From Marinobacter sp. LQ44 (GTDB taxonomy: Bacteria > Pseudomonadota > Gammaproteobacteria > Pseudomonadales > Oleiphilaceae): a DNA stretch of 64,000 bases. Where the stretch lies: assembly GCF_001447155.2 (NCBI RefSeq), contig NZ_CP014754.1:1922001-1986000 (forward strand), read 5' to 3'. Position numbers and translations under genes: made by a program. Position 1 is the first letter of the stretch; each line of letters begins with the position of its first letter. The notes under the pieces are model-generated. The model saw only the letters and a list, made by a program, of their open reading frames with translations. It searched no databases and had not been told where the DNA came from. Shown here in pieces: positions 1 through 64,000 of the stretch.

Positions 1-34
1 ACAAAATGACGATCATTTAGGACGGGGAAGATCG

Positions 35-1102
35 ATGATGACGACGCAGAAGACGGGTGATTTGCAAAAATCCGGTCCCGGTATTCCATCGAATTACTCA
101 CGGCTCATTGCACGTGAGCTCGATTTAACAGCCAAACAACTGCCACGTCTGCTGCTCGGCACCGGGCTTGGTGTGACGCAATTCCTGAGCGAGGAAAGCC
201 TGCTTACCGCAGCGCAGCAGGTGCGGATTCTGCGCAACGCACTGGATTTGTCCGGCCAGCCGGAATTAGGGTTATGGCTAGGCAAGCGACTGACCCCGGC
301 AACCCATGGTGCGATGGGATTCGTGGCCTACAGCAGCCCCGACTTTCTCACTGCGCTGCAAGCGATTCATACTTTTCTGCCCACGCGCGCGAGCTTCATC
401 CAACTGCATTTGCGGCAAGTCAACGAGCGCCTGGAATGTATTCTGGACTACCAGGAGTCGCTGGACGATGACATACAGCGGTGCCTGTCGGATGCGATGG
501 TTAAGGCCCTTTTTGAATTTGGCGAGTTTATAATTGGTCGCCCTTTGCATGAGGCTGAAATATGCTTCGCTCATCCTGAACCCCCGTATCAGGCAATGTA
601 TGCCGATTTTTTGCCCGGGCAGATTCGCTTTGATTGCGACCAGTTAAAACTTACGTTGCCGATGTCGTTGTGTCAGGAACCGAATGCCTCCGCCAATCAC
701 GAAAACTATCGTCTGGCCTTGCAACAGTGTGAATCGATGCTTGCGCAACTTCAGTCGGATAAACCGAGCTATCAGACCCAGCTGAAGATGATGATGTTGT
801 CCCGACCGCCCGGAACGCTCAGTGAAGACGAAGCAGCAGCCTCGTTGTTCATGAGCAAACGCACCCTGGCACGCAAACTCAAACAGGAACGCAGCGGTTT
901 TCGGAAAGTTCGCGACGAGATTCTGTCCCAGCAGACAGCGACCTACTTGCGTGACAGCCAGCTGTCAATCGAGGCCATTGCCGCGTTGATGAACTATCAC
1001 GACAGTGCCAATTTCAGACGCGCCTTCAAGCGCTGGTTTGACCAGTCGCCTGAGCAGTTCAGGCAAAATGTCAGATCACAAACCGTGCATCCGCATGATT
1101 AG
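35..1102 (+). CDS. AraC-family transcriptional regulator (OruR-like)
   Basis: A 355-residue regulator with the two-part layout of the AraC/OruR group. The N-terminal two thirds resemble the arabinose-binding-like domain (PF12625 type), and residues about 250-345 form a double helix-turn-helix including LFMSKRTLARKLK and the second recognition segment around YHDSANFRRAFKRWFDQSPEQF. The start has two tandem ATGs at 35 and 38 behind GACGGGGAAG, so either may be used. It converges with the TetR gene that follows. Its own target is not evident: no catabolic gene is divergent from it inside the window, and its true partner may lie to the left. The family call is firm; the ligand is unknown. Confidence 0.85.
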   Translation: MMTTQKTGDLQKSGPGIPSNYSRLIARELDLTAKQLPRLLLGTGLGVTQFLSEESLLTAAQQVRILRNALDLSGQPELGLWLGKRLTPATHGAMGFVAYSSPDFLTALQAIHTFLPTRASFIQLHLRQVNERLECILDYQESLDDDIQRCLSDAMVKALFEFGEFIIGRPLHEAEICFAHPEPPYQAMYADFLPGQIRFDCDQLKLTLPMSLCQEPNASANHENYRLALQQCESMLAQLQSDKPSYQTQLKMMMLSRPPGTLSEDEAAASLFMSKRTLARKLKQERSGFRKVRDEILSQQTATYLRDSQLSIEAIAALMNYHDSANFRRAFKRWFDQSPEQFRQNVRSQTVHPHD

Positions 1103-1147
1103 CGATCATAAACAGAGGCTACTTGCTTGCGTTTGTGAAGCCAGAAC

Positions 1148-1762
1148 CTATGCCTGCCCCCCTTTATTGATCACACCGTCCATAGCGATCTGCCAGATCA
1201 AGTCGCCAATGGTGTCGAGTGAATGAGCCCCGTTCGGGTCGAACCAGGTTGCAACCCAGTTGAGCGCCCCAAGGCCGATCAGGCGAAGCAGGCGGCCATC
1301 AATATTCTTGCGGACCACGCCCTGCGCAATCATTGTTTCGAGGATACCGGCCCACAGGGACTCGTACTGGTCACGCAGTTCGATGATTTCCTCGCGAGCC
1401 TCCGGGCCCAGCGCCCGCCATTCAAACAGCAGCACGTAAACCGCGTCCGAATCGACCAACAGGGCTCGCAGATGCGCGTTGATACAAAGACGTAAACGCT
1501 CAACCGGGTCATCCGAACTGGCGTAAGCCGACTCGACCTCTGCGGTAACCAGGTCCACCCCCCGGCGCATCAGCTCGACAAGCAGCGCTTCCTTGCTGTT
1601 GTAACGATAATACAGACTTCCGGGCAGCATATTGCAGGCCTCGGCAATCTCCTTGAGCGACGTCCTTTCAAAGCCTTTCTCACGAAAAAGCCTGGCTGCG
1701 TTAGACAAAACGTCGCCCTGGTCGCCCAGTTTGCTTGGAGGAGCCATCTGTCTGTTAACCAT
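1148..1762 (-). CDS. TetR/AcrR-family transcriptional repressor
   Basis: A 204-residue TetR-type regulator. The N-terminal DNA-binding domain is clear: a helix with AARLFREKGFERTSLKEIA followed by the recognition helix region GSLYYRYNSKEALL. The C-terminal ligand domain is typical in length. The start at 1762 is preceded by GAGGAG about 10 bases upstream; a second Met lies 5 codons in. It is divergent from the thioesterase/hydrolase/RND operon, with a 258-base gap that holds a perfect 24-bp palindrome, so it probably represses that operon and itself. The inducer cannot be read from the sequence. The acyl-CoA-type enzymes next door hint at a fatty-acyl or aromatic-acyl ligand, which is inference only. 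Confidence 0.88.
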   Translation of the reverse strand: MVNRQMAPPSKLGDQGDVLSNAARLFREKGFERTSLKEIAEACNMLPGSLYYRYNSKEALLVELMRRGVDLVTAEVESAYASSDDPVERLRLCINAHLRALLVDSDAVYVLLFEWRALGPEAREEIIELRDQYESLWAGILETMIAQGVVRKNIDGRLLRLIGLGALNWVATWFDPNGAHSLDTIGDLIWQIAMDGVINKGGQA

Positions 1763-1884
1763 CGCTTAAGTATCTCCTCAGCAAGCCAGTTCGTTATTCA
1801 TCAGAGCGGCCACCACCTGACTTGTTACACTGATCGTACGCCATTGCACGGGTGGCGTGCCATTTGCCTCAACAGATTCTTGAC

Positions 1885-1908
1885 TTTTGGTTGGTTAACC
1901 AACCAAAA
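1885..1908. promoter_or_regulatory. 24-bp perfect palindrome, probable TetR operator
   Basis: The centre reads GGTTGGTTAACCAACC, extended on both sides by matching TTTT and AAAA, giving a perfect 24-bp dyad. It lies in the gap between the TetR gene and the divergent efflux operon. A TTGACT hexamer at 1880-1885 abuts it and could be a -35 element, but no convincing -10 follows at normal spacing. Position and symmetry are typical of TetR-family operators. Confidence 0.6.
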
Positions 1909-2020
1909 TCCAGCAACAATGTTATTCGGAAGAAACTGACATGGCAATGACATATGACAATCAGCTGTTTCCCGCCACTTCCGCCCCTGTGCGAAATGCA
2001 AACCGGGGTGGGCAGATCTG

Positions 2021-2506
2021 ATGACGGAGTCGAACAGAGCTCAGCACAGTGACGCTGTGACGACGGCGTGGCAGTTCACCGAACAGGTTCCCCACGGCAG
2101 GGATCTGGGTATGCAGGTTGTCTCTGTGAACGGAAACCAGGTCTGCATGCGCCTGACCCCACAGCCGTGGATGTTCGCCGAAGAGGATACAAAAGAAATC
2201 TGCACCAGCGTGCTCTACTCGCTGGCCGACTCCGCCGGAGGCTTGGCGGTATTCGCGGGGGCCCTGGAGTTGATGCCCATTGCCACGCTGGATCTGCGCA
2301 TGGATTATCTGCGGCCCGCCATCGGCGACCGTGCCCTCTTGGCGGTGGCCACCTGTCGTCATTTAACGGACGAGGTCGCGTTCATCCATTGCGACATCCT
2401 CAGCGAGAGCGATAGTGCACTGTTAGCGACGGCAAACGCCACCTTCATGCGCAACACCCAGGGCCAGCGATTCCAGGCCGGTGGACGAAAAAAGGAGGGC
2501 GCATGA
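2021..2506 (+). CDS. PaaI-family hotdog thioesterase (first of pair)
   Basis: A 161-residue single hotdog-domain protein of the PaaI/YdiI acyl-CoA thioesterase type. It shows the PHGRDLGMQV entry strand, the long central hotdog helix with SLADSAGGLA, and the strand TLDLRMDYLRPA that normally lines the CoA site. Cytoplasmic hydrolysis of an acyl- or aryl-CoA thioester is the family role; the substrate is not readable. The ATG at 2021 follows GGGGTGGGCAG. The stop overlaps the next gene (ATGA at 2503), so the two thioesterases are translationally coupled. It is the first gene of the putative TetR-controlled operon. Confidence 0.82.
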   Translation: MTESNRAQHSDAVTTAWQFTEQVPHGRDLGMQVVSVNGNQVCMRLTPQPWMFAEEDTKEICTSVLYSLADSAGGLAVFAGALELMPIATLDLRMDYLRPAIGDRALLAVATCRHLTDEVAFIHCDILSESDSALLATANATFMRNTQGQRFQAGGRKKEGA

Positions 2507-2994
2507 GCACGACTGGCGATTCGGCACAACCCATCTCAGGCCCTACCGAAAGCGGGAAAGAATGTTCCGACTGGCAGGCTCTGCTGGAGCGCATTCCCTA
2601 CGCACGGCACCTTGGGCTTGAGGTTCAACGCGACGATGTAGGTCTAGTGGTTCATATGCCGTGTCGTGAAGCGCTCATTGGCAACTTTATGCTACCCGCC
2701 CTCCATGGCGGCGTGCTTGGCGCCCTGATCGAACTCACCGCGCGGGTCGCTGCGCAAAGCCAGGATACCGACAAACGTTGCCCACGCATTCTCGACAGCC
2801 ACATTAACTACCTCCGTTCCGCGCAGGCCCGATCGACGTTCGCCAGCGCCGAAATTGTTCGACAAGGCAGGCGGAGCAGCCTGGTCCGGGTGACCTGCTG
2901 GCAGGGCGATAAGCGCAAACCGATCGCCAGCGGTCAGGTTCAGTTGTTGCTCCCGACAGTGGCGGCCAAAGAAGCAGATCTTCATGAACAATAA
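2503..2994 (+). CDS. PaaI-family hotdog thioesterase (second of pair)
   Basis: A 163-residue protein with a hotdog fold related to, but clearly diverged from, its upstream neighbour. It shares the IPYARHLGLEV entry motif, and the central helix carries HGGVLGALIE where the first copy carries SLADSAGG. The pair may form a heteromeric hotdog enzyme or act on two different acyl chains; both ideas are inference. It starts by ATGA overlap with the first thioesterase and overlaps the next gene by 11 bases, so the operon is tightly coupled. The N-terminal 20 residues look like a linker. Confidence 0.8.
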   Translation: MSTTGDSAQPISGPTESGKECSDWQALLERIPYARHLGLEVQRDDVGLVVHMPCREALIGNFMLPALHGGVLGALIELTARVAAQSQDTDKRCPRILDSHINYLRSAQARSTFASAEIVRQGRRSSLVRVTCWQGDKRKPIASGQVQLLLPTVAAKEADLHEQ

Positions 2995-3886
2995 GCACAA
3001 CAACCCTGAACGCGACCAATTCCAGGCGCCGGATGGCGCGGAGATCGCACTGTGGCGCTGGCCGCAATCCAAAGCGCGCCCCACGGTGCACTGGGCGCAT
3101 GCAACGGGTTTCCATGGCCGCCTGTACCGCCCCCTCCTTGATGGGCTTGCCACGGACGTCAATGTCCTGGCCTGGGACATGCGGGGGCACGGGGCCAGCG
3201 CCGGTGCGGCGAACTTTTCGACATTCCGGGGCTGGGAAACCTACTATCGCGACATGACCGCTCTGCTGGGTAGCCTGGACGAGCCGGTCTGGCTCGCCGG
3301 CCATTCTATCGGTGCCACCACCAGCATCATGGCCGCTGCCCGACGGCCAGACAAAGTGCTGGGCCTGATTCTGGCGGAACCGGTGATCATGGATCCGGGG
3401 CAGGGCCTGAAGTTGTGGCTGGCCAAGCTGCTACGCCAGTCACATCGGTTGTCACTGGCCGCCGGAGCCGCACGTCGGCGCCGGGTATTCGACTCGCACG
3501 CTGCTGCGCTGGACAACTATCGGGGCCGCGGTGGCTTCAAGACCTGGCCCGATGCATGGCTGGAGGCCTACATCCAACACGCTTTTCTGCCGCAGGACGA
3601 TCAAGTTCGCCTGGCGTGTGCGCCGGAGTGGGAGAGCACCACCTTTGCCCATACCGAACACAACCCCTGGCCCGGTATTCGTCAGTTGCGGTGCCCGGTT
3701 ATCGCGCTGGCGGCGGAACGCGGGTCAACCTTCTCGCCGGCGGCGCAAAAACGTCTGCAGACCTTGTTGCCCTCGGCTGACGTGAGGGTTCTTGAGGGTA
3801 CGACTCATTTTCTGCCCATGGAACAGAAGGAAGCCGTTCGCGATGCCATCCTGCAACTTGCTTTGTCCAGACACCGCGAGAACTGA
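2984..3886 (+). CDS. Alpha/beta-hydrolase
   Basis: A 300-residue alpha/beta-hydrolase fold protein. The nucleophile elbow GHSIG puts the catalytic Ser at about residue 108; a GHGAS segment near 68-72 follows strand 4, and the likely catalytic His lies in EGTTHFLPME near the C-terminus. There is no signal peptide, so it is cytoplasmic. It starts inside the end of the preceding thioesterase and belongs to the same operon. Family members hydrolyse esters, lactones or thioesters; with two thioesterases and an efflux pump alongside, a role in turning over a toxic lipid or acyl compound is plausible but unproven. Confidence 0.82.
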   Translation: MNNKHNNPERDQFQAPDGAEIALWRWPQSKARPTVHWAHATGFHGRLYRPLLDGLATDVNVLAWDMRGHGASAGAANFSTFRGWETYYRDMTALLGSLDEPVWLAGHSIGATTSIMAAARRPDKVLGLILAEPVIMDPGQGLKLWLAKLLRQSHRLSLAAGAARRRRVFDSHAAALDNYRGRGGFKTWPDAWLEAYIQHAFLPQDDQVRLACAPEWESTTFAHTEHNPWPGIRQLRCPVIALAAERGSTFSPAAQKRLQTLLPSADVRVLEGTTHFLPMEQKEAVRDAILQLALSRHREN

Positions 3887-3923
3887 TACCCACACCTTGA
3901 TTTTGCCAATCGGGACACCTGCC

Positions 3924-4976
3924 ATGCGCTGTATGCTGACACTGTTTATCTCGCTGCTCATTCTGTCTGGTTGTCAGCAGTCTTCGGAACCGCCCCCAGA
4001 GGCCCGCGCCCCTATCCCCTGGGTAAAAACAGTTGAACTAAAGGACGCCGGCCCAACAACGCACAGATTTTCAGGAACCCTGCGAGGCCGCCACGAAGTT
4101 CCTCAGGCCTTTCAGATCGCCGGTCGGATTCAACATCGTTACATTGATGCCGGTCAACGCGTGGAAAAAGGCGACTTACTGTTCAAACTCGATACACGAG
4201 ACCTTGTAGCAACGGCGGAGGGAGCCGCCGCGGATCTGAAGCGTGCAGAAGCGGCCCTGGCAATTACCACCAATGAGCTCCAGCGCCAACAGCAACTTGT
4301 GGGGCGTCAGTTTGTCAGCGAACAAACCCTGCAACGCCTTGAATTGGCAGAGCGTGAGGCGCGCAGCCAGGTGCAAACGGCTTCTGCACGCAATCAGCAG
4401 GCTCAGAATGCCCTGGGGTATGCGGAACTGAAAGCCGCCCATGCAGGCGTGGTCACTGAGGTCATCGTTGAACCCGGCCAGGTTGTGGGTGTCGGTCAAA
4501 CCCTTGCCGTTCTGGCCGAAGATCAATCGCTGGAAGTCGAGGTTTTTTTGCCAGAGGGCAGTAGCCCGCCCAGGCGCGGTTATGTTCCTTTACCCAATGG
4601 CGAACAGCTTGCTGTGAGCCTGAGAGAGATTGCCGGGGCTGCCGACCCGGCAAGCCGGAGCTGGCGTGCCCGATACAGCCTGGAGGGGCCCTACCCCTCA
4701 TCTTTAACCCTGGGTTCGGTGGTGAGTGTCCAGTTAGCACAGAAGCAAACCGCGCCCAGCCATCGCGTACCGCTGGGTGCCCTCGATGAGAGAGGGCAAA
4801 CGCCGCAGGTCTGGTTGGTCTCCGATGGCACGGTGAAGCCCCTTGCGGTCGAGGTGATCGATCTGGGTGAAGAGTATGCGCAGATCAAGGCCGATATCAA
4901 CGCGGGAACGCCCATCGTCGCGTTGGGGACACACCTGCTCACGCCTGGCATGGCGGTGCGGGAGCTGGCTCAATGA
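3924..4976 (+). CDS. RND efflux periplasmic adaptor (HlyD/AcrA family), lipoprotein
   Basis: A membrane-fusion protein of the AcrA type, 350 residues from the chosen start at 3924. That start gives a lipoprotein signal, MRCMLTLFISLLILSGC, with lipid-modified Cys17; the upstream in-frame Met at 3792 would bury the signal and overlap the hydrolase gene, so it is rejected. A biotinyl-lipoyl-like half motif (AGRIQHRYIDAGQRVEKGDLL) comes first, then an alpha-hairpin rich in Gln, Glu and Ala, then the second lipoyl half (AHAGVVTEVIVEPGQVVG). It links the inner-membrane pump encoded next, which it overlaps by ATGA, to an outer-membrane channel. No TolC-type gene is present in the operon, so a channel encoded elsewhere is expected. 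Confidence 0.9.
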   Translation: MRCMLTLFISLLILSGCQQSSEPPPEARAPIPWVKTVELKDAGPTTHRFSGTLRGRHEVPQAFQIAGRIQHRYIDAGQRVEKGDLLFKLDTRDLVATAEGAAADLKRAEAALAITTNELQRQQQLVGRQFVSEQTLQRLELAEREARSQVQTASARNQQAQNALGYAELKAAHAGVVTEVIVEPGQVVGVGQTLAVLAEDQSLEVEVFLPEGSSPPRRGYVPLPNGEQLAVSLREIAGAADPASRSWRARYSLEGPYPSSLTLGSVVSVQLAQKQTAPSHRVPLGALDERGQTPQVWLVSDGTVKPLAVEVIDLGEEYAQIKADINAGTPIVALGTHLLTPGMAVRELAQ

Positions 4977-7900
4977 GCTTACCGAATCTTTCCGCGCTGG
5001 CAGTGCGCGAGCGTTCGGTCACCCTCTTTTTTCTTTTGCTGTCCGTTGTTGCCGGTTTCTACGCGTTCTCCTCCCTTGGTAGGGCGGAAGACCCTGCGTT
5101 CACCGTCCGGGCGATGGTGGTTTCTGTCGTCTGGCCAGGAGCAACCCCTGAGGTGCTGCAGAATCAGGTCGTGGATCGTCTGGAAAAGCGAGTTCAGGAG
5201 GTGGCGTATACCGATACCATTGAAACAACCATCCGGCCCGGGCAGGCCGCCATGGTTATCCGATTCCAGGATTCTACGCCCAGCGAAAAAGTGCCGGACC
5301 TCTTCTATCAAGTCCGCAAACGCATGCTCGATGAGAGGCCCAATCTGCCCCGGGGTGTGATCGGCCCCATCGTCAACGATGATTTCGCGGATGTGTATTT
5401 CTCCCTGCTGGCGCTGACGGCACCCGGGATGCCAATGCGTGAACTGACCCGAGAGGCAGAATCGATACGGGATCGCTTGCAACGGCTGCCCGGCTTGCAA
5501 AAAGCACAGCTCCTGGCGGAGCGTCCTGAGCGGGTGTATCTCGAATTTGATCAGGACCGGCTCAACAACCTCGGTTTGTCGGCAGAAGAGGTGTTGCAGG
5601 CGATAGAGGCCAACAACCGTCTTCAGCCTCTTGGCTTTGTTGATCTTGCCGGCCCGCGGGTTTATGTCCGCAGCAACATCGACCTGTCTGACCTTGAGCG
5701 CCTCACCTCAGTACCTCTGCGTATCGGAGACCAGCTTATCACCGTGTCTGATCTGGCCGAGGTGCGTTTAGGTTATGAAGATCCTTTGAGCTACATCGTC
5801 CGCTCCAACGGTGAGGATGCGATCCTGTTAGGTGTCGTCATGCGCGCGGGTGAAAATGGCCTGGAGTTTGGTGAGCGGCTGCGCGAGTTTGTCAGTGCCG
5901 AACAGGGCAGGCTGCCGCTGGGAATGTCAATACAGACCCTGACCGATCAGGCGGAAGCCATCACTCAGGCGGTTGATCTTTTTCAGGTCAAGTTTCTGGT
6001 TGCGTTGGTCGTGGTGATGGGGGTTAGCATACTGGCGATCGGTCTGCGCGCGGGTTTGGTGGTGGGCATTGCGATTCCTGTGACCCTCGGCCTGACTTTC
6101 TTGTTGATGAAAATGGCGGGCATAAACCTGGACCGCATCACCCTGGGTGCGTTGATTATCGCACTGGGTCTGTTAGTGGACGATGCGATCATCGCCATTG
6201 AAATGATGATTGTGAAGATGGAGAGCGGCTGGGACCGGGTACGGGCAGCCAGTCATGCCTGGAGCGTAACAGCCGCGCCCATGCTGTTTGGAACGCTGGT
6301 GACGGTGGCCGGATTTGTTCCCATCGGATTTGCCCAGTCCGGAGTGGGAGAATACACCGGCAACATCTTCTGGGTGCTCGCTTTTTCGTTGTTGATTTCC
6401 TGGGTGGTGGCGGTAACTTTTACGCCTTATCTGGGCGTCAAGCTCTTGCCCGATTACACCGGGCATACGGGCCAGGACCTCTACCAAAGCGCGTTTTATC
6501 AGCGGTTGCGTAGAGTGATCACAGCGTGTGTACAGTACCGGAAAACCGTCGTTTTTATCACAGTGGGTTTGCTGGCGATCAGTGCTTTCGGGATGGCAAC
6601 CCAGGTGCAGAAGCAATTTTTCCCCAGTTCTGATCGCCCCGAAGTTCTGATCAGTGTCTACGCTCCGCAGGGGAGCGCTATTGCCACCACGGATCAAAGT
6701 GTCAGACGCCTGGAAGCGATTCTGATGGACATGCCGGAGGTGAAAAGCCTTTCCGCTTACATCGGTGCCGGTGCACCCCGATTCTTCGTATCGGCCAACC
6801 CCGAGCAGCCGGACCCGGCATTTGCCAAGTTGATTGCCATTGGGCAGGACGTTGAAGGGCGCGATCGCATCATCTCGGCGCTGGAAACCAGAATCGCGGC
6901 GGGTGAATTTCCGGAGGCACGAGTGCGGGTGACGCGTTTGCTGTACGGTCCCCCGGTGGTCTGGCCGGTCAGTTTTCGTGTGCTGGGTCCGGAATCCGAT
7001 CAACTCAGAGAGATCGCGCACCAGATCCGCACTCTCATGACCGGGCATCCGAATATCGTCATGCCGCATCTCGAATGGGATGAGCGTGTGCCCACTCTCT
7101 ATCTTGATATGGACCCGGAAAACCTGGGTTGGATGGGCCTGACCCCGGCGGAAGTTGCCCGGCAACTGCAGTTCCAACTCCGCGGAGTGGCCGTCACCGA
7201 ACTGCGCCAGGGCATAAGGAGCGTTCAACTGGTGGCGCGTAATGCCCGTGGCGAAGTGATCATGCCGGAAGATCTTGAGATCAAAACCCGCGACGGCCGC
7301 AAACTTTCCGTACAGCAACTGGGCAAGTGGCAGGTTCGTTACGAGGACCCCGTCATAAAGCGTTACAACCGTGACCCCTTCCTGGCCGTTCAGGCCGATG
7401 TAGAAGGTGCCCAGCCACCGGATGTTACCAAGGAGATATGGAGTGCGATGACGGGCCTGCGCGAACAGTTGCCGGAGGGTTACCGTATTGAAATCGGCGG
7501 TACGGTGGAACAATCAGCCAAAGCCAATGCTTCAATCCAGACATTACAACCGGTGATGTTGGCGTTGATGCTGATCTTTATCATGCTTCAGATGCGTTCC
7601 TTTATCGGCACATTGACTGTTCTTGCCACCGCGCCACTGGGTCTGATCGGGGCTGTGCTGGCTTTGCTGCTGTTTAATCAACCCTTTGGCTTTACCGCGC
7701 TGCTGGGGCTGATTGGCCTGGGCGGCATCCTGATGCGAAATACCATGATTCTGACGCAGCAGGTGCAGGACAACTTCAAAGCAAGGATGGCTGCCCGGGA
7801 AGCCGTTGTCGAGGCGGCAGTCCAGCGTGCCCGACCCGTGGTACTCACCGCCCTGGCGGCCGTTCTGGCGTTTGTTCCTCTGACCTTTGACCTGTTCTGG

Positions 7901-8011
7901 GGGCCGCTGGCTTATGTCCTTATCGGTGGCGTGGCGGTCGGCACTCTGATCACGCTATTGTTTGTGCCGGCGCTTTATGCTCTTTGGTTTCGCTTACAGA
8001 TGGAAGATTGA
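4973..8011 (+). CDS. RND-family efflux transporter permease
   Basis: A 1012-residue AcrB/MexB-type proton-driven pump, normal in length. The first transmembrane helix is preceded by the short leader MSLPNLSALAVRERSVTLF. The proton-relay segment in TM4 is visible as GLLVDDAIIAIEMM with its paired Asp residues. Two large periplasmic loops and a second TM bundle (LGLIGLGGILMRNTMIL onward) complete the repeat. It overlaps the adaptor gene by ATGA. The family pumps hydrophobic substrates out of the periplasm and inner membrane; its neighbours suggest a lipid-like or aromatic substrate, but this is inference. It ends the operon. Confidence 0.92.
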   Translation: MSLPNLSALAVRERSVTLFFLLLSVVAGFYAFSSLGRAEDPAFTVRAMVVSVVWPGATPEVLQNQVVDRLEKRVQEVAYTDTIETTIRPGQAAMVIRFQDSTPSEKVPDLFYQVRKRMLDERPNLPRGVIGPIVNDDFADVYFSLLALTAPGMPMRELTREAESIRDRLQRLPGLQKAQLLAERPERVYLEFDQDRLNNLGLSAEEVLQAIEANNRLQPLGFVDLAGPRVYVRSNIDLSDLERLTSVPLRIGDQLITVSDLAEVRLGYEDPLSYIVRSNGEDAILLGVVMRAGENGLEFGERLREFVSAEQGRLPLGMSIQTLTDQAEAITQAVDLFQVKFLVALVVVMGVSILAIGLRAGLVVGIAIPVTLGLTFLLMKMAGINLDRITLGALIIALGLLVDDAIIAIEMMIVKMESGWDRVRAASHAWSVTAAPMLFGTLVTVAGFVPIGFAQSGVGEYTGNIFWVLAFSLLISWVVAVTFTPYLGVKLLPDYTGHTGQDLYQSAFYQRLRRVITACVQYRKTVVFITVGLLAISAFGMATQVQKQFFPSSDRPEVLISVYAPQGSAIATTDQSVRRLEAILMDMPEVKSLSAYIGAGAPRFFVSANPEQPDPAFAKLIAIGQDVEGRDRIISALETRIAAGEFPEARVRVTRLLYGPPVVWPVSFRVLGPESDQLREIAHQIRTLMTGHPNIVMPHLEWDERVPTLYLDMDPENLGWMGLTPAEVARQLQFQLRGVAVTELRQGIRSVQLVARNARGEVIMPEDLEIKTRDGRKLSVQQLGKWQVRYEDPVIKRYNRDPFLAVQADVEGAQPPDVTKEIWSAMTGLREQLPEGYRIEIGGTVEQSAKANASIQTLQPVMLALMLIFIMLQMRSFIGTLTVLATAPLGLIGAVLALLLFNQPFGFTALLGLIGLGGILMRNTMILTQQVQDNFKARMAAREAVVEAAVQRARPVVLTALAAVLAFVPLTFDLFWGPLAYVLIGGVAVGTLITLLFVPALYALWFRLQMED

Positions 8012-8292
8012 GGTAGGTTTGAATGAGCGCCAATTTTGTTAGCAATTACATTTCACTTAAGTCTTCCAGGAAGGTGATTGAGTTCTGAAATAACCCTTAG
8101 ACACGACCTGTTTTGCCGCCAACACCAGAACCGGTAAAGTCAGGTGTTGAAGCAGCCAGGAGAGTCGTCGAAGTGGCCAGTAGGCACGGACGTCTAAGTT
8201 TTGACAGCATTAACGGTTTTTCCAGCATAGCGGCTGCGCCGTCGGGGCGCAGCACGATGTGAAGGTTGGGTTGGGTTGGGTCGGTTTTGGAA
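8012..8292. other. Convergent intergenic region with GC hairpin and telomere-like G repeat
   Basis: This 281-base gap separates the convergent RND pump and aldo-keto reductase genes. It holds an 8-bp stem hairpin at 8233-8253 (GCTGCGCC, loop GTCGG, GGCGCAGC) without a following T run, so it is at best a weak terminator. At 8264-8280 it has GGTTGGGTTGGGTTGGG, a G-rich repeat just beyond the reductase stop. No coding sequence is apparent. Confidence 0.5.
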
Positions 8293-9378
8293 TCAGGACT
8301 CGGTAGAGTTTCGGTACCCGGCCATCATTGCCATCATCCAGCCCGGGTACTCCTCGGGCAGGCGGCTGACTTCATCCAGGGCTATCAGTTCATCGTCGGA
8401 CAAGCGGATTTGGGCCGCGCGGATATTGTCCCTGAGCTGCTCGGGCCGCTTGGCGCCAACGATGATGCTGGTCACAGGCTTCTGGTGTAGCAGCCATGAC
8501 AGGGCAATCTGTGCCACATTGACCGGTTCGCCGTCGATCTGTTTGCCATCGGCAATCTCCCGCATAACCTTGATGACTTCGCTGCCCCGCTCGCGGTTGA
8601 CGGGTGGAAAGTCAAACTTGGCGCGCCGGTTTTCTTCGGAAACGTCCGGCCCCTCGTATTTACCGGACAGGTAACCCCCGGCCAGTGGGCTCCACACCAT
8701 CAGACCAACGTTCTCAGATTTCAGCATCGGAATAATATCCCGCTCCAGATCGCGACCTACGAGGGTGTAGTAGGCTTGCATGGATATGATCGGGCACAGG
8801 TTGCGGGCCCGGGTGATGCCGATGGCTTTCATCACTTGCCAGGCGGCCCAGTTGGACAGGCCCACGTAACGCACATGGCCTTGCTGCACCAGGGTGTTCA
8901 GTGCCTCCAGAGTTTCCTCGATCGGCGTGGCCGGGTCAAAACCGTGGATCTGGTACAGGTCAATATAATCCGTTTGCAGGCGCGCCAGGCTCGCCTTGCA
9001 TTCGCTCATTATATGGCCGCGGGAAGCACCACGGGCATTGGGGCTTGCGCCCATGGGGCCGAGCACCTTGGTCGCCAGCACCACATCTTCGCGGCGAACG
9101 CCGAGATTCTTCAGGGACTGGCCGACGATGCGCTCACTGGCGCCGAAACCATAGATGTTGGCGGTATCGATAAAGTTGACCCCCGCCTCCAGGGCGATCT
9201 TCACGAGTTCGTCGGCCTGTTCCTGCTGCAACTGGCCGATCAGGCCCCAGATGTCCTCATCGCCGCCGAAGGTCATGGTGCCCAGGCACAGTTCGGATAC
9301 GAACAGCCCCGAGTTGCCCAGCGACTTGTAGCCTGGACGATTGTCTCCATCGAACAGTGGTAAACTCTCAGTTGCCAT
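8293..9378 (-). CDS. Aldo/keto reductase
   Basis: A 361-residue aldo/keto reductase of the YajO/Tas-like bacterial group. The catalytic tetrad is visible: Asp71 and Tyr76 in DTANIYG, Lys104 in LATKV and His145 in QIHGFD. The C-terminal NADPH-binding segment includes SIIVGAKRPEQL. The start at 9378 is chosen over the Met five codons upstream because GAGGTGCAAC sits at proper spacing. It reads in the same direction as the dienelactone hydrolase, TetR, cupin and GST genes and may be the last gene of that detoxification group, though the 84-base gap upstream allows its own promoter. Confidence 0.88.
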   Translation of the reverse strand: MATESLPLFDGDNRPGYKSLGNSGLFVSELCLGTMTFGGDEDIWGLIGQLQQEQADELVKIALEAGVNFIDTANIYGFGASERIVGQSLKNLGVRREDVVLATKVLGPMGASPNARGASRGHIMSECKASLARLQTDYIDLYQIHGFDPATPIEETLEALNTLVQQGHVRYVGLSNWAAWQVMKAIGITRARNLCPIISMQAYYTLVGRDLERDIIPMLKSENVGLMVWSPLAGGYLSGKYEGPDVSEENRRAKFDFPPVNRERGSEVIKVMREIADGKQIDGEPVNVAQIALSWLLHQKPVTSIIVGAKRPEQLRDNIRAAQIRLSDDELIALDEVSRLPEEYPGWMMAMMAGYRNSTES

Positions 9379-9462
9379 GTTGCACCTCATCATGCTTTTC
9401 GGTTGGTGTTCCAGAATTCACTGTAAATACTGCCGGTTTCGGTTTGTTTGCACTCGCTTGTG

Positions 9463-10269
9463 TTACTGGGTGAAGATGGCCTTGTAGAAACGCATGGTGC
9501 CATCCCAGGAACGGCTGGCAGCCTCTTCATCATAACCAACCGGCATGCCGAACTCCTCGGCGATCTTGTCGGCGCCTGGGTTGGTGAATGAGTGCAGTAC
9601 TCCGGGAAAGCTCACCAGTGTCAGGTCGACTTCGGCATCCTGCATCTCCTTGACCAGGCCCGCGACCTGATCCGAGGGGACCAGCTTGTCGGCACCGCCG
9701 GTGTACACCTGGATCCTGGCTTTCACGGACTCGGGTTCAGCCGTGAGGGGGCTGCCGAGCGCGCCGTGGAAGCTGACAACGCCGTCCAGATCGACGCCCA
9801 TGCGCGCCATGTTGAGAACCACGGCGCCGCCAAAACAATAACCCTGTGCCGCAATTCGGGACGCATCAACACTTTCGTGGTTCTTCAGGATGTCCATCGC
9901 CTTCATGAAGCGCGCCTTGACCTGACTCATGTCCCGAGTGGCTTCCTGCATGAACTTCTGGGCGGTATCGGGATGGTCGGCTTGTTTGCCAGAGCCATAC
10001 ATATCCAGCGCAAACGCCGTATAGCCGGCCGAGGCAAGTCGTTCTGCCTGATTCCGGGCAAATTCATTGTGCCCCCACCATTCATGGACCACCAGAACCC
10101 CCGGACGCTTTTGCCCGAATTCATCATCCCAGGCCATGTAGCCGGTGAAGGTCTCGTCGCCGACTTGATACTCGATGGTTCTGGTTTGCGTTTCTGCCAG
10201 TACCTGCGTACTTGCAACAGTGAGTGACAGCGTGGCTGCTGCCAGTGCTGTTTTCAGGGTGCTCATCAT
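9463..10269 (-). CDS. Exported dienelactone hydrolase family protein
   Basis: A 268-residue alpha/beta-hydrolase of the dienelactone hydrolase type. The nucleophile is Cys145 in GYCFGG, the expected family residue, and the His is in GVLHSFTNPGAD. An N-terminal signal peptide of about 25 residues (ending near ASTQVLA) predicts export, which many environmental homologues share but classical ClcD enzymes do not. AAGGAG lies 7 bases before the tandem start ATGs. It is downstream of the TetR gene in a run of minus-strand genes. The natural substrate is unknown; the link to chlorocatechol lactones should not be assumed. Confidence 0.87.
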   Translation of the reverse strand: MMSTLKTALAAATLSLTVASTQVLAETQTRTIEYQVGDETFTGYMAWDDEFGQKRPGVLVVHEWWGHNEFARNQAERLASAGYTAFALDMYGSGKQADHPDTAQKFMQEATRDMSQVKARFMKAMDILKNHESVDASRIAAQGYCFGGAVVLNMARMGVDLDGVVSFHGALGSPLTAEPESVKARIQVYTGGADKLVPSDQVAGLVKEMQDAEVDLTLVSFPGVLHSFTNPGADKIAEEFGMPVGYDEEAASRSWDGTMRFYKAIFTQ

Positions 10270-10347
10270 CTGTTTGCTCCTTTTCGCTCGTTATGAGTCA
10301 ATTTGCGTAGCGATTCTGTACATCAAAGCGCGATTCCTGTCCCGTCG

Positions 10348-10914
10348 TTACTGGCAGCGGGCGCGCAGCAGTCGCGTTGCGGCATCAAACACGGCGAGGT
10401 CTTCTTCGGTGCGCGCGGCAAGGTGGGCCCCTTCCAGCATCGCCAGGGTCGCCTGCGCTTCATCGGCGGGACCCAGGATGGCCGAGACGGATCCATCCCT
10501 TTGTCCCAGTTCAAACGTTGCCGTAATCCACTGCAGAACCATTGCGCGAACGGCGCCGACTCTGGCAATAACGGTGTCGGACAGGCTTTCGCGGCAGGTC
10601 GAAAAGGCAACGCACAGACACACGGTCTGGCCATCATGCAACGCCCCGCGGTACAGGGCAATGAGTGCCTTGAGGCGCGCGCCAGCGCTGGCATGGGCTG
10701 CGTCTATCTCGGTCAGACCCTGCTGCAGACTGGTCTGATAGCGCTCGATCAAGGCTTCGGAGAGCTTCGCCTTGGTGGGGAAATGATAATGGATCGAGGC
10801 CTTTCGAATGCCGATGGCCTCGGCCAGATCCGCGTAGCTGAACCCGTCAAAGCCCCGTGACCGGACGGTGTGCTCGGCAAGATCCATCAGGGCTGTTCTG
10901 GTATCACGGTTCAT
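10348..10914 (-). CDS. TetR/AcrR-family transcriptional regulator
   Basis: A 188-residue TetR-type repressor. The HTH is typical: GFDGFSYADLAEAIGIRKASIHYHFPTK. The body resembles the NemR/AcuR-like group. It sits inside a minus-strand series GST, cupin, TetR, dienelactone hydrolase, so it is probably autoregulated as part of the unit, and a near-palindrome before the GST gene (12348-12369) is its likely operator. The inducer is likely an electrophile or aldehyde, given the GST and reductase neighbours. That is inference. Confidence 0.85.
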   Translation of the reverse strand: MNRDTRTALMDLAEHTVRSRGFDGFSYADLAEAIGIRKASIHYHFPTKAKLSEALIERYQTSLQQGLTEIDAAHASAGARLKALIALYRGALHDGQTVCLCVAFSTCRESLSDTVIARVGAVRAMVLQWITATFELGQRDGSVSAILGPADEAQATLAMLEGAHLAARTEEDLAVFDAATRLLRARCQ

Positions 10915-10957
10915 GGTTGTTCACCTGTCTGCCTTTTCAATCCCGCTATTGCCGGGC

Positions 10958-11626
10958 TTATACCCTCGGTGCCCCGGCAAATCGCAGGTGCCCCGTTTTC
11001 ATCCAGATCTTGGCGCCGTCGTCCCCGGCCGTCACGGACAACCTGTGTCCTTCAGGGAGGCGCAGCCAGTCATGCCTGGCCAGCACCTCGCCATCCCTGA
11101 TAGCCGAACCTTCGACCACCAGCAGTTCGATTCCGCCGGGCGCCTCAGAGGTCAGTGTCGCCCCCGCATCGAGCTGGCTGTAGGTCACGATCTCACGATC
11201 GTCCTCATGCAGCTTTGCGGTGGCAACGCCGCCCACTGGGGCGCCCAGCTCGGCCTCCATATTCTTGCTGAACTGGGTGCGGTCGGCCAGGTCGAACTGC
11301 CACAGTTTCACAAATATCGTACAGCCCGTTTCAGAGCCCGGAATATGTGACGTGGTTGGGGGGTTGCGCACGTAGGTGCCAGCAGGGAAGTCACCGTGCT
11401 CGTCCTGGAACACGCCATCGAGTACGATGAATTCTTCTCCACCGGTATGGGTATGCGCCGAGAAATGACTGCCCGGCGCATAACGCACGATGGTCGTGGC
11501 GCGGGCAACTTCGTCCCCGATCCGGTCCAGCATGCGCCGCTCCACCCCTTTCATGGGCGAGGGCTGCCATTCAATCTGGTCGGAATGCATAACCACCGGT
11601 TTGGAGAAATCTGCATTAATCTCCAT
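10958..11626 (-). CDS. ChrR-like double-cupin protein
   Basis: A 222-residue cupin protein. The first cupin holds the metal-binding pattern [16 protein letters not shown] followed by [11 protein letters not shown], as in the ChrR/anti-sigma cupin group. The second half is a weaker cupin repeat ending near [19 protein letters not shown]. It lacks the N-terminal zinc anti-sigma domain of true ChrR, so it is a stand-alone cupin. The start at 11626 is favoured by AGGGAGGAA just upstream; the in-frame Met nine codons earlier has nothing comparable. It lies between GST and TetR genes; a role in oxidative or electrophile stress is plausible. Confidence 0.8.
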
Positions 11627-11689
11627 GATATTCCTCCCTTTTGTGCCCTTCATGTTTTCAGCGCTTGCATTAAATCCGAAGGTTTCGGA

Positions 11690-12310
11690 TTACCCGGCAA
11701 TTGAAGGACGGGCTGCGACTTTTGCGCGCCAGGCCTGGAGATTGGTCAGAGACTCGGGAATGTCAACCTTCGCGAAATCCGCAAACCCCAGGCCGGCAAA
11801 GGCGGTGATGTCTGCGACCGAGAAGCTGTCGCCTGCGAGAAACTCGTTGTCCGCCAGAACGCTGTCAAGGTAGGCCATGGTTGCGCTGGCAATTTCTTTC
11901 TGTTTATTACCCCACTCAGCGCATTGCCAGGTTTCCAGATCCGGACCAAGCCCCGGGGTCGCGTGGTGGAAATAGGCACCCACGGCGTTCATCAGACCGT
12001 TTTCTGCCCGCAGATTCATCATTGCGATACGGGCACGCTCCGCTGGGGTTGTACCCATAAGGGACGGACCATCAAAGACGCCGTCGATATATTCGGTGAT
12101 GGCATTGCACTGGGCGATGCAGGTGCCGTCGTCAAGTTCCAGCATGGGCACGGTGGCATCCGGGTTTTTCGTCTTGAACGCCTCGGAACGGTGCTCGCCG
12201 CCCATGACATCGACCGGGACGAATTCCACCTGGTTTGTTGCGCCTTTTTCTGCCAGAGCGATGCGAACGCGGAGCGGGTTCGGGAAGCCTTCGATATCGT
12301 AGATTTTCAT
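11690..12310 (-). CDS. Glutathione S-transferase family protein
   Basis: A 206-residue cytosolic GST. The thioredoxin-like N-terminal domain starts MKIYDIEGFPNPLRVRIAL and includes the cis-Pro segment TVPMLELDDG followed by the glutathione-contacting CNAITEYID. The C-terminal all-helical domain has the conserved SVADITAFAGLGFADF. It is the first gene of a minus-strand series, directly behind the operator-like palindrome at 12348-12369. The start at 12310 is chosen because the upstream in-frame Met would fall into the promoter region. It probably conjugates glutathione to an electrophile; the substrate is unknown. Confidence 0.88.
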   Translation of the reverse strand: MKIYDIEGFPNPLRVRIALAEKGATNQVEFVPVDVMGGEHRSEAFKTKNPDATVPMLELDDGTCIAQCNAITEYIDGVFDGPSLMGTTPAERARIAMMNLRAENGLMNAVGAYFHHATPGLGPDLETWQCAEWGNKQKEIASATMAYLDSVLADNEFLAGDSFSVADITAFAGLGFADFAKVDIPESLTNLQAWRAKVAARPSIAG

Positions 12311-12347
12311 TGATTGCCTCTGTTGGTCATTAAACATGCGCCAATTA

Positions 12348-12369
12348 ATCTACCTATTAGTAGGTAGAT
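12348..12369. promoter_or_regulatory. Near-palindromic operator before the GST gene
   Basis: The arms ATCTACCTA and TAGGTAGAT are perfect 9-base inverted complements around a 4-base centre (TTAG). The site is 38 bases upstream of the GST start codon, where it would cover a promoter. The local TetR regulator encoded in the same gene series is the natural candidate to bind it. Confidence 0.55.
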
Positions 12370-12626
12370 GTGCAAGAGGCAATTTGATTGTTCTGCTTTT
12401 CTTTGCGCTGTTGACAAGACATTCCAAACGCCAAGAACAGCCCGGGCCTTCTTGCAGTACATAGCCAAACCAAAAAGCCAGCTTCTCAGTTAGACGATTT
12501 GATAAATATCGAAGTGTTTTTGTTGAAAGAAGCGTGTGCGAAAGAGCAGCCGTGAATGTTCGCTTATGTTTAACAGCAGGAACAAGCGCCACCACATCCC
12601 GTAAGCAACGGTCAAAACCGACCTTT
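12370..12626. other. Non-coding gap upstream of the GST unit
   Basis: No convincing gene is seen here. A minus-strand open frame covering 12350-12766 overlaps the LpxR-like gene and has no recognisable motif or start signal, so it is not annotated. The first bases next to the palindrome probably hold the GST promoter. Confidence 0.45.
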
Positions 12627-13649
12627 CTATATTGCCCAAGAAACTGACAGTGTTCCAAAGCTGAAGTTGTCTTTATGGCGCTCGTCTTCGCTGGTCGAGG
12701 CACGCAATGTGACCGCGGCCAGCAGGTGATCCCACTGCCAGGTAGCACCCAGACCAAGCTGACCAATCAGCGGCCCTTTGTCGAAACGGTAAGCCCCGGC
12801 ATTGTCATCGATGTAGGAATAGCCTACATACTCCAGCCCCAGCCCCACATATACTGACCAGCTACTGCCTGAATCCTTGAACGAGCCCGGCAAAGCGATG
12901 GTTGAGGATGTACCAGCGTAGTCCGGCACAAAATTTATAGGAAGGTGTCTGCCAAGCTGCCAGACCAACCCGGTTTTAGCGGAAGTCCGAAAACTCGACA
13001 GTAGTCCGGATCCAACCACCGACACACGCTGTTCAATGTTGCCGCCCTGCCCGAGTTGCAGGAGTTTTCGGCCATGCGCAGCCTGTATGCCACCCACCAC
13101 ATCGGTTCCAAGCTGATTCCCCCACCCTTGCGGCTTGTCGCTTCCAGTGGCTTCGTGCACCCATTTCTGAACCGACTCGGCACCGCTTTCGGGCCCAATA
13201 ACGCCAATGTGAGCACCAAAGCCGGTAATCGTATCGGCGTTCCAGCTCCAGAGAGTGCCGCTGAGCGACAGGTGGCCGGCATAGGGAATGTCGTCGAACT
13301 GCGGACCTTCAACCGTAATATCTTCAGGCGTAACCATGAATTGCCGCAAACTCAGGCTTACCGCCTGCTTTGAATCAGCAGTTCCAATACCTGGCAGAAA
13401 GCGCAGCTCATCACGCAGAATCCGGGCAAATCTTGCCGACTTTCCATCGTTCTCGTCAGCGGTGTCCGTCAGATACGAAAAGCGTACCCCGTTTGTATAG
13501 CCGCGATCGGTTCCGGTAAGCAGGTCGTTATCCCAGGACAGGTTCACGACTTCAGCCTTCAGGCTGGTTGGGAAAACACTAATGACGAAAAACAGCAGGA
13601 GGGCACATCCGCAGCGACAACTCAAATCCAGTCTCTCCGGTTGATACAA
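12627..13649 (-). CDS. LpxR-like lipid A deacylase family outer-membrane protein
   Basis: A 340-residue protein with a signal peptide (hydrophobic stretch ALLLFFVISVFPTSLKA) followed by a predicted beta-barrel. The mature N-terminus has the family signature NLSWDNDLLTGTDRGYTNGV and later IPYAGHLSLSGTLWSWN, which match the DUF2219/LpxR family of outer-membrane lipid A 3'-O-deacylases. The C-terminus ends in alternating hydrophobic strands with a terminal aromatic-rich LSVSWAI, typical of barrel proteins. It stands alone, with no operon partner. Enzymatic activity is inferred from family only. Confidence 0.8.
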   Translation of the reverse strand: MYQPERLDLSCRCGCALLLFFVISVFPTSLKAEVVNLSWDNDLLTGTDRGYTNGVRFSYLTDTADENDGKSARFARILRDELRFLPGIGTADSKQAVSLSLRQFMVTPEDITVEGPQFDDIPYAGHLSLSGTLWSWNADTITGFGAHIGVIGPESGAESVQKWVHEATGSDKPQGWGNQLGTDVVGGIQAAHGRKLLQLGQGGNIEQRVSVVGSGLLSSFRTSAKTGLVWQLGRHLPINFVPDYAGTSSTIALPGSFKDSGSSWSVYVGLGLEYVGYSYIDDNAGAYRFDKGPLIGQLGLGATWQWDHLLAAVTLRASTSEDERHKDNFSFGTLSVSWAI

Positions 13650-14318
13650 GAGTTAACAAGCATGGCCTATGTCGAGTCATACCGTTACAACGGCCACTCA
13701 ATCAGATGTGCAGACTAAGTCGCTTTCCCTCGCTTTTCTAGCTCCCTCCCATCGACGCAGTCAGCTTTCCGGATTAACGTGCCGCCGGACGAGATAAGAA
13801 CACCCGATTACTTGGAAAAGTTCAGCTGTAGTCAATCGACCTGACAGGTACTGGCTCTTTAGCTATTGGTAGTCTGAACGCTACACTAATCGCCCCGAGT
13901 GTCAGCTATGTGGTTGCCGAATCCCCCCGTTACTCTTGATAACCTCTGATGCGGCCAACCTTGACTGTTAACGAGTGCCGATGGGTGATACTCTCTCGCA
14001 AAATATAGCTTTCTACAGGCGGACTCTCGGACTACCCCGCTCGACAACTGTCCAATTTCGGACAGTTAAAACCAGACATTTTTTCTGAGCTTGAAGTTCG
14101 CATAGTAAACTGTGAAACTGGAAAATAAGCAGTTGGAGCAGCGGTCATTCTGTCCTGTTAGAGCCATCTCTAACCTGACAAGTGTGTGCCCAAACCTGGG
14201 ATAAATCGTGTAACTAGCGGTGTTAAAAGAATTTTTTTGAGCTTCCGCCCGACCTGCAAGTTACTGACGAACAACGATTTAGACCCACCGACCTCACTCC
14301 AAACCGCCCCCAATCGGC
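13650..14318. other. Long non-coding gap to the left of the tRNA fragment
   Basis: About 670 bases show no supported gene. The composition is more AT-rich than the neighbours. The only structure noted is an 8-bp inverted repeat at 14046-14067 (AACTGTCC, loop AATTTC, GGACAGTT) without a T run. The gap ends at the tRNA-Arg fragment, so it may be the edge of an integrated segment. Confidence 0.45.
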
Positions 14319-14366
14319 GCCCTCCGGAGGCAGAGGTCAGAGGTTCGAATCCTCTCGGGCGCGCCA
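14319..14366 (+). tRNA. 3' fragment of tRNA-Arg(CCG), probable att scar
   Basis: Forty-eight bases match the 3' part of tRNA-Arg(CCG): half of the anticodon stem, the loop CTCCGGA with anticodon CCG at 14324-14326, the T arm AGAGG-TTCGAAT-CCTCT, the acceptor 3' strand CGGGCGC and an encoded CCA. The 5' half (acceptor GCGCCCG and D arm) is absent from the upstream sequence, so this cannot be a working tRNA. Such 3' duplications are the usual att scar left by integration at a tRNA gene. Confidence 0.8.
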
Positions 14367-14374
14367 TATTTTTC

Positions 14375-14408
14375 AAGGGCTTACGTGAAAACGTAGGCCC
14401 TTTTTATT
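14375..14408 (+). terminator. Rho-independent terminator after the tRNA fragment
   Basis: The stem AAGGGCTTACG pairs with CGTAGGCCCTT (one G-U wobble) around a short A-rich loop and is followed by TTTATTT. It lies 9 bases after the CCA of the tRNA fragment, as expected for the original tRNA terminator. Confidence 0.8.
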
Positions 14409-14468
14409 TGTCTGTGCCCAAATTGTGTCCATGGTATGTCCGAGCAGATTCGGGAGCAATGATGCTCA

Positions 14469-14825
14469 CTAGCTGTTAACTCGGCTTTCAAGGTACCGGA
14501 TTGAATCGATAATGTCCTCAAAGCTCGGAGGTGTTGAGTACATCATTCCCGCTTCCACCGTTTTCTCATAGTCACCCCGCAAACCCTCCAGAGTGTCTGT
14601 CTCTGGCAATAGTTTCAGTCGTCCATCCAGACATTCGTCATAGTTCGCGTAGCCCGTATGAAAGAAAACTTTCTTATGGCGGACAACCTCCTCAAACAGC
14701 TCCCGGTTTTTGACCGCTGATTGGCCGGCAGGATGCCCTGCAAGCATGACCAAGTCGTACCAATGCCTGGAAAGCCTTTCAGCACTCTCCCTAAGCTTGC
14801 CCCTGTTGCATTCGACATGTACGAG
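14469..14825 (-). pseudogene. abiEii: abiEii toxin gene, 3' part (split by IS21 element)
   Basis: This is the C-terminal part of the AbiEii nucleotidyltransferase-like toxin whose N-terminal part lies at 20941-21599. It includes the family segment ERLSRHWYDLVML and ends at the TAG at 14469. The break is the 8-bp target duplication TGTACGAG (14818-14825). Removing the insertion and one duplicate joins the two parts in frame to give a 335-residue protein, so the split is recent and clean. The open frame visible on this strand runs on into the IS end, but the residues before LVHVECNR are IS sequence. Confidence 0.85.
14818..14825. repeat. Target-site duplication, left copy (TGTACGAG)
   Basis: The octamer TGTACGAG directly precedes the IS21 end TGCGTAAACC and recurs at 20941-20948 directly after the other end (TACGCA). 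It is the 8-bp host duplication made by insertion into abiEii. Confidence 0.88.
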
Positions 14826-14896
14826 TGCGTAAACCGCTGAAGGTTGCCACCCATTCCACGTGAAGCCTGCCACCCGGACCGGAGCAAGGCTGCCAC
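14826..14896. repeat. IS21 left-end terminal repeats (three units)
   Basis: Three adjacent units of 22-23 bases (14829-14850, 14851-14873, 14874-14896) each end in TGCCAC on the plus strand. They are inverted relative to the repeats at the other end and are the expected transposase-binding array of an IS21 terminus. Confidence 0.75.
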
Positions 14897-14929
14897 CCAT
14901 CGGAGCGTAGCGACGCGGGGTTTCTCTTC

Positions 14930-15685
14930 TTACTCCGAAATCTCAGTGTCCGTCAACTTTGCTTGCCGTTTTCGCATGGATTCGCCTCGGAGATTGATCT
15001 TGTAGGCGTTATGAACGAGCCGGTCCAGGATGGCGTCGGCCAGAGTGGCGTCACCGATTACACCATGCCATTCCTCGATGGGTAATTGGCTCGTGGCGAT
15101 GGTGGAGCGCCTGCCATGCCGGTCTTCCAGTACCTCCAGCAAGTCTCGCCGATTTTCGGCGCTCAGCTTCATCAGTCCCCAGTCATCCAGGATCAGGACG
15201 TCGACTTTGGCCAGGTTGGTCAGGAGTTTGGCGTACTGGCCATCGCCCTTGGCAATGGTCAGCTCCCGTAGCAGCCGGGTCAGGCGCACATACTGTGCGG
15301 TGTAGCCTTCCCGGCAGGCCCTGTGTGCCAAGGCACAGGCCAACCAGGTTTTGCCAACCCCGGTGGGACCGGTGATGAGCACGTTCAGGTGCTCTTTTAC
15401 CCATTGGCAGCCGGCCAGTGACTGCACCAGCCCTTTATCCAGGCCCCGTGAGTTCCGGTAATCGATGTCTTCGAGGATGGCATTGTGCCGCAGCCTGGCA
15501 CGGCGCAACCGGCTGGTCATGCGCCGGTTATCTCGCTCGGTCATTTCCCGGTCCACGAGTAGCCCGAGGCGCTCCTCGAAGCTCAGATCGGTGATGTCGG
15601 GGGTGGCTGACTGATCCGCCAGGGCGGCGGCCATGCCGGTCAGCTTGAGGGCGTGGAGCTTATCCAGTGTGGGATGTTTTAGCAT
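14930..15685 (-). CDS. istB: IstB-like ATPase of the IS21 element
   Basis: A 251-residue AAA+ ATPase of the IstB family, the helper that selects the target and activates IstA. Walker A is GPTGVGKT at residues 106-113, and Walker B is VLILDDWG at about 163-170. The start at 15685 (MLKHPTLDKLHAL) is the family-typical one; the open frame continues 46 codons upstream through the istA end but that extension is not family-like. It lies 11 bases after the end of istA, the usual IS21 order. The gene is complete. Confidence 0.92.
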   Translation of the reverse strand: MLKHPTLDKLHALKLTGMAAALADQSATPDITDLSFEERLGLLVDREMTERDNRRMTSRLRRARLRHNAILEDIDYRNSRGLDKGLVQSLAGCQWVKEHLNVLITGPTGVGKTWLACALAHRACREGYTAQYVRLTRLLRELTIAKGDGQYAKLLTNLAKVDVLILDDWGLMKLSAENRRDLLEVLEDRHGRRSTIATSQLPIEEWHGVIGDATLADAILDRLVHNAYKINLRGESMRKRQAKLTDTEISE

Positions 15686-15696
15686 GTCAGATTCCT

Positions 15697-16605
15697 TCAG
15701 TGGTAGTAGGCAGGGCCGCGGATGTTGTCGTGTGTGTCGGGCAAGGCCAGTTCCTGTTGTTCTTCCAGAGGCTGCTGATCCAGACGGTGTTTGAGGATGG
15801 ATTCGATGCTCTTGTAACGGCAACTGCCCAGCATCAGGGCACGCTGGCAGGCGGCTTCCAGCCGCGACTCACCGTAGCTCTGCCCCAGCCGTAGTATGCC
15901 CAGACAGGAGCGATAGGCCTGTTGCGGGTGCTTGCGGGCTCCGAGGGCCGTGCGGATGAGCTTCTCGGTAGCCGGGCCGGTCTTGGCCGCCCAGGCGATC
16001 AGACGTTCTGGTGACCAGTCACCAGCGTGGCGATGAGACTCAGGCATGTGAGCGGCGATGGTGGTGTGTCGTCCCTTCTGGTCGGAGCGCCGGTGACTGG
16101 CGATCCGGTTGCCCCGGTAAAAGCATTCGATGGTGTTGTGGGTAATCCGGACTTCTACCTCTTTCTTGATCAGGGTGTAGGGCACCGAGTAGTAATGTCC
16201 GTCGATGGCCACATGGTAGTCGATGTGCACCCGGGCCTTCTTCCACTCCGCGTAAACATACGGCTCTGCGGGCAATGGCTGTAGAACGGGTTTATCCAAC
16301 TGCTCGAAGTGGTCGCGCCGACAGCCGGGCAACTTGCGGAAGGGCCGGCTGTTGAGTCGCTCCAGCAGCTCGCGGATGGTGGCGTTGAGTTGCCCCAGTG
16401 AGAAGTGCTGACGATGGCGCAACGCCGCCAGGATCCAGCGTTCGACGATCAGTACTCCACCTTCCACCTTGGCCTTGTCGCGGGGCTTACGGGCCCGTGT
16501 GGGGACAACGGCCACGCCATAATGGGCGGCCATGTCCTGATAGGTTGGATTTAGATCCGGCTCGTAGCGGTGAGCCTTGGTAACGCCGGAGCGGAGGTTG
16601 TCCGG
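15697..16605 (-). pseudogene. istA: istA transposase, C-terminal part (split by RIT element)
   Basis: The C-terminal 300 or so residues of the IS21 transposase. In frame from the RIT junction it reads [20 protein letters not shown], then [24 protein letters not shown], which covers the last part of the DDE catalytic core (Asp in VPDNL and the terminal Glu in KAKVE). A DNA-binding C-terminal domain follows. The N-terminal part is at 20121-20758. A Met at 16533 could restart translation, but such a product would lack the HTH and the first catalytic Asp. Confidence 0.87.
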
Positions 16606-16692
16606 ATTATGTTCCCTATCCCATTATGTTCCGTTCACTTTGGAAGACCTTGAATCCATAGGGAGGATCCCGTGTAAAAGGACACATAACGA
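16606..16692. repeat. RIT left terminal inverted repeat
   Basis: Begins ATTATGTTCCCTATCCC and contains a second copy of ATTATGTTCC 17 bases inward (16623), probably paired recombinase-binding sites. It mirrors 20009-20095 with ten mismatches, most in the inner 25 bases, and ends with the shared inner block CACATAACGA. Confidence 0.82.
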
Positions 16693-16746
16693 CAGATGCC
16701 GTTTGGGCGCATGATTTCCTTTCCTACATCCAGAAAGGAGATTGTC

Positions 16747-18009
16747 ATGTTAGAACATTACTTCGTTAAGCCCGATACCATCGATGCGATCCGCGCTTCC
16801 TGGATCGCGGAACCGATTGAGCAGTACGTTGCGTGGTTAGCCGGGCACGGATACAGGCCCAGGGTAATCTTGCGGCGAGTCCCACTCCTGAGGCAGTTTG
16901 GCGAGTTTGCTCGCGATCATGGTGCCACGCAGTGGAGCGAGCTTCCGACTCATGTCGAGCCTTATGTAAAGCACTGGGTAAAGGTTCACGCCAAGAACGC
17001 ATACCAGGCAAAGCGATGGGTGGCTAATGATGCTCGTACACCGATCGAGCAATTGCTGTCCCTGATGTTGCCCGATTTCCGCGGAACAGGTCGGAGACGG
17101 ACCAGTCAAGATCCCTTCCTGGTTCAGGCACCGGGGTTCTTTGTTTATCTGCGTGAAGAACGGGGCCTGCGCGAGCTGTCTCTCCGGCACTATGGCCATT
17201 ATCTGCATAACCTGGAAGCCTACCTGGCGCGAATCAACCTGCTGCATTTGTCCGAGCTCACTCCAGCCATACTCAGTGCATTTGTGGTGGAGAGCGGTCG
17301 CCGATTGAGCCCGCATTCTATGACGGGGCTGTGCAGCTCCTTGCGAGTCTTCCTGCGCTACCTGTACCGCGAGCAGCTGATCAATCGCGATCTCGGCGCT
17401 ACCGTAGAGTCCCCGCGTCGGTATCAGCTGGCCGATCTCCCGCGTTCGATCTCCTGGGACGACGTCCGGCGCATGCTAGATGTTGTTGATCGGCGCAGTG
17501 CTCTGGGCAAGCGCGACTATGCCATTCTACTTTTGCTCGTCACGTATGGACTGCGCGGCCATGAGGTGGCCGGATTGACACTGGAGAATATTGACTGGAA
17601 GAGAGAACGCCTGTTGGTGCCGCAGCGCAAGGCGGGACACACCACTGCGTACCCTCTCTCTTCAGTGGTAGGCGAAGCTATTCTCGACTACTTAAAAAAT
17701 GCACGCCCACACGTCGAGGAGCGAAGGCTGTTTTTCCGGGTTCTGGCGCCCGTCCGACCTGTGACGGCGGTTACTGTGTCCAGCCGCGCGACGCACTACC
17801 TGCGCAAAGCGGGTATTAATGTCCGTCGCCCAGGTTCGCACACCTTGCGCCACACTTGCGTACAGCGATTGGTCGATGCCGAGTTCAACTTCAAGGTCAT
17901 CGGCGATTACGTTGGTCATGCATCGCCAAGTTCCACCCGCATCTATACCAAGGTGGACGTGGAAACCCTGCGCATGGTGGCGCTGGGCCACGAGGAGGTG
18001 CTGCCATGA
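16747..18009 (+). CDS. ritA: RIT tyrosine recombinase A
   Basis: A 420-residue phage-integrase-type tyrosine recombinase, first of the trio. The N-terminal SAM-like domain covers roughly residues 130-230. Catalytic residues visible: Arg in TYGLRGHEVAGL, Lys in RKAGH, the HTLRH box, and His plus Tyr in GHASPSSTRIYTK. The start at 16747 follows AAAGGAG 7 bases upstream; the in-frame Met at 16696 has no such signal and lies next to the terminal repeat. The stop overlaps the next gene by ATGA. It acts with the two partners to move the element. Confidence 0.88.
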   Translation: MLEHYFVKPDTIDAIRASWIAEPIEQYVAWLAGHGYRPRVILRRVPLLRQFGEFARDHGATQWSELPTHVEPYVKHWVKVHAKNAYQAKRWVANDARTPIEQLLSLMLPDFRGTGRRRTSQDPFLVQAPGFFVYLREERGLRELSLRHYGHYLHNLEAYLARINLLHLSELTPAILSAFVVESGRRLSPHSMTGLCSSLRVFLRYLYREQLINRDLGATVESPRRYQLADLPRSISWDDVRRMLDVVDRRSALGKRDYAILLLLVTYGLRGHEVAGLTLENIDWKRERLLVPQRKAGHTTAYPLSSVVGEAILDYLKNARPHVEERRLFFRVLAPVRPVTAVTVSSRATHYLRKAGINVRRPGSHTLRHTCVQRLVDAEFNFKVIGDYVGHASPSSTRIYTKVDVETLRMVALGHEEVLP

Positions 18010-18995
18010 CCGCCTCCTTCCACAGCGTACTGGGCAAGGATTTTTCGGCTTACTTGAGTTACAAGCGCGCGCTGGGCCGAAAATTTGATACTGAAGAGCT
18101 CGCCTTGCAATTATTCGATCGCTTTTTGGTCGAGGAACGGGTGAGTGATGCGGCGTTAGTGCAACCGGCGTTGATTGAGGCCTTTCTCGCTTCGCGGCCA
18201 CGCACTCGCCCACGCAGCTATAACCACCTCTTGGGGGTGCTCCGCTGCTTTTTTGCCTGGCAGGTGGCCCAGGAGCGGCTAGCGCATTCTCCGGTTCGTG
18301 CTCACCCTCAGCCGGTGACTTCCCAGCTTAAACCCTTCCTGTTCGAACCGGCTCAGGTGGAAGACATCCTGACGTTGGCGTCACAGCTTCCGGACAATTC
18401 CCGGGCACCCTGTCGTGGCATGGTCTACCGAACAATCTTCTCGCTGATGTACGGTTTGGGCCTGCGTGTCGGCGAGATTGTGCATCTTCGGTATCGCGAC
18501 GTCGATTGCCAGCGCAGCCTTCTGGTGATCGACAAGAGCAAGTTTGGCAAGACGCGTTTGGTCCCCTTTGGCCCGCGCATGGCGCAACAGATCGCTGTCT
18601 ATCTACAGTTTGGCGTTGATCGGTATGGGCCATGGCAGCCGGATGATCCGGTATTTTCTTTCAGCTTTTTCCCAGAGCGCAAGCCAATGCGTATTGAGAC
18701 GGTCAGTCAGACATTTCACCACTTGATACTGAAGATGGATCCGTACGTGCCACCTGGCGTACGCCAACCTCATCTGCACTGCCTGCGCCATTCCTTCGCG
18801 GTCGCAACTCTGCTCCGCTGGTATCGCACCGGCGTGGATCCCAATCAACGGCTCTTTCATCTATCAACCTTCATGGGCCATGCCGACCCGGCATCGACTG
18901 CCTGGTATCTGACCATCACCGAAGCACTGCTCCGGGAGGCGAGCCAACGGTTCGAGCGATTCGCCGATCCCCGCAGAGAGGAGGAGCTATCATGA
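18006..18995 (+). CDS. ritB: RIT tyrosine recombinase B
   Basis: A 329-residue tyrosine recombinase, second of the trio. The start ATG at 18006 overlaps the stop of the first gene and follows GAGGAGG; an open frame runs upstream inside the first gene but is shadow. Catalytic residues visible: Arg in YGLGLRVGEIVHL, Lys in DKSKFGKTR, HCLRHSFA, and His/Tyr in MGHADPASTAWYLTI. The set of active-site residues is complete, so it is likely catalytically competent. It overlaps the third gene by four bases. Confidence 0.87.
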   Translation: MTASFHSVLGKDFSAYLSYKRALGRKFDTEELALQLFDRFLVEERVSDAALVQPALIEAFLASRPRTRPRSYNHLLGVLRCFFAWQVAQERLAHSPVRAHPQPVTSQLKPFLFEPAQVEDILTLASQLPDNSRAPCRGMVYRTIFSLMYGLGLRVGEIVHLRYRDVDCQRSLLVIDKSKFGKTRLVPFGPRMAQQIAVYLQFGVDRYGPWQPDDPVFSFSFFPERKPMRIETVSQTFHHLILKMDPYVPPGVRQPHLHCLRHSFAVATLLRWYRTGVDPNQRLFHLSTFMGHADPASTAWYLTITEALLREASQRFERFADPRREEELS

Positions 18996-20008
18996 CGGAT
19001 CAATTGGGGCGTCTCGTCTTTGCCTTCGTAGAGGATCACCTTAAATGCCAACGGGGGCTGCGCCCGGCCAGTATCCGAAGTTATAAGGAGAGCCTGCGCC
19101 TGTTCTTGCAATTCGCTGCAAAGGATAAGCATTGCCGGATCACCCGCTTGGAACTGGCTGATCTCACTGGCGAGCGAGTGCGCCATTTTTTGCAACACCT
19201 TGAACAGGAACGTGGTAATGGGGTTAGAACCCGAAACCAGCGCCTGGCGGCGCTGCATACCTTCTTCGAGTATCTTGCCGGCCGTGAGCCCTGCGTGCTC
19301 GGGGAAGCACAGCAAATTGCTTCCATTCCCGTCAAACGCTGGCAACCGGGCGAGACTCTGTATCTCGAACGCGACGAGATTAATGCTCTGTTCGCTGCCT
19401 TGCCCACCGACCACCCTCAGGCTCTGCGCGACCAAGCCTTGCTTCGCTTCCTTTATAACACCGGAGCACGCGTACAGGAGGTAGCGGATCTGCGCGCAAC
19501 GCACCTGGAACTCGGTTCTGAGCCCCGAGTACGGCTGCATGGTAAAGGTGACAAATGGCGTACCTGTCCTTTGTGGACGCGAACGGCGGGTCTGATGCAG
19601 GACTTACTGGAGCAAAATCGGCAACGACGCCACTCCAATGACGCTGTCTTCCTAGCCCGCAACAGTGCGCCGCTGACCAGATTTGGTATCTACAAGATCG
19701 TGCGGCGTCATACCGTCAAGGTGGTGAAGAAAAGCGCAGATGGCACAGTGCGGCACATCTCACCCCATGTCTTACGCCACACGACGGCCGTGCATTTGCT
19801 TGAAGCAGGTGTCGAGGTCAACGTCATCCGCGCCTGGCTTGGACACGTCAGTTTGGAGACCACCAACCGATACGCCGAGATCACCCTCCGAATGAAAGTG
19901 GACGCGCTCCGCACCTGTGAGCCTATTTGGGATTCTCCGGCGGAGTCCCACCGAAAGCCAGTATGGCGATCCAATTCCGAGCTGCTGCAATGGCTGGAAT
20001 CCCTGTGA
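18992..20008 (+). CDS. ritC: RIT tyrosine recombinase C
   Basis: A 338-residue tyrosine recombinase, last of the trio. It has the N-terminal core-binding domain (LEQERGNGVRTRNQRLAALH) and a full catalytic domain: Arg in YNTGARVQEVADL, Lys in HGKGDKWR, HVLRHTTAVH, and His/Tyr in LGHVSLETTNRYAEI. The start overlaps the previous stop by ATGA and follows GAGGAGG. The stop at 20008 abuts the inner edge of the right terminal repeat. Confidence 0.88.
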   Translation: MTDQLGRLVFAFVEDHLKCQRGLRPASIRSYKESLRLFLQFAAKDKHCRITRLELADLTGERVRHFLQHLEQERGNGVRTRNQRLAALHTFFEYLAGREPCVLGEAQQIASIPVKRWQPGETLYLERDEINALFAALPTDHPQALRDQALLRFLYNTGARVQEVADLRATHLELGSEPRVRLHGKGDKWRTCPLWTRTAGLMQDLLEQNRQRRHSNDAVFLARNSAPLTRFGIYKIVRRHTVKVVKKSADGTVRHISPHVLRHTTAVHLLEAGVEVNVIRAWLGHVSLETTNRYAEITLRMKVDALRTCEPIWDSPAESHRKPVWRSNSELLQWLESL

Positions 20009-20120
20009 TCGTTATGTGCCCCAGTGCAAGGGGGCCTCCCTATGGTTTCAAGGTCTTCCAAAGTGAACGAAACATAATGGGATAGGGAACATAATCCGGA
20101 TTATGTGCCGGGACACATAA
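20009..20120. repeat. RIT right terminal inverted repeat with extra palindrome
   Basis: Bases 20009-20095 mirror the left repeat. Bases 20096-20120 add CCGG followed by a palindrome with arms ATTATGTG and CACATAAT. The two ends of the element are thus not equivalent. Confidence 0.75.
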
Positions 20121-20758
20121 TCCGGCACCACCAGTTCCGGCACGCCGCCCAGGAACTCGAAGGCCCGGATATGGGAGCCAATCCAGTCTGGCAGCGACTG
20201 GCTCCAGGTGGCTTCGGCATAGGTGTAGTTGGACGCGCCCATAACGGCCACAAAGACTTGCGCCTCGTGGATTTCTCCAGTGGTGCGATCAATAATGGGC
20301 ACGGTCTGGCCCGCATAGTCCACGAACAGCTTCTCACCGGCCCGATGGTCCTGGCGCATCACCAGATCCAGCTTGCCCCGCCAGGCCCGGTAGTGCTCGC
20401 AGAACCAGCTGTACTGATAGCCATCGGGGTTGGCTTGCCGATATTCCTGCCAGAGCAGGAACAGTGTGACGTTCTTGCCCCGGAGCTCATCGTGGATCCG
20501 CTGCCAGTCCGGAATGCCTCGGGCCTGTGCCGGCAGATCCGGTGGTGGCGGGAACAGCCGTTGCTCCAGTTGGGCCTCGTCCAAGTCCGCTGGCAACGGC
20601 CAGCTCAAACCGGCCTCAGCTGTGCGGCGCAGGTATTCGCTCACGGTCGGGCGGCTGACGCCGCAGGCCGCCGCAACCTGACGATTGCTCAGCCCTCGCT
20701 CCCACTTGAGGCGAAGGACTTCTTTGATTTTACGCATGGATAACCTCTTCGCTGGCAT
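20121..20758 (-). pseudogene. istA: istA transposase, N-terminal part (split by RIT element)
   Basis: The N-terminal part of the IS21 transposase. It starts MPAKRLSMRKIKEVLRLKW, contains the HTH (LSNRQVAAACGVSRPTVSEYLRR) and the first catalytic Asp in KLFVDYAGQTVP, then breaks after PELVVPD where the RIT element enters. The open frame reads on for about 20 foreign codons. Joined to 15697-16605 with one copy of the 5-base border it would give a typical IstA of about 510 residues. Confidence 0.87.
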
Positions 20759-20845
20759 CTGGCCCTCTCCGGATGAAAAGGAGCAGAGTACCGTTAGTTA
20801 TCCCGCGCCGGACGTTTTGATGGGGAAATCAGGCAGCCTGCCGGG

Positions 20846-20940
20846 GTGGCAGCTTTGCCGTGGAATCAGTGGCAGCTTTCGCGTGGAATGGGTGGCAGGC
20901 TTCGTCTGGAATCAGTGGCAACCTTGGTCTGGAATACGCA
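20846..20940. repeat. IS21 right-end array of four tandem 23-bp repeats
   Basis: Four head-to-tail units at 20846-20868, 20869-20891, 20892-20914 and 20915-20937 share the pattern GTGGCA, a variable core, then TGGAAT. The last unit runs into the terminal GCA at 20940. This is the expected multi-site terminus of the IS21 family. Confidence 0.8.
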
Positions 20941-20948
20941 TGTACGAG
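20941..20948. repeat. Target-site duplication, right copy (TGTACGAG)
   Basis: The same octamer as at 14818-14825, placed immediately outside the IS21 end. Confidence 0.88.
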
Positions 20949-21599
20949 CGTGGCTTTCTCCCAGAACGTCCGTTCCGGAGATAGAACCACGACCTCACTG
21001 CTCGGATAGACCAGGCCTTGCGTTAGCTCGGCGATGTACGGGGAGACCGTATGAATTTCGTTGGGATCGATAACGTTCCTGCCACCCAGCTCAATGAGTA
21101 CCTGGGAACGGATGTATTCGCCAGTGCCCTCTACAACCGATGGGTAAGTGACCCAGATCTTTTCACCGCCATCGTCCAACTCAACGGTATGCTGCTCAGC
21201 CGTTGGCAATTTGGCCAGCTCACTTTCGAGGTATGGAACGACCACTTCGCTCGCATAGGCCAGGACATAACTTTTCAGTCGGTCACTGAACTGCTTGGTT
21301 TTGGTCCGACTCACTCCCTCCGCGAAAGGATCAAAGCCCTCCTCGAAGGCCCGGTAATCCAGCGTGACATCTACGTCCTCGGAAAAGCGATCAATCACAC
21401 CGTAAACCTTGGAGAGCGATGTACCTCCCTTGAAAGCCATAGGATGTGCGCCGGGCATGGAGAATAGAGCCTGCAAGGTCCAGCAGACCCATATATCCTT
21501 CTCCAGCACCGAAGCCCCGCGAGCCAGTTGAGGCGCAACAGTTTGAAGGATATCGCTTTGTTCTTCTGCGGACAGTTCGAGAAACACCTGCTCAGCCAT
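20941..21599 (-). pseudogene. abiEii: abiEii toxin gene, 5' part (split by IS21 element)
   Basis: N-terminal part of an AbiEii-type nucleotidyltransferase toxin of a type IV toxin-antitoxin/abortive-infection system. The nucleotidyltransferase signature is present as FKGGTSLSKVYGVIDRFSEDVDVTL, and LEKDIWVCWTLQ precedes it. Translation from 21599 overlaps the antitoxin gene stop, the usual coupled arrangement; an alternative Met lies six codons upstream. After FWEKATLVH the frame enters the IS. The toxin is therefore broken, although the catalytic motif itself lies in this part. Confidence 0.87.
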
Positions 21600-22197
21600 G
21601 GACACGCCCTGTCTCATATTGCCTGAACGCCTCGCTCATCCACGCCGGCATACGTGAGGAAAGCAGCGTCTCGAACTCTTCTTCGCTCAGTCCTTCCTGG
21701 ATCCGCTTCACTACCTCGGTGCTGATATTGTTTTTACCCAGATACCAAAGCGCGGAAAGGGCCAAACCCGGCTTCTTGCCTGCATGCTGAAGCTTCCTCT
21801 GACTGCTGGTGTGCATGAGCTTCACCTTAAGGTTTCCGATGCGAATTTCACGGGTAGGTCCATTGGTGTAGTAGACCGGTGTCGTTGGCATCTGAGTACT
21901 AAGCTTGAAGCGGCGAGCCGCTTCCGCCCCATGGACCTGAACGGTCTCTCCATGATCTCTCGCGATCACCTCGACCACGCGCGAAACATCCGGCACAACA
22001 TTGCCGACAAACCGGTTTTGTTTGGGACGGACGAAAACACCCCGTGCGACCCGCTGGATAGCGCCTCCTTCCACGAGCCTGGACAGGGCTTTGTCGACAG
22101 CAGCACGCGATCCCAACCTCAGGAAACGGCTGTTGGTAAACGGTTCGCCTTGCGGAACTTTGGCGATCTGGCGCTGAACAGACTCTGTAACGGACAT
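21592..22197 (-). CDS. abiEi: AbiEi antitoxin (type IV toxin-antitoxin)
   Basis: A 201-residue AbiEi-like (DUF6088) antitoxin. The N-terminal winged-helix HTH includes FLRLGSRAAVDKALSRLVEGGAIQRV and GVFVRPKQNRF; the C-terminal domain follows. The start at 22197 has AGAGGTG just upstream, whereas the Met 19 codons earlier would sit on the operator palindrome. AbiEi proteins bind inverted repeats in their own promoter and silence the operon; a 10-bp-arm inverted repeat is present at 22218-22246. The gene is intact although its toxin partner is split. Confidence 0.88.
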   Translation of the reverse strand: MSVTESVQRQIAKVPQGEPFTNSRFLRLGSRAAVDKALSRLVEGGAIQRVARGVFVRPKQNRFVGNVVPDVSRVVEVIARDHGETVQVHGAEAARRFKLSTQMPTTPVYYTNGPTREIRIGNLKVKLMHTSSQRKLQHAGKKPGLALSALWYLGKNNISTEVVKRIQEGLSEEEFETLLSSRMPAWMSEAFRQYETGRVHG

Positions 22198-22217
22198 GGC
22201 ATTCACCTCTAAACGAT

Positions 22218-22246
22218 TGTCAGAAAAACTACCACTTTTTCTGACA
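22218..22246. promoter_or_regulatory. Inverted-repeat operator of the abiE operon
   Basis: Perfect arms TGTCAGAAAA and TTTTCTGACA separated by 9 bases lie 21 bases upstream of the abiEi start. Location and symmetry match the autoregulatory sites bound by AbiEi antitoxins. Confidence 0.65.
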
Positions 22247-22653
22247 TAGTTCAAGATATGATCGGCCCTTGCCTAAAACGACTGCGACACGACATGCGCA
22301 TTAGCTTGATTGAATCACGATATCTTGCTGCATACTTCGCCCACGCGTGAACTATGAACCTGCCCTTGAAGAGGGACGGGTATTTAGTAGCGCATGTGAA
22401 AGTGAGTCCAAACAGGAAACAGCCAGGCCCTCATGCCTTCAAACAGGCCACCGTTGAACGACCGGATATCCCGAACCATCTGGATCGTGGGCTTGCAGTA
22501 GAATCTCTCAGGACATGAGCAAAAACATTCACCAATGCACGACAAAGATGCTTCAACATTCACCAGTGGATGAAATTGCCACCATGAGCAATAGAGACTA
22601 AAATCATCCAACAATGAATGATAAGTCCATCTCATGCGCCATAGGTGAATGGA
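22247..22653. other. Gap between abiE and hipBA with operator-like repeats
   Basis: No gene is supported here. The right half contains the heptamer ATTCACC at 22527-22533 and again at 22558-22564 (31 bases, about three helical turns apart), and its complement GGTGAAT at 22644-22650 overlapping the ribosome-binding site of hipB. This looks like a HipB-type autoregulatory region. The left half holds nothing I recognise. Confidence 0.45.
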
Positions 22654-23010
22654 ATGCCCCGAAAAAAAGTCCGGAATTACAGCCTATATACCAAAGAAGC
22701 CTGCCGCCTGCTGGGCATACTCATTAGAAACGCACGAAAAGAAAAGCGCATGACCATTGAAGAATTGGCCGAGCGGGCAAGCACCTCCCCTAATTTTGTC
22801 CGCCGTGTCGAGAAGGGGGGCCTAACAGGTGAAATCGGGGTGGCATTCGAACTCGCGTTTATCGTTGGAGTGCCGCTTTTCCAGCCTGAGAATACTGGCA
22901 CTCCAAACCCGAAGTATCTGAACTACAAGATCAGTGAAGCCCTTCAAAAAGAGGCACTTCTTCCCCAATCCGCCCGAAAGCCCAGAGAGACCGTGAAAGA
23001 TGACTTCTAA
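22654..23010 (+). CDS. hipB: HipB-type XRE-family antitoxin/repressor
   Basis: A 118-residue protein with a Cro/C1-type HTH at about residues 20-80 (LGILIRNARKEKRMTIEELAERASTSPNFVRRVEKG). It lies directly before and overlaps hipA by 11 bases, the standard antitoxin-toxin order. The ATG at 22654 with AGGTG 6 bases upstream is preferred; a GTG three codons earlier is possible. It should neutralise HipA and, with it, repress the operon by binding the upstream ATTCACC repeats. Confidence 0.85.
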   Translation: MPRKKVRNYSLYTKEACRLLGILIRNARKEKRMTIEELAERASTSPNFVRRVEKGGLTGEIGVAFELAFIVGVPLFQPENTGTPNPKYLNYKISEALQKEALLPQSARKPRETVKDDF

Positions 23011-24244
23011 GGCCCCACGGGACGAACTCTACGTTTGGATATGGCTGCCCGGCGAAGTCGACCCCGTAGCGGCTGGCCGGATCTATCGGACTAAACAGGG
23101 CAACCTCTATTTCAATTATGGCAACAGCTATTTGCAAAATCAGAAGGCAATCTCTCTGAACCCAGACGAATTGCCCTTGCGAAAAGGCTCACACCGCCCA
23201 GTGAACGATATGATCATGCCAAGTTGCCTCAGAGATGGCTCACCGGACGCTTGGGGCCGCAGGGTCATTATTCACCGGATGATGGGGAGTAATGTCGACA
23301 CGGCTGAATTGGATGAGCTGACCTACTTAATTGAATCCGGCAGTGATCGAATCGGCGCTCTGGATTTCCAGGAGTCTCCACATACGTACGTAGCGCGAGA
23401 GACTGACAACGCGTCGATCGCAGAACTCCTCGAGGCTTCTGATCGTGTGCAAAAAGGCCTCCCTTTAACACCAGAGCTGGACCGGGCACTGAACCACGGA
23501 ACGTCGATTGGCGGTGCCCGCCCGAAAGCTTTGGTGCAAGATGGCAAGAAGAAGTGCGTCGCCAAGTTTTCATCAACCACGGACACCCAGAATGTCGTGA
23601 AGGCCGAATATGTGGCAATGCGTCTGGCGGAGCTCGCCGGAATCAACGTCGCTCCGGTGCGGATGGAGTCTGCGGCTGGTCGGGATGTGCTGCTGGTTGA
23701 ACGTTTCGACCGCTTCCCAAAAGGTGATCAGTTTCAACGAAAGCTCATGCTCTCTGCCCTGACACTTTTTCAGTTGGACGAGATGTACGCACGCTATGCC
23801 AGTTACGAGGAGCTTACGGACCTGATTCGCCAGAAGTTCCGCAACCCAACGCAAACCCTGCAGGAACTGTATCGCCGGATGGTTTTCAATGTGCTTTGCG
23901 GCAATACCGACGACCATGCTCGAAACCACGCAGCGTTCTACGACGGCAACGCGCTAGAACTCACGCCTGCTTACGACATCTGTCCTCAAAATCGATCGAC
24001 AGGCATTGCAAGTCAGGCCATGGCACTCGTTGACGGCCAGAATCAAAGCACATTGGCCCTATGCAAAAAGGCGGCTCACAAGTTCAATCTAACCGAGGTT
24101 CAGGCCAATGAGGACATTGAATCATTGCAAGAGACGATCAGAACCTACTGGGACCAAGCTTGTGAAGAAGCAAAAATGACCGACATGGAAAAGAAATTCT
24201 TCTGGAAGAGGCAGTTCCTGAATCCCTCCATATACGAGGGATAA
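23000..24244 (+). CDS. hipA: HipA-type serine/threonine kinase toxin
   Basis: A 414-residue HipA-family kinase. The N-terminal subdomain (WLPGEVDPVAAGRIYR) precedes the Gly-rich loop GTSIGGARPKA (168-177), where Ser169 is in the region autophosphorylated in relatives. The catalytic loop NVLCGNTDDHARNH (297-310) and the metal-binding YDICP (325-329) are intact. By family knowledge it phosphorylates an aminoacyl-tRNA synthetase or similar target and causes dormancy. It appears complete. It overlaps hipB. It lies in the same accessory zone as the broken abiE module. Confidence 0.88.
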   Translation: MTSKAPRDELYVWIWLPGEVDPVAAGRIYRTKQGNLYFNYGNSYLQNQKAISLNPDELPLRKGSHRPVNDMIMPSCLRDGSPDAWGRRVIIHRMMGSNVDTAELDELTYLIESGSDRIGALDFQESPHTYVARETDNASIAELLEASDRVQKGLPLTPELDRALNHGTSIGGARPKALVQDGKKKCVAKFSSTTDTQNVVKAEYVAMRLAELAGINVAPVRMESAAGRDVLLVERFDRFPKGDQFQRKLMLSALTLFQLDEMYARYASYEELTDLIRQKFRNPTQTLQELYRRMVFNVLCGNTDDHARNHAAFYDGNALELTPAYDICPQNRSTGIASQAMALVDGQNQSTLALCKKAAHKFNLTEVQANEDIESLQETIRTYWDQACEEAKMTDMEKKFFWKRQFLNPSIYEG

Positions 24245-24303
24245 GGTCGTACCAACGAGCGGCTTCAGCCCAGTGCAGCCCGCTGATTGTCACCAACCAC
24301 TCT

Positions 24304-25188
24304 TCACGCATTATAAACCACCCGCCCCAACTCACTGATATCATACCCCCCCAACGCCTCTGCCCGCTGGCCAAAGCGCTCGCAGCGAGCGAACGCCAGC
24401 AAGCGCTGCATGGCCGGCTCAAAGTAGTGGCGCCGGCGCATGGCCAGGTCGAAATGCTCCTGCTGCAAAGGGATAAACGCCAAGCCCTGGCGGCGCGCTG
24501 CCGCTTCGATACCCAGACCAATATCCGCTTCGCCCTGGCGAATGGCCAGGGCAAGATCGTCCTCGCTGAGTGACGGGTGAACAGCCCATCTGAGTTGTTT
24601 CGCGTCAATACGGTGGCGAGCGAGTAGGCTCTGCAGCAAATGACTGACTCCGGCATCGGGCTGGCGATGGGCAACCCGGATGCCGGGGCGGGCGATGTCC
24701 TCTAGCCGTACCAATTGGTGAGGGTTGTCGGCGGCCAGCAGAAGCCCCTGCTGACGTTTTGCCCACCGGATCAACACCAGGTCGCGCATGCCGCTCAGAC
24801 CGAGGGTGGCCGGGTCGTTGTAACACTGGCTTTCTTCGTGCCAGATATGCATGCCGGCGAGCATGGCGCGCCCATCCACCAGTCTCTGCACGCCATCACC
24901 GCTCCCCTGGCAGAGCAAAGCCAGTTCCGCGCCGCTTTCCTTCACCGCCCATTCCAGCAGCGGGTCCTGGCTGCCCGCCAGAACGGGCGGGATCGGTGTG
25001 CTGACGGCATCGTCACCCTCCAGGTGGTTCATCAACCAAAGATCCAGCCGCTGGCGCGGGAAGAGAAGCTTGCCTGTCACCCGTACACAGGGAATCACGC
25101 CCTGGCTGACCAGGTCGTAAACCTTGCGCTCTTTGAGCCGCAAATACTCGGCGGCCTCAGCGGTGGTGAGATAAGCAGGAAGGGGCAT
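24304..25188 (-). CDS. Excisionase-type HTH regulator with periplasmic-binding-like domain
   Basis: A 294-residue regulator. Residues 1-60 form a MerR/excisionase-like HTH (YLTTAEAAEYLRLKERKVYDLVSQGVIPCVRV); the rest is a periplasmic-binding-protein-like domain of the PF12727 type. The start is set at 25188 because GGAG lies 6 bases upstream; another ATG directly precedes it. It is divergent from the tupBCA transporter, so it probably senses molybdate or tungstate, or the related cofactor, and represses uptake. It plays the role usually held by ModE but has a different architecture. The family is clear; the ligand is inferred. Confidence 0.8.
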   Translation of the reverse strand: MPLPAYLTTAEAAEYLRLKERKVYDLVSQGVIPCVRVTGKLLFPRQRLDLWLMNHLEGDDAVSTPIPPVLAGSQDPLLEWAVKESGAELALLCQGSGDGVQRLVDGRAMLAGMHIWHEESQCYNDPATLGLSGMRDLVLIRWAKRQQGLLLAADNPHQLVRLEDIARPGIRVAHRQPDAGVSHLLQSLLARHRIDAKQLRWAVHPSLSEDDLALAIRQGEADIGLGIEAAARRQGLAFIPLQQEHFDLAMRRRHYFEPAMQRLLAFARCERFGQRAEALGGYDISELGRVVYNA

Positions 25189-25306
25189 CATTTTCTCCAG
25201 CGGCGCAGGGAAAGCACAGGACTGTTTCAGGCTGCATGAATTCCGGAAGGCTGTGCAAAGCGTAGTTAAAAACGCCACGATGCTCAAATAATAAGGAGAC
25301 GCAGCA

Positions 25307-26005
25307 GTGGAAAATAATGCGTTCTATGTGGCGTTGTCGTTGCTGTTAAGCCTCGACGCCTCGCTAATCCAGATCGTCGCGCTCTCGCTACAGGTGTCGC
25401 TTCTGGCCGTGCTGATTGCAGCGGTGCTGGGGTTTCCGCTTGGCGCTGCAGTGGCGCTGTGGCGCTTCCCGGGTCGCGGCGCCGTGGTCGTGGTGCTGAA
25501 CGCACTCATGGGACTCCCGCCGGTGGTGGCCGGGCTGATGGTGTATTTGCTGCTCTCCCGCGCCGGGCCGCTCGGTGAATGGGGGCTTCTGTTTACACCC
25601 GGCGCCATGGTGATCGCCCAAGTGGTGCTGGTGCTGCCCATCCTGGCTGCGCTGTCGCGCCAGAAGGTGGAAGAGATGCTGGGCGAGTACCGGGAACAGT
25701 TCGTGTCTCTCGGTATGTCCCGCGCTCGCATGATGCCCACCCTGCTTTGGGATGCCCGTTTTGCGCTTTTGACGGTCCTGCTCGCCGGGTTTGGCCGGGC
25801 CAGTGCCGAAGTAGGTGCGGTGATGATGGTTGGCGGCAATATTGATGGGGTCACCCGGGTCATGACCACCGCCATCGTGCTGGAAACTGGCAAAGGTAAT
25901 CTGCCCTTGGCGCTCGGGCTCGGCATTGTGCTTTTGACGCTGGTCATGCTGATTAACGCCGGCGCCTATCTTGTGGGTGAACTGAGCAGGAGGCGGACAG
26001 GATGA
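25307..26005 (+). CDS. tupB: Tungstate-type ABC transporter permease
   Basis: A 232-residue inner-membrane permease with about five or six transmembrane helices. The EAA-like loop is visible as YREQFVSLGMSRARMMPTLLWDARFALLT. It starts with GTG behind AAGGAG. It forms an ABC importer with the ATPase (overlapping by ATGA) and the solute-binding protein downstream. The TupA-type binding protein in the operon suggests tungstate over molybdate, but selectivity cannot be read safely. A supply of W or Mo fits the formate dehydrogenase genes that follow. Confidence 0.85.
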   Translation: MENNAFYVALSLLLSLDASLIQIVALSLQVSLLAVLIAAVLGFPLGAAVALWRFPGRGAVVVVLNALMGLPPVVAGLMVYLLLSRAGPLGEWGLLFTPGAMVIAQVVLVLPILAALSRQKVEEMLGEYREQFVSLGMSRARMMPTLLWDARFALLTVLLAGFGRASAEVGAVMMVGGNIDGVTRVMTTAIVLETGKGNLPLALGLGIVLLTLVMLINAGAYLVGELSRRRTG

Positions 26006-26745
26006 CATCACTGAACGCACCCTTCTTCTCCAGATCCGTTCTGCTTCCACCACCGGCCCTGTCCTTCCAGGGTGTCGCCTTCCATCATGAGGAAAACACA
26101 TTGCTGGGCCCCTGTTCCTTCACCCTGGACGGCCCCGGCCCTACCCTGGTGATGGGCCCCAACGGCGCCGGCAAAAGCCTCCTGCTACGCCTGGCTCATG
26201 GGCTGCTGTCGCCCACCCAGGGCCGGATTATCTGGTCGGATGAGGGCATTCCCCGCCAGGCCATGGTGTTCCAGCAACCGGTGCTTCTGCGCCGCTCTGC
26301 GGTGGCCAATATCCGGCACGCTTTGGCGGTCAACAACGTCCCCCGTCGGGCACGGGCGAAACTGGCACTGGATGCCCTTGAACGCTTCGGCCTGTCGGCC
26401 TGCGCACACACACCCGCACGGGTGCTTTCGGGTGGACAACAACAACGCCTTGCGTTGGCGCGGGCCTGGGTGCTCTCGCCGCAGGTGCTGTTTCTTGACG
26501 AGCCCACCTCGGCGCTTGACCCGGCCGCGATTAAGGCCGTAGAGGCCGCCGTGCTGGATTTTCACCAGCGAGGCACACGCATTGTGATGACCACCCACGA
26601 TTTACATCAGGCCCGTCGGCTCGCCGGTGACGTTCTGTTCCTGTCTGGGGGAAAAGTGCGCGAACACACGGCGGCTGGCACTTTCTTCAGCAACCCCGTA
26701 TCCCCCGAGGCGCAGGCGTTCGTTACTGGAGAACTGGTGGAATAA
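26002..26745 (+). CDS. tupC: Tungstate-type ABC transporter ATPase
   Basis: A 247-residue ABC ATPase. Walker A is GPNGAGKS, the signature is LSGGQQQRLALARA, Walker B is VLFLDEPT, and the switch His is in MTTHDLHQ. It lacks the C-terminal molybdate-sensing domain of ModC, which supports the Tup-type assignment. The start overlaps the permease stop by ATGA. Energises uptake of the oxyanion. Confidence 0.87.
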   Translation: MTSLNAPFFSRSVLLPPPALSFQGVAFHHEENTLLGPCSFTLDGPGPTLVMGPNGAGKSLLLRLAHGLLSPTQGRIIWSDEGIPRQAMVFQQPVLLRRSAVANIRHALAVNNVPRRARAKLALDALERFGLSACAHTPARVLSGGQQQRLALARAWVLSPQVLFLDEPTSALDPAAIKAVEAAVLDFHQRGTRIVMTTHDLHQARRLAGDVLFLSGGKVREHTAAGTFFSNPVSPEAQAFVTGELVE

Positions 26746-26812
26746 CTCCGCCTCAGGACTTCGACATCAAGTAACCGGAAAATCACTCCCAACGCACGGA
26801 AGGAAAAACAAG

Positions 26813-27619
26813 ATGAAAAAGACCCTGAATCTGCTGTTTGCAAGTGTGATGGCGATGGGCATATCGCTCGGTGCGCACGCCGAGGGATACATCATTCTCG
26901 CTTCCACCACCTCGACGGAAAACTCGGGGCTGTTCGACTCTATTCTGCCCAAATTCAAAAGCGCCAGCGGCATCGACGTGCGGGTTGTGGCCGTGGGCAC
27001 CGGGCAGGCCTTCGAGCTTGCCCGCCGCGGCGACGCCGACAGTCTTCTGGTGCACGACACCAACGGCGAAAAGCGATTTATTGACAACGGACATGCCACC
27101 GGGCGGGCGGATGTGATGTACAACGACTTTGTACTGATTGGTCCAGCAAACGACCCCGCCAATGTCCGCAACGCTGGAACCGCCGCCGAGGCCTTCGCGG
27201 CCATCGCCAATGCCCGGGCCCCGTTCACATCACGGGGAGATGACAGTGGCACCAACCGCGCCGAGTTGCGCCTTTGGGAAAACGCCGGTGTTGAGCCCGA
27301 TGGCGACTGGTACCGGGAGCTCGGCAGCGGCATGGGGCCAACACTTAACACGGCTGCGGCCATGGACGCCTACGTGATGTCGGATCGCGCCACCTGGGTG
27401 GCGTTCGGCAACCGTCAGAACCTGACCCTGCTTTTTGAAGGCGACGACGTGTTGTTCAACCAGTACGGCAGCTTGTTGCTCTCGGAACAGAAGCACCCCC
27501 ACCTCAAACACGATCTGGCCCGTCAGTGGCATAACTGGCTGATTTCCGAAGCGGGTCAGCAAGCGATTGCTGACTTTAAAGTCAATGAACAACAGCTGTT
27601 TTTCCCGAATGCCAAATAG
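26813..27619 (+). CDS. tupA: Tungstate-type ABC transporter substrate-binding protein
   Basis: A 268-residue periplasmic binding protein with a signal peptide of about 23 residues (ending GISLGAHA). The mature start ILASTTSTENSGLFDSILP carries the TTST-xxSGL oxyanion-binding motif of TupA/WtpA-like proteins, and the later block GDDSGTNRAELRLW is also family-typical. The start at 26813 follows GGAAGG; the longer open frame upstream overlaps tupC and is not real. It captures tungstate or molybdate in the periplasm. Confidence 0.87.
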   Translation: MKKTLNLLFASVMAMGISLGAHAEGYIILASTTSTENSGLFDSILPKFKSASGIDVRVVAVGTGQAFELARRGDADSLLVHDTNGEKRFIDNGHATGRADVMYNDFVLIGPANDPANVRNAGTAAEAFAAIANARAPFTSRGDDSGTNRAELRLWENAGVEPDGDWYRELGSGMGPTLNTAAAMDAYVMSDRATWVAFGNRQNLTLLFEGDDVLFNQYGSLLLSEQKHPHLKHDLARQWHNWLISEAGQQAIADFKVNEQQLFFPNAK

Positions 27620-27684
27620 GCTAATCTCTGGCTATGTCCGTACATAATGCGGTATGCGGAATCCCTGAGAGAGCCAGAATAATA

Positions 27685-28554
27685 ATGACCATTGATGCCA
27701 TACTTCCAGACCCGAAAGACCCTCGACTGTCCCGGGCAGTCGAGGGTGTTGATGAAACCGGCCACCCGAAAGCCATCAGCGTTATTGAAGAACGCCCCCT
27801 GACCATTTACCTGAACAGCCAGGAAATCGTCACCGCCATGACCATTGGCGATCACCCGGAATACCTGGCCCTCGGTTTCCTGTTGAATCAGGGCATGCTG
27901 AAAGAGACAGATCAGGTCACCGGGATTGATTTCGACGAAGAGCTGGAAGTCGTCGTGGTGCGCACCGCCGGTGTCACCGATGTCGAGGACAAGCTGGAAA
28001 AGAAAACCCGCACCTCCGGCTGTGCGGTCGGCACAGTGTTTGGTGACATGATGGCAGGGCTGGACGGGCTTTCGCTGCCAGACACCCCGGTACACACCAG
28101 TACCTTTTACGATCTCTCCTACCAGATCAACCACACCCCAAGCCTGTATATGGAAACCGGCGCCATCCATGGCACCGCGCTGTGCCAGGGCCGCGAGATT
28201 CTGGCGTACATGGAGGATGTCGGGCGTCACAACGCGGTCGACAAGATTGCCGGGTGGATGCATCAGAACAAGGTTTCCGCAGCCGACAAGGTGCTCTACA
28301 CCACCGGCCGTTTAACCTCCGAAATGGTGATCAAAACGTCCCTGATGGGCATCCCAACCCTGATCAGCCGGTCCGGTTTCACCGCCTGGGGCGTGGATAT
28401 TGCCCGGCAGGTAGGGCTGACCCTGATCGGCCGGATGCGGGGCAAGAAGTTCACCTGTCTCAGTGGCCAGCACCGCCTGGTGTTTGACCAAGACCTGTCT
28501 CAGGTACCCGATGAGGATAAGAAAATGCGTCGTAAAGGGGCTGAGCATGACTGA
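27685..28554 (+). CDS. fdhD: Formate dehydrogenase accessory sulfurtransferase FdhD
   Basis: A 289-residue FdhD protein, which transfers sulfur from IscS to the Mo/W-bis-MGD cofactor to activate formate dehydrogenase. The family block MEDVGRHNAVDKIAGWM is clear. The active loop reads TSGCAVGT with a single Cys (113 here), where E. coli has a C-x-x-C pair. An in-frame ATG at 27634 would add 17 residues; neither start has a strong ribosome site. It overlaps mobA by 8 bases. Confidence 0.87.
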   Translation: MTIDAILPDPKDPRLSRAVEGVDETGHPKAISVIEERPLTIYLNSQEIVTAMTIGDHPEYLALGFLLNQGMLKETDQVTGIDFDEELEVVVVRTAGVTDVEDKLEKKTRTSGCAVGTVFGDMMAGLDGLSLPDTPVHTSTFYDLSYQINHTPSLYMETGAIHGTALCQGREILAYMEDVGRHNAVDKIAGWMHQNKVSAADKVLYTTGRLTSEMVIKTSLMGIPTLISRSGFTAWGVDIARQVGLTLIGRMRGKKFTCLSGQHRLVFDQDLSQVPDEDKKMRRKGAEHD

Positions 28555-29134
28555 GTGCGCCGTGATTCTGGCCGGGGGCCAGGCCAACCGTATGGGTGGT
28601 GGCGATAAAGGCCGGTTGATGCTGGGGGACCATTCCCTGATTCATCGGGTTATCGAGCGGATAACACTGCAGGTAGACGCCGTGGTACTGAATGCCAATG
28701 GCGACCTGTCCCGGTTCGATGATCTGAGGTTGCCGGTGGTCGCCGACTCCATACCCGACTATGCCGGCCCCCTGGCTGGCATTCTGGCGGGCATGGACTG
28801 GGCGGCGGAACAGGGCCATGAGTGGCTGATCAGCGTTGCGGCGGACACGCCCTCCTTCCCTCTCGACATGGTCGAACGATTGTCTGAAAGCGATAGCCCG
28901 GTGGTTCTGGCAGCCACCCCGGACCCGGAACGTGGGCGGATTCCCCAGCCCACGTTTGGCCGCTGGCAGGTGGCGTTGCGCCATGACCTGCGGGCCGCCC
29001 TGAACGACGGCGTGCGCAAGATTCGCCAGTGGACGCTGGCCAAGGGTGAAACCCTGGTGATGTTCGAGGAGGCCGACTTCTTCAACATCAATACACCGGA
29101 AGACCTGGCTTGGGCGGAGCAGCATCTGACGTGA
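28547..29134 (+). CDS. mobA: Molybdenum cofactor guanylyltransferase MobA
   Basis: A 195-residue nucleotidyltransferase that adds GMP to molybdopterin to make MGD. The GTP-binding motif VILAGGQANRMGGGDKGRL is at the N-terminus, and the conserved AADTPSFP metal site is present. The chosen start overlaps the fdhD stop; the frame reads back 28 codons into fdhD but without homology. It is part of the tup-fdhD-mobA-mobB-moeA run that provides bis-MGD for the formate dehydrogenase. Confidence 0.88.
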   Translation: MTECAVILAGGQANRMGGGDKGRLMLGDHSLIHRVIERITLQVDAVVLNANGDLSRFDDLRLPVVADSIPDYAGPLAGILAGMDWAAEQGHEWLISVAADTPSFPLDMVERLSESDSPVVLAATPDPERGRIPQPTFGRWQVALRHDLRAALNDGVRKIRQWTLAKGETLVMFEEADFFNINTPEDLAWAEQHLT

Positions 29135-29622
29135 ACGTGATAGGTATCGTAGGCTGGAAGAATTCGGGCAAGACCACCCTGGCCAGCGCCGTGATTCACG
29201 AGTTGTCCAGCAGAGGTTTTACCGTTAACGCCATCAAACATGCCCACCACCTGGTGGACATAGACCAACCCGGAACCGACAGCTACAGGCACCGGGAGGC
29301 TGGCGCTCAGGAAGTCATCCTCGCGGGCGGCCAACGCTTTGCCATCATGCATGAACTCCGGGGCGCCCGCGAGCCAACGCTGGACGAGTTGCTGGCCAGG
29401 CTGGGCCCTTGTGACTGGGTCGTGGTTGAGGGATTCAAAACCCACGCCCATGCCAAAGTTGAAGTTCACCGGCAGGAAAGCTCCCACGCCCCCCTGTACC
29501 CGCAGGACCCAAGCATTGTGGCGGTGGCGGCAGACTATGCCGCGGATTTCCCGGGCCCGGTCTTCGACATCAACGATGTCACCGGCATCACTGACTTTAT
29601 TCTGAAGCGTGAACAACCATGA
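29131..29622 (+). CDS. mobB: Molybdopterin-guanine dinucleotide biosynthesis protein MobB
   Basis: A 163-residue P-loop GTPase with GWKNSGKTT near the N-terminus and the family block VDIDQPGTDSYRHREAGA. It starts with GTG at 29131 overlapping the mobA stop (GTGA). MobB helps MobA in MGD formation but is not essential in E. coli. It overlaps moeA by ATGA. Confidence 0.85.
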   Translation: MNVIGIVGWKNSGKTTLASAVIHELSSRGFTVNAIKHAHHLVDIDQPGTDSYRHREAGAQEVILAGGQRFAIMHELRGAREPTLDELLARLGPCDWVVVEGFKTHAHAKVEVHRQESSHAPLYPQDPSIVAVAADYAADFPGPVFDINDVTGITDFILKREQP

Positions 29623-30896
29623 GCAACGCCGCCAATAACGGGAGCCCCACGAAACCGCTCCGCAACGACTGCTTTGCCCTGCCTCCCGGGGTGAACTGGA
29701 CGCCGGTGGACGAAGCGCTGGCGCGACTGCGTTCCCGCCTGCACCCGGTGGTGGGCGTGGATCAAGACATCCCGTTGGCTCAGCTCAACGGCCGGATACT
29801 GGCCAAGGATGTCTGCGCCCCCAGAGCCCACCCCCCAAGCAGTAACTCTGCCGTCGATGGCTATGCGCTGGCAGGACCTTTGACCGAGGTGCCATGTGTA
29901 ATGCCGCTTGTCGAGGGCCGCAGCGCGGCCGGTGAACCTTACACGGGGCAGGTTCCCGAGGGGTACGCCATCCGCATACTGACCGGCGCGGTGATGCCGG
30001 CAGGCACTGACACCGTGGTGCTGGAAGAAGACTGCGAGGTCATCGATGGCCAGCTCCACCTGAACGGCACGTTAAAGGCGGGCGCCAACCGGCGCAAAGC
30101 CGGCGAGGATATTCAGGTACAGGATTGCATTCTGACCGCTGGTACCCGGCTGACACCTACCCAGATTTCGGTACTCGCCAGCGTCGGCATCGAGTCGGTG
30201 GATGTTTACCAGCGGCTGCGTGTTGGCGTGTTGTCGACGGGAGACGAAGTAAAGCCCGTCGGCGCTCCGGTCACCGACTGGCAGATTTACGACGCCAACC
30301 GCCCGATGCTCAGCGCCATGGTGACGCAATTGGGCTATGAACTGGTCGACCTGGGCCATGCGCTGGACCGGGCTGAGGACGTTAAAGCCGCACTGGAGCG
30401 CGGTGCGGACCAATGCGACCTGATCCTCACCAGCGGCGGCGTTTCCGCCGGGGATGAAGACCATGTGTCGAAAACCCTGAAAGCCCACGGTGACATCAGC
30501 AACTGGCGCATTGCCATCAAACCGGGCCGCCCCCTGGCGCTGGCCATGTTCCAGGGCACACCGGTGGTGGGTCTACCGGGCAACCCGGTGGCCGCCTGGG
30601 TGTGTGCGCTACGCTTTGCTACCCCGGCGATGGCGCTGCTGGCAGGGGGCGAATGGTTCGAACCCACCAGTTATCTTATTCCAGCCAGCTTTTCCAAAAA
30701 CAAAAAGCCGGGGCGCAGTGAGATGTTACGGGCCCGGGTGCGTAACGGGCAGGTTGAAGTGTTTGGCTCCGAAGGCTCCGGGCGGGTGACAGGCCTGGCC
30801 TGGTCCGAAGGCCTGGTGGAGCTGGACGAGAGCGCCCGGCAAATCGAGCCGGGAACGCCGGTGCGCTTTATGCCTTATGGCAGCTTTGGGCTGTAA
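29619..30896 (+). CDS. moeA: Molybdopterin molybdenumtransferase MoeA
   Basis: A 425-residue MoeA that inserts Mo (or W) into adenylylated molybdopterin. Visible blocks: PSSNSAVDGYAL, ILTGAVMPAGTDTVV, VGVLSTGDEV, SGGVSAGDEDH and GLPGNPVAAWV. It ends the plus-strand cofactor operon. Its stop codon directly abuts the stop of the convergent gene, with no base between them. Confidence 0.9.
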   Translation: MSNAANNGSPTKPLRNDCFALPPGVNWTPVDEALARLRSRLHPVVGVDQDIPLAQLNGRILAKDVCAPRAHPPSSNSAVDGYALAGPLTEVPCVMPLVEGRSAAGEPYTGQVPEGYAIRILTGAVMPAGTDTVVLEEDCEVIDGQLHLNGTLKAGANRRKAGEDIQVQDCILTAGTRLTPTQISVLASVGIESVDVYQRLRVGVLSTGDEVKPVGAPVTDWQIYDANRPMLSAMVTQLGYELVDLGHALDRAEDVKAALERGADQCDLILTSGGVSAGDEDHVSKTLKAHGDISNWRIAIKPGRPLALAMFQGTPVVGLPGNPVAAWVCALRFATPAMALLAGGEWFEPTSYLIPASFSKNKKPGRSEMLRARVRNGQVEVFGSEGSGRVTGLAWSEGLVELDESARQIEPGTPVRFMPYGSFGL

Positions 30897-31373
30897 TCAC
30901 TCAACGCTGCCGTGCACGGCGAAGGCTTCCAGTGAGGCATCCTGCGGGGCCCGGGAACGGTAGGTTTCCTCAACCCCCAGTTCGGTCAGGGTTCGGCTCA
31001 CCATCAACAGGGTATTGTCCTCGAAGTCCTCACACATGCTGCGCATCTGGTCGATTTCTTCGCAAGCCACGGGGTAGGCCGCGTCTATGTCTGGCGCCCC
31101 GTATTGCTCGACAAAGGTTTGCGCCAAGGTCCGGCGCAACCGCTCCAGTTCGGTTTCGGTAATGTCACACACACCCACGAAACTGGCTCGACCACCGGAT
31201 TCGATGCTGTACCAACCATTACTGAAGGCCTGCCGGGCTTTGCCCTTCAGCTCCGCTTCGGTCCAGTTGGAGAACTCGAATCCGCCCGAAATAGCCCATT
31301 CGCCGCTCGGCGCCGGATTCTCGAACACATTGTCATCAGACACATCCAGTCGCAGGGTTCGGGCCAGTTTCAT
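30897..31373 (-). CDS. Conserved small protein of formate dehydrogenase clusters (DUF6505-like)
   Basis: A 158-residue soluble, acidic protein with no recognised catalytic motif. I recall similar proteins next to the lipoate-ligase-like gene in Marinobacter-type formate dehydrogenase clusters (annotated DUF6505), but I cannot confirm this. Its start overlaps the stop of the upstream lipoate-ligase-like gene, so it is the last gene of a four-gene minus-strand operon. A role in enzyme maturation is a context-based guess. Confidence 0.65.
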   Translation of the reverse strand: MKLARTLRLDVSDDNVFENPAPSGEWAISGGFEFSNWTEAELKGKARQAFSNGWYSIESGGRASFVGVCDITETELERLRRTLAQTFVEQYGAPDIDAAYPVACEEIDQMRSMCEDFEDNTLLMVSRTLTELGVEETYRSRAPQDASLEAFAVHGSVE

Positions 31374-32074
31374 AGGTGCTCCGCGAATTCAATCAGGCTT
31401 ACGGTTTCCGTCATCACATCTTCCCGTAACAACATCCGGCCTTTGTCATCGAGGCCAACGAAGAGTCCCGGCCTCGGGTAGTCAATCTGCATGCCAAGGG
31501 TGTCGCAACGTGGCCGCCAGTCGGCATGTATGCGCTCAAACCCGCTGTCGAGAAAGTAGGTCAGCCAGAGCAATGTGTGCTTGGACCAGCTTTCCAGCAG
31601 CGACATGGGGGTGATATCCACACAGCCTTCCTCACACAGGCAGGTTTCGTCCGGATTATCACCGGGCTCGTTACCAGCCATGGTGAACGGCACATGAATC
31701 CCGATCACCAGCCAGTTCGGGTACGCCTTCGGATCAGACACGTCCGCGGCAAAGCGAACACCACCGCACACGGCGCCATTGACCTTGATACGATCCGGCC
31801 ACTGGAAATGCACCGGCACCTCTGGCGGCGCCAGCGCACCCAGGCTCTCAGCCAAGCCGATCTGAGCCACGTAGACAGCCTGAATGGCCTCTTCCAGGGG
31901 CGTTTCCGGCGCCAACACAAGCGCGGCACGCAAGGTATCCTCCCCTTGCGTGTAAAAAATGGTGCCGGAATCGACCCCGGCGATGGCACGGCTGATGGCT
32001 TTATCAAAAGGGTCGGTATGCCTGGGCACCACCTCGCCCGTCAGCAGTGGCGGGAACTGGGGAGATTGGTTCAT
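31370..32074 (-). CDS. Biotin/lipoate protein ligase-like protein
   Basis: A 234-residue protein related to the BPL/LplA ligase fold. It shows the core RIKVNGAVCGGVRFAAD, which corresponds to the K-x-x-G-x-K-x-x-G region, and GIHVPFTM. The usual catalytic Lys pattern is altered, so it may not be a standard ligase. There is no lipoyl- or biotin-accepting protein nearby. It is coupled by overlap to genes on both sides (Mrp ATPase upstream, small conserved protein downstream), so it probably serves the formate dehydrogenase system in an unknown way. Confidence 0.7.
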   Translation of the reverse strand: MNQSPQFPPLLTGEVVPRHTDPFDKAISRAIAGVDSGTIFYTQGEDTLRAALVLAPETPLEEAIQAVYVAQIGLAESLGALAPPEVPVHFQWPDRIKVNGAVCGGVRFAADVSDPKAYPNWLVIGIHVPFTMAGNEPGDNPDETCLCEEGCVDITPMSLLESWSKHTLLWLTYFLDSGFERIHADWRPRCDTLGMQIDYPRPGLFVGLDDKGRMLLREDVMTETVSLIEFAEHL

Positions 32075-32916
32075 AACACAGCCCGGGCATACACATCAGA
32101 GGCAACAATTTCGTCGGCGATTCGCTGGAATGCCCTGGCCTGGGGGCTTTCCGGCTTCGACACCACAATCGGCACGCCGCCGTCGGATCCGACCCGGATA
32201 TCCAGGTCCAGCGGGATTTCGCCCAGGAAAGGCGCCCCAAGCTTTTTCGCTTCCGCCCTGGCGCCGCCAGAACCGAAGGGATGATGCTCCTTGCCGCAAC
32301 CGTCGCAGACAAACGACGCCATGTTCTCGATCAACCCGAACAGGGGCACCTCCATACGGTTGAACATGTCGATGCCCTTGCGCGCGTCCATCAGGGCAAT
32401 GTCCTGGGGTGTCGACACCACGACGGCGCCAGCCACGAAGAACTTCTGGCTCAGCGTCATCTGGACATCGCCGGTGCCCGGGGGCAGGTCCACCAGCAAC
32501 ACGTCCAGCCTGCCCCAGTCCACCTGATTCATCATCTGTTCCAGGGCACCCATCAGCATCGGCCCACGCCACACGATTGCTTCGTCTTCGGTAGTCATCA
32601 GGCCCAGCGACATCAGTGTTACGCCATGATTGCGCAAGGGCAGAATGGTGTGCCCGTCCGGGCTGGACGGGCGGCCGGAAACCCCCAGCATACGGGGCTG
32701 GCTGGGCCCGTAGACATCCGCATCAAGCAGCCCTACTTTGAGGCCTTTTGAGGCCAGCGCCACTGCCAGGTTGGAGGCAACTGTCGACTTGCCAACACCG
32801 CCCTTGCCCGAGGCAATGGCAATAATCCGGCTGATGCCCCGTGGATTCTTGTCTTGTGGCCGGGGCGCATCGGTGCCGATCAGATTACTTTTGTCGGCGT
32901 TAACGTATTGAACCAT
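32071..32916 (-). CDS. mrp: Mrp/ApbC-type Fe-S carrier ATPase
   Basis: A 281-residue P-loop ATPase of the Mrp/NBP35 family. The deviant Walker A GKGGVGKST is at about 37-45, the switch region has LLDADVYGPSQPRMLG, and the cluster-binding CDGCG motif follows ENMASFV. It lacks the N-terminal MIP18-like domain of longer Mrp proteins. It is placed between an Fe-S protein and a ligase-like protein in a formate dehydrogenase cluster, so a dedicated Fe-S loading role is likely. The genome probably has another general Mrp. Confidence 0.85.
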   Translation of the reverse strand: MVQYVNADKSNLIGTDAPRPQDKNPRGISRIIAIASGKGGVGKSTVASNLAVALASKGLKVGLLDADVYGPSQPRMLGVSGRPSSPDGHTILPLRNHGVTLMSLGLMTTEDEAIVWRGPMLMGALEQMMNQVDWGRLDVLLVDLPPGTGDVQMTLSQKFFVAGAVVVSTPQDIALMDARKGIDMFNRMEVPLFGLIENMASFVCDGCGKEHHPFGSGGARAEAKKLGAPFLGEIPLDLDIRVGSDGGVPIVVSKPESPQARAFQRIADEIVASDVYARAVL

Positions 32917-32934
32917 ACAATGTCCCGATCAGAT

Positions 32935-34914
32935 TTAGTGGTCGCGATAGTCATCACTGGTGCGAACCCGGGGGCGCTCGCCGCTGGCCATGGGCGCACT
33001 GTCACCATGGAACTGGGCCTTCACCCGGCAATCGTCACACATCTTGATGAGCTGGACGTTGTCAGACTTGGTGTACATCCAGTGTTGGTTTTCCAGCTTT
33101 TCAACAATCCGGTTAATGGTGCTGGCAACACCAAAGGGTTTACCACACTGGATACATTCGAAGGGATCTTCACCGTGCAGGGCGCGGGCGCTCAGTGCCG
33201 CCTTGGACAGGTCCAGTTGTGGCTTCAGAGTGATGGCGGTTTCCGGGCAGGTGCTCTCGCAGACACCGCACTGCACGCAGGCGTTTTCGGTGAACTGAAC
33301 TTCCGGCCTGTCCGGGTGATCGCCAAGCGCACCGGTCGGGCACAGGGATACACAGGCAAGGCACAACGTGCACTTGTCTGAATCAATGTCGATGGCGCCG
33401 TAGGGCGCGCCCGCCGGCAGGGGGATGGGCACCTCAATTTTGTCTGCCATCGCGGTGACGGCAACTCTGGTGATATCCCGGCGGCCACCCACCAGCAACA
33501 CAGGTTCACTCAGGCGACCGGCATTGTCACCGGCTTCACCGAGATGTTCCGCGGCAATGACCCGAATACGGCTGGGGGAATTGTGGGTGCCCACCAGCAT
33601 GGCCTGGGCCAGTTCCACTTCAGCGGCGACAGCCCGACGATCCGGTTCGCTGTCGGCCAGCATCAACACTTCGGCATAGCCCGCACCAAAGGCCGCCAGT
33701 ATCTCTGCATGGCCTATGCGGTCAATCTGTTCCAGGCCAAACGGAATCAGGTCATCCGCCAGCCCGTCGTGGTACCTGGCCAGGTAGGCAATGGCCTCGG
33801 CGCCCGCACCCAGGGAATGAAATACCAGCCGTGGTGCCTCGCCCGCGTGCTCCCGGTAGGTCCTGGCCATCACGTCGAGCGCTTTGGTAATGGACTCAAA
33901 GGGGGTTTCGTTCATGGTAATGGCGGAGGTCGGGCAAACCGCCGCACAAGTCCCGCAACCGGCACAGATATCGGAATCGATCTGAATGTGATCGCCGGCT
34001 GAAAATATCGCCTCCGTGGAGCAGACGTCCAGGCAACGGGTACAACCGGGCTGGTTCGCCCGCGAGTGGGCGCACAGGGATTCTTCCAGCCGGAAATACA
34101 CGGTTTTCTCAAACTCACCCACCCGCTCTCTGGCGGTCAGGGCAATGCGCTCCAGCTCACCGCTTTTGGCAGGATCCGCCCAGAAGTAGCCGTTGCGCTT
34201 CTGGTAGTGGGGAAATGCCGGGGCACCGCCCCGCAAATCAATGAAAATGTCGCACTCACTGCGGGCCGTGGTCTTGGCGTCGCCATAAGCCGGTGCCCCC
34301 CGGCCCGCAGGATTCAGCATCTGCAGCTGGGAAAATTCCAGTTTGAAGTTACCGAGTGCGCCCTTAGCCGCGGTCAGTTTACCCCTGGCCACGTCGTACC
34401 TGGCGGAGGGCAACTGTATAGGGCCCGCATCGCTCACAACGCAGGTAACGCCAAGCTCATCCTGCACCAGTTCCGCCATCCGGATGGCCTGGTCGGTTGG
34501 GCCAACGATACAGCATACGCCACTGGACTGGATGAGCTTTGCCGGCGCCATGGCTGCCGGCAGCTGCGCCCCGGCCATCAACGCGGCCTGCTTGGCATGC
34601 AGGCGTTTGGGATCGGCATCCGGCGCGCTCCAGCCGGCACGGTCCCGGATATCGATGGTGCTCAACGGTGCGGACTGGCCCACTTCCGCTTGCACATCCT
34701 CTCCCAGGCGCTCGAATAACGCCGCTTGCTGGCCGCAGGCAATGAGCACTTCACCAGCACCGCTCAGGTGTTCGGCAGCCGTAGCCATGTCCTTGCCACA
34801 CAACTCATCCACAACAATCACCTGCCCGGCCGCCGAAGCCGCTTTCAGCGCCTCGGGACTGACGGCCTGCGTTTTTTCGCAGGTGCATAACAGAAGGGTT
34901 TTAGTTGGCGTCAT
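32935..34914 (-). CDS. Multi-cluster 4Fe-4S protein of the formate dehydrogenase region
   Basis: A 659-residue protein. After an N-terminal domain with a CTCEK motif and central regions of unclear fold, two ferredoxin-like pairs follow: CTRCLDVC with CAGCGTCAAVCP, and CTLCLACVSLCP with CVQCGVCESTCP, giving four likely 4Fe-4S clusters. A C-terminal CIQCG ... CDDC pair may hold another metal. No signal peptide is seen from the start at 34914, so it should be cytoplasmic; an upstream Met (35049) would run into the divergent promoter region. It may pass electrons during maturation or link formate oxidation to cytoplasmic acceptors. Function is not established. Confidence 0.75.
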   Translation of the reverse strand: MTPTKTLLLCTCEKTQAVSPEALKAASAAGQVIVVDELCGKDMATAAEHLSGAGEVLIACGQQAALFERLGEDVQAEVGQSAPLSTIDIRDRAGWSAPDADPKRLHAKQAALMAGAQLPAAMAPAKLIQSSGVCCIVGPTDQAIRMAELVQDELGVTCVVSDAGPIQLPSARYDVARGKLTAAKGALGNFKLEFSQLQMLNPAGRGAPAYGDAKTTARSECDIFIDLRGGAPAFPHYQKRNGYFWADPAKSGELERIALTARERVGEFEKTVYFRLEESLCAHSRANQPGCTRCLDVCSTEAIFSAGDHIQIDSDICAGCGTCAAVCPTSAITMNETPFESITKALDVMARTYREHAGEAPRLVFHSLGAGAEAIAYLARYHDGLADDLIPFGLEQIDRIGHAEILAAFGAGYAEVLMLADSEPDRRAVAAEVELAQAMLVGTHNSPSRIRVIAAEHLGEAGDNAGRLSEPVLLVGGRRDITRVAVTAMADKIEVPIPLPAGAPYGAIDIDSDKCTLCLACVSLCPTGALGDHPDRPEVQFTENACVQCGVCESTCPETAITLKPQLDLSKAALSARALHGEDPFECIQCGKPFGVASTINRIVEKLENQHWMYTKSDNVQLIKMCDDCRVKAQFHGDSAPMASGERPRVRTSDDYRDH

Positions 34915-35066
34915 CAGGAAAATTACTCTTTTAGTTATTTTTGTACGTATTGATTTCAACCGTGGCTCTTCGAGCATGCCACAGCTGTTTGGCCTTGGAC
35001 AATCGGATAATTGGATAATTGCCTGAGCTCTGCTAGCTTCAAGAGACAATAAGAAAGAGAAACATC

Positions 35067-35645
35067 ATGAGCAGTCGTACGGATAGTTGGAAACGAGAAT
35101 TGCCGGTCGGCGCGGTGGTTCGGCGTACCCCCGGAATCACCCGGTGGGCCCGGCATATCTGGACACCGGTTGCGGTTATACCTGGTGCACCGGAGGCATT
35201 CTGGAAAGAAATGGTCCGGGAGGGCGAGGTGGTGGATTACCACGCCGGCACCGTGACCATGGAGCTGTTTCGTGCTGATGTGGAAGGTTACCTCGTTTCC
35301 CTCAACATGGCCGTCCCCTCTGTTTGGGTCGTGTTGGACAGAGATACCACCGGTCAGTCCCCGGCGGGATGGGTCGTCACCACCATCACCGCCAGCGCCC
35401 ATGAAGCCCTCGATACCCTGGACAGCGGCGAAAGCATCGTCGAACCCGTTCCGATCCCAGAGTCACTGGCGGCCTGGATCAAAGAATTTATTGATATGCA
35501 CTTCGTCGATGAGCCCTTCAAGAAACGCCGCCGAGACCGGGTTGACGTAGATGCCGTCGAAGAGGGCAAAGGCGACCCCCGTATTCGTCAGGAGAGCGAC
35601 GTTTACCGGGCTCCGACAAACATCAAAAAACCGAATGTGCAGTGA
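35067..35645 (+). CDS. DUF3305 family protein
   Basis: A 192-residue soluble protein with a compact N-terminal domain (WKRELPVGAVVRRTPGITRW, DRDTTGQSPAGW) and a charged C-terminal tail. It matches my recollection of DUF3305 proteins, which sit with DUF3306, TorD-like chaperone and formate dehydrogenase genes in proteobacteria. It is divergent from the Fe-S protein gene and is coupled to DUF3306 by stop/start overlap. Function unknown; an assembly role is likely. Confidence 0.75.
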   Translation: MSSRTDSWKRELPVGAVVRRTPGITRWARHIWTPVAVIPGAPEAFWKEMVREGEVVDYHAGTVTMELFRADVEGYLVSLNMAVPSVWVVLDRDTTGQSPAGWVVTTITASAHEALDTLDSGESIVEPVPIPESLAAWIKEFIDMHFVDEPFKKRRRDRVDVDAVEEGKGDPRIRQESDVYRAPTNIKKPNVQ

Positions 35646-36259
35646 TGACTGAATCACGTTTGCAAAGATGGTCGCGCAAGAAAGCCGAAGCCAGCAAGCA
35701 GGCTGGCCCCACCACCCCCTTACCTGTTGAGAATGAGCCCCCCGCCGAAGAGCAGGAGCTCGCAATTAACCAGGCGCTGCCTGAGCACGAAGTGCTCGAA
35801 AAATACGGCTTGCCGGATCCGGACACCATCACACTCGGCACTGACATCACCGGGTTCATGCGCAAGGAGATCCCCGAATTGTTGCGCCGCAAGGCACTGC
35901 GCGCACTCTGGAAATCCAACCCAGTCCTGGCGGTGCTGGATGGCCTAAACGACTACGACGAGGACTACACAGACGCGGCAACCGCAGGCGAAGCCGTCAA
36001 GACGTTGTACAAAGTCGGCCAGGGCATGTTCGACAAAACGGCGACAAAGACCGAACCAACAATAGAACACGCAGAACCGCAGACCGGCGAGCCGGAACCA
36101 GTCAACACCCGGGAAACTTCGCCACCGGAGGGGTCTTCGGAACCAGAGCCAGCCATTGACTCTTCAAGCCAGCCCAGGCAACCACCATCGCTGTCGGACG
36201 CGCAGGATGAAGAGGCAGAACCGGCCCCACGTTACCGGCCAAGAATGAGGTTTGATTAA
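35645..36259 (+). CDS. DUF3306 family protein
   Basis: A 204-residue protein. It begins MTESRLQRWSRKKAEASKQ, the typical DUF3306 opening, and carries the helical core LRRKALRALWKSNPVLAVLDGLNDYDEDYTD; the second half is low-complexity and rich in Glu and Pro. The ATG at 35645 shares its first base with the preceding stop; a GTG at 35642 is a possible alternative. It is a companion of DUF3305 and probably helps assemble the enzyme. Confidence 0.75.
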   Translation: MTESRLQRWSRKKAEASKQAGPTTPLPVENEPPAEEQELAINQALPEHEVLEKYGLPDPDTITLGTDITGFMRKEIPELLRRKALRALWKSNPVLAVLDGLNDYDEDYTDAATAGEAVKTLYKVGQGMFDKTATKTEPTIEHAEPQTGEPEPVNTRETSPPEGSSEPEPAIDSSSQPRQPPSLSDAQDEEAEPAPRYRPRMRFD

Positions 36260-36293
36260 ACACCACCACAAACCGGACATGTCTCGAGACTGG

Positions 36294-36322
36294 TTGCGCC
36301 ATCGCCCTTTCGGGACTATAAA
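36294..36322 (+). promoter_or_regulatory. Sigma-70-like promoter before the torD-fdh operon
   Basis: TTGCGC at 36294-36299 and TATAAA at 36317-36322 are separated by 17 bases, ahead of the TorD gene. The -35 deviates from consensus; the -10 and spacing are good. Confidence 0.4.
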
Positions 36323-36351
36323 TCTAGATAGCACAAAATTTGAACAACAAC

Positions 36352-36978
36352 ATGAAGGAACGTGATTTGGCCAACACTGCTGAAAGCCTTTGTCCTCGCT
36401 CGATCAGTGAAGAGGATCGAGCCAGAGCCCAGATTTACCAGCTACTGGGCACCCTGTTGAGCAACCCACCGTCAAGTGAGTTGCTGAAGGGGCTGGCGAC
36501 TCTCAAGGGCGACGACACCCTCATTGGGTCTGCCTCGAAGAACCTTGCCGCCCTAGCCCAACGCACCTCGGCCACCGACGCGGAGCGAGAGTATAACAAT
36601 CTGTTCGTGGGCCTTGGCCGTGGAGAGCTGCTGCCTTACGCCAGCTATTACCTGACCGGGTTCCTGAACGAAAAGCCTCTTGCGAACCTTCGCAGTGATT
36701 TGATGGCAAGGGGCATCCGTGCCCGTGCCGACGTCAAAGAGCCGGAAGATCACATGGGCACGCTGTGTGAAACCATGGCGGGCATTATCACCGGCGAATT
36801 TGAGTGCGACAGCGACCTGCCGTCGCAAAAAGCGTTTTTTGACGCCCACATGGCAAAGTGGGCGCGATTGTTTTTTACCGATCTGGAGCAAGCGCAAAGT
36901 GCCATCTTCTACGCCCCCGTGGGCTCGCTTGGTAAAGCATTCATGGCCGTAGAAGCAGACGCCTTTGCAATCCAGTAA
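36352..36978 (+). CDS. TorD/DmsD-family chaperone for the Tat-exported molybdoenzyme
   Basis: A 208-residue all-helical chaperone of the TorD family. Family features include REYNNLFVGLGRGELLPYASYYLTGFL and EPEDHMGTLCETMAGI. It would bind the twin-arginine leader of the catalytic subunit and hold it until the cofactor is inserted. The ATG at 36352 is chosen; a TTG four codons upstream is also in frame. No strong ribosome site is visible. It is the first gene of the structural operon. Confidence 0.85.
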   Translation: MKERDLANTAESLCPRSISEEDRARAQIYQLLGTLLSNPPSSELLKGLATLKGDDTLIGSASKNLAALAQRTSATDAEREYNNLFVGLGRGELLPYASYYLTGFLNEKPLANLRSDLMARGIRARADVKEPEDHMGTLCETMAGIITGEFECDSDLPSQKAFFDAHMAKWARLFFTDLEQAQSAIFYAPVGSLGKAFMAVEADAFAIQ

Positions 36979-37019
36979 CCGGGATCAGCTCGATCCCCTG
37001 AACCAGGTGGAGATGTTGT

Positions 37020-37208
37020 ATGAACGACCGTAATAAAGAAAACAGCCGCCGACATTTTTTGCGGATGGCCGTTGCCGCTGCCCCCGCTGCAGTTGCAATG
37101 ACGGTAGCACCGAACGCCGCAGCCGAGGTCGTTAAAGACGTACCGAAAAGCAGCGGCCTGCGCGACACAGAACATACGCGCAAGTATTTCGAATCGGCTC
37201 GCTTTTGA
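37020..37208 (+). CDS. Small Tat-signal protein of the formate dehydrogenase region
   Basis: A 62-residue protein with a twin-arginine leader (ENSRRHFLRMAVAAAPAAVA) followed by only about 30 mature residues ending RKYFESARF. This fits the short 'formate dehydrogenase region TAT target' family (TIGR02811 type). It lies between the chaperone and the catalytic subunit. It may be an extra subunit or an export partner; function is unknown. Confidence 0.8.
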   Translation: MNDRNKENSRRHFLRMAVAAAPAAVAMTVAPNAAAEVVKDVPKSSGLRDTEHTRKYFESARF

Positions 37209-37297
37209 CCGGAGCCAGGCCGTTCAAGATTGCGTGATGCTCTTGGATGACCCTGCCCCCGGTAAAACGAGAACAATAAAAGAGAGAGGTATTGGAC

Positions 37298-40183
37298 ATG
37301 TTAAGGAAGAAAACCAACGGGGTAGCGAAAGGCCCCCGGGCGGGTTCTTTACTTTCATCCCTCGCTGCAACCACCATGGACCGACGGGGCTTTTTGACCG
37401 CCTCCGGAGTTGCCGTGGGCGGGCTGGCTGCGTTGTCGTTACCAACCACACGGGTACAGGCCTCAACGCCATCGACTGAAGGCGGAAACGTCGTTCGCAG
37501 AAAATCCGTGTGTACCCACTGCTCGGTAGGCTGCACGGTGGAAGCGGAGGTTCAGAACGGCACCTGGATTGGTCAGGAGCCTGGATGGGACAGCCCCTTC
37601 AACATGGGCGCCCACTGCGCCAAAGGCGCTTCGGTACGGGAGCATGCCCACGGTGAGCGCCGTCTGAAGTCACCCATGAAAATGGTGAACGGTCAGTGGC
37701 AGAAGATCTCCTGGGACGACGCCATCAACGAGATTGGCGACAAGATGCTCCAGATTCGCGACGAGAGCGGCCCGGATTCCGTCTATTGGCTCGGCAGCGC
37801 GAAGTTCAACAACGAGCAGGCCTATTTGTTCCGGAAGTTTGCCGCTTACTGGGGCACCAACAACGTCGACCACCAGGCCAGGATCTGTCACTCCACCACC
37901 GTTGCCGGTGTAGCCAATACCTGGGGCTACGGGGCGATGACCAACTCCTACAACGACATCCACAATTCCAAGGCCATCTTCCTGATAGGGGGCAACCCGG
38001 CCGAAGCACACCCGGTATCGCTGCTGCACATTCTTAAAGCCAAGGAAGAAAACAACGCACCACTGATTGTCTGCGATCCACGCTTCACCCGAACGGCCGC
38101 TCATGCCGACGAGTTCGTGCGCTTCCGCCCAGGCTCAGACGTCGCGCTGATCTGGGGCATTCTCTGGCACATATTCGAAAATAAATGGGAAGACAAAGAG
38201 TTTATCCGCACCCGCGTTTATGGCATGGAGCAGATTCGCGAAGAGGTTAAACGCTGGAACCCCGAGGAGGTAGAGCGAGTAACCGGTGCACCCGGAGCGC
38301 AACTGGAGCGGGTTGCCCGTACCTTGGTCAACAATCGCCCGGGCACGGTGATCTGGTGCATGGGTGGTACCCAGCATACCAACGGCAACAACAACACCCG
38401 TGCCTACTGCGTACTGCAACTGGCTCTGGGCAATATGGGCGTAGCCGGCGGCGGCACCAACATTTTCCGCGGCCACGACAACGTACAGGGCGCAACCGAT
38501 CTGGGCGTACTGGCCGATACCCTGCCCGGCTACTACGGCCTGACCGCCGGTTCCTGGGCCCATTGGGCACGGGTCTGGGAAGAGGACATGGACTGGCTGA
38601 AGGGTCGTTTTGCCACTTGGGACAAAGATGGCAAATCCCGGGCCATGATGAATGAAAAGGGTATCCCGGTATCCCGTTGGATTGACGGCGTTCTGGAAGC
38701 CAAGGAGAACCTTGAGCAACCCGACAACACCCGGGCCATGGTGCTGTGGGGCCACGCGCCCAACTCGCAGACCCGGATGCTGGAAATGAAAGAGGCCATG
38801 GAAAAGCTCGACCTGCTGGTTGTGGTTGACCCCTTCCCGACGGTGTCAGCGGTACTCCATGATCGTAAAGAAGGCGCTTACCTGCTACCCGCCACCACCC
38901 AGTTCGAAACCACGGGTTCGGTGACCGCCTCGAACCGTTCTCTGCAGTGGCGTGAAAAAGTGATTGAGCCTCTGTTCGATTCAAAGGTCGACCACGAAAT
39001 CATGAAGCTCCTTGCGGACAAGTTTGGCTTCACCGATCGCATGTTCCGCAATATCGCCATTGAGGGCAACGAGCCACTGATTGAGGACATCACCCGCGAG
39101 TTCAACCGTGGCATGTGGACCATTGGCTACACCGGCCAGTCGCCAGAGCGCCTGAAAAAACACATGCAGTATCAGCACCACTTCGACAAGACCACCTTGC
39201 GCGCAGTGGGCGGACCCTGTGATGGAGACACCTACGGTTTGCCCTGGCCCTGCTGGGGCACAGCGGAGATGAACCACCCGGGAACCCACGTGCTGTATGA
39301 CATGTCGGTGCCGGTTTCCAAGGGCGGCCTCACCTTCCGGGCGCGATTCGGGGTGGAACACAACGGTCAGAACATTCTGGCAGACGGTGTCTACTCCAAA
39401 GACTCCGAAATCAAGGATGGTTACCCGGAATTCACCATGCAAATGCTGATGGATCTGGGCTGGGACAGCGATCTGACCGCAGAGGAACGGGCTGCCATCG
39501 AAGCTGTTGGCGGACCAACCGCGAACTGGAAAACGGACCTGTCAGGCGGTATCCAGCGGGTGGCCATCAAGCACGAATGCGCGCCCTTCGGTAATGCCAA
39601 GGCCCGCACCATCGTCTGGAACTTCCCGGACCCCGTGCCACTGCACCGCGAACCGCTGTACACCAACCGTCGCGACCTGGTGGAAGACTACCCAACTTAC
39701 GCCGACAAGACCTTCTGGCGTGTGCCGACCATGTACGAGTCGATTCAGAAGAACGACTTCAGCAAGGACTTCCCCATCATTCTGACTTCTGGCCGACTGG
39801 TGGAATACGAAGGTGGCGGCGACGAAACCCGGTCAAACCCCTGGCTGGCAGAACTCCAGCAAGACATGTTCATAGAGGTGAATCCACGCGACGCCAATAA
39901 CTTGAACATTCGCGATGGCAGGGATGTCTGGGTGTCTGGCCCGGAGGGCGCGCGCATCAAGGTAAAAGCAATGGTTACCGAAAGGGTTGGCGAAGGCGTG
40001 GCCTTCATGCCGTTCCACTTCGGCGGTCACCTGCAAGGCGAGGATCGTCGGCATAAATACCCTGAGGGTGCCGATCCGATCGTGTTGGGTGAATCCACAA
40101 ACACCGTTCAGACATACGGGTACGACTCGGTCACGCAGATGCAAGAGACCAAGTGCACCCTGTGTGCCATCGAACCAGCATAA
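37298..40183 (+). CDS. fdhA: Formate dehydrogenase catalytic (alpha) subunit
   Basis: A 961-residue Mo/W-bis-MGD enzyme exported by Tat: leader DRRGFLTASG with Arg29-Arg30. One N-terminal 4Fe-4S cluster is formed by Cys72, Cys75, Cys79 and Cys107. The active-site segment DHQARICHSTTVAG has Cys197 followed by His198, so this is a Cys and not a selenocysteine form. The C-terminal domain ends with the cofactor-binding block FMPFHFGG. The ATG at 37298 follows AGAGAGAGGT. With the two next genes it forms a periplasmic, membrane-anchored formate:quinone oxidoreductase of the FDH3 type. Confidence 0.92.
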   Translation: MLRKKTNGVAKGPRAGSLLSSLAATTMDRRGFLTASGVAVGGLAALSLPTTRVQASTPSTEGGNVVRRKSVCTHCSVGCTVEAEVQNGTWIGQEPGWDSPFNMGAHCAKGASVREHAHGERRLKSPMKMVNGQWQKISWDDAINEIGDKMLQIRDESGPDSVYWLGSAKFNNEQAYLFRKFAAYWGTNNVDHQARICHSTTVAGVANTWGYGAMTNSYNDIHNSKAIFLIGGNPAEAHPVSLLHILKAKEENNAPLIVCDPRFTRTAAHADEFVRFRPGSDVALIWGILWHIFENKWEDKEFIRTRVYGMEQIREEVKRWNPEEVERVTGAPGAQLERVARTLVNNRPGTVIWCMGGTQHTNGNNNTRAYCVLQLALGNMGVAGGGTNIFRGHDNVQGATDLGVLADTLPGYYGLTAGSWAHWARVWEEDMDWLKGRFATWDKDGKSRAMMNEKGIPVSRWIDGVLEAKENLEQPDNTRAMVLWGHAPNSQTRMLEMKEAMEKLDLLVVVDPFPTVSAVLHDRKEGAYLLPATTQFETTGSVTASNRSLQWREKVIEPLFDSKVDHEIMKLLADKFGFTDRMFRNIAIEGNEPLIEDITREFNRGMWTIGYTGQSPERLKKHMQYQHHFDKTTLRAVGGPCDGDTYGLPWPCWGTAEMNHPGTHVLYDMSVPVSKGGLTFRARFGVEHNGQNILADGVYSKDSEIKDGYPEFTMQMLMDLGWDSDLTAEERAAIEAVGGPTANWKTDLSGGIQRVAIKHECAPFGNAKARTIVWNFPDPVPLHREPLYTNRRDLVEDYPTYADKTFWRVPTMYESIQKNDFSKDFPIILTSGRLVEYEGGGDETRSNPWLAELQQDMFIEVNPRDANNLNIRDGRDVWVSGPEGARIKVKAMVTERVGEGVAFMPFHFGGHLQGEDRRHKYPEGADPIVLGESTNTVQTYGYDSVTQMQETKCTLCAIEPA

Positions 40184-40198
40184 CAAGAGGTGTAGACC

Positions 40199-40807
40199 AT
40201 GGCACTTGAAGGACAAGCAAGAGCAAAATTCCTTTGTGACGCCGAGCGCTGCATCGAATGTAATGCTTGCGTGACAGCCTGTAAGAACGAGCACGAAGTC
40301 CCCTGGGGCATTAACCGCCGCCGCGTGGTCACCATCGAGGATGGTAAACCCGGTGAGCGGTCTATCTCGGTAGCCTGCATGCACTGTTCAGACGCGCCCT
40401 GTATGGCCGTTTGCCCAACAGACTGCTTCTACCAGACCGCAGACGGCATCGTGCTGCACTCCAAAGACCTGTGCATCGGGTGTGGCTACTGCTTTTACGC
40501 CTGCCCCTTCGGCGCGCCCCAGTTCCCCCAGGCGGGCAACTTTGGCAGCCGGGGCAAGATGGACAAGTGTACGTTCTGTGCAGGTGGTCCTGAGGAAGAC
40601 CATTCAACCACGGAGTTCAACAAGTACGGTCGCAACCGTATTGCAGAGGGCAAGCTGCCGCTCTGTGCGGAAATGTGCTCAACCAAAGCCCTGTTGGCCG
40701 GTGATGGCAACACGGTTTCGGACATCTATCGCCAGCGAGTGGTGAACCGCGGTTTCGGTTCCGGCGCCTGGGGATGGGGCACAGCTTACGAGAAGAAGGG
40801 CGCTTAA
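40199..40807 (+). CDS. fdhB: Formate dehydrogenase Fe-S (beta) subunit
   Basis: A 202-residue ferredoxin-like subunit with four Cys groups: CIECNACVTACKNEH, CMHCSDAPCMAVCP, CIGCGYCFYACP and CTFCAGG...CAEMC, consistent with four 4Fe-4S clusters that carry electrons from the alpha subunit to the cytochrome. No signal peptide is present; it is expected to be exported together with the Tat-led alpha subunit. The start at 40199 has AAGAGGTG upstream. Confidence 0.9.
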   Translation: MALEGQARAKFLCDAERCIECNACVTACKNEHEVPWGINRRRVVTIEDGKPGERSISVACMHCSDAPCMAVCPTDCFYQTADGIVLHSKDLCIGCGYCFYACPFGAPQFPQAGNFGSRGKMDKCTFCAGGPEEDHSTTEFNKYGRNRIAEGKLPLCAEMCSTKALLAGDGNTVSDIYRQRVVNRGFGSGAWGWGTAYEKKGA

Positions 40808-40820
40808 GCCCGCCGGACAA

Positions 40821-40844
40821 TTCCGGGGCCCCAGGGCCCCGGAA
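40821..40844 (+). other. GC-rich hairpin between fdhB and fdhC
   Basis: The arms TTCCGGGGCCC and GGGCCCCGGAA are perfect complements with only two bases between, so a stem of about 10 bp with a four-base loop would form. No T run follows. It may stabilise the upstream mRNA or mark a processing site that sets subunit ratios. Confidence 0.55.
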
Positions 40845-40892
40845 CTGATTGCGGCGACGTCTTCTTTTGGTCCATTCCGCTGGAGCACTCTG

Positions 40893-42065
40893 ATGAAAAC
40901 AACACTATTGGGTGCCGCCCTGCTTGCAATGGCGACACTGCTTTTCAACCCTGCCTGGGCGGATAATGCTCCGGCGGTTGATCGAACCGCGACCGGGGGC
41001 GCGCAAACCCTCGAAGATATCATGGCTCGCCAGCAACAGCTGAAAATGGACGAGTCGTTCCGGTCTGAAAACCTCGGCAACCCGGCCAACGCCAAGCCGA
41101 TCACGGAGCAACTGGGCACCCGGGGCGGCGTGTCAGACTCCGATGTCTGGCGGGGCATCCGCTACAACCAGAGCGATATCAAAACCCAGGCCAGGGGCCC
41201 CGGGGCCGATGTGCTGATTCAGGACGGCGGCATGCCCTGGTACAAGCTCCGGGAAGGCCCCATGATCACTTACGGCGGTGGCGCCCTTCTGGGCATCATT
41301 CTGCTGCTGGTGGTGTTCTACTTTGTTCGCGGCAAGATCATGATTGACGGCGGCCCCTCCGGCACCAAAATCGAACGATTCAAAGCCATCGAACGCTTTG
41401 GTCACTGGCTGCTGGCGGGTTCGTTTATCGCCCTGGCCCTGACCGGCCTGATCACCCTGATGGGGCGAAGTTTCCTGATTCCGGTCATCGGTCACGAGGC
41501 CTATTCAACCCTCGCCGTGGGCTCCAAGTGGTTGCACAACAACATTGCCTGGGCCTTTATGCTGGGCCTGATAATGACCTTCTGCATGTGGGTAGCGCAC
41601 AACATACCCAACAAGCTGGACTGGCAGTGGATCAAGGCGGGCGGCGGCATCTTCACCAAGTCCCACCCCTCCTCGAAGAAGTTCAATGCCGGCCAGAAGG
41701 TCATTTTCTGGACGGTGATGCTGCTGGGTGTCTCTGTGTCCCTGTCAGGCCTGTCGCTGCTGTTCCCGTTTGAAATGCCCATGTTCGCCGGCACCTTCAG
41801 CGTCATCAATAGCGTTATCGGTACCGACCTCCCGACCGCGCTGACACCCCATGAAGAAATGCAATACGCCAATATCTGGCACTCAATCGTTGCCTTCGCG
41901 ATGATGGTGGCCATCATCGCCCATATCTACATCGGCTCGGTTGGCATGGAAGGCGCGTTTGATGCCATGGGCAACGGCCAGGTTGACCGTGAATGGGCCC
42001 GCCAGCATCACGACCTGTGGGTGGAAGAGGTTGAAGCGAAACAAGGCAAAGGGGGTTCATCATGA
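40893..42065 (+). CDS. fdhC: Formate dehydrogenase cytochrome b (gamma) subunit
   Basis: A 390-residue membrane subunit of the FdnI/FdoI type. It begins with a signal peptide (ALLAMATLLFNPAWA) and a periplasmic stretch of about 100 residues, then a first helix (LLGIILLLVVFYFV) and four further helices. Likely haem ligands are His in RFGHWLLAGSF, KWLHNNIAWAF, NIWHSIVAF and AIIAHIYIG. It transfers electrons to quinone. The long N-terminal extension is typical of the FDH3-type gamma subunit. It overlaps the next small gene by ATGA. Confidence 0.9.
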   Translation: MKTTLLGAALLAMATLLFNPAWADNAPAVDRTATGGAQTLEDIMARQQQLKMDESFRSENLGNPANAKPITEQLGTRGGVSDSDVWRGIRYNQSDIKTQARGPGADVLIQDGGMPWYKLREGPMITYGGGALLGIILLLVVFYFVRGKIMIDGGPSGTKIERFKAIERFGHWLLAGSFIALALTGLITLMGRSFLIPVIGHEAYSTLAVGSKWLHNNIAWAFMLGLIMTFCMWVAHNIPNKLDWQWIKAGGGIFTKSHPSSKKFNAGQKVIFWTVMLLGVSVSLSGLSLLFPFEMPMFAGTFSVINSVIGTDLPTALTPHEEMQYANIWHSIVAFAMMVAIIAHIYIGSVGMEGAFDAMGNGQVDREWARQHHDLWVEEVEAKQGKGGSS

Positions 42066-42187
42066 AAGTTATGGCAGCCGCGTTTGTCGTGGCCCTGGTC
42101 ATTGCTTTTTGTGCGCCGGTGGTACTGAACCAGTTTGGCTGGTCCTCTGCGGAACAAGGCAGCTCCACGAGTGTGCGCCTTGACTGA
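42062..42187 (+). CDS. 41-aa predicted membrane or exported peptide in the fdh operon
   Basis: A short reading frame starting with ATGA overlap on the fdhC stop. It encodes MKVMAAAFVVALVIAFCAPV and then a short polar tail ending VRLD. The first 22 residues form one hydrophobic helix, either a small membrane subunit or a signal sequence. Its end overlaps the start region of the TusA-like gene, so it fits an operon gene exactly and spans the space between its neighbours. No family is recognised; translation is inferred from the coupling. Confidence 0.6.
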   Translation: MKVMAAAFVVALVIAFCAPVVLNQFGWSSAEQGSSTSVRLD

Positions 42188-42419
42188 CGAGACAGAGGTA
42201 TACCAGATCGACGCTGTCGGTCTGGTATGCCCGCTTCCGGTTTTGCGTTTCAAAAAACGCACGCAGAACCTGCCCAGTGGGACCCGGGTGGAATTCCTGG
42301 CGGATGATGTCAGCGGCCGTCGCGATTTACAGGCGCTGTGCGAGATCACGGGCCACAGGATTGAATCGGTCCACGAGGAAGATAACGGTGTGATCCGTTA
42401 TCGCATTTGCCTCGCCTGA
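42171..42419 (+). CDS. TusA-like sulfurtransferase
   Basis: An approximately 82-residue TusA-fold protein with the C-P-x-P motif in GLVCPLPVLRFKK and the typical end IRYRICLA. TusA proteins carry persulfide sulfur; here it probably feeds sulfur to the formate dehydrogenase cofactor with FdhD. The start is uncertain: GTG at 42171 or TTG at 42180, both overlapping the 41-aa frame; a long in-frame extension upstream is not credible. It closes the operon. Confidence 0.8.
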   Translation: MCALTDETEVYQIDAVGLVCPLPVLRFKKRTQNLPSGTRVEFLADDVSGRRDLQALCEITGHRIESVHEEDNGVIRYRICLA

Positions 42420-42464
42420 GACCAAGCCCACCGCGTCGGCCCCGGCGATCACGCTTGTGATAGG

Positions 42465-42802
42465 AGTTCACAAAACTCAAACAGAATCCCGAGCTGATTC
42501 CCAATATGGTGTCCGAGATCATCCGCTGGCAAACACCCCTGGCCTACATGCGCCGAGCGGCCAAACCGGACGTAACACTCAACGGCCAGACCATCAAACA
42601 GGGTGACAAGGTGGTGATGTGGTACGCCTCAGGCAACCGGTACGAACGAGCCTTCGAGCAAGACCCGGACCAGTTCATTATTGATCGGAAAAACGTGCGT
42701 AAGCATCTTTCCTTCGGTTTCGGCGTGCACCGCTGCATGGGTAACCGCCTGGCAGAATTGCAGCTCAGGATCTTATGGGAGGAGATACTGAAGGAGGGTT
42801 AA
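42465..42802 (+). pseudogene. CYP153-like cytochrome P450, C-terminal fragment
   Basis: Only the last 110 or so residues of a P450 are present. In frame from about 42465 the sequence reads KLKQNPELIPNMVSEIIRWQ, followed later by the haem-binding loop FGFGVHRCMGNRLAE with the Cys ligand, then LQLRILWEEILKEG. The wording is that of the CYP153 alkane hydroxylase family. The N-terminal three quarters are missing, so this is a remnant. A Met at 42506 could start a 98-residue product but it could not be an enzyme. Confidence 0.8.
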
Positions 42803-42919
42803 CACCGGATGGGCATCACCTGTTAAACTGCTTTCGGAGCATGCCCGCAGGGCGTGCAGTACGCAATCAGGTTTAAAGCTTGTCGGAACGGTTTCAGGGC
42901 GAGCGGGGTTTATTGAACG

Positions 42920-44233
42920 ATGGCAAAGCAACAGGCATTCACTCCAACTCACAAGGTGCTGCTTGGCATCACCGTGCTCATGGTGCTGATTGCCAGCTTC
43001 TGGTCCACGCAAAGCTCATCCGCGAAGATACCCGCCCTTCCGGTTGAGCCCCTGGTTACCCCTACAGATCCCTCTGCCAGCGCTGAGACGCTGCCCGATA
43101 CGCTTGCCGAATCCCGTTCAGACACCCGCACCCAGCACCACGAAGTTCAGCCCGGCGATACCCTGAGCAGTATTTTCAGCCGCCACGGGGCGCCCACGTC
43201 TGATCTGTACAAAATCATGGAAACGGATGTGGAATACCTGGCCCTGGAAACCCTGCAACCCGGCACCCAGCTGCGGCTGACCTTTGACGATCAGGACAGG
43301 TTCACCGAGCTTGCCCTTGTGCTTGATTCCGCCCGAACCGTTTTCTATACCCGCACCGACGATGACCAGTTCGAATACCGACGGATGGAAGCAGACACTC
43401 ATTGGGTGTCTGAAGTGCTGAGGGGTTCCATTGAAGGCAGCTTCTACGTTTCTGCGGTAAAAGCAGGGCTCACCGCGCACCAGATCGCCTCGGTCAACCA
43501 GTTGCTTGAACACCGCCTGAATTTCCGGCGGGATTTACGTGCCGGCGACCAGTTTGCCGTCATCATCAGCCATGAAATGACCGATGATCAAAGCACCGGT
43601 AAAACCCGGGTTGAAGCGGTTTCGCTGAAGCGGGGGAGTCGCACACACACCGCGTTCCGGTTTGAGGACGGCAATTACTACGACCAAAACGGAAAAAGTG
43701 TGCTGCCCGCGTTTCGCCGCTGGCCCACGCAAACCTCCTATCGGGTCAGCTCCCACTTCAACCCGAGGCGGAAACATCCGGTAACCGGTCGTATCTCTCC
43801 GCACAACGGCGTTGATCTGGCCACCCCCATTGGCACCCCCATTTTCAGTACCGGCGATGGCATCGTGCAGCGAGTAGGTAACCATCCTTTCGCAGGCAAG
43901 TACATCGACATCGACCACGGCAACGCTTACAAAACCCGCTACCTGCATCTGCACAAGATTCTGGTCAAGAAAGGACAGTCCATTCAGCGGGGTGAGAGAA
44001 TTGCGCTGTCTGGCAACACCGGGCGCAGCACCGGCCCTCACCTGCATTTTGAGCTGCATGTGAATGGACGGCCGGTGAATCCTCTGAAAGCAGATATACC
44101 TACTGCAGCGGACATCCCCAGTGAACACGCCAAAGCGTTCAAAGAGGACGCTTCCTACAAACTCGCTGTTATGGAGCGGGCGGGTAGTCGTTCGAATCTG
44201 ATGTTGGCGGGTGCTCGGGTTTCGTTTGACTGA
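42920..44233 (+). CDS. mepM: M23 murein DD-endopeptidase (MepM-like)
   Basis: A 437-residue membrane-anchored peptidase. One N-terminal helix (VLLGITVLMVLIASFW) is followed by an OapA/LysM-like region (HHEVQPGDTLSSIFSRHG) and a C-terminal M23 LytM domain. Zinc ligands are visible: His and Asp in PHNGVDLATP, and HLHFELH, with GRSTGPHLHFE typical of active LytM enzymes. It cleaves peptidoglycan cross-links during growth. It stands alone and appears to be a household gene. Confidence 0.88.
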   Translation: MAKQQAFTPTHKVLLGITVLMVLIASFWSTQSSSAKIPALPVEPLVTPTDPSASAETLPDTLAESRSDTRTQHHEVQPGDTLSSIFSRHGAPTSDLYKIMETDVEYLALETLQPGTQLRLTFDDQDRFTELALVLDSARTVFYTRTDDDQFEYRRMEADTHWVSEVLRGSIEGSFYVSAVKAGLTAHQIASVNQLLEHRLNFRRDLRAGDQFAVIISHEMTDDQSTGKTRVEAVSLKRGSRTHTAFRFEDGNYYDQNGKSVLPAFRRWPTQTSYRVSSHFNPRRKHPVTGRISPHNGVDLATPIGTPIFSTGDGIVQRVGNHPFAGKYIDIDHGNAYKTRYLHLHKILVKKGQSIQRGERIALSGNTGRSTGPHLHFELHVNGRPVNPLKADIPTAADIPSEHAKAFKEDASYKLAVMERAGSRSNLMLAGARVSFD

Positions 44234-44289
44234 ACCCGACCTTTCAGCACGGGTAACCATCAACCGCTTATAGCCCAGGGATACTAGCT

Positions 44290-45174
44290 ATGCCCGAAAG
44301 CCTGGCCTGGTTTCCAGACAACCTCAGCCTGCCGGAGTCCGTCTTACCACTGCTGATCAGCACCACGCTCCTGATCCTTGGTGTGATTGCCCTCAGGGTT
44401 GTCATCGCAGGGGTTATCCGGCGCAACGTGGCGTCTTCTGAACTGCGCGGCCGGCTTTTGGTCAATTCCCGAAACGCACTGGTGTTACTGGCGGTGTTCG
44501 GCCTGGTCTTTATCTGGGGCGAGCAGCTTCGCTCCCTGGCCCTGTCGATTGTCGCCATCGCGGTAGCGTTTGTGGTGGCCACCAAGGAACTGATTCTTTG
44601 TGTGTCCGGCTCCATTATCAAAGGCGGTGCCGGCTCATTCAGCATTGGCGATCGTATTCAGGTAAAGGACTTTCGGGGTGATGTGATCGACCAGACCCTG
44701 CTGACCACCACGCTGCTGGAAGTTGGGCCCGGCAAGGCCAGCCATCAGCGCACCGGGCGGATGATCGTGTTGCCCAATGCGTTGTTTGTATCGGAGCCAG
44801 TCACCAATGAGAGCTTCACCGACCACTGGGATTTCCATGTCTTTACTGTGCCTTTCAAACGCGAAGATAACTGGCCAGCGGCCCGGGAGGCCCTGTTAAA
44901 TGCCGCAAACCACCACTGCGAGCCGTACCTGGATACTGCCCGCAAGTACATGAGCAAAGTGGGTACGGCCCGAGGACTGGAGGTGCCCTCTGTCGATCCC
45001 AGGGTCACGATCCAGGCTCCAGCCGCCGGAGAGATTCATCTAACCGTCCGATTACCCACCCGCACTGGGCAACGCAGTTATATCGAGCAGGCCATTCTGT
45101 CAGAGGTTTTTCTGAACAATGATTTTTCTGCCAAGGAAGCAGAGCCCGAAACAAGCAAACCCTCGAAGGAATAG
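44290..45174 (+). CDS. MscS-family mechanosensitive channel
   Basis: A 294-residue small-conductance mechanosensitive channel. Two N-terminal helices precede the pore region (VVATKELILCVSGSIIKGGAGSFSIGDRIQV), followed by the beta domain (TTTLLEV, RMIVLPNALFVSEPVTN) and a C-terminal alpha/beta vestibule domain. It is close in length to E. coli MscS. No operon partner is seen. Confidence 0.85.
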   Translation: MPESLAWFPDNLSLPESVLPLLISTTLLILGVIALRVVIAGVIRRNVASSELRGRLLVNSRNALVLLAVFGLVFIWGEQLRSLALSIVAIAVAFVVATKELILCVSGSIIKGGAGSFSIGDRIQVKDFRGDVIDQTLLTTTLLEVGPGKASHQRTGRMIVLPNALFVSEPVTNESFTDHWDFHVFTVPFKREDNWPAAREALLNAANHHCEPYLDTARKYMSKVGTARGLEVPSVDPRVTIQAPAAGEIHLTVRLPTRTGQRSYIEQAILSEVFLNNDFSAKEAEPETSKPSKE

Positions 45175-45246
45175 TTCAAACTTCCAGTTGTCAAAAATAG
45201 TCGAACCTTGTCGTTTTGATCTGCTTTCAGTGGTCGCATCTGCTGG

Positions 45247-45790
45247 TCAGACCCTCGCAACTAACTTCATACCCCGCTCGCATCCCCCCAGATAGCCGGC
45301 GCCAAAGAGGTTATAGTGATTCAGGTAATGGTAGAGGTTATAGATCTCGCGTTTGGTGGTATAGACCTCTGAGCGAGGATAAACACTGTCATAAGCGCTA
45401 TAAAAGGCCGCACCAAAGCCGCCAAACATTTCCGTCATGGCAATGTCCGCTTCCCGGTCACCCTGGTACACCGCAGGGTCAATTAACCAAGGGCCGTCGT
45501 AATCGAACAACACGTTGCCATTCCACAAATCACCGTGCAGAAGGCTGGGGTGCTCGCAATGGCTGTCCAGCCAGCGGGTAAGCGCAGCGCTACTTTGGTC
45601 AAGAACGCGTTGAAATCTTTCTCGAATAACCGGATCAGCAATCCAGCTGGTGCTGATCGACCTCAGCCACTTGCGGAATTCTCAAATGCTCCACACCAAC
45701 CTGCACCAACGCTTCGCGAAGGCTTTCGAGCCCCTCCGCCTCGCGGGTTAATGCATCAGAAAATCCGGTGGTGTTGGTTTTGACAAACAT
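45247..45790 (-). pseudogene. Fructosamine kinase family pseudogene
   Basis: Pieces of a fructosamine-3-kinase-like protein lie in different frames. From 45790 the strand reads FVKTNTTGFSDALTREAEGL and then EHLRIPQVAEVDQHQL before a stop. After a frame change it reads LLHGDLWNGNVLFDYDGPW, the kinase catalytic block, to LGGCERGMKLVARV at the end. The normal N-terminal 30 residues and a central stretch of about 80 residues are missing. The remnant is not functional. Confidence 0.75.
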
Positions 45791-45799
45791 ATCGGTGCC

Positions 45800-46747
45800 C
45801 TATTGCTGCTGGCGCAGCAAGGCATTCACGGTAAAGGTATACGGCGCGTCTACGCCCAGTTGCTCACACCGGCGCAGCACGGCCCCGGCGATGCTGTCCA
45901 GCTCCAGCGGGCGGCCTTTTTCCTTGTCCACCAGCATGGAGGTTTTGATGGCGTTGAAGTTGCTGATCAGCTCGAACATGTCATCCAGGTCCTTCTGGGT
46001 CAGGTTTACGCCATCCGCTTCAGACGCCTTCACGGTTTCCGCCATCATGCCGTACACCACCTTACCGAACTCAGGGTGATGAGTCAGGCTGCGGGTATCC
46101 AGATGAGTGAGCGCTGACAACGGATTCACTCCATTGTTGATAACCAGCTTGCGCCAGAGTTCATACCGGATGTTTTCGGTCACAGTGGTGGGAATACCGG
46201 CTTCGTTAAAAGCAACTTCCAGAACCTTGAGAAGATCCGCACGCGGGTCGACTTTCGGTTGTTGTGCGGGCCAGGCGCCCATCACGATCTGGGCCACGCC
46301 TTCGGCAAACACCTTACCGGGTTCAGTTATATGGCCGCCAATGCGCACGGCAAGGCCACCGAGCACACGCGCCTCACCCACGACTTCGGCAATCAAGGGT
46401 TCGTTATCAACGCCATTCTGCAATGACAGCACCGGTGCGGAACCGGCACTCAGCCAGTCGCAAAGTTCGGTCATGACGGCACCGGTCGCCGTGGATTTTA
46501 GAGCAATGGCAACCAGATCAAAATCATTCGGATGATAATCCCGAATGAGCGTCTGATGATCACAGGCAGGAAGACCATGCCGGAGCACCTGCCCTTCATA
46601 ATCAACGGTCAGGCCATCCGCTTTCAGTGCCTGAAGGTGATTGCCGCGAGCCGTCAGTACAACCTGGTGGCCAGCTTCAGCCAGCCTTGCGGCGTAGTAG
46701 CCTCCGATACCGCCGGCACCGATCATCAGAATCTTTAATGCAGCCAC
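45800..46747 (-). CDS. 2-dehydropantoate 2-reductase (PanE family)
   Basis: A 315-residue ketopantoate reductase-like oxidoreductase. The NADP-binding motif is IGAGGIGGYYAARL at the N-terminus, with LSLQNGVDNE and the catalytic Lys in ELWRKLVINNGVNPLSAL and the Glu/Asp block LELDSIAGAVLRR. PanE paralogues are common and not all serve pantothenate synthesis, so the symbol is left empty. It lies after the end of the aromatic catabolic operon, on the same strand but 79 bases apart. Confidence 0.85.
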   Translation of the reverse strand: MAALKILMIGAGGIGGYYAARLAEAGHQVVLTARGNHLQALKADGLTVDYEGQVLRHGLPACDHQTLIRDYHPNDFDLVAIALKSTATGAVMTELCDWLSAGSAPVLSLQNGVDNEPLIAEVVGEARVLGGLAVRIGGHITEPGKVFAEGVAQIVMGAWPAQQPKVDPRADLLKVLEVAFNEAGIPTTVTENIRYELWRKLVINNGVNPLSALTHLDTRSLTHHPEFGKVVYGMMAETVKASEADGVNLTQKDLDDMFELISNFNAIKTSMLVDKEKGRPLELDSIAGAVLRRCEQLGVDAPYTFTVNALLRQQQ

Positions 46748-46826
46748 TGCAACCTCGATACGTCAGGATGTTGGTCAGAGAGAGTTCAGGGACAGCTGCC
46801 CAGAGTATATCAGGCCCGCAGCGCCG

Positions 46827-47270
46827 TCAGCTCGTCAGCACCTCCGCTGCAGAAAGGGCGCATTCGATATCCTCATCCTCACTGCCACCAGATACCCCAA
46901 TGCCGCCCACCAGAACGCCCTCCCAGTACAGCGGTACGCCGCCGCCAATCACGGTGAAGTCGCCGGCCTGGTTCAGGCCATCCAGCACCCGGGCAGGGGC
47001 TGAAGCCAGCACGTTTTCAAGATCTACCGTGTTGAGGCCCATACCTGCCGCCGTGATGGCTTTTTTCTGCGACAGCTCGGAAGACACGAGAAAGGAGCCC
47101 GCCATTTTAAGGAAGGCCAACTGACGCCCTGAGGCATCGACAACCGACACCGTCGCCTTGATGCCCAGCCCACTCGCTTTGTTGACGGCCGCCTGAAGCA
47201 GGCTTAACGACGCTTGCTCAGTCAAAGAAAACGAGGGTTGTACGAGTGTGAATTGCTGGTTGTTATCCAT
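46827..47270 (-). CDS. GlcG/HbpS-family heme-binding-like protein
   Basis: A 147-residue protein of the GlcG/HbpS family (LGIKATVSVVDASGRQLAF, GGGVPLYWEGVLVGGIGVSGG). Homologues often close aromatic or glycolate catabolic operons; some bind haem or cobalamin, others have no assigned role. There is no signal peptide. It begins 5 bases after the LigB-like gene, so it is the last gene of the extended dmp operon. Confidence 0.82.
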   Translation of the reverse strand: MDNNQQFTLVQPSFSLTEQASLSLLQAAVNKASGLGIKATVSVVDASGRQLAFLKMAGSFLVSSELSQKKAITAAGMGLNTVDLENVLASAPARVLDGLNQAGDFTVIGGGVPLYWEGVLVGGIGVSGGSEDEDIECALSAAEVLTS

Positions 47271-47275
47271 GGTTG

Positions 47276-47962
47276 CTATCTCATCCAGCCGAAACCCGAC
47301 AGCATCTGTGCCGCATTGTTCATGCCACTGCTGAACATCCGTTGCGGGAACTGCGAGCCCCCCAGACTAAACGCGGCATTGAGCAGGCAAACCGTCGGGT
47401 CATCCAGGCGATTGGTTTGGGCGGAGCCCGCAGCATCACCCTTGAACGACATCACGGCCCCCCACTGCTGATCCTGTGCCCAGGCACTGAGCAACTCCCT
47501 CAAATGCCGGTCGTGCAGGGAAACACCGTCTGCCTCTCTATGGCAAGCCTTGTCATCGAGGCAGATCACAAGGACATCCTGTTCCCGAAGCACCTCCAGA
47601 CACCGCCCGACTCGCCGGTATTCAAGCTCACTCATACCGGTATTAAGGATGAGTTCCGTTAACTCCCCCGGCTCCTCTGCCAGAAGCACCCGGAACAACT
47701 GGTGCCTGCTCGATACGTCCCGTGAATGCACTTCCGGCTCAAAACCCTGGTCTGAGAGCAACGCCTTTATCCTGCCCGCGGTGGAACCGTTGCCTTTAAG
47801 CTGCAGGATTTCCGGGGCATTTTGGCCGGCACTGGAGCTGATCACCACCACGCTTTTGTACTGTTTGCCCCAGATCATCCGTGCAGGCCCTGAGCCGGCC
47901 TGTTCCCGGGACTGGATGTTGTCCGCATCGCAGGAGACAAATAACACTGGAAGTTTGCTCAT
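47276..47962 (-). CDS. LigB/DODA-like protein lacking metal ligands
   Basis: A 228-residue protein. Its sequence follows the type III extradiol dioxygenase (LigB, DOPA-dioxygenase-like) layout: LPVLFVS at the start, SVVVISS, then VGRCLEVLREQDVLVI and a C-terminal LLNAAFSLGG block. The His residues that bind iron or zinc in the family (in the SHGSP, SAHW and LDHG positions) are replaced (SCDAD, SSSAG, VSSRH), so it is probably not an active dioxygenase. The start at 47962 has AAGGAGAAGG upstream. It sits after dmpI in the operon. A binding or regulatory role is possible. Homology is by eye and needs a profile search. Confidence 0.55.
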   Translation of the reverse strand: MSKLPVLFVSCDADNIQSREQAGSGPARMIWGKQYKSVVVISSSAGQNAPEILQLKGNGSTAGRIKALLSDQGFEPEVHSRDVSSRHQLFRVLLAEEPGELTELILNTGMSELEYRRVGRCLEVLREQDVLVICLDDKACHREADGVSLHDRHLRELLSAWAQDQQWGAVMSFKGDAAGSAQTNRLDDPTVCLLNAAFSLGGSQFPQRMFSSGMNNAAQMLSGFGWMR

Positions 47963-47999
47963 GTGCCTTCTCCTTAAAATCCGCAATCATCGCCGGGGC

Positions 48000-48191
48000 T
48001 TATCGCCCCAGCTTTTTCGCCGACTGCCCGCCGATGCCGAAATGTTGCTTGGGCATCTCGTTGAGAATGACACGCACACTTTCGACCGGCGCTCCGAGGG
48101 AACGGACAATGGCGTCGGTTACCTCGTGGATCAGCATCTCCTTTTGCTCGTCGGTACGACCTTCCAGGATGTTGATTTGAGCAACGGGCAT
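48000..48191 (-). CDS. dmpI: 4-oxalocrotonate tautomerase
   Basis: A 63-residue tautomerase. The initiator Met is followed by Pro, the catalytic base after Met removal (PVAQINILEG), and Arg residues for substrate binding follow in VESVRVILNEMPK. It converts 2-hydroxymuconate to 2-oxohex-3-enedioate in the dehydrogenase branch of the catechol meta-cleavage route. It is the last of the canonical dmp genes. Confidence 0.92.
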   Translation of the reverse strand: MPVAQINILEGRTDEQKEMLIHEVTDAIVRSLGAPVESVRVILNEMPKQHFGIGGQSAKKLGR

Positions 48192-48200
48192 AGAGCCTCC

Positions 48201-48995
48201 TTATTCGAACCGGGCCGTGACAGTACCCAGGCCCTGGTAGCGAACGCTGATGTTGTCACCGGCTTCCACGGCGATCGCCGCAGTGATGCCACCGGTCATG
48301 ATGAAGGTACCAGCCGGGATGTGTTCGCCCCGTTCGGCCAGCAGGTTAGCCAGCATGGCGACGCTGGAGGCCGGGTGGCCCAGAACCGCAGCACCGGCGC
48401 CAACATCGACGATCTCACCGTTCTTCTCGACTACTACCCCGAGAGTTTTCAGGTCCAGGTCGGCCACGTTGGCCATGGTGCCACCGGTGATGAAACGGCT
48501 GGAGGAGGCGTTATCGGCCACCACGCTCACCAGGTCAAACTTGAAGTTCTCGTAGCGAGAGTCGATCACTTCCACCGCCGGGATCACGAAATCCGTCGCC
48601 GCCAGTACGTCACCGATATGACAACCCGGGCCGTGCAATGGCGCCTTGGTCACAAAGGCGATCTCGGCTTCGATTTTCGGGTGGATCAGCTCTTTGGTTT
48701 TGACCACACCGCCGTCCGGTGCGCTGAAGTAATCCGCCAGGAAGCCGTAGATGGGGGTTTCCACACCCATCTGAGCCATCTTGGCCCAGGAGGTCAGGCC
48801 CATCTTCATGCCAACTACCTTGTTACCACGAGCTTCCTTACGACGGCGGATTTCCCACTGCACGTCGTAGGCGTCTTCAAAGGTCATATCCGGGTAATCG
48901 TTGGTGACCTTGGTGATGTCGTGGGCTTTCAGTTCGGCATTTTCTACGTGCTCGGCCAGGGCCAGCATCTGTTCATTAGTCAGGGTCTTGCTCAT
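48201..48995 (-). CDS. dmpH: 4-oxalocrotonate decarboxylase
   Basis: A 264-residue member of the hydratase/decarboxylase superfamily. Family blocks include [17 protein letters not shown] and [11 protein letters not shown], with acidic metal ligands in EAEIAF. It decarboxylates 2-oxohex-3-enedioate to 2-hydroxypent-2,4-dienoate and works in complex with the hydratase DmpE. The start overlaps the aldolase stop by ATGA. It is more similar to a decarboxylase than to the hydratase by its length, order and the KMGLTSWAK variant. Confidence 0.92.
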
Positions 48996-50029
48996 GCCTT
49001 TTGCTCCTCTTGCGCCTTCAGCAGGTCCAGCGCCACGTCCACGATCATGTCTTCCTGGCCACCCACCATCCGGCGCTTGCCCAGTTCAACGAGAATATCC
49101 ACGGTCTTCAGGCCATACTTCTGCGCCGCCACTTCGGAATGGCGCAGGAAGCTGGAGTACACTCCGGCATAGCCCAGGGCCAATGTTTCGCGGTCGACGC
49201 GAACCGGGCGGTCCTGCAGCGGGCGTACGATGTCGTCGGCCGCGTCCATCAGGGCGTACACGTCAGTACCGTGGTTCCAGCCCAGCTTGTCGAAGGCAGC
49301 AATGCACACTTCCAGCGGCGCGTTGCCGGCACCAGCGCCCATGCCGGAGAGGCTGGCATCGATGCGGTCACAGCCTTCTTCCACCGCCACCATGGAATTG
49401 GCCACACCCAGGGCCAGGTTGTGGTGGGCGTGGATACCGGTTTGGGTTTCCGGCTTCAGAACGTCTTTTAGGGCCCGGAAGCGGTCACGAATGTCGTTCA
49501 TGTTCATGGCACCGCCGGAGTCGACCACGTACAGACAAGTAGCGCCGTAGTCTTCCATCAGTTTTGCCTGTTCAGCCAACCCTTGCGGGGTTTGCATGTG
49601 GCTCATCATCAGGAAGCCGACGGTATCCATGCCGAGCTTTCTGGCGTGTTCGATGTGCTGTTTGGAGACATCCGCTTCGGTGCAATGGGTGGCGACACGC
49701 ACGATTCTGGCGCCGGCCTTGTAGGCGTTGTCCAGGTCGTGGACGGTGCCAATACCCGGCAGCAGCAGGGTGGCGATCTGGGAATGGGTGACCACTTCGG
49801 CCACCGCCTCGATCCACTCCAGGTCGGTGTGGGCACCGAAGCCGTAGTTGAAGCTGGAGCCTTGCAGGCCGTCGCCGTGGGCGACTTCGATGGAATCGAC
49901 TTTCGCCTTGTCCAGGGCCCGTGCGATGTCCTGCACATTCTTGATGCTGTACTGGTGACGGATGGCGTGGCTGCCGTCGCGCAGGGTCACGTCGGAGATG
50001 TAGAGTTTCTTGCCAGGGTTAACAGTCAT
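48992..50029 (-). CDS. dmpG: 4-hydroxy-2-oxovalerate aldolase
   Basis: A 345-residue HMG-CoA-lyase-like aldolase. The metal and acid-base residues are visible in [14 protein letters not shown] (Arg, Asp, His) and in [11 protein letters not shown]. It cleaves 4-hydroxy-2-oxovalerate to pyruvate and acetaldehyde, which is channelled to DmpF encoded just upstream. The DRE-TIM barrel and the C-terminal communication domain are complete. Confidence 0.94.
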
Positions 50030-50041
50030 GGTTCAATCTCC

Positions 50042-50977
50042 TCAGTTGATCAGTGACTCGGCAATGCGCTCGGCGGTGCCCAGGGCAGCGGAGGTCATGA
50101 TGTCGAGGTTGCCGGCGTAGGCCGGGAGGTAATGGGCGGCGCCTTCGACTTCCAGGAAGATGGAGGTTTTCAGGCCACTGAAACGACCCAGGCCTGGGAC
50201 GTTCATGGGCTGGTCTTCCGGGATCACGTCAAACTGCACTTTCTGCTTGAGGCGGTAGCCGGGCACGTAGGAAGACACGGCTTGCACCATTTCTTCTACA
50301 GACGCTTCCACTTCCGCCTGGTCGGCGGCGTCGGACAGTACGTACACGGTGTCGCGCATCAGCAGCGGCGGCTCGGCCGGGTTCAGGATGATGATGGCTT
50401 TGCCCTTCTGGGCGCCGCCGACCACTTCGATGGCCTTGGAGGTGGTTTCGGTGAACTCGTCGATGTTGGCGCGGGTGCCGGGGCCGGCGGACTTCGATGA
50501 AATCGACGCCACGATTTCGGCGTAGTGCACCTTGGCCACGCGGGAGACGGCAGCCACCATGGGAATCGTCGCCTGGCCACCGCAGGTGACCATGTTGACG
50601 TTACCTTCCTGCAGGTTCTGCTCCAGGTTCACCACCGGGACGCAGTAGGGGCCGATGGCCGCCGGCGTCAGGTCGATGATCTTCAGGCTTTCCTTGTGGC
50701 CCCGCAGGAACACTTCGTTGTGCATGTGAGCACCGGCGGAGGTGGCATCAAACACGATGTCGATGTCGGCAAATTCCGGCATTTTCACCAGTCCGTCCAC
50801 GCCTTCGTGGGTGGTGGCGACGCCCATGCGGTTGGCGCGGGCCAGACCGTCGGATTCCGGGTCGATGCCGACCATGGCGCCCATCTCGATATTCTTCCCG
50901 TTACGCAGAATCTTGATCATCAGGTCGGTGCCAATGTTGCCCGAACCGATGATGGCGGCTTTCAGTTTCTTGCTCAT
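50042..50977 (-). CDS. dmpF: Acetaldehyde dehydrogenase (acylating)
   Basis: A 311-residue NAD-dependent enzyme. GSGNIGTDL near the N-terminus binds NAD, and the catalytic Cys132 lies in [11 protein letters not shown], the same position as in characterised DmpF. It converts acetaldehyde and CoA to acetyl-CoA in a complex with DmpG. It is full length. Confidence 0.94.
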
Positions 50978-51001
50978 AATCTTGTCCTCTTTCGGTCCGG
51001 A

Positions 51002-51787
51002 TCAGACGAAGCGCACAGACGCGCTGCCAATCCCGCCAATGTCCACACGCATGGTGTCACCGGCTTTCACCGGCTCCAGCGGTACCAGGGAGCCTGACAG
51101 GATGACTTCACCTGCCTTCAGGGAAATGCCGAACTCACCCAGGGTGTTGGCCAGCCAGGCCACGCAGTTCACCGGAGAGCTCAATGCAGCGGCGCCGGCA
51201 CCGGTGCTGATGATGGAACCGTTCTTTTCCACCACCATTCCGCAGGTCACCAGGTCAACATCCCGGGGGGAGACGGCGTTGTCACCGAGCACAAACAGGC
51301 CACAGGAGGCGTTATCGGCGATGGTGTCCTGAATGGCGATCTTCCAGTCCTGAATTCGGGAATCGACGATTTCGAAACAGGGCATGACGCATTCGGTGGC
51401 CGCCAGCACATCGGCGTTGGTCACGCCTGGGCCGGTCAGGTCTTTCTTCAGAATGAAGGCGATTTCGCCTTCGGCACGTGGGGCAATCAGGCGGTCGCTG
51501 ATAGGCACCACTTCACCGCTGTTGAACACCATGTCGTCGGTCAGGTAACCGAAATCCGGCTGGTGTACATTCAGCATGTTCATCACTGCCTTGCTGGTGA
51601 CGCCGATCTTCTTGCCGATGATCCGGGCACCGGCCTGTTGCCGGCGCTCGAGCATGCGCAGTGAGATGTGGTAGGCATCGTCAATGCTAATGTCTTCGCC
51701 ACGGCTGGTCAGCGGCGAAACGGCTTCCCGCTTGACCATCGCCTCATAGAGTTCGTCGCCGAACTGCTGGATTTTCTGCTTATCCAT
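51002..51787 (-). CDS. dmpE: 2-keto-4-pentenoate hydratase
   Basis: A 261-residue hydratase of the same superfamily as DmpH. Blocks: [20 protein letters not shown] and [15 protein letters not shown]. It adds water to 2-hydroxypenta-2,4-dienoate to give 4-hydroxy-2-oxovalerate. Its start shares a base with the dmpD stop (TAATG overlap). Confidence 0.93.
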
Positions 51788-52647
51788 TACTTGTCTCCGG
51801 CAGCGGCCTGATCCGCTTCGTTCAGGAAATCGTTGACCAACCGGGCGAACCGGTCGGCGTGTTCAATCTGGGTCCAGTGGCCGCAGCGGCCGAACACGTG
51901 CAACTGGGCACGGTCAATCAGGTCCGCCAGCTTGTAGGAGGCCTCCAGGGGAATCACTTCGTCTTCGCGACCGTGGATGATCAGGGTCTCGTGATTGAGG
52001 GCCCGGATGTCGTCTTCGTTGCTGGCCAGGTTGTCCACCCAGCGCTGGCGCGGAGCCGGAAACATGGCGGCAAAGGATTCCTGGAAACCGGGGCGAATGC
52101 TGGCCTGGTAACGCATTTCTGCCAGTTCGTCGGTCAACAGCCCCTTGTTGAAGGCAAATACATCCATCAACCGGCGCATGGTTTCCAGCGAGGGCTGGTA
52201 ACCCCAGACTTCGTCCAGGCCCTTGGTGATCGGGAAGCTGACACCGACAGACCCCATCAACACCAGCCGGCGTACCCGTTGCGGGTGCTCAATAGCCAAG
52301 GCCAGGGCAAGGCCACCGCCAAAGGAATTACCCACCAGGTCCACCTGTTCCAGGCCCAGTTCATCCAGCACACCGATGGCATGTTTCACCCAGCGCTCAC
52401 GGTTGTAGATCTGGTCTTCCGGGCGCTCGCTGTAGCCGAAGCCCAGCATGTCCGGCGCGATCACCCGGCGATGCTTGGCCAGCTCGGGGATTACCAGGCG
52501 CCAGTTGGCCCAGGCGGTCACGCCGGGGCCGGAGCCGTGGATCATCATCAGCGGAAATCCGCCTTTGCCATGATCGTGCAGGTTGGTCCGGTAGCCGGCG
52601 GCGGTAATCTCGCGCCCGATTTCAGGGCTGTCTACAGGTGCGTTCAT
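51787..52647 (-). CDS. dmpD: 2-hydroxymuconate-semialdehyde hydrolase
   Basis: A 286-residue alpha/beta-hydrolase that cleaves the ring-fission product (C-C bond hydrolysis). The oxyanion motif HGSGPG is at about 37-42, the nucleophile Ser108 is in GNSFGG, the Asp is in GREDEVIP and the His in CGHWTQIE. It serves the hydrolytic branch for substrates such as methylated catechols. It is full length. Confidence 0.92.
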   Translation of the reverse strand: MNAPVDSPEIGREITAAGYRTNLHDHGKGGFPLMMIHGSGPGVTAWANWRLVIPELAKHRRVIAPDMLGFGYSERPEDQIYNRERWVKHAIGVLDELGLEQVDLVGNSFGGGLALALAIEHPQRVRRLVLMGSVGVSFPITKGLDEVWGYQPSLETMRRLMDVFAFNKGLLTDELAEMRYQASIRPGFQESFAAMFPAPRQRWVDNLASNEDDIRALNHETLIIHGREDEVIPLEASYKLADLIDRAQLHVFGRCGHWTQIEHADRFARLVNDFLNEADQAAAGDK

Positions 52648-52654
52648 GGCTGCC

Positions 52655-54115
52655 TCACAGTTTGATACAGACGTTCTTCATTTCGGTGTAGAACTCCAGG
52701 GAGTGCACACCGCCCTCGCGGCCGATACCGGACTGCTTGCTGCCACCAAACGGCGTGCGCAGGTCCCGCAGGAACCAGCTGTTCACCCAGATGATGCCGG
52801 CTTCAATCTGTCCTGCTACCCGGTGGGCGCGGCTGACGTTTTCGGTCCAGATCGCAGACGCCAGGCCGTAGGGCAGGCTGTTGGCCAGCTCGATGGCTTC
52901 TTCTTCGCTGTCGAACGGGCGAATGTGGCAGCAGGGGCCGAAGATTTCGTCGGTAACCACCGCCGAATCGTCCGGCAAGCCGGTCCAGATCGTGGGCTGC
53001 ACCCAGGCACCGCCGGCGTACTCTTCCGGCATGTCGGGTACACCGCCACCGGTCACCACCGTGGCGCCGTCGTCCACGGCTTTCTGGTAGTAGGACAGCA
53101 CTTTTTCACGGTGCTTCAGGCTGACCAGCGGGCCGAAATTGGCCTTGTCGTCATCGGGCGGTCCGATACGCAGCTTTTCCGCTTCCGCTTTCAGGCGTGC
53201 CACAAACTCGTCAAAGATGGAACGTTCCACATAGACTCGTTCGGTGCCCAGGCACACCTGGCCACAGTTGACGAACGCAGAGCGCATGGTGCCTTCGATG
53301 GCCTTGTCCATATCGCAGTCTGCGAACACCAGGCCGGCGTTCTTGCCACCCAGTTCCAGGGAGATATCCCGGATGCCCTTGGCGGCCGCTTTCATGATCA
53401 CTTCGCCGGTGCCGGTTTCACCGGTGAAGGTGAAGCCGTCTACGTCCGGGTGGGCCGTGAGGAAGGCGCCGGCGGAATCGCCACCGAAGCCGTGCACCAC
53501 GTTGTAAACGCCATCCGGCACGCCGGCTTCCTTCATCACTTCGCCCAGCAGAGCGGTGGTGGTCGGGGTTTCTTCCGACGGCTTGACCACCACGGTGTTA
53601 CCACAGGCCAGCGCAGGACCCACTTTCCAGGTCATCAGCAGCAACGGCAGGTTCCAGGGACTGATCACACCAATCACACCCTTGGGACGGCGCACGGCGT
53701 AGTTCAGCGCACCGCTGCCATCAGGTGTGGCCATTTCAAAGGATTCCGCCGGCACGTTCTTGACCATGTCGGCGAAGACTTTGAAGTTGGCCGCACCCCG
53801 GGGAATGTCGATGTGGCTGGCCATGGACTTGGGCTTGCCGGTGTCCAGGCACTCCGCCTCCAGAAACTCGTCAAAGCGCTCGTTAATGCCGTCGGCTACC
53901 TTGTGCAGAATCCGGGTGCGCTCGTCCAGGGTCATCTTGCCCCAGGGGCCTTTTAAAGCGGCTCTGGCCGCTTTGACGGCCGCATCCACTTCATCGCGGC
54001 CAGCCTCGTGAACCTTGGCGATCACCTTACCGTTCACCGGGTTGACGTTGTCAAACAGCTTTCCGTTGGCAGAGCCGACGTATTGGCCGTTGATGTAGTG
54101 TTTGATCTCTTTCAT
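52655..54115 (-). CDS. dmpC: 2-hydroxymuconic semialdehyde dehydrogenase
   Basis: A 486-residue aldehyde dehydrogenase. Key residues: Asn155 in SPWN, Glu254 in LELGGK and nucleophile Cys288 in NCGQVC. It oxidises 2-hydroxymuconic semialdehyde to 2-hydroxymuconate, feeding DmpI and DmpH. It is complete and collinear with the Pseudomonas dmp operon. Confidence 0.93.
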   Translation of the reverse strand: MKEIKHYINGQYVGSANGKLFDNVNPVNGKVIAKVHEAGRDEVDAAVKAARAALKGPWGKMTLDERTRILHKVADGINERFDEFLEAECLDTGKPKSMASHIDIPRGAANFKVFADMVKNVPAESFEMATPDGSGALNYAVRRPKGVIGVISPWNLPLLLMTWKVGPALACGNTVVVKPSEETPTTTALLGEVMKEAGVPDGVYNVVHGFGGDSAGAFLTAHPDVDGFTFTGETGTGEVIMKAAAKGIRDISLELGGKNAGLVFADCDMDKAIEGTMRSAFVNCGQVCLGTERVYVERSIFDEFVARLKAEAEKLRIGPPDDDKANFGPLVSLKHREKVLSYYQKAVDDGATVVTGGGVPDMPEEYAGGAWVQPTIWTGLPDDSAVVTDEIFGPCCHIRPFDSEEEAIELANSLPYGLASAIWTENVSRAHRVAGQIEAGIIWVNSWFLRDLRTPFGGSKQSGIGREGGVHSLEFYTEMKNVCIKL

Positions 54116-54161
54116 TGCTGCCTAGTCCTGTAAAGTTGAATCCTGTTTGGTCGTTCTCAGA

Positions 54162-55085
54162 TCAGGTCAACACCGTCAAGAAACGCTCATTCAGTACCCG
54201 GTCGTGATAGAAAATGGCCTTACCGAGCTGCTCGGCCTGCCAGGTCACGGGTTTGTGATCCGGGTAGAAGTAGTCACCGCCACAGAACACTTCGTTGCGG
54301 TTGCCAGACGGGTCGAAGAAGTAAATGGTCTTGCCGTGGGTCAGGCCATGACGGGTCGGTCCGATATCAATGGAAGTGTCGGTCATGGAGATCAGGTCGG
54401 CTGCCCGTAGCACGTCCTCCCAGGTTTCCAGGAAGAAAGACGCGTGGTGGAACTTGCCCTTCTCTTCATGGTGAATGAAGGCAATGTCGTGCTCCTTCAT
54501 AGACACGGTCAGGAACTGGGCAATCCGGGTGCCTTCGGGGTCCAGTACCTGCTCGGCCAGGTCGAAGCCCAGAACATTTACGAAGATGTCGTAAACGGCG
54601 GCAAGCTCCGGCCCATAAAACAGGCAATGATCGAAACGCACGGCCTTCATGCCTTGCAAACCGCGGGGCCAGGCTTCCGGGTTAACGCTGGAAACGCCCC
54701 ACTTGCCGGTGTACTTCTTGTCGGCATAGAGCTCGAAGGCATGGCCGGAGGGCACGGTGAACCGCACACGGCGACCGCAGTCTTTCAGCTCTTCCGGCGG
54801 TACCTGTTCTACCTCAACGCCATAAGCCACCAGGTCTTTTTCCAGCTGAACCAGGGTGTCTTCATCCAGTACCTTGAAGCCCATAAAATCGCAGCCAGGC
54901 TCATCTGCTTCACGCAGCACCAGGGAGAACTTGTCCACCTCGGTCCAGGCTTTCAGGTACACCCGGCCCTGGTCGTCACGATCGGTTTCGATCATGCCCA
55001 GCAGCTCGGTGTAGTGTTTGACGGCTTCGCCCATATCGAGAACCCGGATCTGTACGTGGCCGGGACGCATTACACCTTTTTTCAT
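54162..55085 (-). CDS. dmpB: Catechol 2,3-dioxygenase
   Basis: A 307-residue type I extradiol dioxygenase, the same length as XylE. The iron ligands are in place: His153 (FDHCLFYG), His214 (KFHHASFF) and Glu265 ([10 protein letters not shown]). The start at 55085 is chosen because it gives the family start [15 protein letters not shown]; the frame continues 34 codons upstream into dmpQ without homology. It opens the catechol ring between C2 and C3. Confidence 0.95.
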
Positions 55086-55090
55086 GACAG

Positions 55091-55420
55091 TCACCTCAAC
55101 GGTTTTGTTGTTGTTTGCTTCGCAAGTGCCGCCTCCGGCAGAGGCACACACTCGATGGTCAAGTCGGTCAGCGGGTAGATCCGGCAAGCCAGGACTTCCC
55201 CTTTTTCAACGGCTTCGGGCGGGGCATGCACCTTGCTCATCTTGCCGCACTCGAAATCCCCCTCCAGAACCCGGATTTTGCAAAAACCGCAGCCACCACC
55301 CCGGCAGCCCACGGGCACACACTTCACTCCCAGTTGCTCCATCGCCTTGAGCACACTCTGGCCGTCCTGGCAGGTAAAGTGGTCTCCCGTTGTGCGGTTG
55401 AACACCTGGAACCCGGCCAT
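55091..55420 (-). CDS. dmpQ: DmpQ/XylT-type ferredoxin
   Basis: A 109-residue plant-type 2Fe-2S ferredoxin. The cluster Cys residues are Cys39, Cys44 and Cys47 in CRGGGCGFC and Cys79 in VLACR. Its homologue XylT reactivates catechol 2,3-dioxygenase by reducing its iron. It sits directly before dmpB, only 5 bases apart. Confidence 0.92.
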
Positions 55421-55432
55421 ACCACCTCCCGG

Positions 55433-56494
55433 TCAGATCTTCTTGAACAGGGCTGAACGCTGGGTGTCTTCCGCACCGTCGGCCGCTGTCAGGAATTTCT
55501 CCATGAAGATGTCCCGCTCGAACAACCGGCCTTGCATCAGGGCAGTGATCGCGGCATCAATCATCGGAGGTGGGCCACACAGGTAAGCCTTGTTACCGGA
55601 AAACCGGCTATCAAAGTGCTCCTTGGCGGCATCGTGCACATAGCCCCGGAAGCCCGGCCAGTCGGCGTCATCTTCGGCCTGGCTCAGGGCCGGCACGTAG
55701 GTGAAGTTGTCGTGGTCACGATCCAGTGCTTCAAACAGTTCGCGGTTGTAAAGTTCGGCGAGGTTGCGGGCGCCCTGGAACAACACGATCTTGCGTTCGT
55801 CGTCCTGCTCCAGCAGGTCGAGAATCATCGACTGCGGGCTGGAAAGCCCTGACCCACCCGCGATGAAGATCAGGTCGCCAGGCTGGGAGCTGCGCACGAA
55901 GAACTGGCCGTAGGGGCCGGACAGGTTCAGCTCATCGCCTGCTTTCAACTGCTCGTGGATGTAGGTGGTTGCAGCGCCACCCTCAACCAGGCGGATGTGC
56001 AGTTCCACTTCATCGGGTTTGCCCGGCGGATTTGCCAGGGAGAATGCACGGGCACCCTCAACTCCGGGCACTTCGATGTTGATGTACTGGCCGGCCTGGA
56101 AGGTCATCGGGCGGTCCAGTTTCAGGTGCAGACCCTTGATGGTGGGCGACAGGTCAACAATATCCGTTACTGTCGCAACATAGTCCTCCACCGGGTAGCC
56201 CTCGAAGTCCGGGTCGACATCAATGTCGGCTTCAATGGTGACGTCGCTCTCCACGGTGGCGCAGCAGGCCAGCACCTTGCCTTCGTCCCGCTCAACATCC
56301 ATCAGGGCAAAGGGTGAGGCGTCGCCAATCTCAACGTCGCCTTCCAGCACCTGAACCTTGCAGGTGGCGCAGGTGCCGTGGCCGCAAGCGAAGGGCAACC
56401 ACACACCCTGGCGAAGGGCCGCCTGGAGGATGGTCTGGCCATCCTCGACTTCAATCTGCTCGCCAATCGGCTCGATAGTAACGGTATGACTCAT
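55433..56494 (-). CDS. dmpP: Phenol hydroxylase reductase component (P5)
   Basis: A 353-residue reductase. An N-terminal 2Fe-2S domain has Cys37, Cys42, Cys45 and Cys77; the FAD domain has RAFSLANPP; the NADH domain has GGSGLSSPQSMI and ends YLCGPPPMIDAA. It passes electrons from NADH to the hydroxylase oxygenase. It is complete. Confidence 0.94.
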   Translation of the reverse strand: MSHTVTIEPIGEQIEVEDGQTILQAALRQGVWLPFACGHGTCATCKVQVLEGDVEIGDASPFALMDVERDEGKVLACCATVESDVTIEADIDVDPDFEGYPVEDYVATVTDIVDLSPTIKGLHLKLDRPMTFQAGQYINIEVPGVEGARAFSLANPPGKPDEVELHIRLVEGGAATTYIHEQLKAGDELNLSGPYGQFFVRSSQPGDLIFIAGGSGLSSPQSMILDLLEQDDERKIVLFQGARNLAELYNRELFEALDRDHDNFTYVPALSQAEDDADWPGFRGYVHDAAKEHFDSRFSGNKAYLCGPPPMIDAAITALMQGRLFERDIFMEKFLTAADGAEDTQRSALFKKI

Positions 56495-56504
56495 CGCTCT
56501 GCCC

Positions 56505-56864
56505 TCAGTATCCGGCGTTCGCCATGCCTTTCAGGCCCGGCGTGGTAACCGTCAGCATGCTTTTGTGATCAATGCCCTGGTCTTTCAGGGTGGCATCCGC
56601 ATTCGGGGTGAACGGCTCATCGTTCAGCAGCCATTCAGCATTTAGGAAGTCCGCTTTTGCAGATTCCGGGTGTGCTGCGGTGGCCGGCTTGAGGATCTCC
56701 TCCACCAGGGCACGGAAGGTCATATCCGGCTGCACCAGCAACGCAAACGGCGCGCAGAACAGCAGGTGGTCGGGCCAGTAGACATACAGCAGCTGCATGC
56801 CGTGAAAGTTTTCGACCTTGTCTTTCGGTTCAAACTTGTAGTCGTAAAGTGCGTTTACACTCAT
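56505..56864 (-). CDS. dmpO: Phenol hydroxylase component P4
   Basis: A 119-residue subunit (gamma of the oxygenase). It shows the conserved FHGMQLLYVYWPDHLLFCAPFA. The start at 56864 is preferred over the Met three codons upstream because AAGGTGACC is at proper spacing and the homologues start there. It is part of the oxygenase heterohexamer with P1 and P3. Confidence 0.92.
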   Translation of the reverse strand: MSVNALYDYKFEPKDKVENFHGMQLLYVYWPDHLLFCAPFALLVQPDMTFRALVEEILKPATAAHPESAKADFLNAEWLLNDEPFTPNADATLKDQGIDHKSMLTVTTPGLKGMANAGY

Positions 56865-56936
56865 GATGGTCACCTTGTTGTTTTTGTGGGTGTGTCGCCC
56901 GGCGCCATTGGCCTCCGGGTGACTCCCGAGTCAATA

Positions 56937-58472
56937 TCAGGCGGCGTCCTGGTTTTCGTCCGCAGGCTTCTGGCCCTTGATGGTCATCCAGTGCTTGTGG
57001 TCCGGAGACCCGAGGTACTCGAAATTGTCCTCGCCGATGTTGATGTGGTAGTACTTCTGCACCACGGTCTCGACATCGCCACCTTCACAGTTGCCCTGAT
57101 AAATCTGGTGCACCGGCAACCAGGCCTGCACGTACTTCTCAGGCTCGTGCTTGAAGATGTCGCAGCAGGCTTCGGAGCAGAAGTGATAGCGCTCGCCCTC
57201 ATGCACCAGCTGGCGATGGCTCAGCTTCGTGGGCGCCCCCATTTCGGTGAACAGGGTGGGCACCTGGCACACCTGGCACAGTTGCGGCAGGGTGTTGTTG
57301 TAGAAGCGACGGCCAGCGGCAGCCTCTTTCGCCAGGTACTCGTAGCGCGGGCGGTAGTACTTGTCGAAAGACTCCGGGTACTTCTCGGACATCCAGTCCA
57401 TCTCTTCCTTCTCCGGAATCCAGGTGTGGAAGTTGGTGGCCTGGCTGTACTGGTAGAAGGTGGTCCACAGCTGGTGACTCAGGTGATGCTTGGCATCGTT
57501 GGCCACGTCCTGGTACTTGGGCGGGCGAATGCCGTAACGCTCAAGATCCTTGAACAGGGCGCCACCGTTCTGCTCGTAATACACTTCCCAGGCCTCGGCC
57601 CAGCTCATCACCTTGTTCGGCAGCATGTAGTCCATCATCATGCTGACCAGGCTGAGCAGGCGGAAACCACGCCAGAACCACTTGTCTATCCAGCGCTGAA
57701 CAATGGGCACGTTGTCTTCGTGCTGTTCCAGGATGAACTTGATTACCTCCAGGCCCAGGGTCATGTGACGGGCTTCGTCAGACTGTGCAGAGAAGCCGAA
57801 CGTCACGGTAGCCATGTCGCCGTTATAGGCGGCACCCGACATGAACGGTACAAACAGCAGGTTGGTCAGCACGTACTCGAACGAGAACGAGATGGCGGTC
57901 AGGAACTCGAACGGGCCGGCGGTGCGGGCATCGTCAAAGAACGACTTGGGTACGGACAGGAACCACACCCGGTCGTGCATGTGCGGGGCATCGTGCAGGC
58001 CGTTGAAGTGCTTGTTGTAGTGGCTCATGGCGTGCTGCTGGGTCTGGGAATGACGCAGCTCGTCGATCGCCTGCATCTGGCAGGCCACCCGGGCACCGGC
58101 ACCACTGAACTGGCGGCCAACCTTCGCATACCCCTGGAACGCAGCGTGCTCGAGCGGAGAAACACCGCTGAGGAACAGTTTCAGGGCGTTCACGTAGCGG
58201 GCATCGGAAATGTTCTGATGGCCGTTGTTCTGGGCAAAGGCGTCGAAGATGGCATACAGCTTCTTCTCTTTCTCGGCCTGGTACTTCCAGTAGGCGTCCA
58301 TGGTCAGACGGAACGGATCTTCCCACTGGGACCAATCGACAATCTTGATGCCTTCAAACCGCTCGTCCGGATAGATGTCTTCCATCTTCTGGTAAGTCGG
58401 CTCCCAGGCCATATCCCGGGTCAGGTACTGGTATTTGTCTTTAAGGTTCAGCTTTTTGTTTTTAACAACCAT
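56937..58472 (-). CDS. dmpN: Phenol hydroxylase alpha subunit (P3), di-iron oxygenase
   Basis: A 511-residue catalytic subunit. Di-iron ligands are visible: Glu108 (SPLEHA), Glu138 and His141 (DELRHSQ), Glu199 (SFSFEYV), Glu233 and His236 (QSDEARHM). A zinc-like Cys region follows later (CQVCQV ... CSEACCDIF). It hydroxylates phenol to catechol. The start at 58472 has GGGAGAA upstream; an earlier Met overlaps dmpM. Confidence 0.95.
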   Translation of the reverse strand: MVVKNKKLNLKDKYQYLTRDMAWEPTYQKMEDIYPDERFEGIKIVDWSQWEDPFRLTMDAYWKYQAEKEKKLYAIFDAFAQNNGHQNISDARYVNALKLFLSGVSPLEHAAFQGYAKVGRQFSGAGARVACQMQAIDELRHSQTQQHAMSHYNKHFNGLHDAPHMHDRVWFLSVPKSFFDDARTAGPFEFLTAISFSFEYVLTNLLFVPFMSGAAYNGDMATVTFGFSAQSDEARHMTLGLEVIKFILEQHEDNVPIVQRWIDKWFWRGFRLLSLVSMMMDYMLPNKVMSWAEAWEVYYEQNGGALFKDLERYGIRPPKYQDVANDAKHHLSHQLWTTFYQYSQATNFHTWIPEKEEMDWMSEKYPESFDKYYRPRYEYLAKEAAAGRRFYNNTLPQLCQVCQVPTLFTEMGAPTKLSHRQLVHEGERYHFCSEACCDIFKHEPEKYVQAWLPVHQIYQGNCEGGDVETVVQKYYHINIGEDNFEYLGSPDHKHWMTIKGQKPADENQDAA

Positions 58473-58486
58473 GGTGATTCTCCCGA

Positions 58487-58756
58487 TTATTTCCACTCAA
58501 GGATGAAGTGGTCATCGTCTTCGTCGACGTTGCCGCCAATACTGATGACATCGATAAGCATTTCCTGAACGTCCCAGTCACGCCCGAGTTTCTCTTCCAT
58601 GGTTTCCCGGTTGATCACCAGGCGCTTCTCGGCCTGGATCCGGATCATGGCCGGCTGGTGCTGCAGCTCTGCCTCCGGGTTATCTTCCATCACGGCTTCC
58701 GCCAGATAACGGGCGTTGTCGTTGTCCTGAAATACAATGAATACGAGCTGGCTCAT
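58487..58756 (-). CDS. dmpM: Phenol hydroxylase effector component P2
   Basis: An 89-residue cofactor-free effector protein of the MmoB/DmpM family (VFIVFQDNDNARYLAEAV; WDVQEMLIDVISIGGNVDEDDDH). It binds the oxygenase and tunes the di-iron site. It overlaps dmpL by ATGA. Confidence 0.93.
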   Translation of the reverse strand: MSQLVFIVFQDNDNARYLAEAVMEDNPEAELQHQPAMIRIQAEKRLVINRETMEEKLGRDWDVQEMLIDVISIGGNVDEDDDHFILEWK

Positions 58757-59754
58757 GCGGATACTCCCTGGCTCTGCAGACCGACTTTCTTCAGGCGGGT
58801 AGACAGTTCCGCCCGGGCTTCGTCCAGTGCTTCAACGCCAACCGAGGCCTCTGCCAGTGGTTTAAGCGCGCTGTAAACCTGGGGCTCCCAGTGGTCGACC
58901 CACTGCTGGAGCTGTGCAATGTTGGCGTCGCTTTCACCGGCCACGGCTTTCATCATGGCGTTGGTCCAGCGCAGGGTGTCCTTGTACCAGTCACGCATGA
59001 ACTCGGTGAGCATGGAGACGTCCTCGGCACCCTGGCTTTCCAGCCACTCATCCATCTTGTGATAGACCAGCGGGAACATCAGGCCGTCCATCAGGATGTT
59101 CTGCAGCAGGGTCAGCTCGAACCAGTCCTGCACCACCAGTGAGTCTTCCACCAGCTTGCGCAGGGGCTGCCACAGCTCGTCGTCCATCCAGTAGCCCTTG
59201 GATTCGTCCAGGGCGGTGCCGGTGCTGCCATCAATCATCAAGGCTATGCGGGACAGATACTGGCCAATCCCAAGGCGGTCCATGGCCTGATAAATGTGCA
59301 TCTGGGACACAGTTGTTGCAGTGGCCTCACCGGCAATCTTGCTGTTGTTCATGTTGGCGCCCAGTTCCACATGGCGCAGGGGCACCATCAGGCGCAGCAA
59401 CAGCTTCTGGGTTTCTTCCGGCAGGCGGGTCAGCAGGTTGCGCTTGTCACAGAAGCCGTAGCTGGTTTCAGCCTGTTCCTGCATCTTGGCGCGGTTACCC
59501 ACATAGGCACCGTAGTAGAACTGACGGGGGTCAGACACCGCATACCAGTCTTCCATCCGGATCGCGGTGCGGCGCTCGTCATTGAGCTCGTAGTTTGCAT
59601 CCCACTGCGGGCGATAATGGAAGTTGGTTTTCGCTTCCAGGTCGTAGCTGGCTTCCTGGTAACGGGTAGCCGGCTTCTCGCCAAAACGACGGGCGATGTG
59701 GCTGTAGGTCTGGCGAATAGGTTCCACCGAGGTGGTTTTGATTTCGATACTCAT
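58753..59754 (-). CDS. dmpL: Phenol hydroxylase beta subunit (P1)
   Basis: A 333-residue structural subunit of the di-iron oxygenase, related to the alpha subunit but without a full set of iron ligands. Family blocks: WDANYELNDERRTAIRMEDWYAV and LRHVELGANMNNSK. It is complete and in the standard position between dmpK and dmpM. Confidence 0.93.
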   Translation of the reverse strand: MSIEIKTTSVEPIRQTYSHIARRFGEKPATRYQEASYDLEAKTNFHYRPQWDANYELNDERRTAIRMEDWYAVSDPRQFYYGAYVGNRAKMQEQAETSYGFCDKRNLLTRLPEETQKLLLRLMVPLRHVELGANMNNSKIAGEATATTVSQMHIYQAMDRLGIGQYLSRIALMIDGSTGTALDESKGYWMDDELWQPLRKLVEDSLVVQDWFELTLLQNILMDGLMFPLVYHKMDEWLESQGAEDVSMLTEFMRDWYKDTLRWTNAMMKAVAGESDANIAQLQQWVDHWEPQVYSALKPLAEASVGVEALDEARAELSTRLKKVGLQSQGVSA

Positions 59755-59809
59755 ATCAACCTTTCCGTTTTGTTTTTGTGGATCAGATTGTGGGTGTTGC
59801 TTGTTTGGC

Positions 59810-60070
59810 TCAATAACGCTGGCCGCGCTCTCCGAAGCGCCACTTGACCATGTCTTCGTCGATCTCGCGGATCATGTCCGAATTCATATGGACCACGTTG
59901 TTGTGCTTGCAGAAGATCTCGAAGGCTTCCCGTGGCAGCACAAGCTCGACGAACAGCTCCGGATAACCAATCGCAAAATCGAATTCCACGAATTTGTCAC
60001 CTGGCTCGCTGCGGACCCGGATATAGCGGGTCATTTCGTTAAAGGTCTTGGCTTCTGGCTGGTTCGTCAT
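59810..60070 (-). CDS. dmpK: Phenol hydroxylase component P0
   Basis: An 86-residue protein (TRYIRVRSEPGDKFVEFDFAIGYP; REIDEDMVKWRFGERGQRY). DmpK helps assemble the oxygenase, probably by loading iron, and is needed for growth on phenol in Pseudomonas. It is the first gene of the operon, about 30 bases after the predicted transcription start. Confidence 0.93.
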   Translation of the reverse strand: MTNQPEAKTFNEMTRYIRVRSEPGDKFVEFDFAIGYPELFVELVLPREAFEIFCKHNNVVHMNSDMIREIDEDMVKWRFGERGQRY

Positions 60071-60112
60071 AGTGAGCCCCGTTTATGTTTGTGGTCGGCT
60101 TGCAGTGTACTG

Positions 60113-60128
60113 AGCAACGGCTGTGCCA
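60113..60128 (-). promoter_or_regulatory. Sigma-54 promoter of the dmp operon
   Basis: On the minus strand the sequence reads TGGCACAGCCGTTGCT, a textbook -24 (GG) and -12 (GC) element with proper spacing. It lies 43 bases upstream of the dmpK start codon, in the intergenic region shared with dmpR. The identical 16-mer occurs at 62335-62350. Confidence 0.88.
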
Positions 60129-60256
60129 CTTCGGAGACGACCACCACGAGAAAGTATGTAGACCAATGTTTTTGATAGGTTTTTCAGGATCAAACGAACG
60201 CTTCAAGCGGTTAAAACGAGCTCCGAACTTCGGCTCGAGAGGGGTTCTTTTTTCAC

Positions 60257-60377
60257 CAAATGATCAAAACCAAGGGTGATCTGACCAAATGCTCAGACCA
60301 AGGCCCAATTCAACGATCACCTCCATTTTTTTACTATTTGGTTGATTTTTGACCTTGATCAGGTGTTAGATGATCAA
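60257..60377. promoter_or_regulatory. Probable DmpR upstream activating sites
   Basis: Several TTGATCA-type half-sites lie 130-250 bases upstream of the dmpK promoter: TTTGATCAT (minus strand, 60260-60268), a TTGATTTTTGACC stretch at 60342-60354, and the inverted pair TTGATCA (60355-60361) and TGATCAA (60371-60377). They resemble the DmpR/XylR enhancer consensus built from TTGATC and GATCAA. Part of this region must also hold the dmpR promoter, which I could not define. Confidence 0.6.
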
Positions 60378-60434
60378 TTAACGAGCTCCGAATGAGCTGT
60401 TCCCCGCCTACAACTATAAAAGGGGTCTCCGACC

Positions 60435-62138
60435 ATGGCTGTCAGTTACAAGCCACAACTGAACTACACCGATTTCAAGGATCTGACGGAGCAGATTCAT
60501 TTCCAAAGCTCGGAAGGCAAGATCTGGTTTGGCGAGCAGCGGATGCTGCTGATGAACCTCACCTCTCTGGGTGCGTTTCGCCGTGAGATCGTCAACAGCA
60601 TGGGCGCAGAGAGAGCCAAGGGGTTCTTTCTGCGGCTGGGTTATCTGTCTGGTCTGAAAGATGCCGAGCTGGCCCGCAAACTTCGCCCGCATTGCAGTGA
60701 GCTGGACATTTTCCTGGCAGGCCCCCAGTTACACTCGCTCAAAGGCATGGTCAAGGTGATCCCGCTGGAAATCGATCTGGACCAGGAAACCGGCGATTTC
60801 TATGGCCGCCTTGAATGGATTGACTCCTGGGAAGTGGAAATCTGCAAAACCGAACTGGGGCAAATGAGCGAGCCGGCCTGCTGGGTTTTGCTGGGGTACG
60901 CCTGCGCCTATACATCGTCATTCATGGGGCGGGAAATTATCTTCCGGGAGGTGAGTTGTCGGGGTTGTGGCGACGAGAAATGCATTATTGAAGGCAAACC
61001 GGCAGAGGAATGGCCGGATGCAAAAGAATTTTCCCGCCACTTCAAAGCAGACCCGATCATTGAAGAGCTCTACGACCTGCAGGAGCAACTGAACTCCCTG
61101 CGCAGTACCCTGCAGCGACAGCAGGGCCAGTACTACGGCATCGGCCAGTCGGCTTCCTATAACAAAGTGTGCAAGATGATCGACAAGGCAGCCCAGGGCA
61201 AGGTGTCTGTGCTGCTGCTCGGTGAAACCGGCGTTGGTAAGGAGGTCATCGCCAAGAGTGTTCACCTCCGCAGCGAGCGGGCTGACGGCCCGTTCATCGC
61301 CGTCAACTGCGCTGCCATTCCGCCAGACCTGATTGAAGCCGAGCTGTTCGGGGTGGAAAAAGGCGCCTATACCGGCGCCAACCAGGCCCGTGAGGGTCGC
61401 TTCGAACGCGCCCACGGCGGCACGATTTTTCTGGACGAAGTGATTGAACTGACCCCTCGGGCCCAGGCAACCCTGTTAAGGGTTCTGCAGGAGGGCGAGT
61501 TGGAGCGGGTGGGCGACAACCGTACCCGCAAGGTGAATGTCCGGGTGATTGCCGCGACTAATGAAAGCCTTGAGCAAGCGGTCGAGCAAGGCCGGTTCCG
61601 GGCCGATCTGTTCTATCGCCTCAACGTGTTCCCGGTACAGATTCCGGCCTTGCGGGATCGCCTGGAAGACCTGCCTCTGCTGGTGGGGCACTTTCTTGAA
61701 AAGTTTCACGCCCAGTACGAGAAGCGCACGCTTGGCCTCTCCGACAAGGCATTGTCGCTGTGCATGAGCTACCACTGGCCGGGCAATATCCGGGAACTGG
61801 AGAATGTGATTGAGCGGGGGGTGATCCTGACCGACAACAACGAAACCATCAGTCAGGATGCCCTGTTTGTGACTCCGCCCGCGACGGACAAACAGCCAGG
61901 TGAGCGTATTGATGAAGAAGGCAATATGCGGTCCGGCCCACCGGAAGGCGGCACGAGCAGCTGGTCAGATACGATTCTGGGGGCTGGAATAAGCCTGGAT
62001 GAGGTAGAGGAAACCCTGATGCGCCAAGCCATGGAGCAAGCCAATCAGAACGTCTCCAAAGCCGCCCGACTGCTGGGCCTCACTCGCCCCGCCCTAGCTT
62101 ACCGCCTGAAGAAATCCGGCATTCTTGTTGAAAGCTGA
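60435..62138 (+). CDS. dmpR: Sigma-54-dependent phenol-responsive activator
   Basis: A 567-residue NtrC-type activator. The N-terminal V4R sensor keeps His100 and Trp128 (phenol contacts) and Cys149, Glu172, Cys175 and Cys183 (zinc site), at a constant offset of six from the numbering I recall for MopR. The AAA+ domain has Walker A GETGVGKE (263-270), the sigma-54 contact loop GAYTGA (310-315) and Walker B TIFLDE (330-335). The C-terminal Fis-type HTH is NVSKAARLLGLTRPALAYRL. It activates the divergent dmp operon when phenol is bound, and probably the downstream operon at 62400 as well. Confidence 0.95.
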   Translation: MAVSYKPQLNYTDFKDLTEQIHFQSSEGKIWFGEQRMLLMNLTSLGAFRREIVNSMGAERAKGFFLRLGYLSGLKDAELARKLRPHCSELDIFLAGPQLHSLKGMVKVIPLEIDLDQETGDFYGRLEWIDSWEVEICKTELGQMSEPACWVLLGYACAYTSSFMGREIIFREVSCRGCGDEKCIIEGKPAEEWPDAKEFSRHFKADPIIEELYDLQEQLNSLRSTLQRQQGQYYGIGQSASYNKVCKMIDKAAQGKVSVLLLGETGVGKEVIAKSVHLRSERADGPFIAVNCAAIPPDLIEAELFGVEKGAYTGANQAREGRFERAHGGTIFLDEVIELTPRAQATLLRVLQEGELERVGDNRTRKVNVRVIAATNESLEQAVEQGRFRADLFYRLNVFPVQIPALRDRLEDLPLLVGHFLEKFHAQYEKRTLGLSDKALSLCMSYHWPGNIRELENVIERGVILTDNNETISQDALFVTPPATDKQPGERIDEEGNMRSGPPEGGTSSWSDTILGAGISLDEVEETLMRQAMEQANQNVSKAARLLGLTRPALAYRLKKSGILVES

Positions 62139-62219
62139 CCAGCAACCTGACTCTTGCAGCAACAGGGATGTTGCAGCACTTGACCGCCGCCTTACGAAAT
62201 GGACAACCCGCCAGATCAC

Positions 62220-62275
62220 TTGATCATTTGATTAAAATCAAACCCTGAAAATCCTCCTCTGCTGTTCGATCAAAC
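62220..62275 (+). promoter_or_regulatory. Second set of DmpR-like activating sites
   Basis: TTGATCA at 62220-62226 runs into TTTGATTAAAATCAAA at 62227-62242, and TTCGATCAAAC is at 62265-62275. They lie about 60-115 bases upstream of the sigma-54 promoter at 62335 and resemble the half-sites in front of dmpK. Confidence 0.55.
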
Positions 62276-62334
62276 CACTCGACGCTTTCCATTTATATCA
62301 ATTATTCAACAACTTAATTAATCAATATCCCAAA

Positions 62335-62350
62335 TGGCACAGCCGTTGCT
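62335..62350 (+). promoter_or_regulatory. Sigma-54 promoter, identical to that of dmpK
   Basis: TGGCACAGCCGTTGCT is base-for-base the same as the dmpK promoter element and faces the YCF48-like gene, whose start codon is 50 bases further on. An ATG inside the element at 62334 opens a longer frame, which is rejected for this reason. Confidence 0.85.
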
Positions 62351-62399
62351 GATGGCATTGTCAGTCGCTTTTCACAACAACAAAGACGGTGACAAAACA

Positions 62400-63392
62400 A
62401 TGCAAAACGCTTTCCTGCGCTCAACGCGCAAAACGGCGGTGGCTGTCGCAGTAGTCGGCGCATCGTCGCTTATCCTGACCGGGTGCGAAGCACCGCTGAA
62501 TCTGGAATCCGTCAGGGCGGTTTCAGAGCAACCCTCAAAACGCACAGATTTCTACCAGGCCATGGCCAGCAACCACCAGGTGATTGTGGTGTCTGGCAAT
62601 GATGGGGTTCTCCTGGCCAGTGATGACCAAGGCGATACCTGGAAGCGGCTACCGGTCGGCGCCGCCCGCAGTTTCCTGGCCATGGATGTGTGCCCAGATA
62701 ACTCCTTTGTCGCGCTGGCCTTCGACAACCACATCTGGCACGGCACAGCCGATGCGTCCGAGTGGACAGCCCACGCCATGCCCAGCCAGGAGCAGATGAT
62801 GACCGCGGCCTGCGGGCCCGATGGTAGCTGGCTCGCCGCAGGCAGCTTTACCACCGTTCAGTTCAGCACCGATCAAGGCGAAAGCTGGGACGAAACCTCC
62901 CTCTACGAAGACGCCATTATCAACAATCTCCAGTTTGTCAGTGACGAGCAGGTGATCGCCACCGGCGAATACGGGCTGGTTCTGCGCAGCGACGACAGTG
63001 GCATGAACTGGGAAATCGCCGGCCGTGTTCCGGACGAGTTCTACATTCACGCCAGTTACTTCGCATCTGAGTCTGAAGGCTGGGTAGGTGGCCTGAACGG
63101 CTTCATCTATCACACCACGGACGGCGGTGAGAGCTGGAATCAGGTGCCGGCCGAAACCTCCGCACCGGTGTTTGGCTTCATTGCGGGTGCAGGTGCCGTC
63201 TACGCCCTGGCCGATAACGCCACGGTACTGAAACTGGGCGATGCCGGCTGGAGAAAGATCTCGGAATCCAGCCAACCACTCTACCTGAGAGCCGGGCTGG
63301 CTCTGCCAGACCATCGCCTGTTGGTGGCCGGTGGCCGGGGCCTGCTCTTCGACCTTGAACTCCCCACGGCCCTTGCCGCCAGTAAAGACTGA
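62400..63392 (+). CDS. YCF48-like beta-propeller lipoprotein
   Basis: A 330-residue lipoprotein. The signal ends in SLILTGC with the lipidated Cys near residue 29. The mature protein has repeated BNR/YCF48-type blocks (LLASDDQGDTWKRL, FSTDQGESWDET, LRSDDSGMNWEIA, YHTTDGGESWNQ), about one per propeller blade. Such proteins often sit before an RND/MMPL transporter gene, as here, and may act as its periplasmic partner. The start at 62400 follows GGTGAC and lies downstream of the sigma-54 promoter. The function of the pair is unknown. Confidence 0.82.
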   Translation: MQNAFLRSTRKTAVAVAVVGASSLILTGCEAPLNLESVRAVSEQPSKRTDFYQAMASNHQVIVVSGNDGVLLASDDQGDTWKRLPVGAARSFLAMDVCPDNSFVALAFDNHIWHGTADASEWTAHAMPSQEQMMTAACGPDGSWLAAGSFTTVQFSTDQGESWDETSLYEDAIINNLQFVSDEQVIATGEYGLVLRSDDSGMNWEIAGRVPDEFYIHASYFASESEGWVGGLNGFIYHTTDGGESWNQVPAETSAPVFGFIAGAGAVYALADNATVLKLGDAGWRKISESSQPLYLRAGLALPDHRLLVAGGRGLLFDLELPTALAASKD

Positions 63393-63404
63393 GGATTCCC
63401 ACCA

Positions 63405-64000
63405 TGTCCCAACTGCATCGTTTCACGCATTTGCTGCACCTGTTGGAAGTGTGGATCTTCAACAATCCACGCAAGGTGTTGTCGTTAATTGCCATTCTCA
63501 CCCTGATGTTTGCCCTGCGCATTCCGGGGCTCAAGATTTTCACCGATTTCGCGGACCTGTTGCCGCAACAGCACCCCTACATTGAGCTGCACAACAGCAT
63601 CAAAGACAGCTTTGGCGGCGCCAACGTGCTGGTGGTTGGTGTTGAATTCGAAGAAGGGGACATTTTCACCAACGAGAACCTGGCGCGGATTGATCGCATT
63701 ACCCAAGCGGTGGACAGCCTGCCGGGGGTCAACCACAACCTGGTGTCCAGCGTTACCCACCGCAATTCCCGGAAGGTGTGGCTGACGGAAGTCGGCAGCA
63801 TCAACTCCGAGCCTTACTACGATTCCACCCGGGGCCTGTACTCACCGGAGGCTCTTGAAGCCATGCGTGCGGATGTGGCTGCCAACCCGCGGGTTTACGG
63901 CCCCCTGGTGTCACCGGACCTGAAGATGGCCCTGGTGAAAGCCCAGCTGATTGAAGGCCAACTGGACTACGAAACAACCTTCGCCCAACTCCAGCAGCTT
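63405..64000 (+). CDS. MMPL/RND-family transporter (partial, cut by window end)
   Basis: The first 198 residues of a large transporter starting MSQLHRFTHLLHLLEVWIFN. One N-terminal helix (VLSLIAILTLMFALRIPGL) is followed by a periplasmic domain (FADLLPQQHPYIELHNSIKDSFGGANVLVVGVE), typical of the RND superfamily MMPL-like exporters. The gene starts 12 bases after the YCF48-like gene and must be in the same operon. The rest lies outside the window. It may import or export a hydrophobic aromatic; the direction is not known. Confidence 0.82.

Follow-up and report, generated by a model that had tools for sequence, protein, structure and literature searches.

DmpR is a textbook model regulator, widely used as a part in biosensors, and is generally regarded as acting on a single operon. 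Regulators of this family bind phenol-type effectors, and the promoters targeted by DmpR and XylR typically carry an IHF site between the upstream enhancer sites (UAS) and the promoter; the Po promoter of the dmp operon of Pseudomonas CF600 combines a DmpR-type UAS pair with a -24/-12 element. Po drives phenol hydroxylase, whereas at the locus described here, in Marinobacter sp. LQ44, a second promoter appears to drive a transporter. According to a rule quoted for DmpR/XylR targets, a palindromic TTGATCA-type site stands 100-200 bp before the promoter, and there are two such sites whose centres lie 29-42 bp apart (PMC6449761).

Several systems described previously resemble this one in different respects. 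Castellaniella defragrans tolerated terpenes less well and accumulated more Nile Red once AmeABCD was deleted (PMC6394551). AmeABCD comprises the same four families (DUF1302, DUF1329, COG4447/YCF48 and HAE3 RND) and is likewise linked to a hydrocarbon pathway; however, its gene order differs from the one found here, its substrates are monoterpenes, and the available text of that report does not mention sigma-54 control (PMC6394551). In Aromatoleum aromaticum EbN1, the gene for a sigma-54 aromatic sensor, EtpR, is flanked by a catabolic cluster on one side and a 6.5-kb efflux cluster on the other, and the transcripts of both clusters were lost in an etpR deletion, although that pathway is the anaerobic one for p-ethylphenol and the regulator is a different one (PMC4630880). 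Among Betaproteobacteria, COG4447, COG1033, PF07044 and DUF1302 were predicted in AphS, AphR and AphT regulons, with all four predicted as targets of the XylR/DmpR-type AphR of Burkholderia sp. 383, and the authors suggested that these genes help cells to withstand toxic aromatics and solvent stress (PMC6449761). The AphR motif, GCTTGATCATTTGATCATGC, resembles the enhancer site reported here (PMC6449761); the Aph regulons are a betaproteobacterial prediction that involves AphS or AphT in other species, as opposed to a separate promoter beside dmpR in Gammaproteobacteria. DUF1302 and DUF1329 genes were also noted in a phenol-hydroxylase cluster of Zoogloea together with a sigma-54 regulator (PMC7012976).

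Among open-licence papers, judged by title and the opening of the abstract, we recognised no report of DmpR control over this operon in Marinobacter or Pseudomonas. The original prediction, which placed a transporter of this type outside the classical dmp picture, is only partly right: the DmpR-transporter operon itself was not found in these papers, but the same families had been predicted under AphR and an EtpR-dependent efflux cluster had been demonstrated.

Organization of the dmpR locus

The window, i.e., the whole stretch of 64,000 nucleotides analysed, holds the following features around dmpR.

58753..59754, minus strand: dmpL, phenol hydroxylase component (Pfam Phenol_Hydrox)
59810..60070, minus strand: dmpK, first gene of the phenol operon (Pfam Phenol_hyd_sub)
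60113..60128, minus strand: predicted sigma-54 -24/-12 promoter of the phenol operon (Po-like), exact 16-mer
about 60250..60267, minus strand: predicted DmpR-type enhancer UAS2 of the phenol operon, TTGATCATTTGGTGAAAA (sequence match)
60281..60296, minus strand: predicted second enhancer of the phenol operon, UAS1
60435..62138, plus strand: dmpR, activator with XylR_N, V4R, sigma-54 AAA and Fis HTH domains (domain matches)
62191..62206, plus strand: predicted UAS1 of the transporter operon, weak
62220..62237, plus strand: predicted UAS2, main enhancer of the transporter operon, TTGATCATTTGATTAAAA (genome word search and matrix)
62265..62275, plus strand: third half-site, degenerate
62335..62350, plus strand: predicted sigma-54 -24/-12 promoter of the transporter operon, exact 16-mer, conserved in the genus and beyond
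62351..62399, plus strand: conserved leader with a AANAANAA motif, possible Hfq/Crc site (leader alignment)
62400..63392, plus strand: YCF48/COG4447-like lipoprotein, first gene of the transporter operon (domain match, lipobox LTGC)
63404..64000 and beyond the window, plus strand: RND/MMPL (HAE3-like) transporter, 821 residues (profile matches)

The genes dmpK and dmpL run divergent to dmpR, and the further open frames past dmpL are presumably phenol/meta pathway genes. The regulator has both the domains and the sensor residues of a DmpR: its best full-length match among solved structures is CapR (6iy8), its sensor part also matches MopR, and the residues that contact phenol (H, W) and bind zinc (C, E, C, C) in MopR are identical in the alignment of DmpR to the solved CapR. 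The NCBIfam MobR model gave 704 bits on this protein, under its cut-off of 999.

Downstream of dmpR, a 261-bp gap holds the weak and the strong DmpR-type sites, the -24/-12 element and a 49-nt leader, and is followed by genes in the order YCF48-RND-DUF1302-DUF1329, that is, a complete cassette of the AmeABCD type. The YCF48 gene likely starts at the ATG at 62400, which gives the lipobox; the listed open reading frame starts at 62334 and overlaps the promoter. The RND protein has hydrophobic segments consistent with a polytopic protein, scored 140 bits with the HAE3 model TIGR00921 (under the cut-off of 351.9) and weakly resembles both BstA, a sterol transporter, and MmpL3. The DUF1302 protein (647 aa, a predicted outer-membrane protein), the LolA-like DUF1329 protein (443 aa) and a terminator-like hairpin lie at G000:C1:1987912-1991250, G000 being the strain's own genome. 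Because DUF1329 is followed by a GC-rich hairpin and T tract (-17.8 kcal/mol, z -4.26, folded after being picked), the four genes look like one closed operon. Terminator-like matches as a group were not above chance in the stretch scanned (6 vs. a shuffle mean of 10.2), nor were sigma-70-like promoters (3 vs. a mean of 3.4).

Beyond the hairpin lie a PAS-MCP gene, an ABM-domain gene and a DASS transporter. A longer operon that would include these three was considered and is not favoured in this genome, given the strong hairpin with its T tract after DUF1329. Relatives of the strain's own MCP were found in 19, and of its own ABM gene in 13, of 42 long loci, which were drawn from 51 loci that include one cut locus (L116) and one plasmid locus (L162).

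A shared promoter architecture on both sides of dmpR

The starting observation was that a 16-mer, TGGCACAGCCGTTGCT, occurs twice in the window, and this was borne out: it is exact at 60113-60128 (minus strand), before dmpK, and at 62335-62350 (plus strand), before the YCF48-lipoprotein/RND operon, with no third exact copy, and the bases flanking the two copies, said to differ, are indeed unrelated. Allowing up to three mismatches, the window held four matches (shuffle mean 1.01; 2 of 100 shuffles reached four), only these two being exact. The looser word TGGCACN5TTGCW was not above chance in the window at up to one mismatch (3 matches vs. 3.9 expected), and its two exact matches there are the dmpK-side and transporter-side promoters. 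Across the own genome (4.44 Mb), it occurs exactly seven times (backward control, 0), and by coordinate comparison the other five are all more than 50 kb away from any other enhancer match. The GG and GC dinucleotides are properly spaced within TGGCAY-N5-TTGCW in 30 of 30 genus loci, as in sigma-54 promoters, and rpoN is present in the own genome.

TTGATCA-type half-sites had been noted upstream of both promoters, and we found TTGATCATTTGRTKAAAA perfect twice in the whole genome, once per operon, at 62220-62237 (plus strand) and 60250-60267 (minus strand); at up to three mismatches the genome gave 18 matches vs. 2 for the backward control. By hand count, the centres of UAS1 and UAS2 are 29 bp apart on both sides of dmpR, and the palindrome ahead of the transporter promoter lies within the 100-200 bp described for DmpR/XylR targets. 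The transporter-side UAS1 is weak in many genomes, including this one.

We next scored the transporter-side regions with a weight matrix trained on dmpK-side sites only (27 sites, 16 distinct; three of the 30 dmpK-side sequences, from G031, G045 and G046, yielded none). A site was present in all 30 regions, each above all 200 shuffles, although it is important to note that the matrix and the pattern used below were picked after viewing alignments, that the shuffles were mononucleotide, and that the genomes are related and the genus and named sets overlap. In 24 of these genomes the best enhancer stands 112-116 bp before the -24 element; in the other six it is at -68, and these also retain a core near -110. 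A fuller version of the third half-site occupies its position in six other genus genomes. With a crude pattern, two UAS cores stand 30-31 bp apart on the transporter side in 23 genomes and 33 bp apart in two, with no such spacing in five. The IHF consensus reached a mean best score of 7.7 of 9 on the transporter side (6.9 shuffled) and 7.1 on the dmpK side (6.8 shuffled), values that establish no site.

Conservation within Marinobacter

Among 124 genus genomes, the RND protein was matched at threshold in 31 and has an orthologue (at least 86%) in 30; dmpR was matched in 41 and has an orthologue (at least 76%) in 39, being in two pieces in G051 and G082 (at contig ends in the latter). All 30 genomes with the RND orthologue fall among the 39 with the dmpR orthologue, and in each dmpR adjoins, the RND match beginning 1248-1282 bp beyond the dmpR match (measured by hand). 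TGGCAY-N5-TTGCT stands 1065-1073 bp before the RND start in all 30, and on the dmpK side it is found in 30 of 30 loci examined, the promoters there having been read in 30 of the 39 dmpR-orthologue genomes. Conservation of the promoter in related genomes, which the original prediction proposed as a check, thus extends to both the -24/-12 element and the enhancer in every genus genome with the transporter (30 of 30).

The exact 16-mer itself is less constant, being present on the dmpK side in 14 of 30 genomes, on the transporter side in five of 30, and on both sides of the same genome in three of the 26 compared. We accordingly dropped 16-mer identity as evidence: with both sides identical in just three genomes, the identity in this strain is, judged from these alignments, incidental and says little alone, and the architecture is the conserved part. 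The original prediction would have been given up upon loss of the 16-mer in close relatives that keep both operons; exact identity is in fact absent in 23 of 26, but the -24/-12 core is retained, so that demand was too strict. Mean pairwise identity in a fixed register was 1.00 for the -12 and 0.91 for the -24 element (both largely set by the pattern that anchored the rows), 0.65 for the spacer, 0.68 for the first 29 leader bases, 0.40 for the stretch between UAS and promoter and 0.51 for the UAS region, where the UAS shifts by a few bases among genomes. The spacer drifts, with the -24/-12 core retained in 30 of 30.

Nine genus genomes carry the dmpR orthologue and lack the RND gene. No -24/-12-like match was found downstream of dmpR in six of them (G009, G052, G053, G078, G084 and G121); the other three (G045, G046 and G064, the last only 62% complete; loci L164, L165 and L167) have lost the transporter genes and have a decayed promoter left, now ahead of MCP or ABM genes. 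G046 retains an enhancer that fits the pattern, and, by eye, G045 and G046 retain the leader.

Distribution beyond the genus

Marinobacter also leads the named relatives of the RND protein, the best being M. shengliensis at 98% in a search that may omit records of the own genome. We collected 64 named loci and scored 61, leaving out two at contig ends (L116 and L153) and one in which YCF48 was not found (L154). Both promoter and enhancer are present in 49 of the 61 (RND 70-98%), 21 from Marinobacter and 28 from elsewhere, with promoter scores of 18-19 of 19 and enhancers equalled by at most one in 100 shuffles; since the 21 Marinobacter loci overlap the genus set, the two sets are not independent. 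The 12 most distant loci (RND 54-61%) lack both elements, their promoters scoring at most 16 and their best enhancers being reached by 6 to 97 of 100 shuffles. Of these 49 loci, 47 include dmpR. P. indoloxydans and P. chengduensis do not, but both genomes carry a 72% dmpR at another position, which in P. chengduensis is on the same contig as an operon that is inverted and retains its promoter.

A different arrangement is seen in two Halieaceae, Haliea alexandrii and Seongchinamella unica (L145 and L205), in which the YCF48-RND module sits among phenol hydroxylase/meta-cleavage genes, downstream of a dmpR homologue (51-53%). S. unica has a strict promoter match, TGGCACGGCCCTTGCT, before dmpK, and H. 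alexandrii has no strict match at the locus. Given this placement, co-regulation in these two genomes could come via the phenol operon itself. The module is not bound to dmpR everywhere, since a Woeseiaceae genome with the module gave no dmpR match at 1e-100.

The regulator is also found on plasmids (19 plasmid records matched), and two dmpR-bearing plasmids were examined. A conjugative plasmid of Pseudomonas veronii carries dmpR-YCF48-RND at L162:10001-12446; its RND may be broken, because the match is split into two pieces that overlap and the annotation lists no gene for it. The M. salarius plasmid pHL2708Z5 (L208) carries an 81% identical dmpR beside a toluene-4-monooxygenase-type operon, with no annotated RND, YCF48, DUF1302 or DUF1329 gene within 8 kb either side of dmpR.

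Regulation and probable function

The claim that DmpR activates the transport operon together with phenol degradation is supported by this comparative evidence, namely the enhancer and -24/-12 element in 30 of 30 genomes, dmpR adjacent in the same 30, and the missing -24/-12-like match in six of nine dmpR genomes without the transporter. We put the probability that the operon is under DmpR control via its own sigma-54 promoter at roughly 85%, and because the arrangement is retained in many related bacteria, an export-type pump is probably induced along with phenol breakdown. Under this model, phenol-bound DmpR would bind the UAS pair at about 62191-62237 and loop to sigma-54 RNA polymerase at 62335-62350, as at the divergent dmp operon, and transcription would start at about 62360. 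The products would be an inner-membrane RND pump, a LolA-like DUF1329 periplasmic carrier, a YCF48 lipoprotein and a DUF1302 outer-membrane protein. Together they would most likely carry phenolics, hydrophobic intermediates or damaged lipid of the membrane out through the envelope, as has been proposed for AmeABCD. Export or membrane detoxification is the most likely role in view of the AmeABCD deletion phenotypes, although we are less sure of the direction than of DmpR control.

Alternatively, the operon might be DmpR-controlled and the transporter work inward or in lipid trafficking (e.g., uptake of hydrophobic aromatics, or membrane repair), which would change the last step only. In P. putida, DUF1302/DUF1329 proteins were required for growth on Tween 20 and were proposed to make up a substrate transport system jointly with a periplasmic protein and a transporter of the efflux type (PMC10866462), so uptake or lipid transport is a possibility, one with which the LolA-like DUF1329 protein and the weak RND likeness to BstA and MmpL3 are also consistent. 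The increased Nile Red accumulation and terpene toxicity upon AmeABCD deletion point to export instead (PMC6394551), and we regard an inward or lipid role as a tentative second choice.

It is unlikely that the sigma-54 promoter is real and answers to some other enhancer-binding protein. Sigma-54 activators are many, and the dmpR search gave 22 first-look candidates in the own genome; however, the enhancer is shared with the dmp operon, with no further exact copy in the genome, adjacency to and co-occurrence with dmpR are strict, and neither promoter nor enhancer is present in any of the 12 distant loci scored, where dmpR is not part of the locus. That the 16-mer is a coincidence, or a recent functionless duplication of the dmp promoter, would fit the identical bases on both sides of dmpR but is highly improbable given the unrelated flanks, the constant core amid drifting spacers in 30 of 30, and retention beyond the genus, with conservation already contradicting it.

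Returning to DmpR control, the broadest form of the model, for which we see about even odds, is a two-armed DmpR unit in those Marinobacter, Halopseudomonas, Pseudomonas and Stutzerimonas that have the locus: one operon would degrade phenol, and another, served by a separate enhancer and sigma-54 promoter, would build a dedicated four-part envelope exporter so that phenol and related hydrophobic compounds stay below toxic concentrations. The module would then be intrinsic to the aerobic phenol pathway and not an accessory, as the fusion of both arms into one cluster in some Halieaceae suggests. A conserved second DmpR target would tie catabolism to solvent tolerance, could account for part of the phenol resistance of hydrocarbon degraders, and offers a natural, testable idea of what the poorly characterised DUF1302/DUF1329/HAE3 transporter group carries.

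Leader motif and possible catabolite repression

The leader motif AANAANAA is of the Hfq/Crc type and occurs in all 30 transporter leaders and in 17 of the 30 dmpK leaders (8.7% and 7.7%, respectively, in shuffles); in the strain's own dmpK leader none is visible by eye. Catabolite repression of operons with such leaders is possible. A full-length CrcZ match at G000:C1:3136208-3136616 (minus strand) scored 48.6 bits, below the gathering score of 95; this region holds 12 overlapping AANAANAA words in 409 nt and is possibly a diverged CrcZ.
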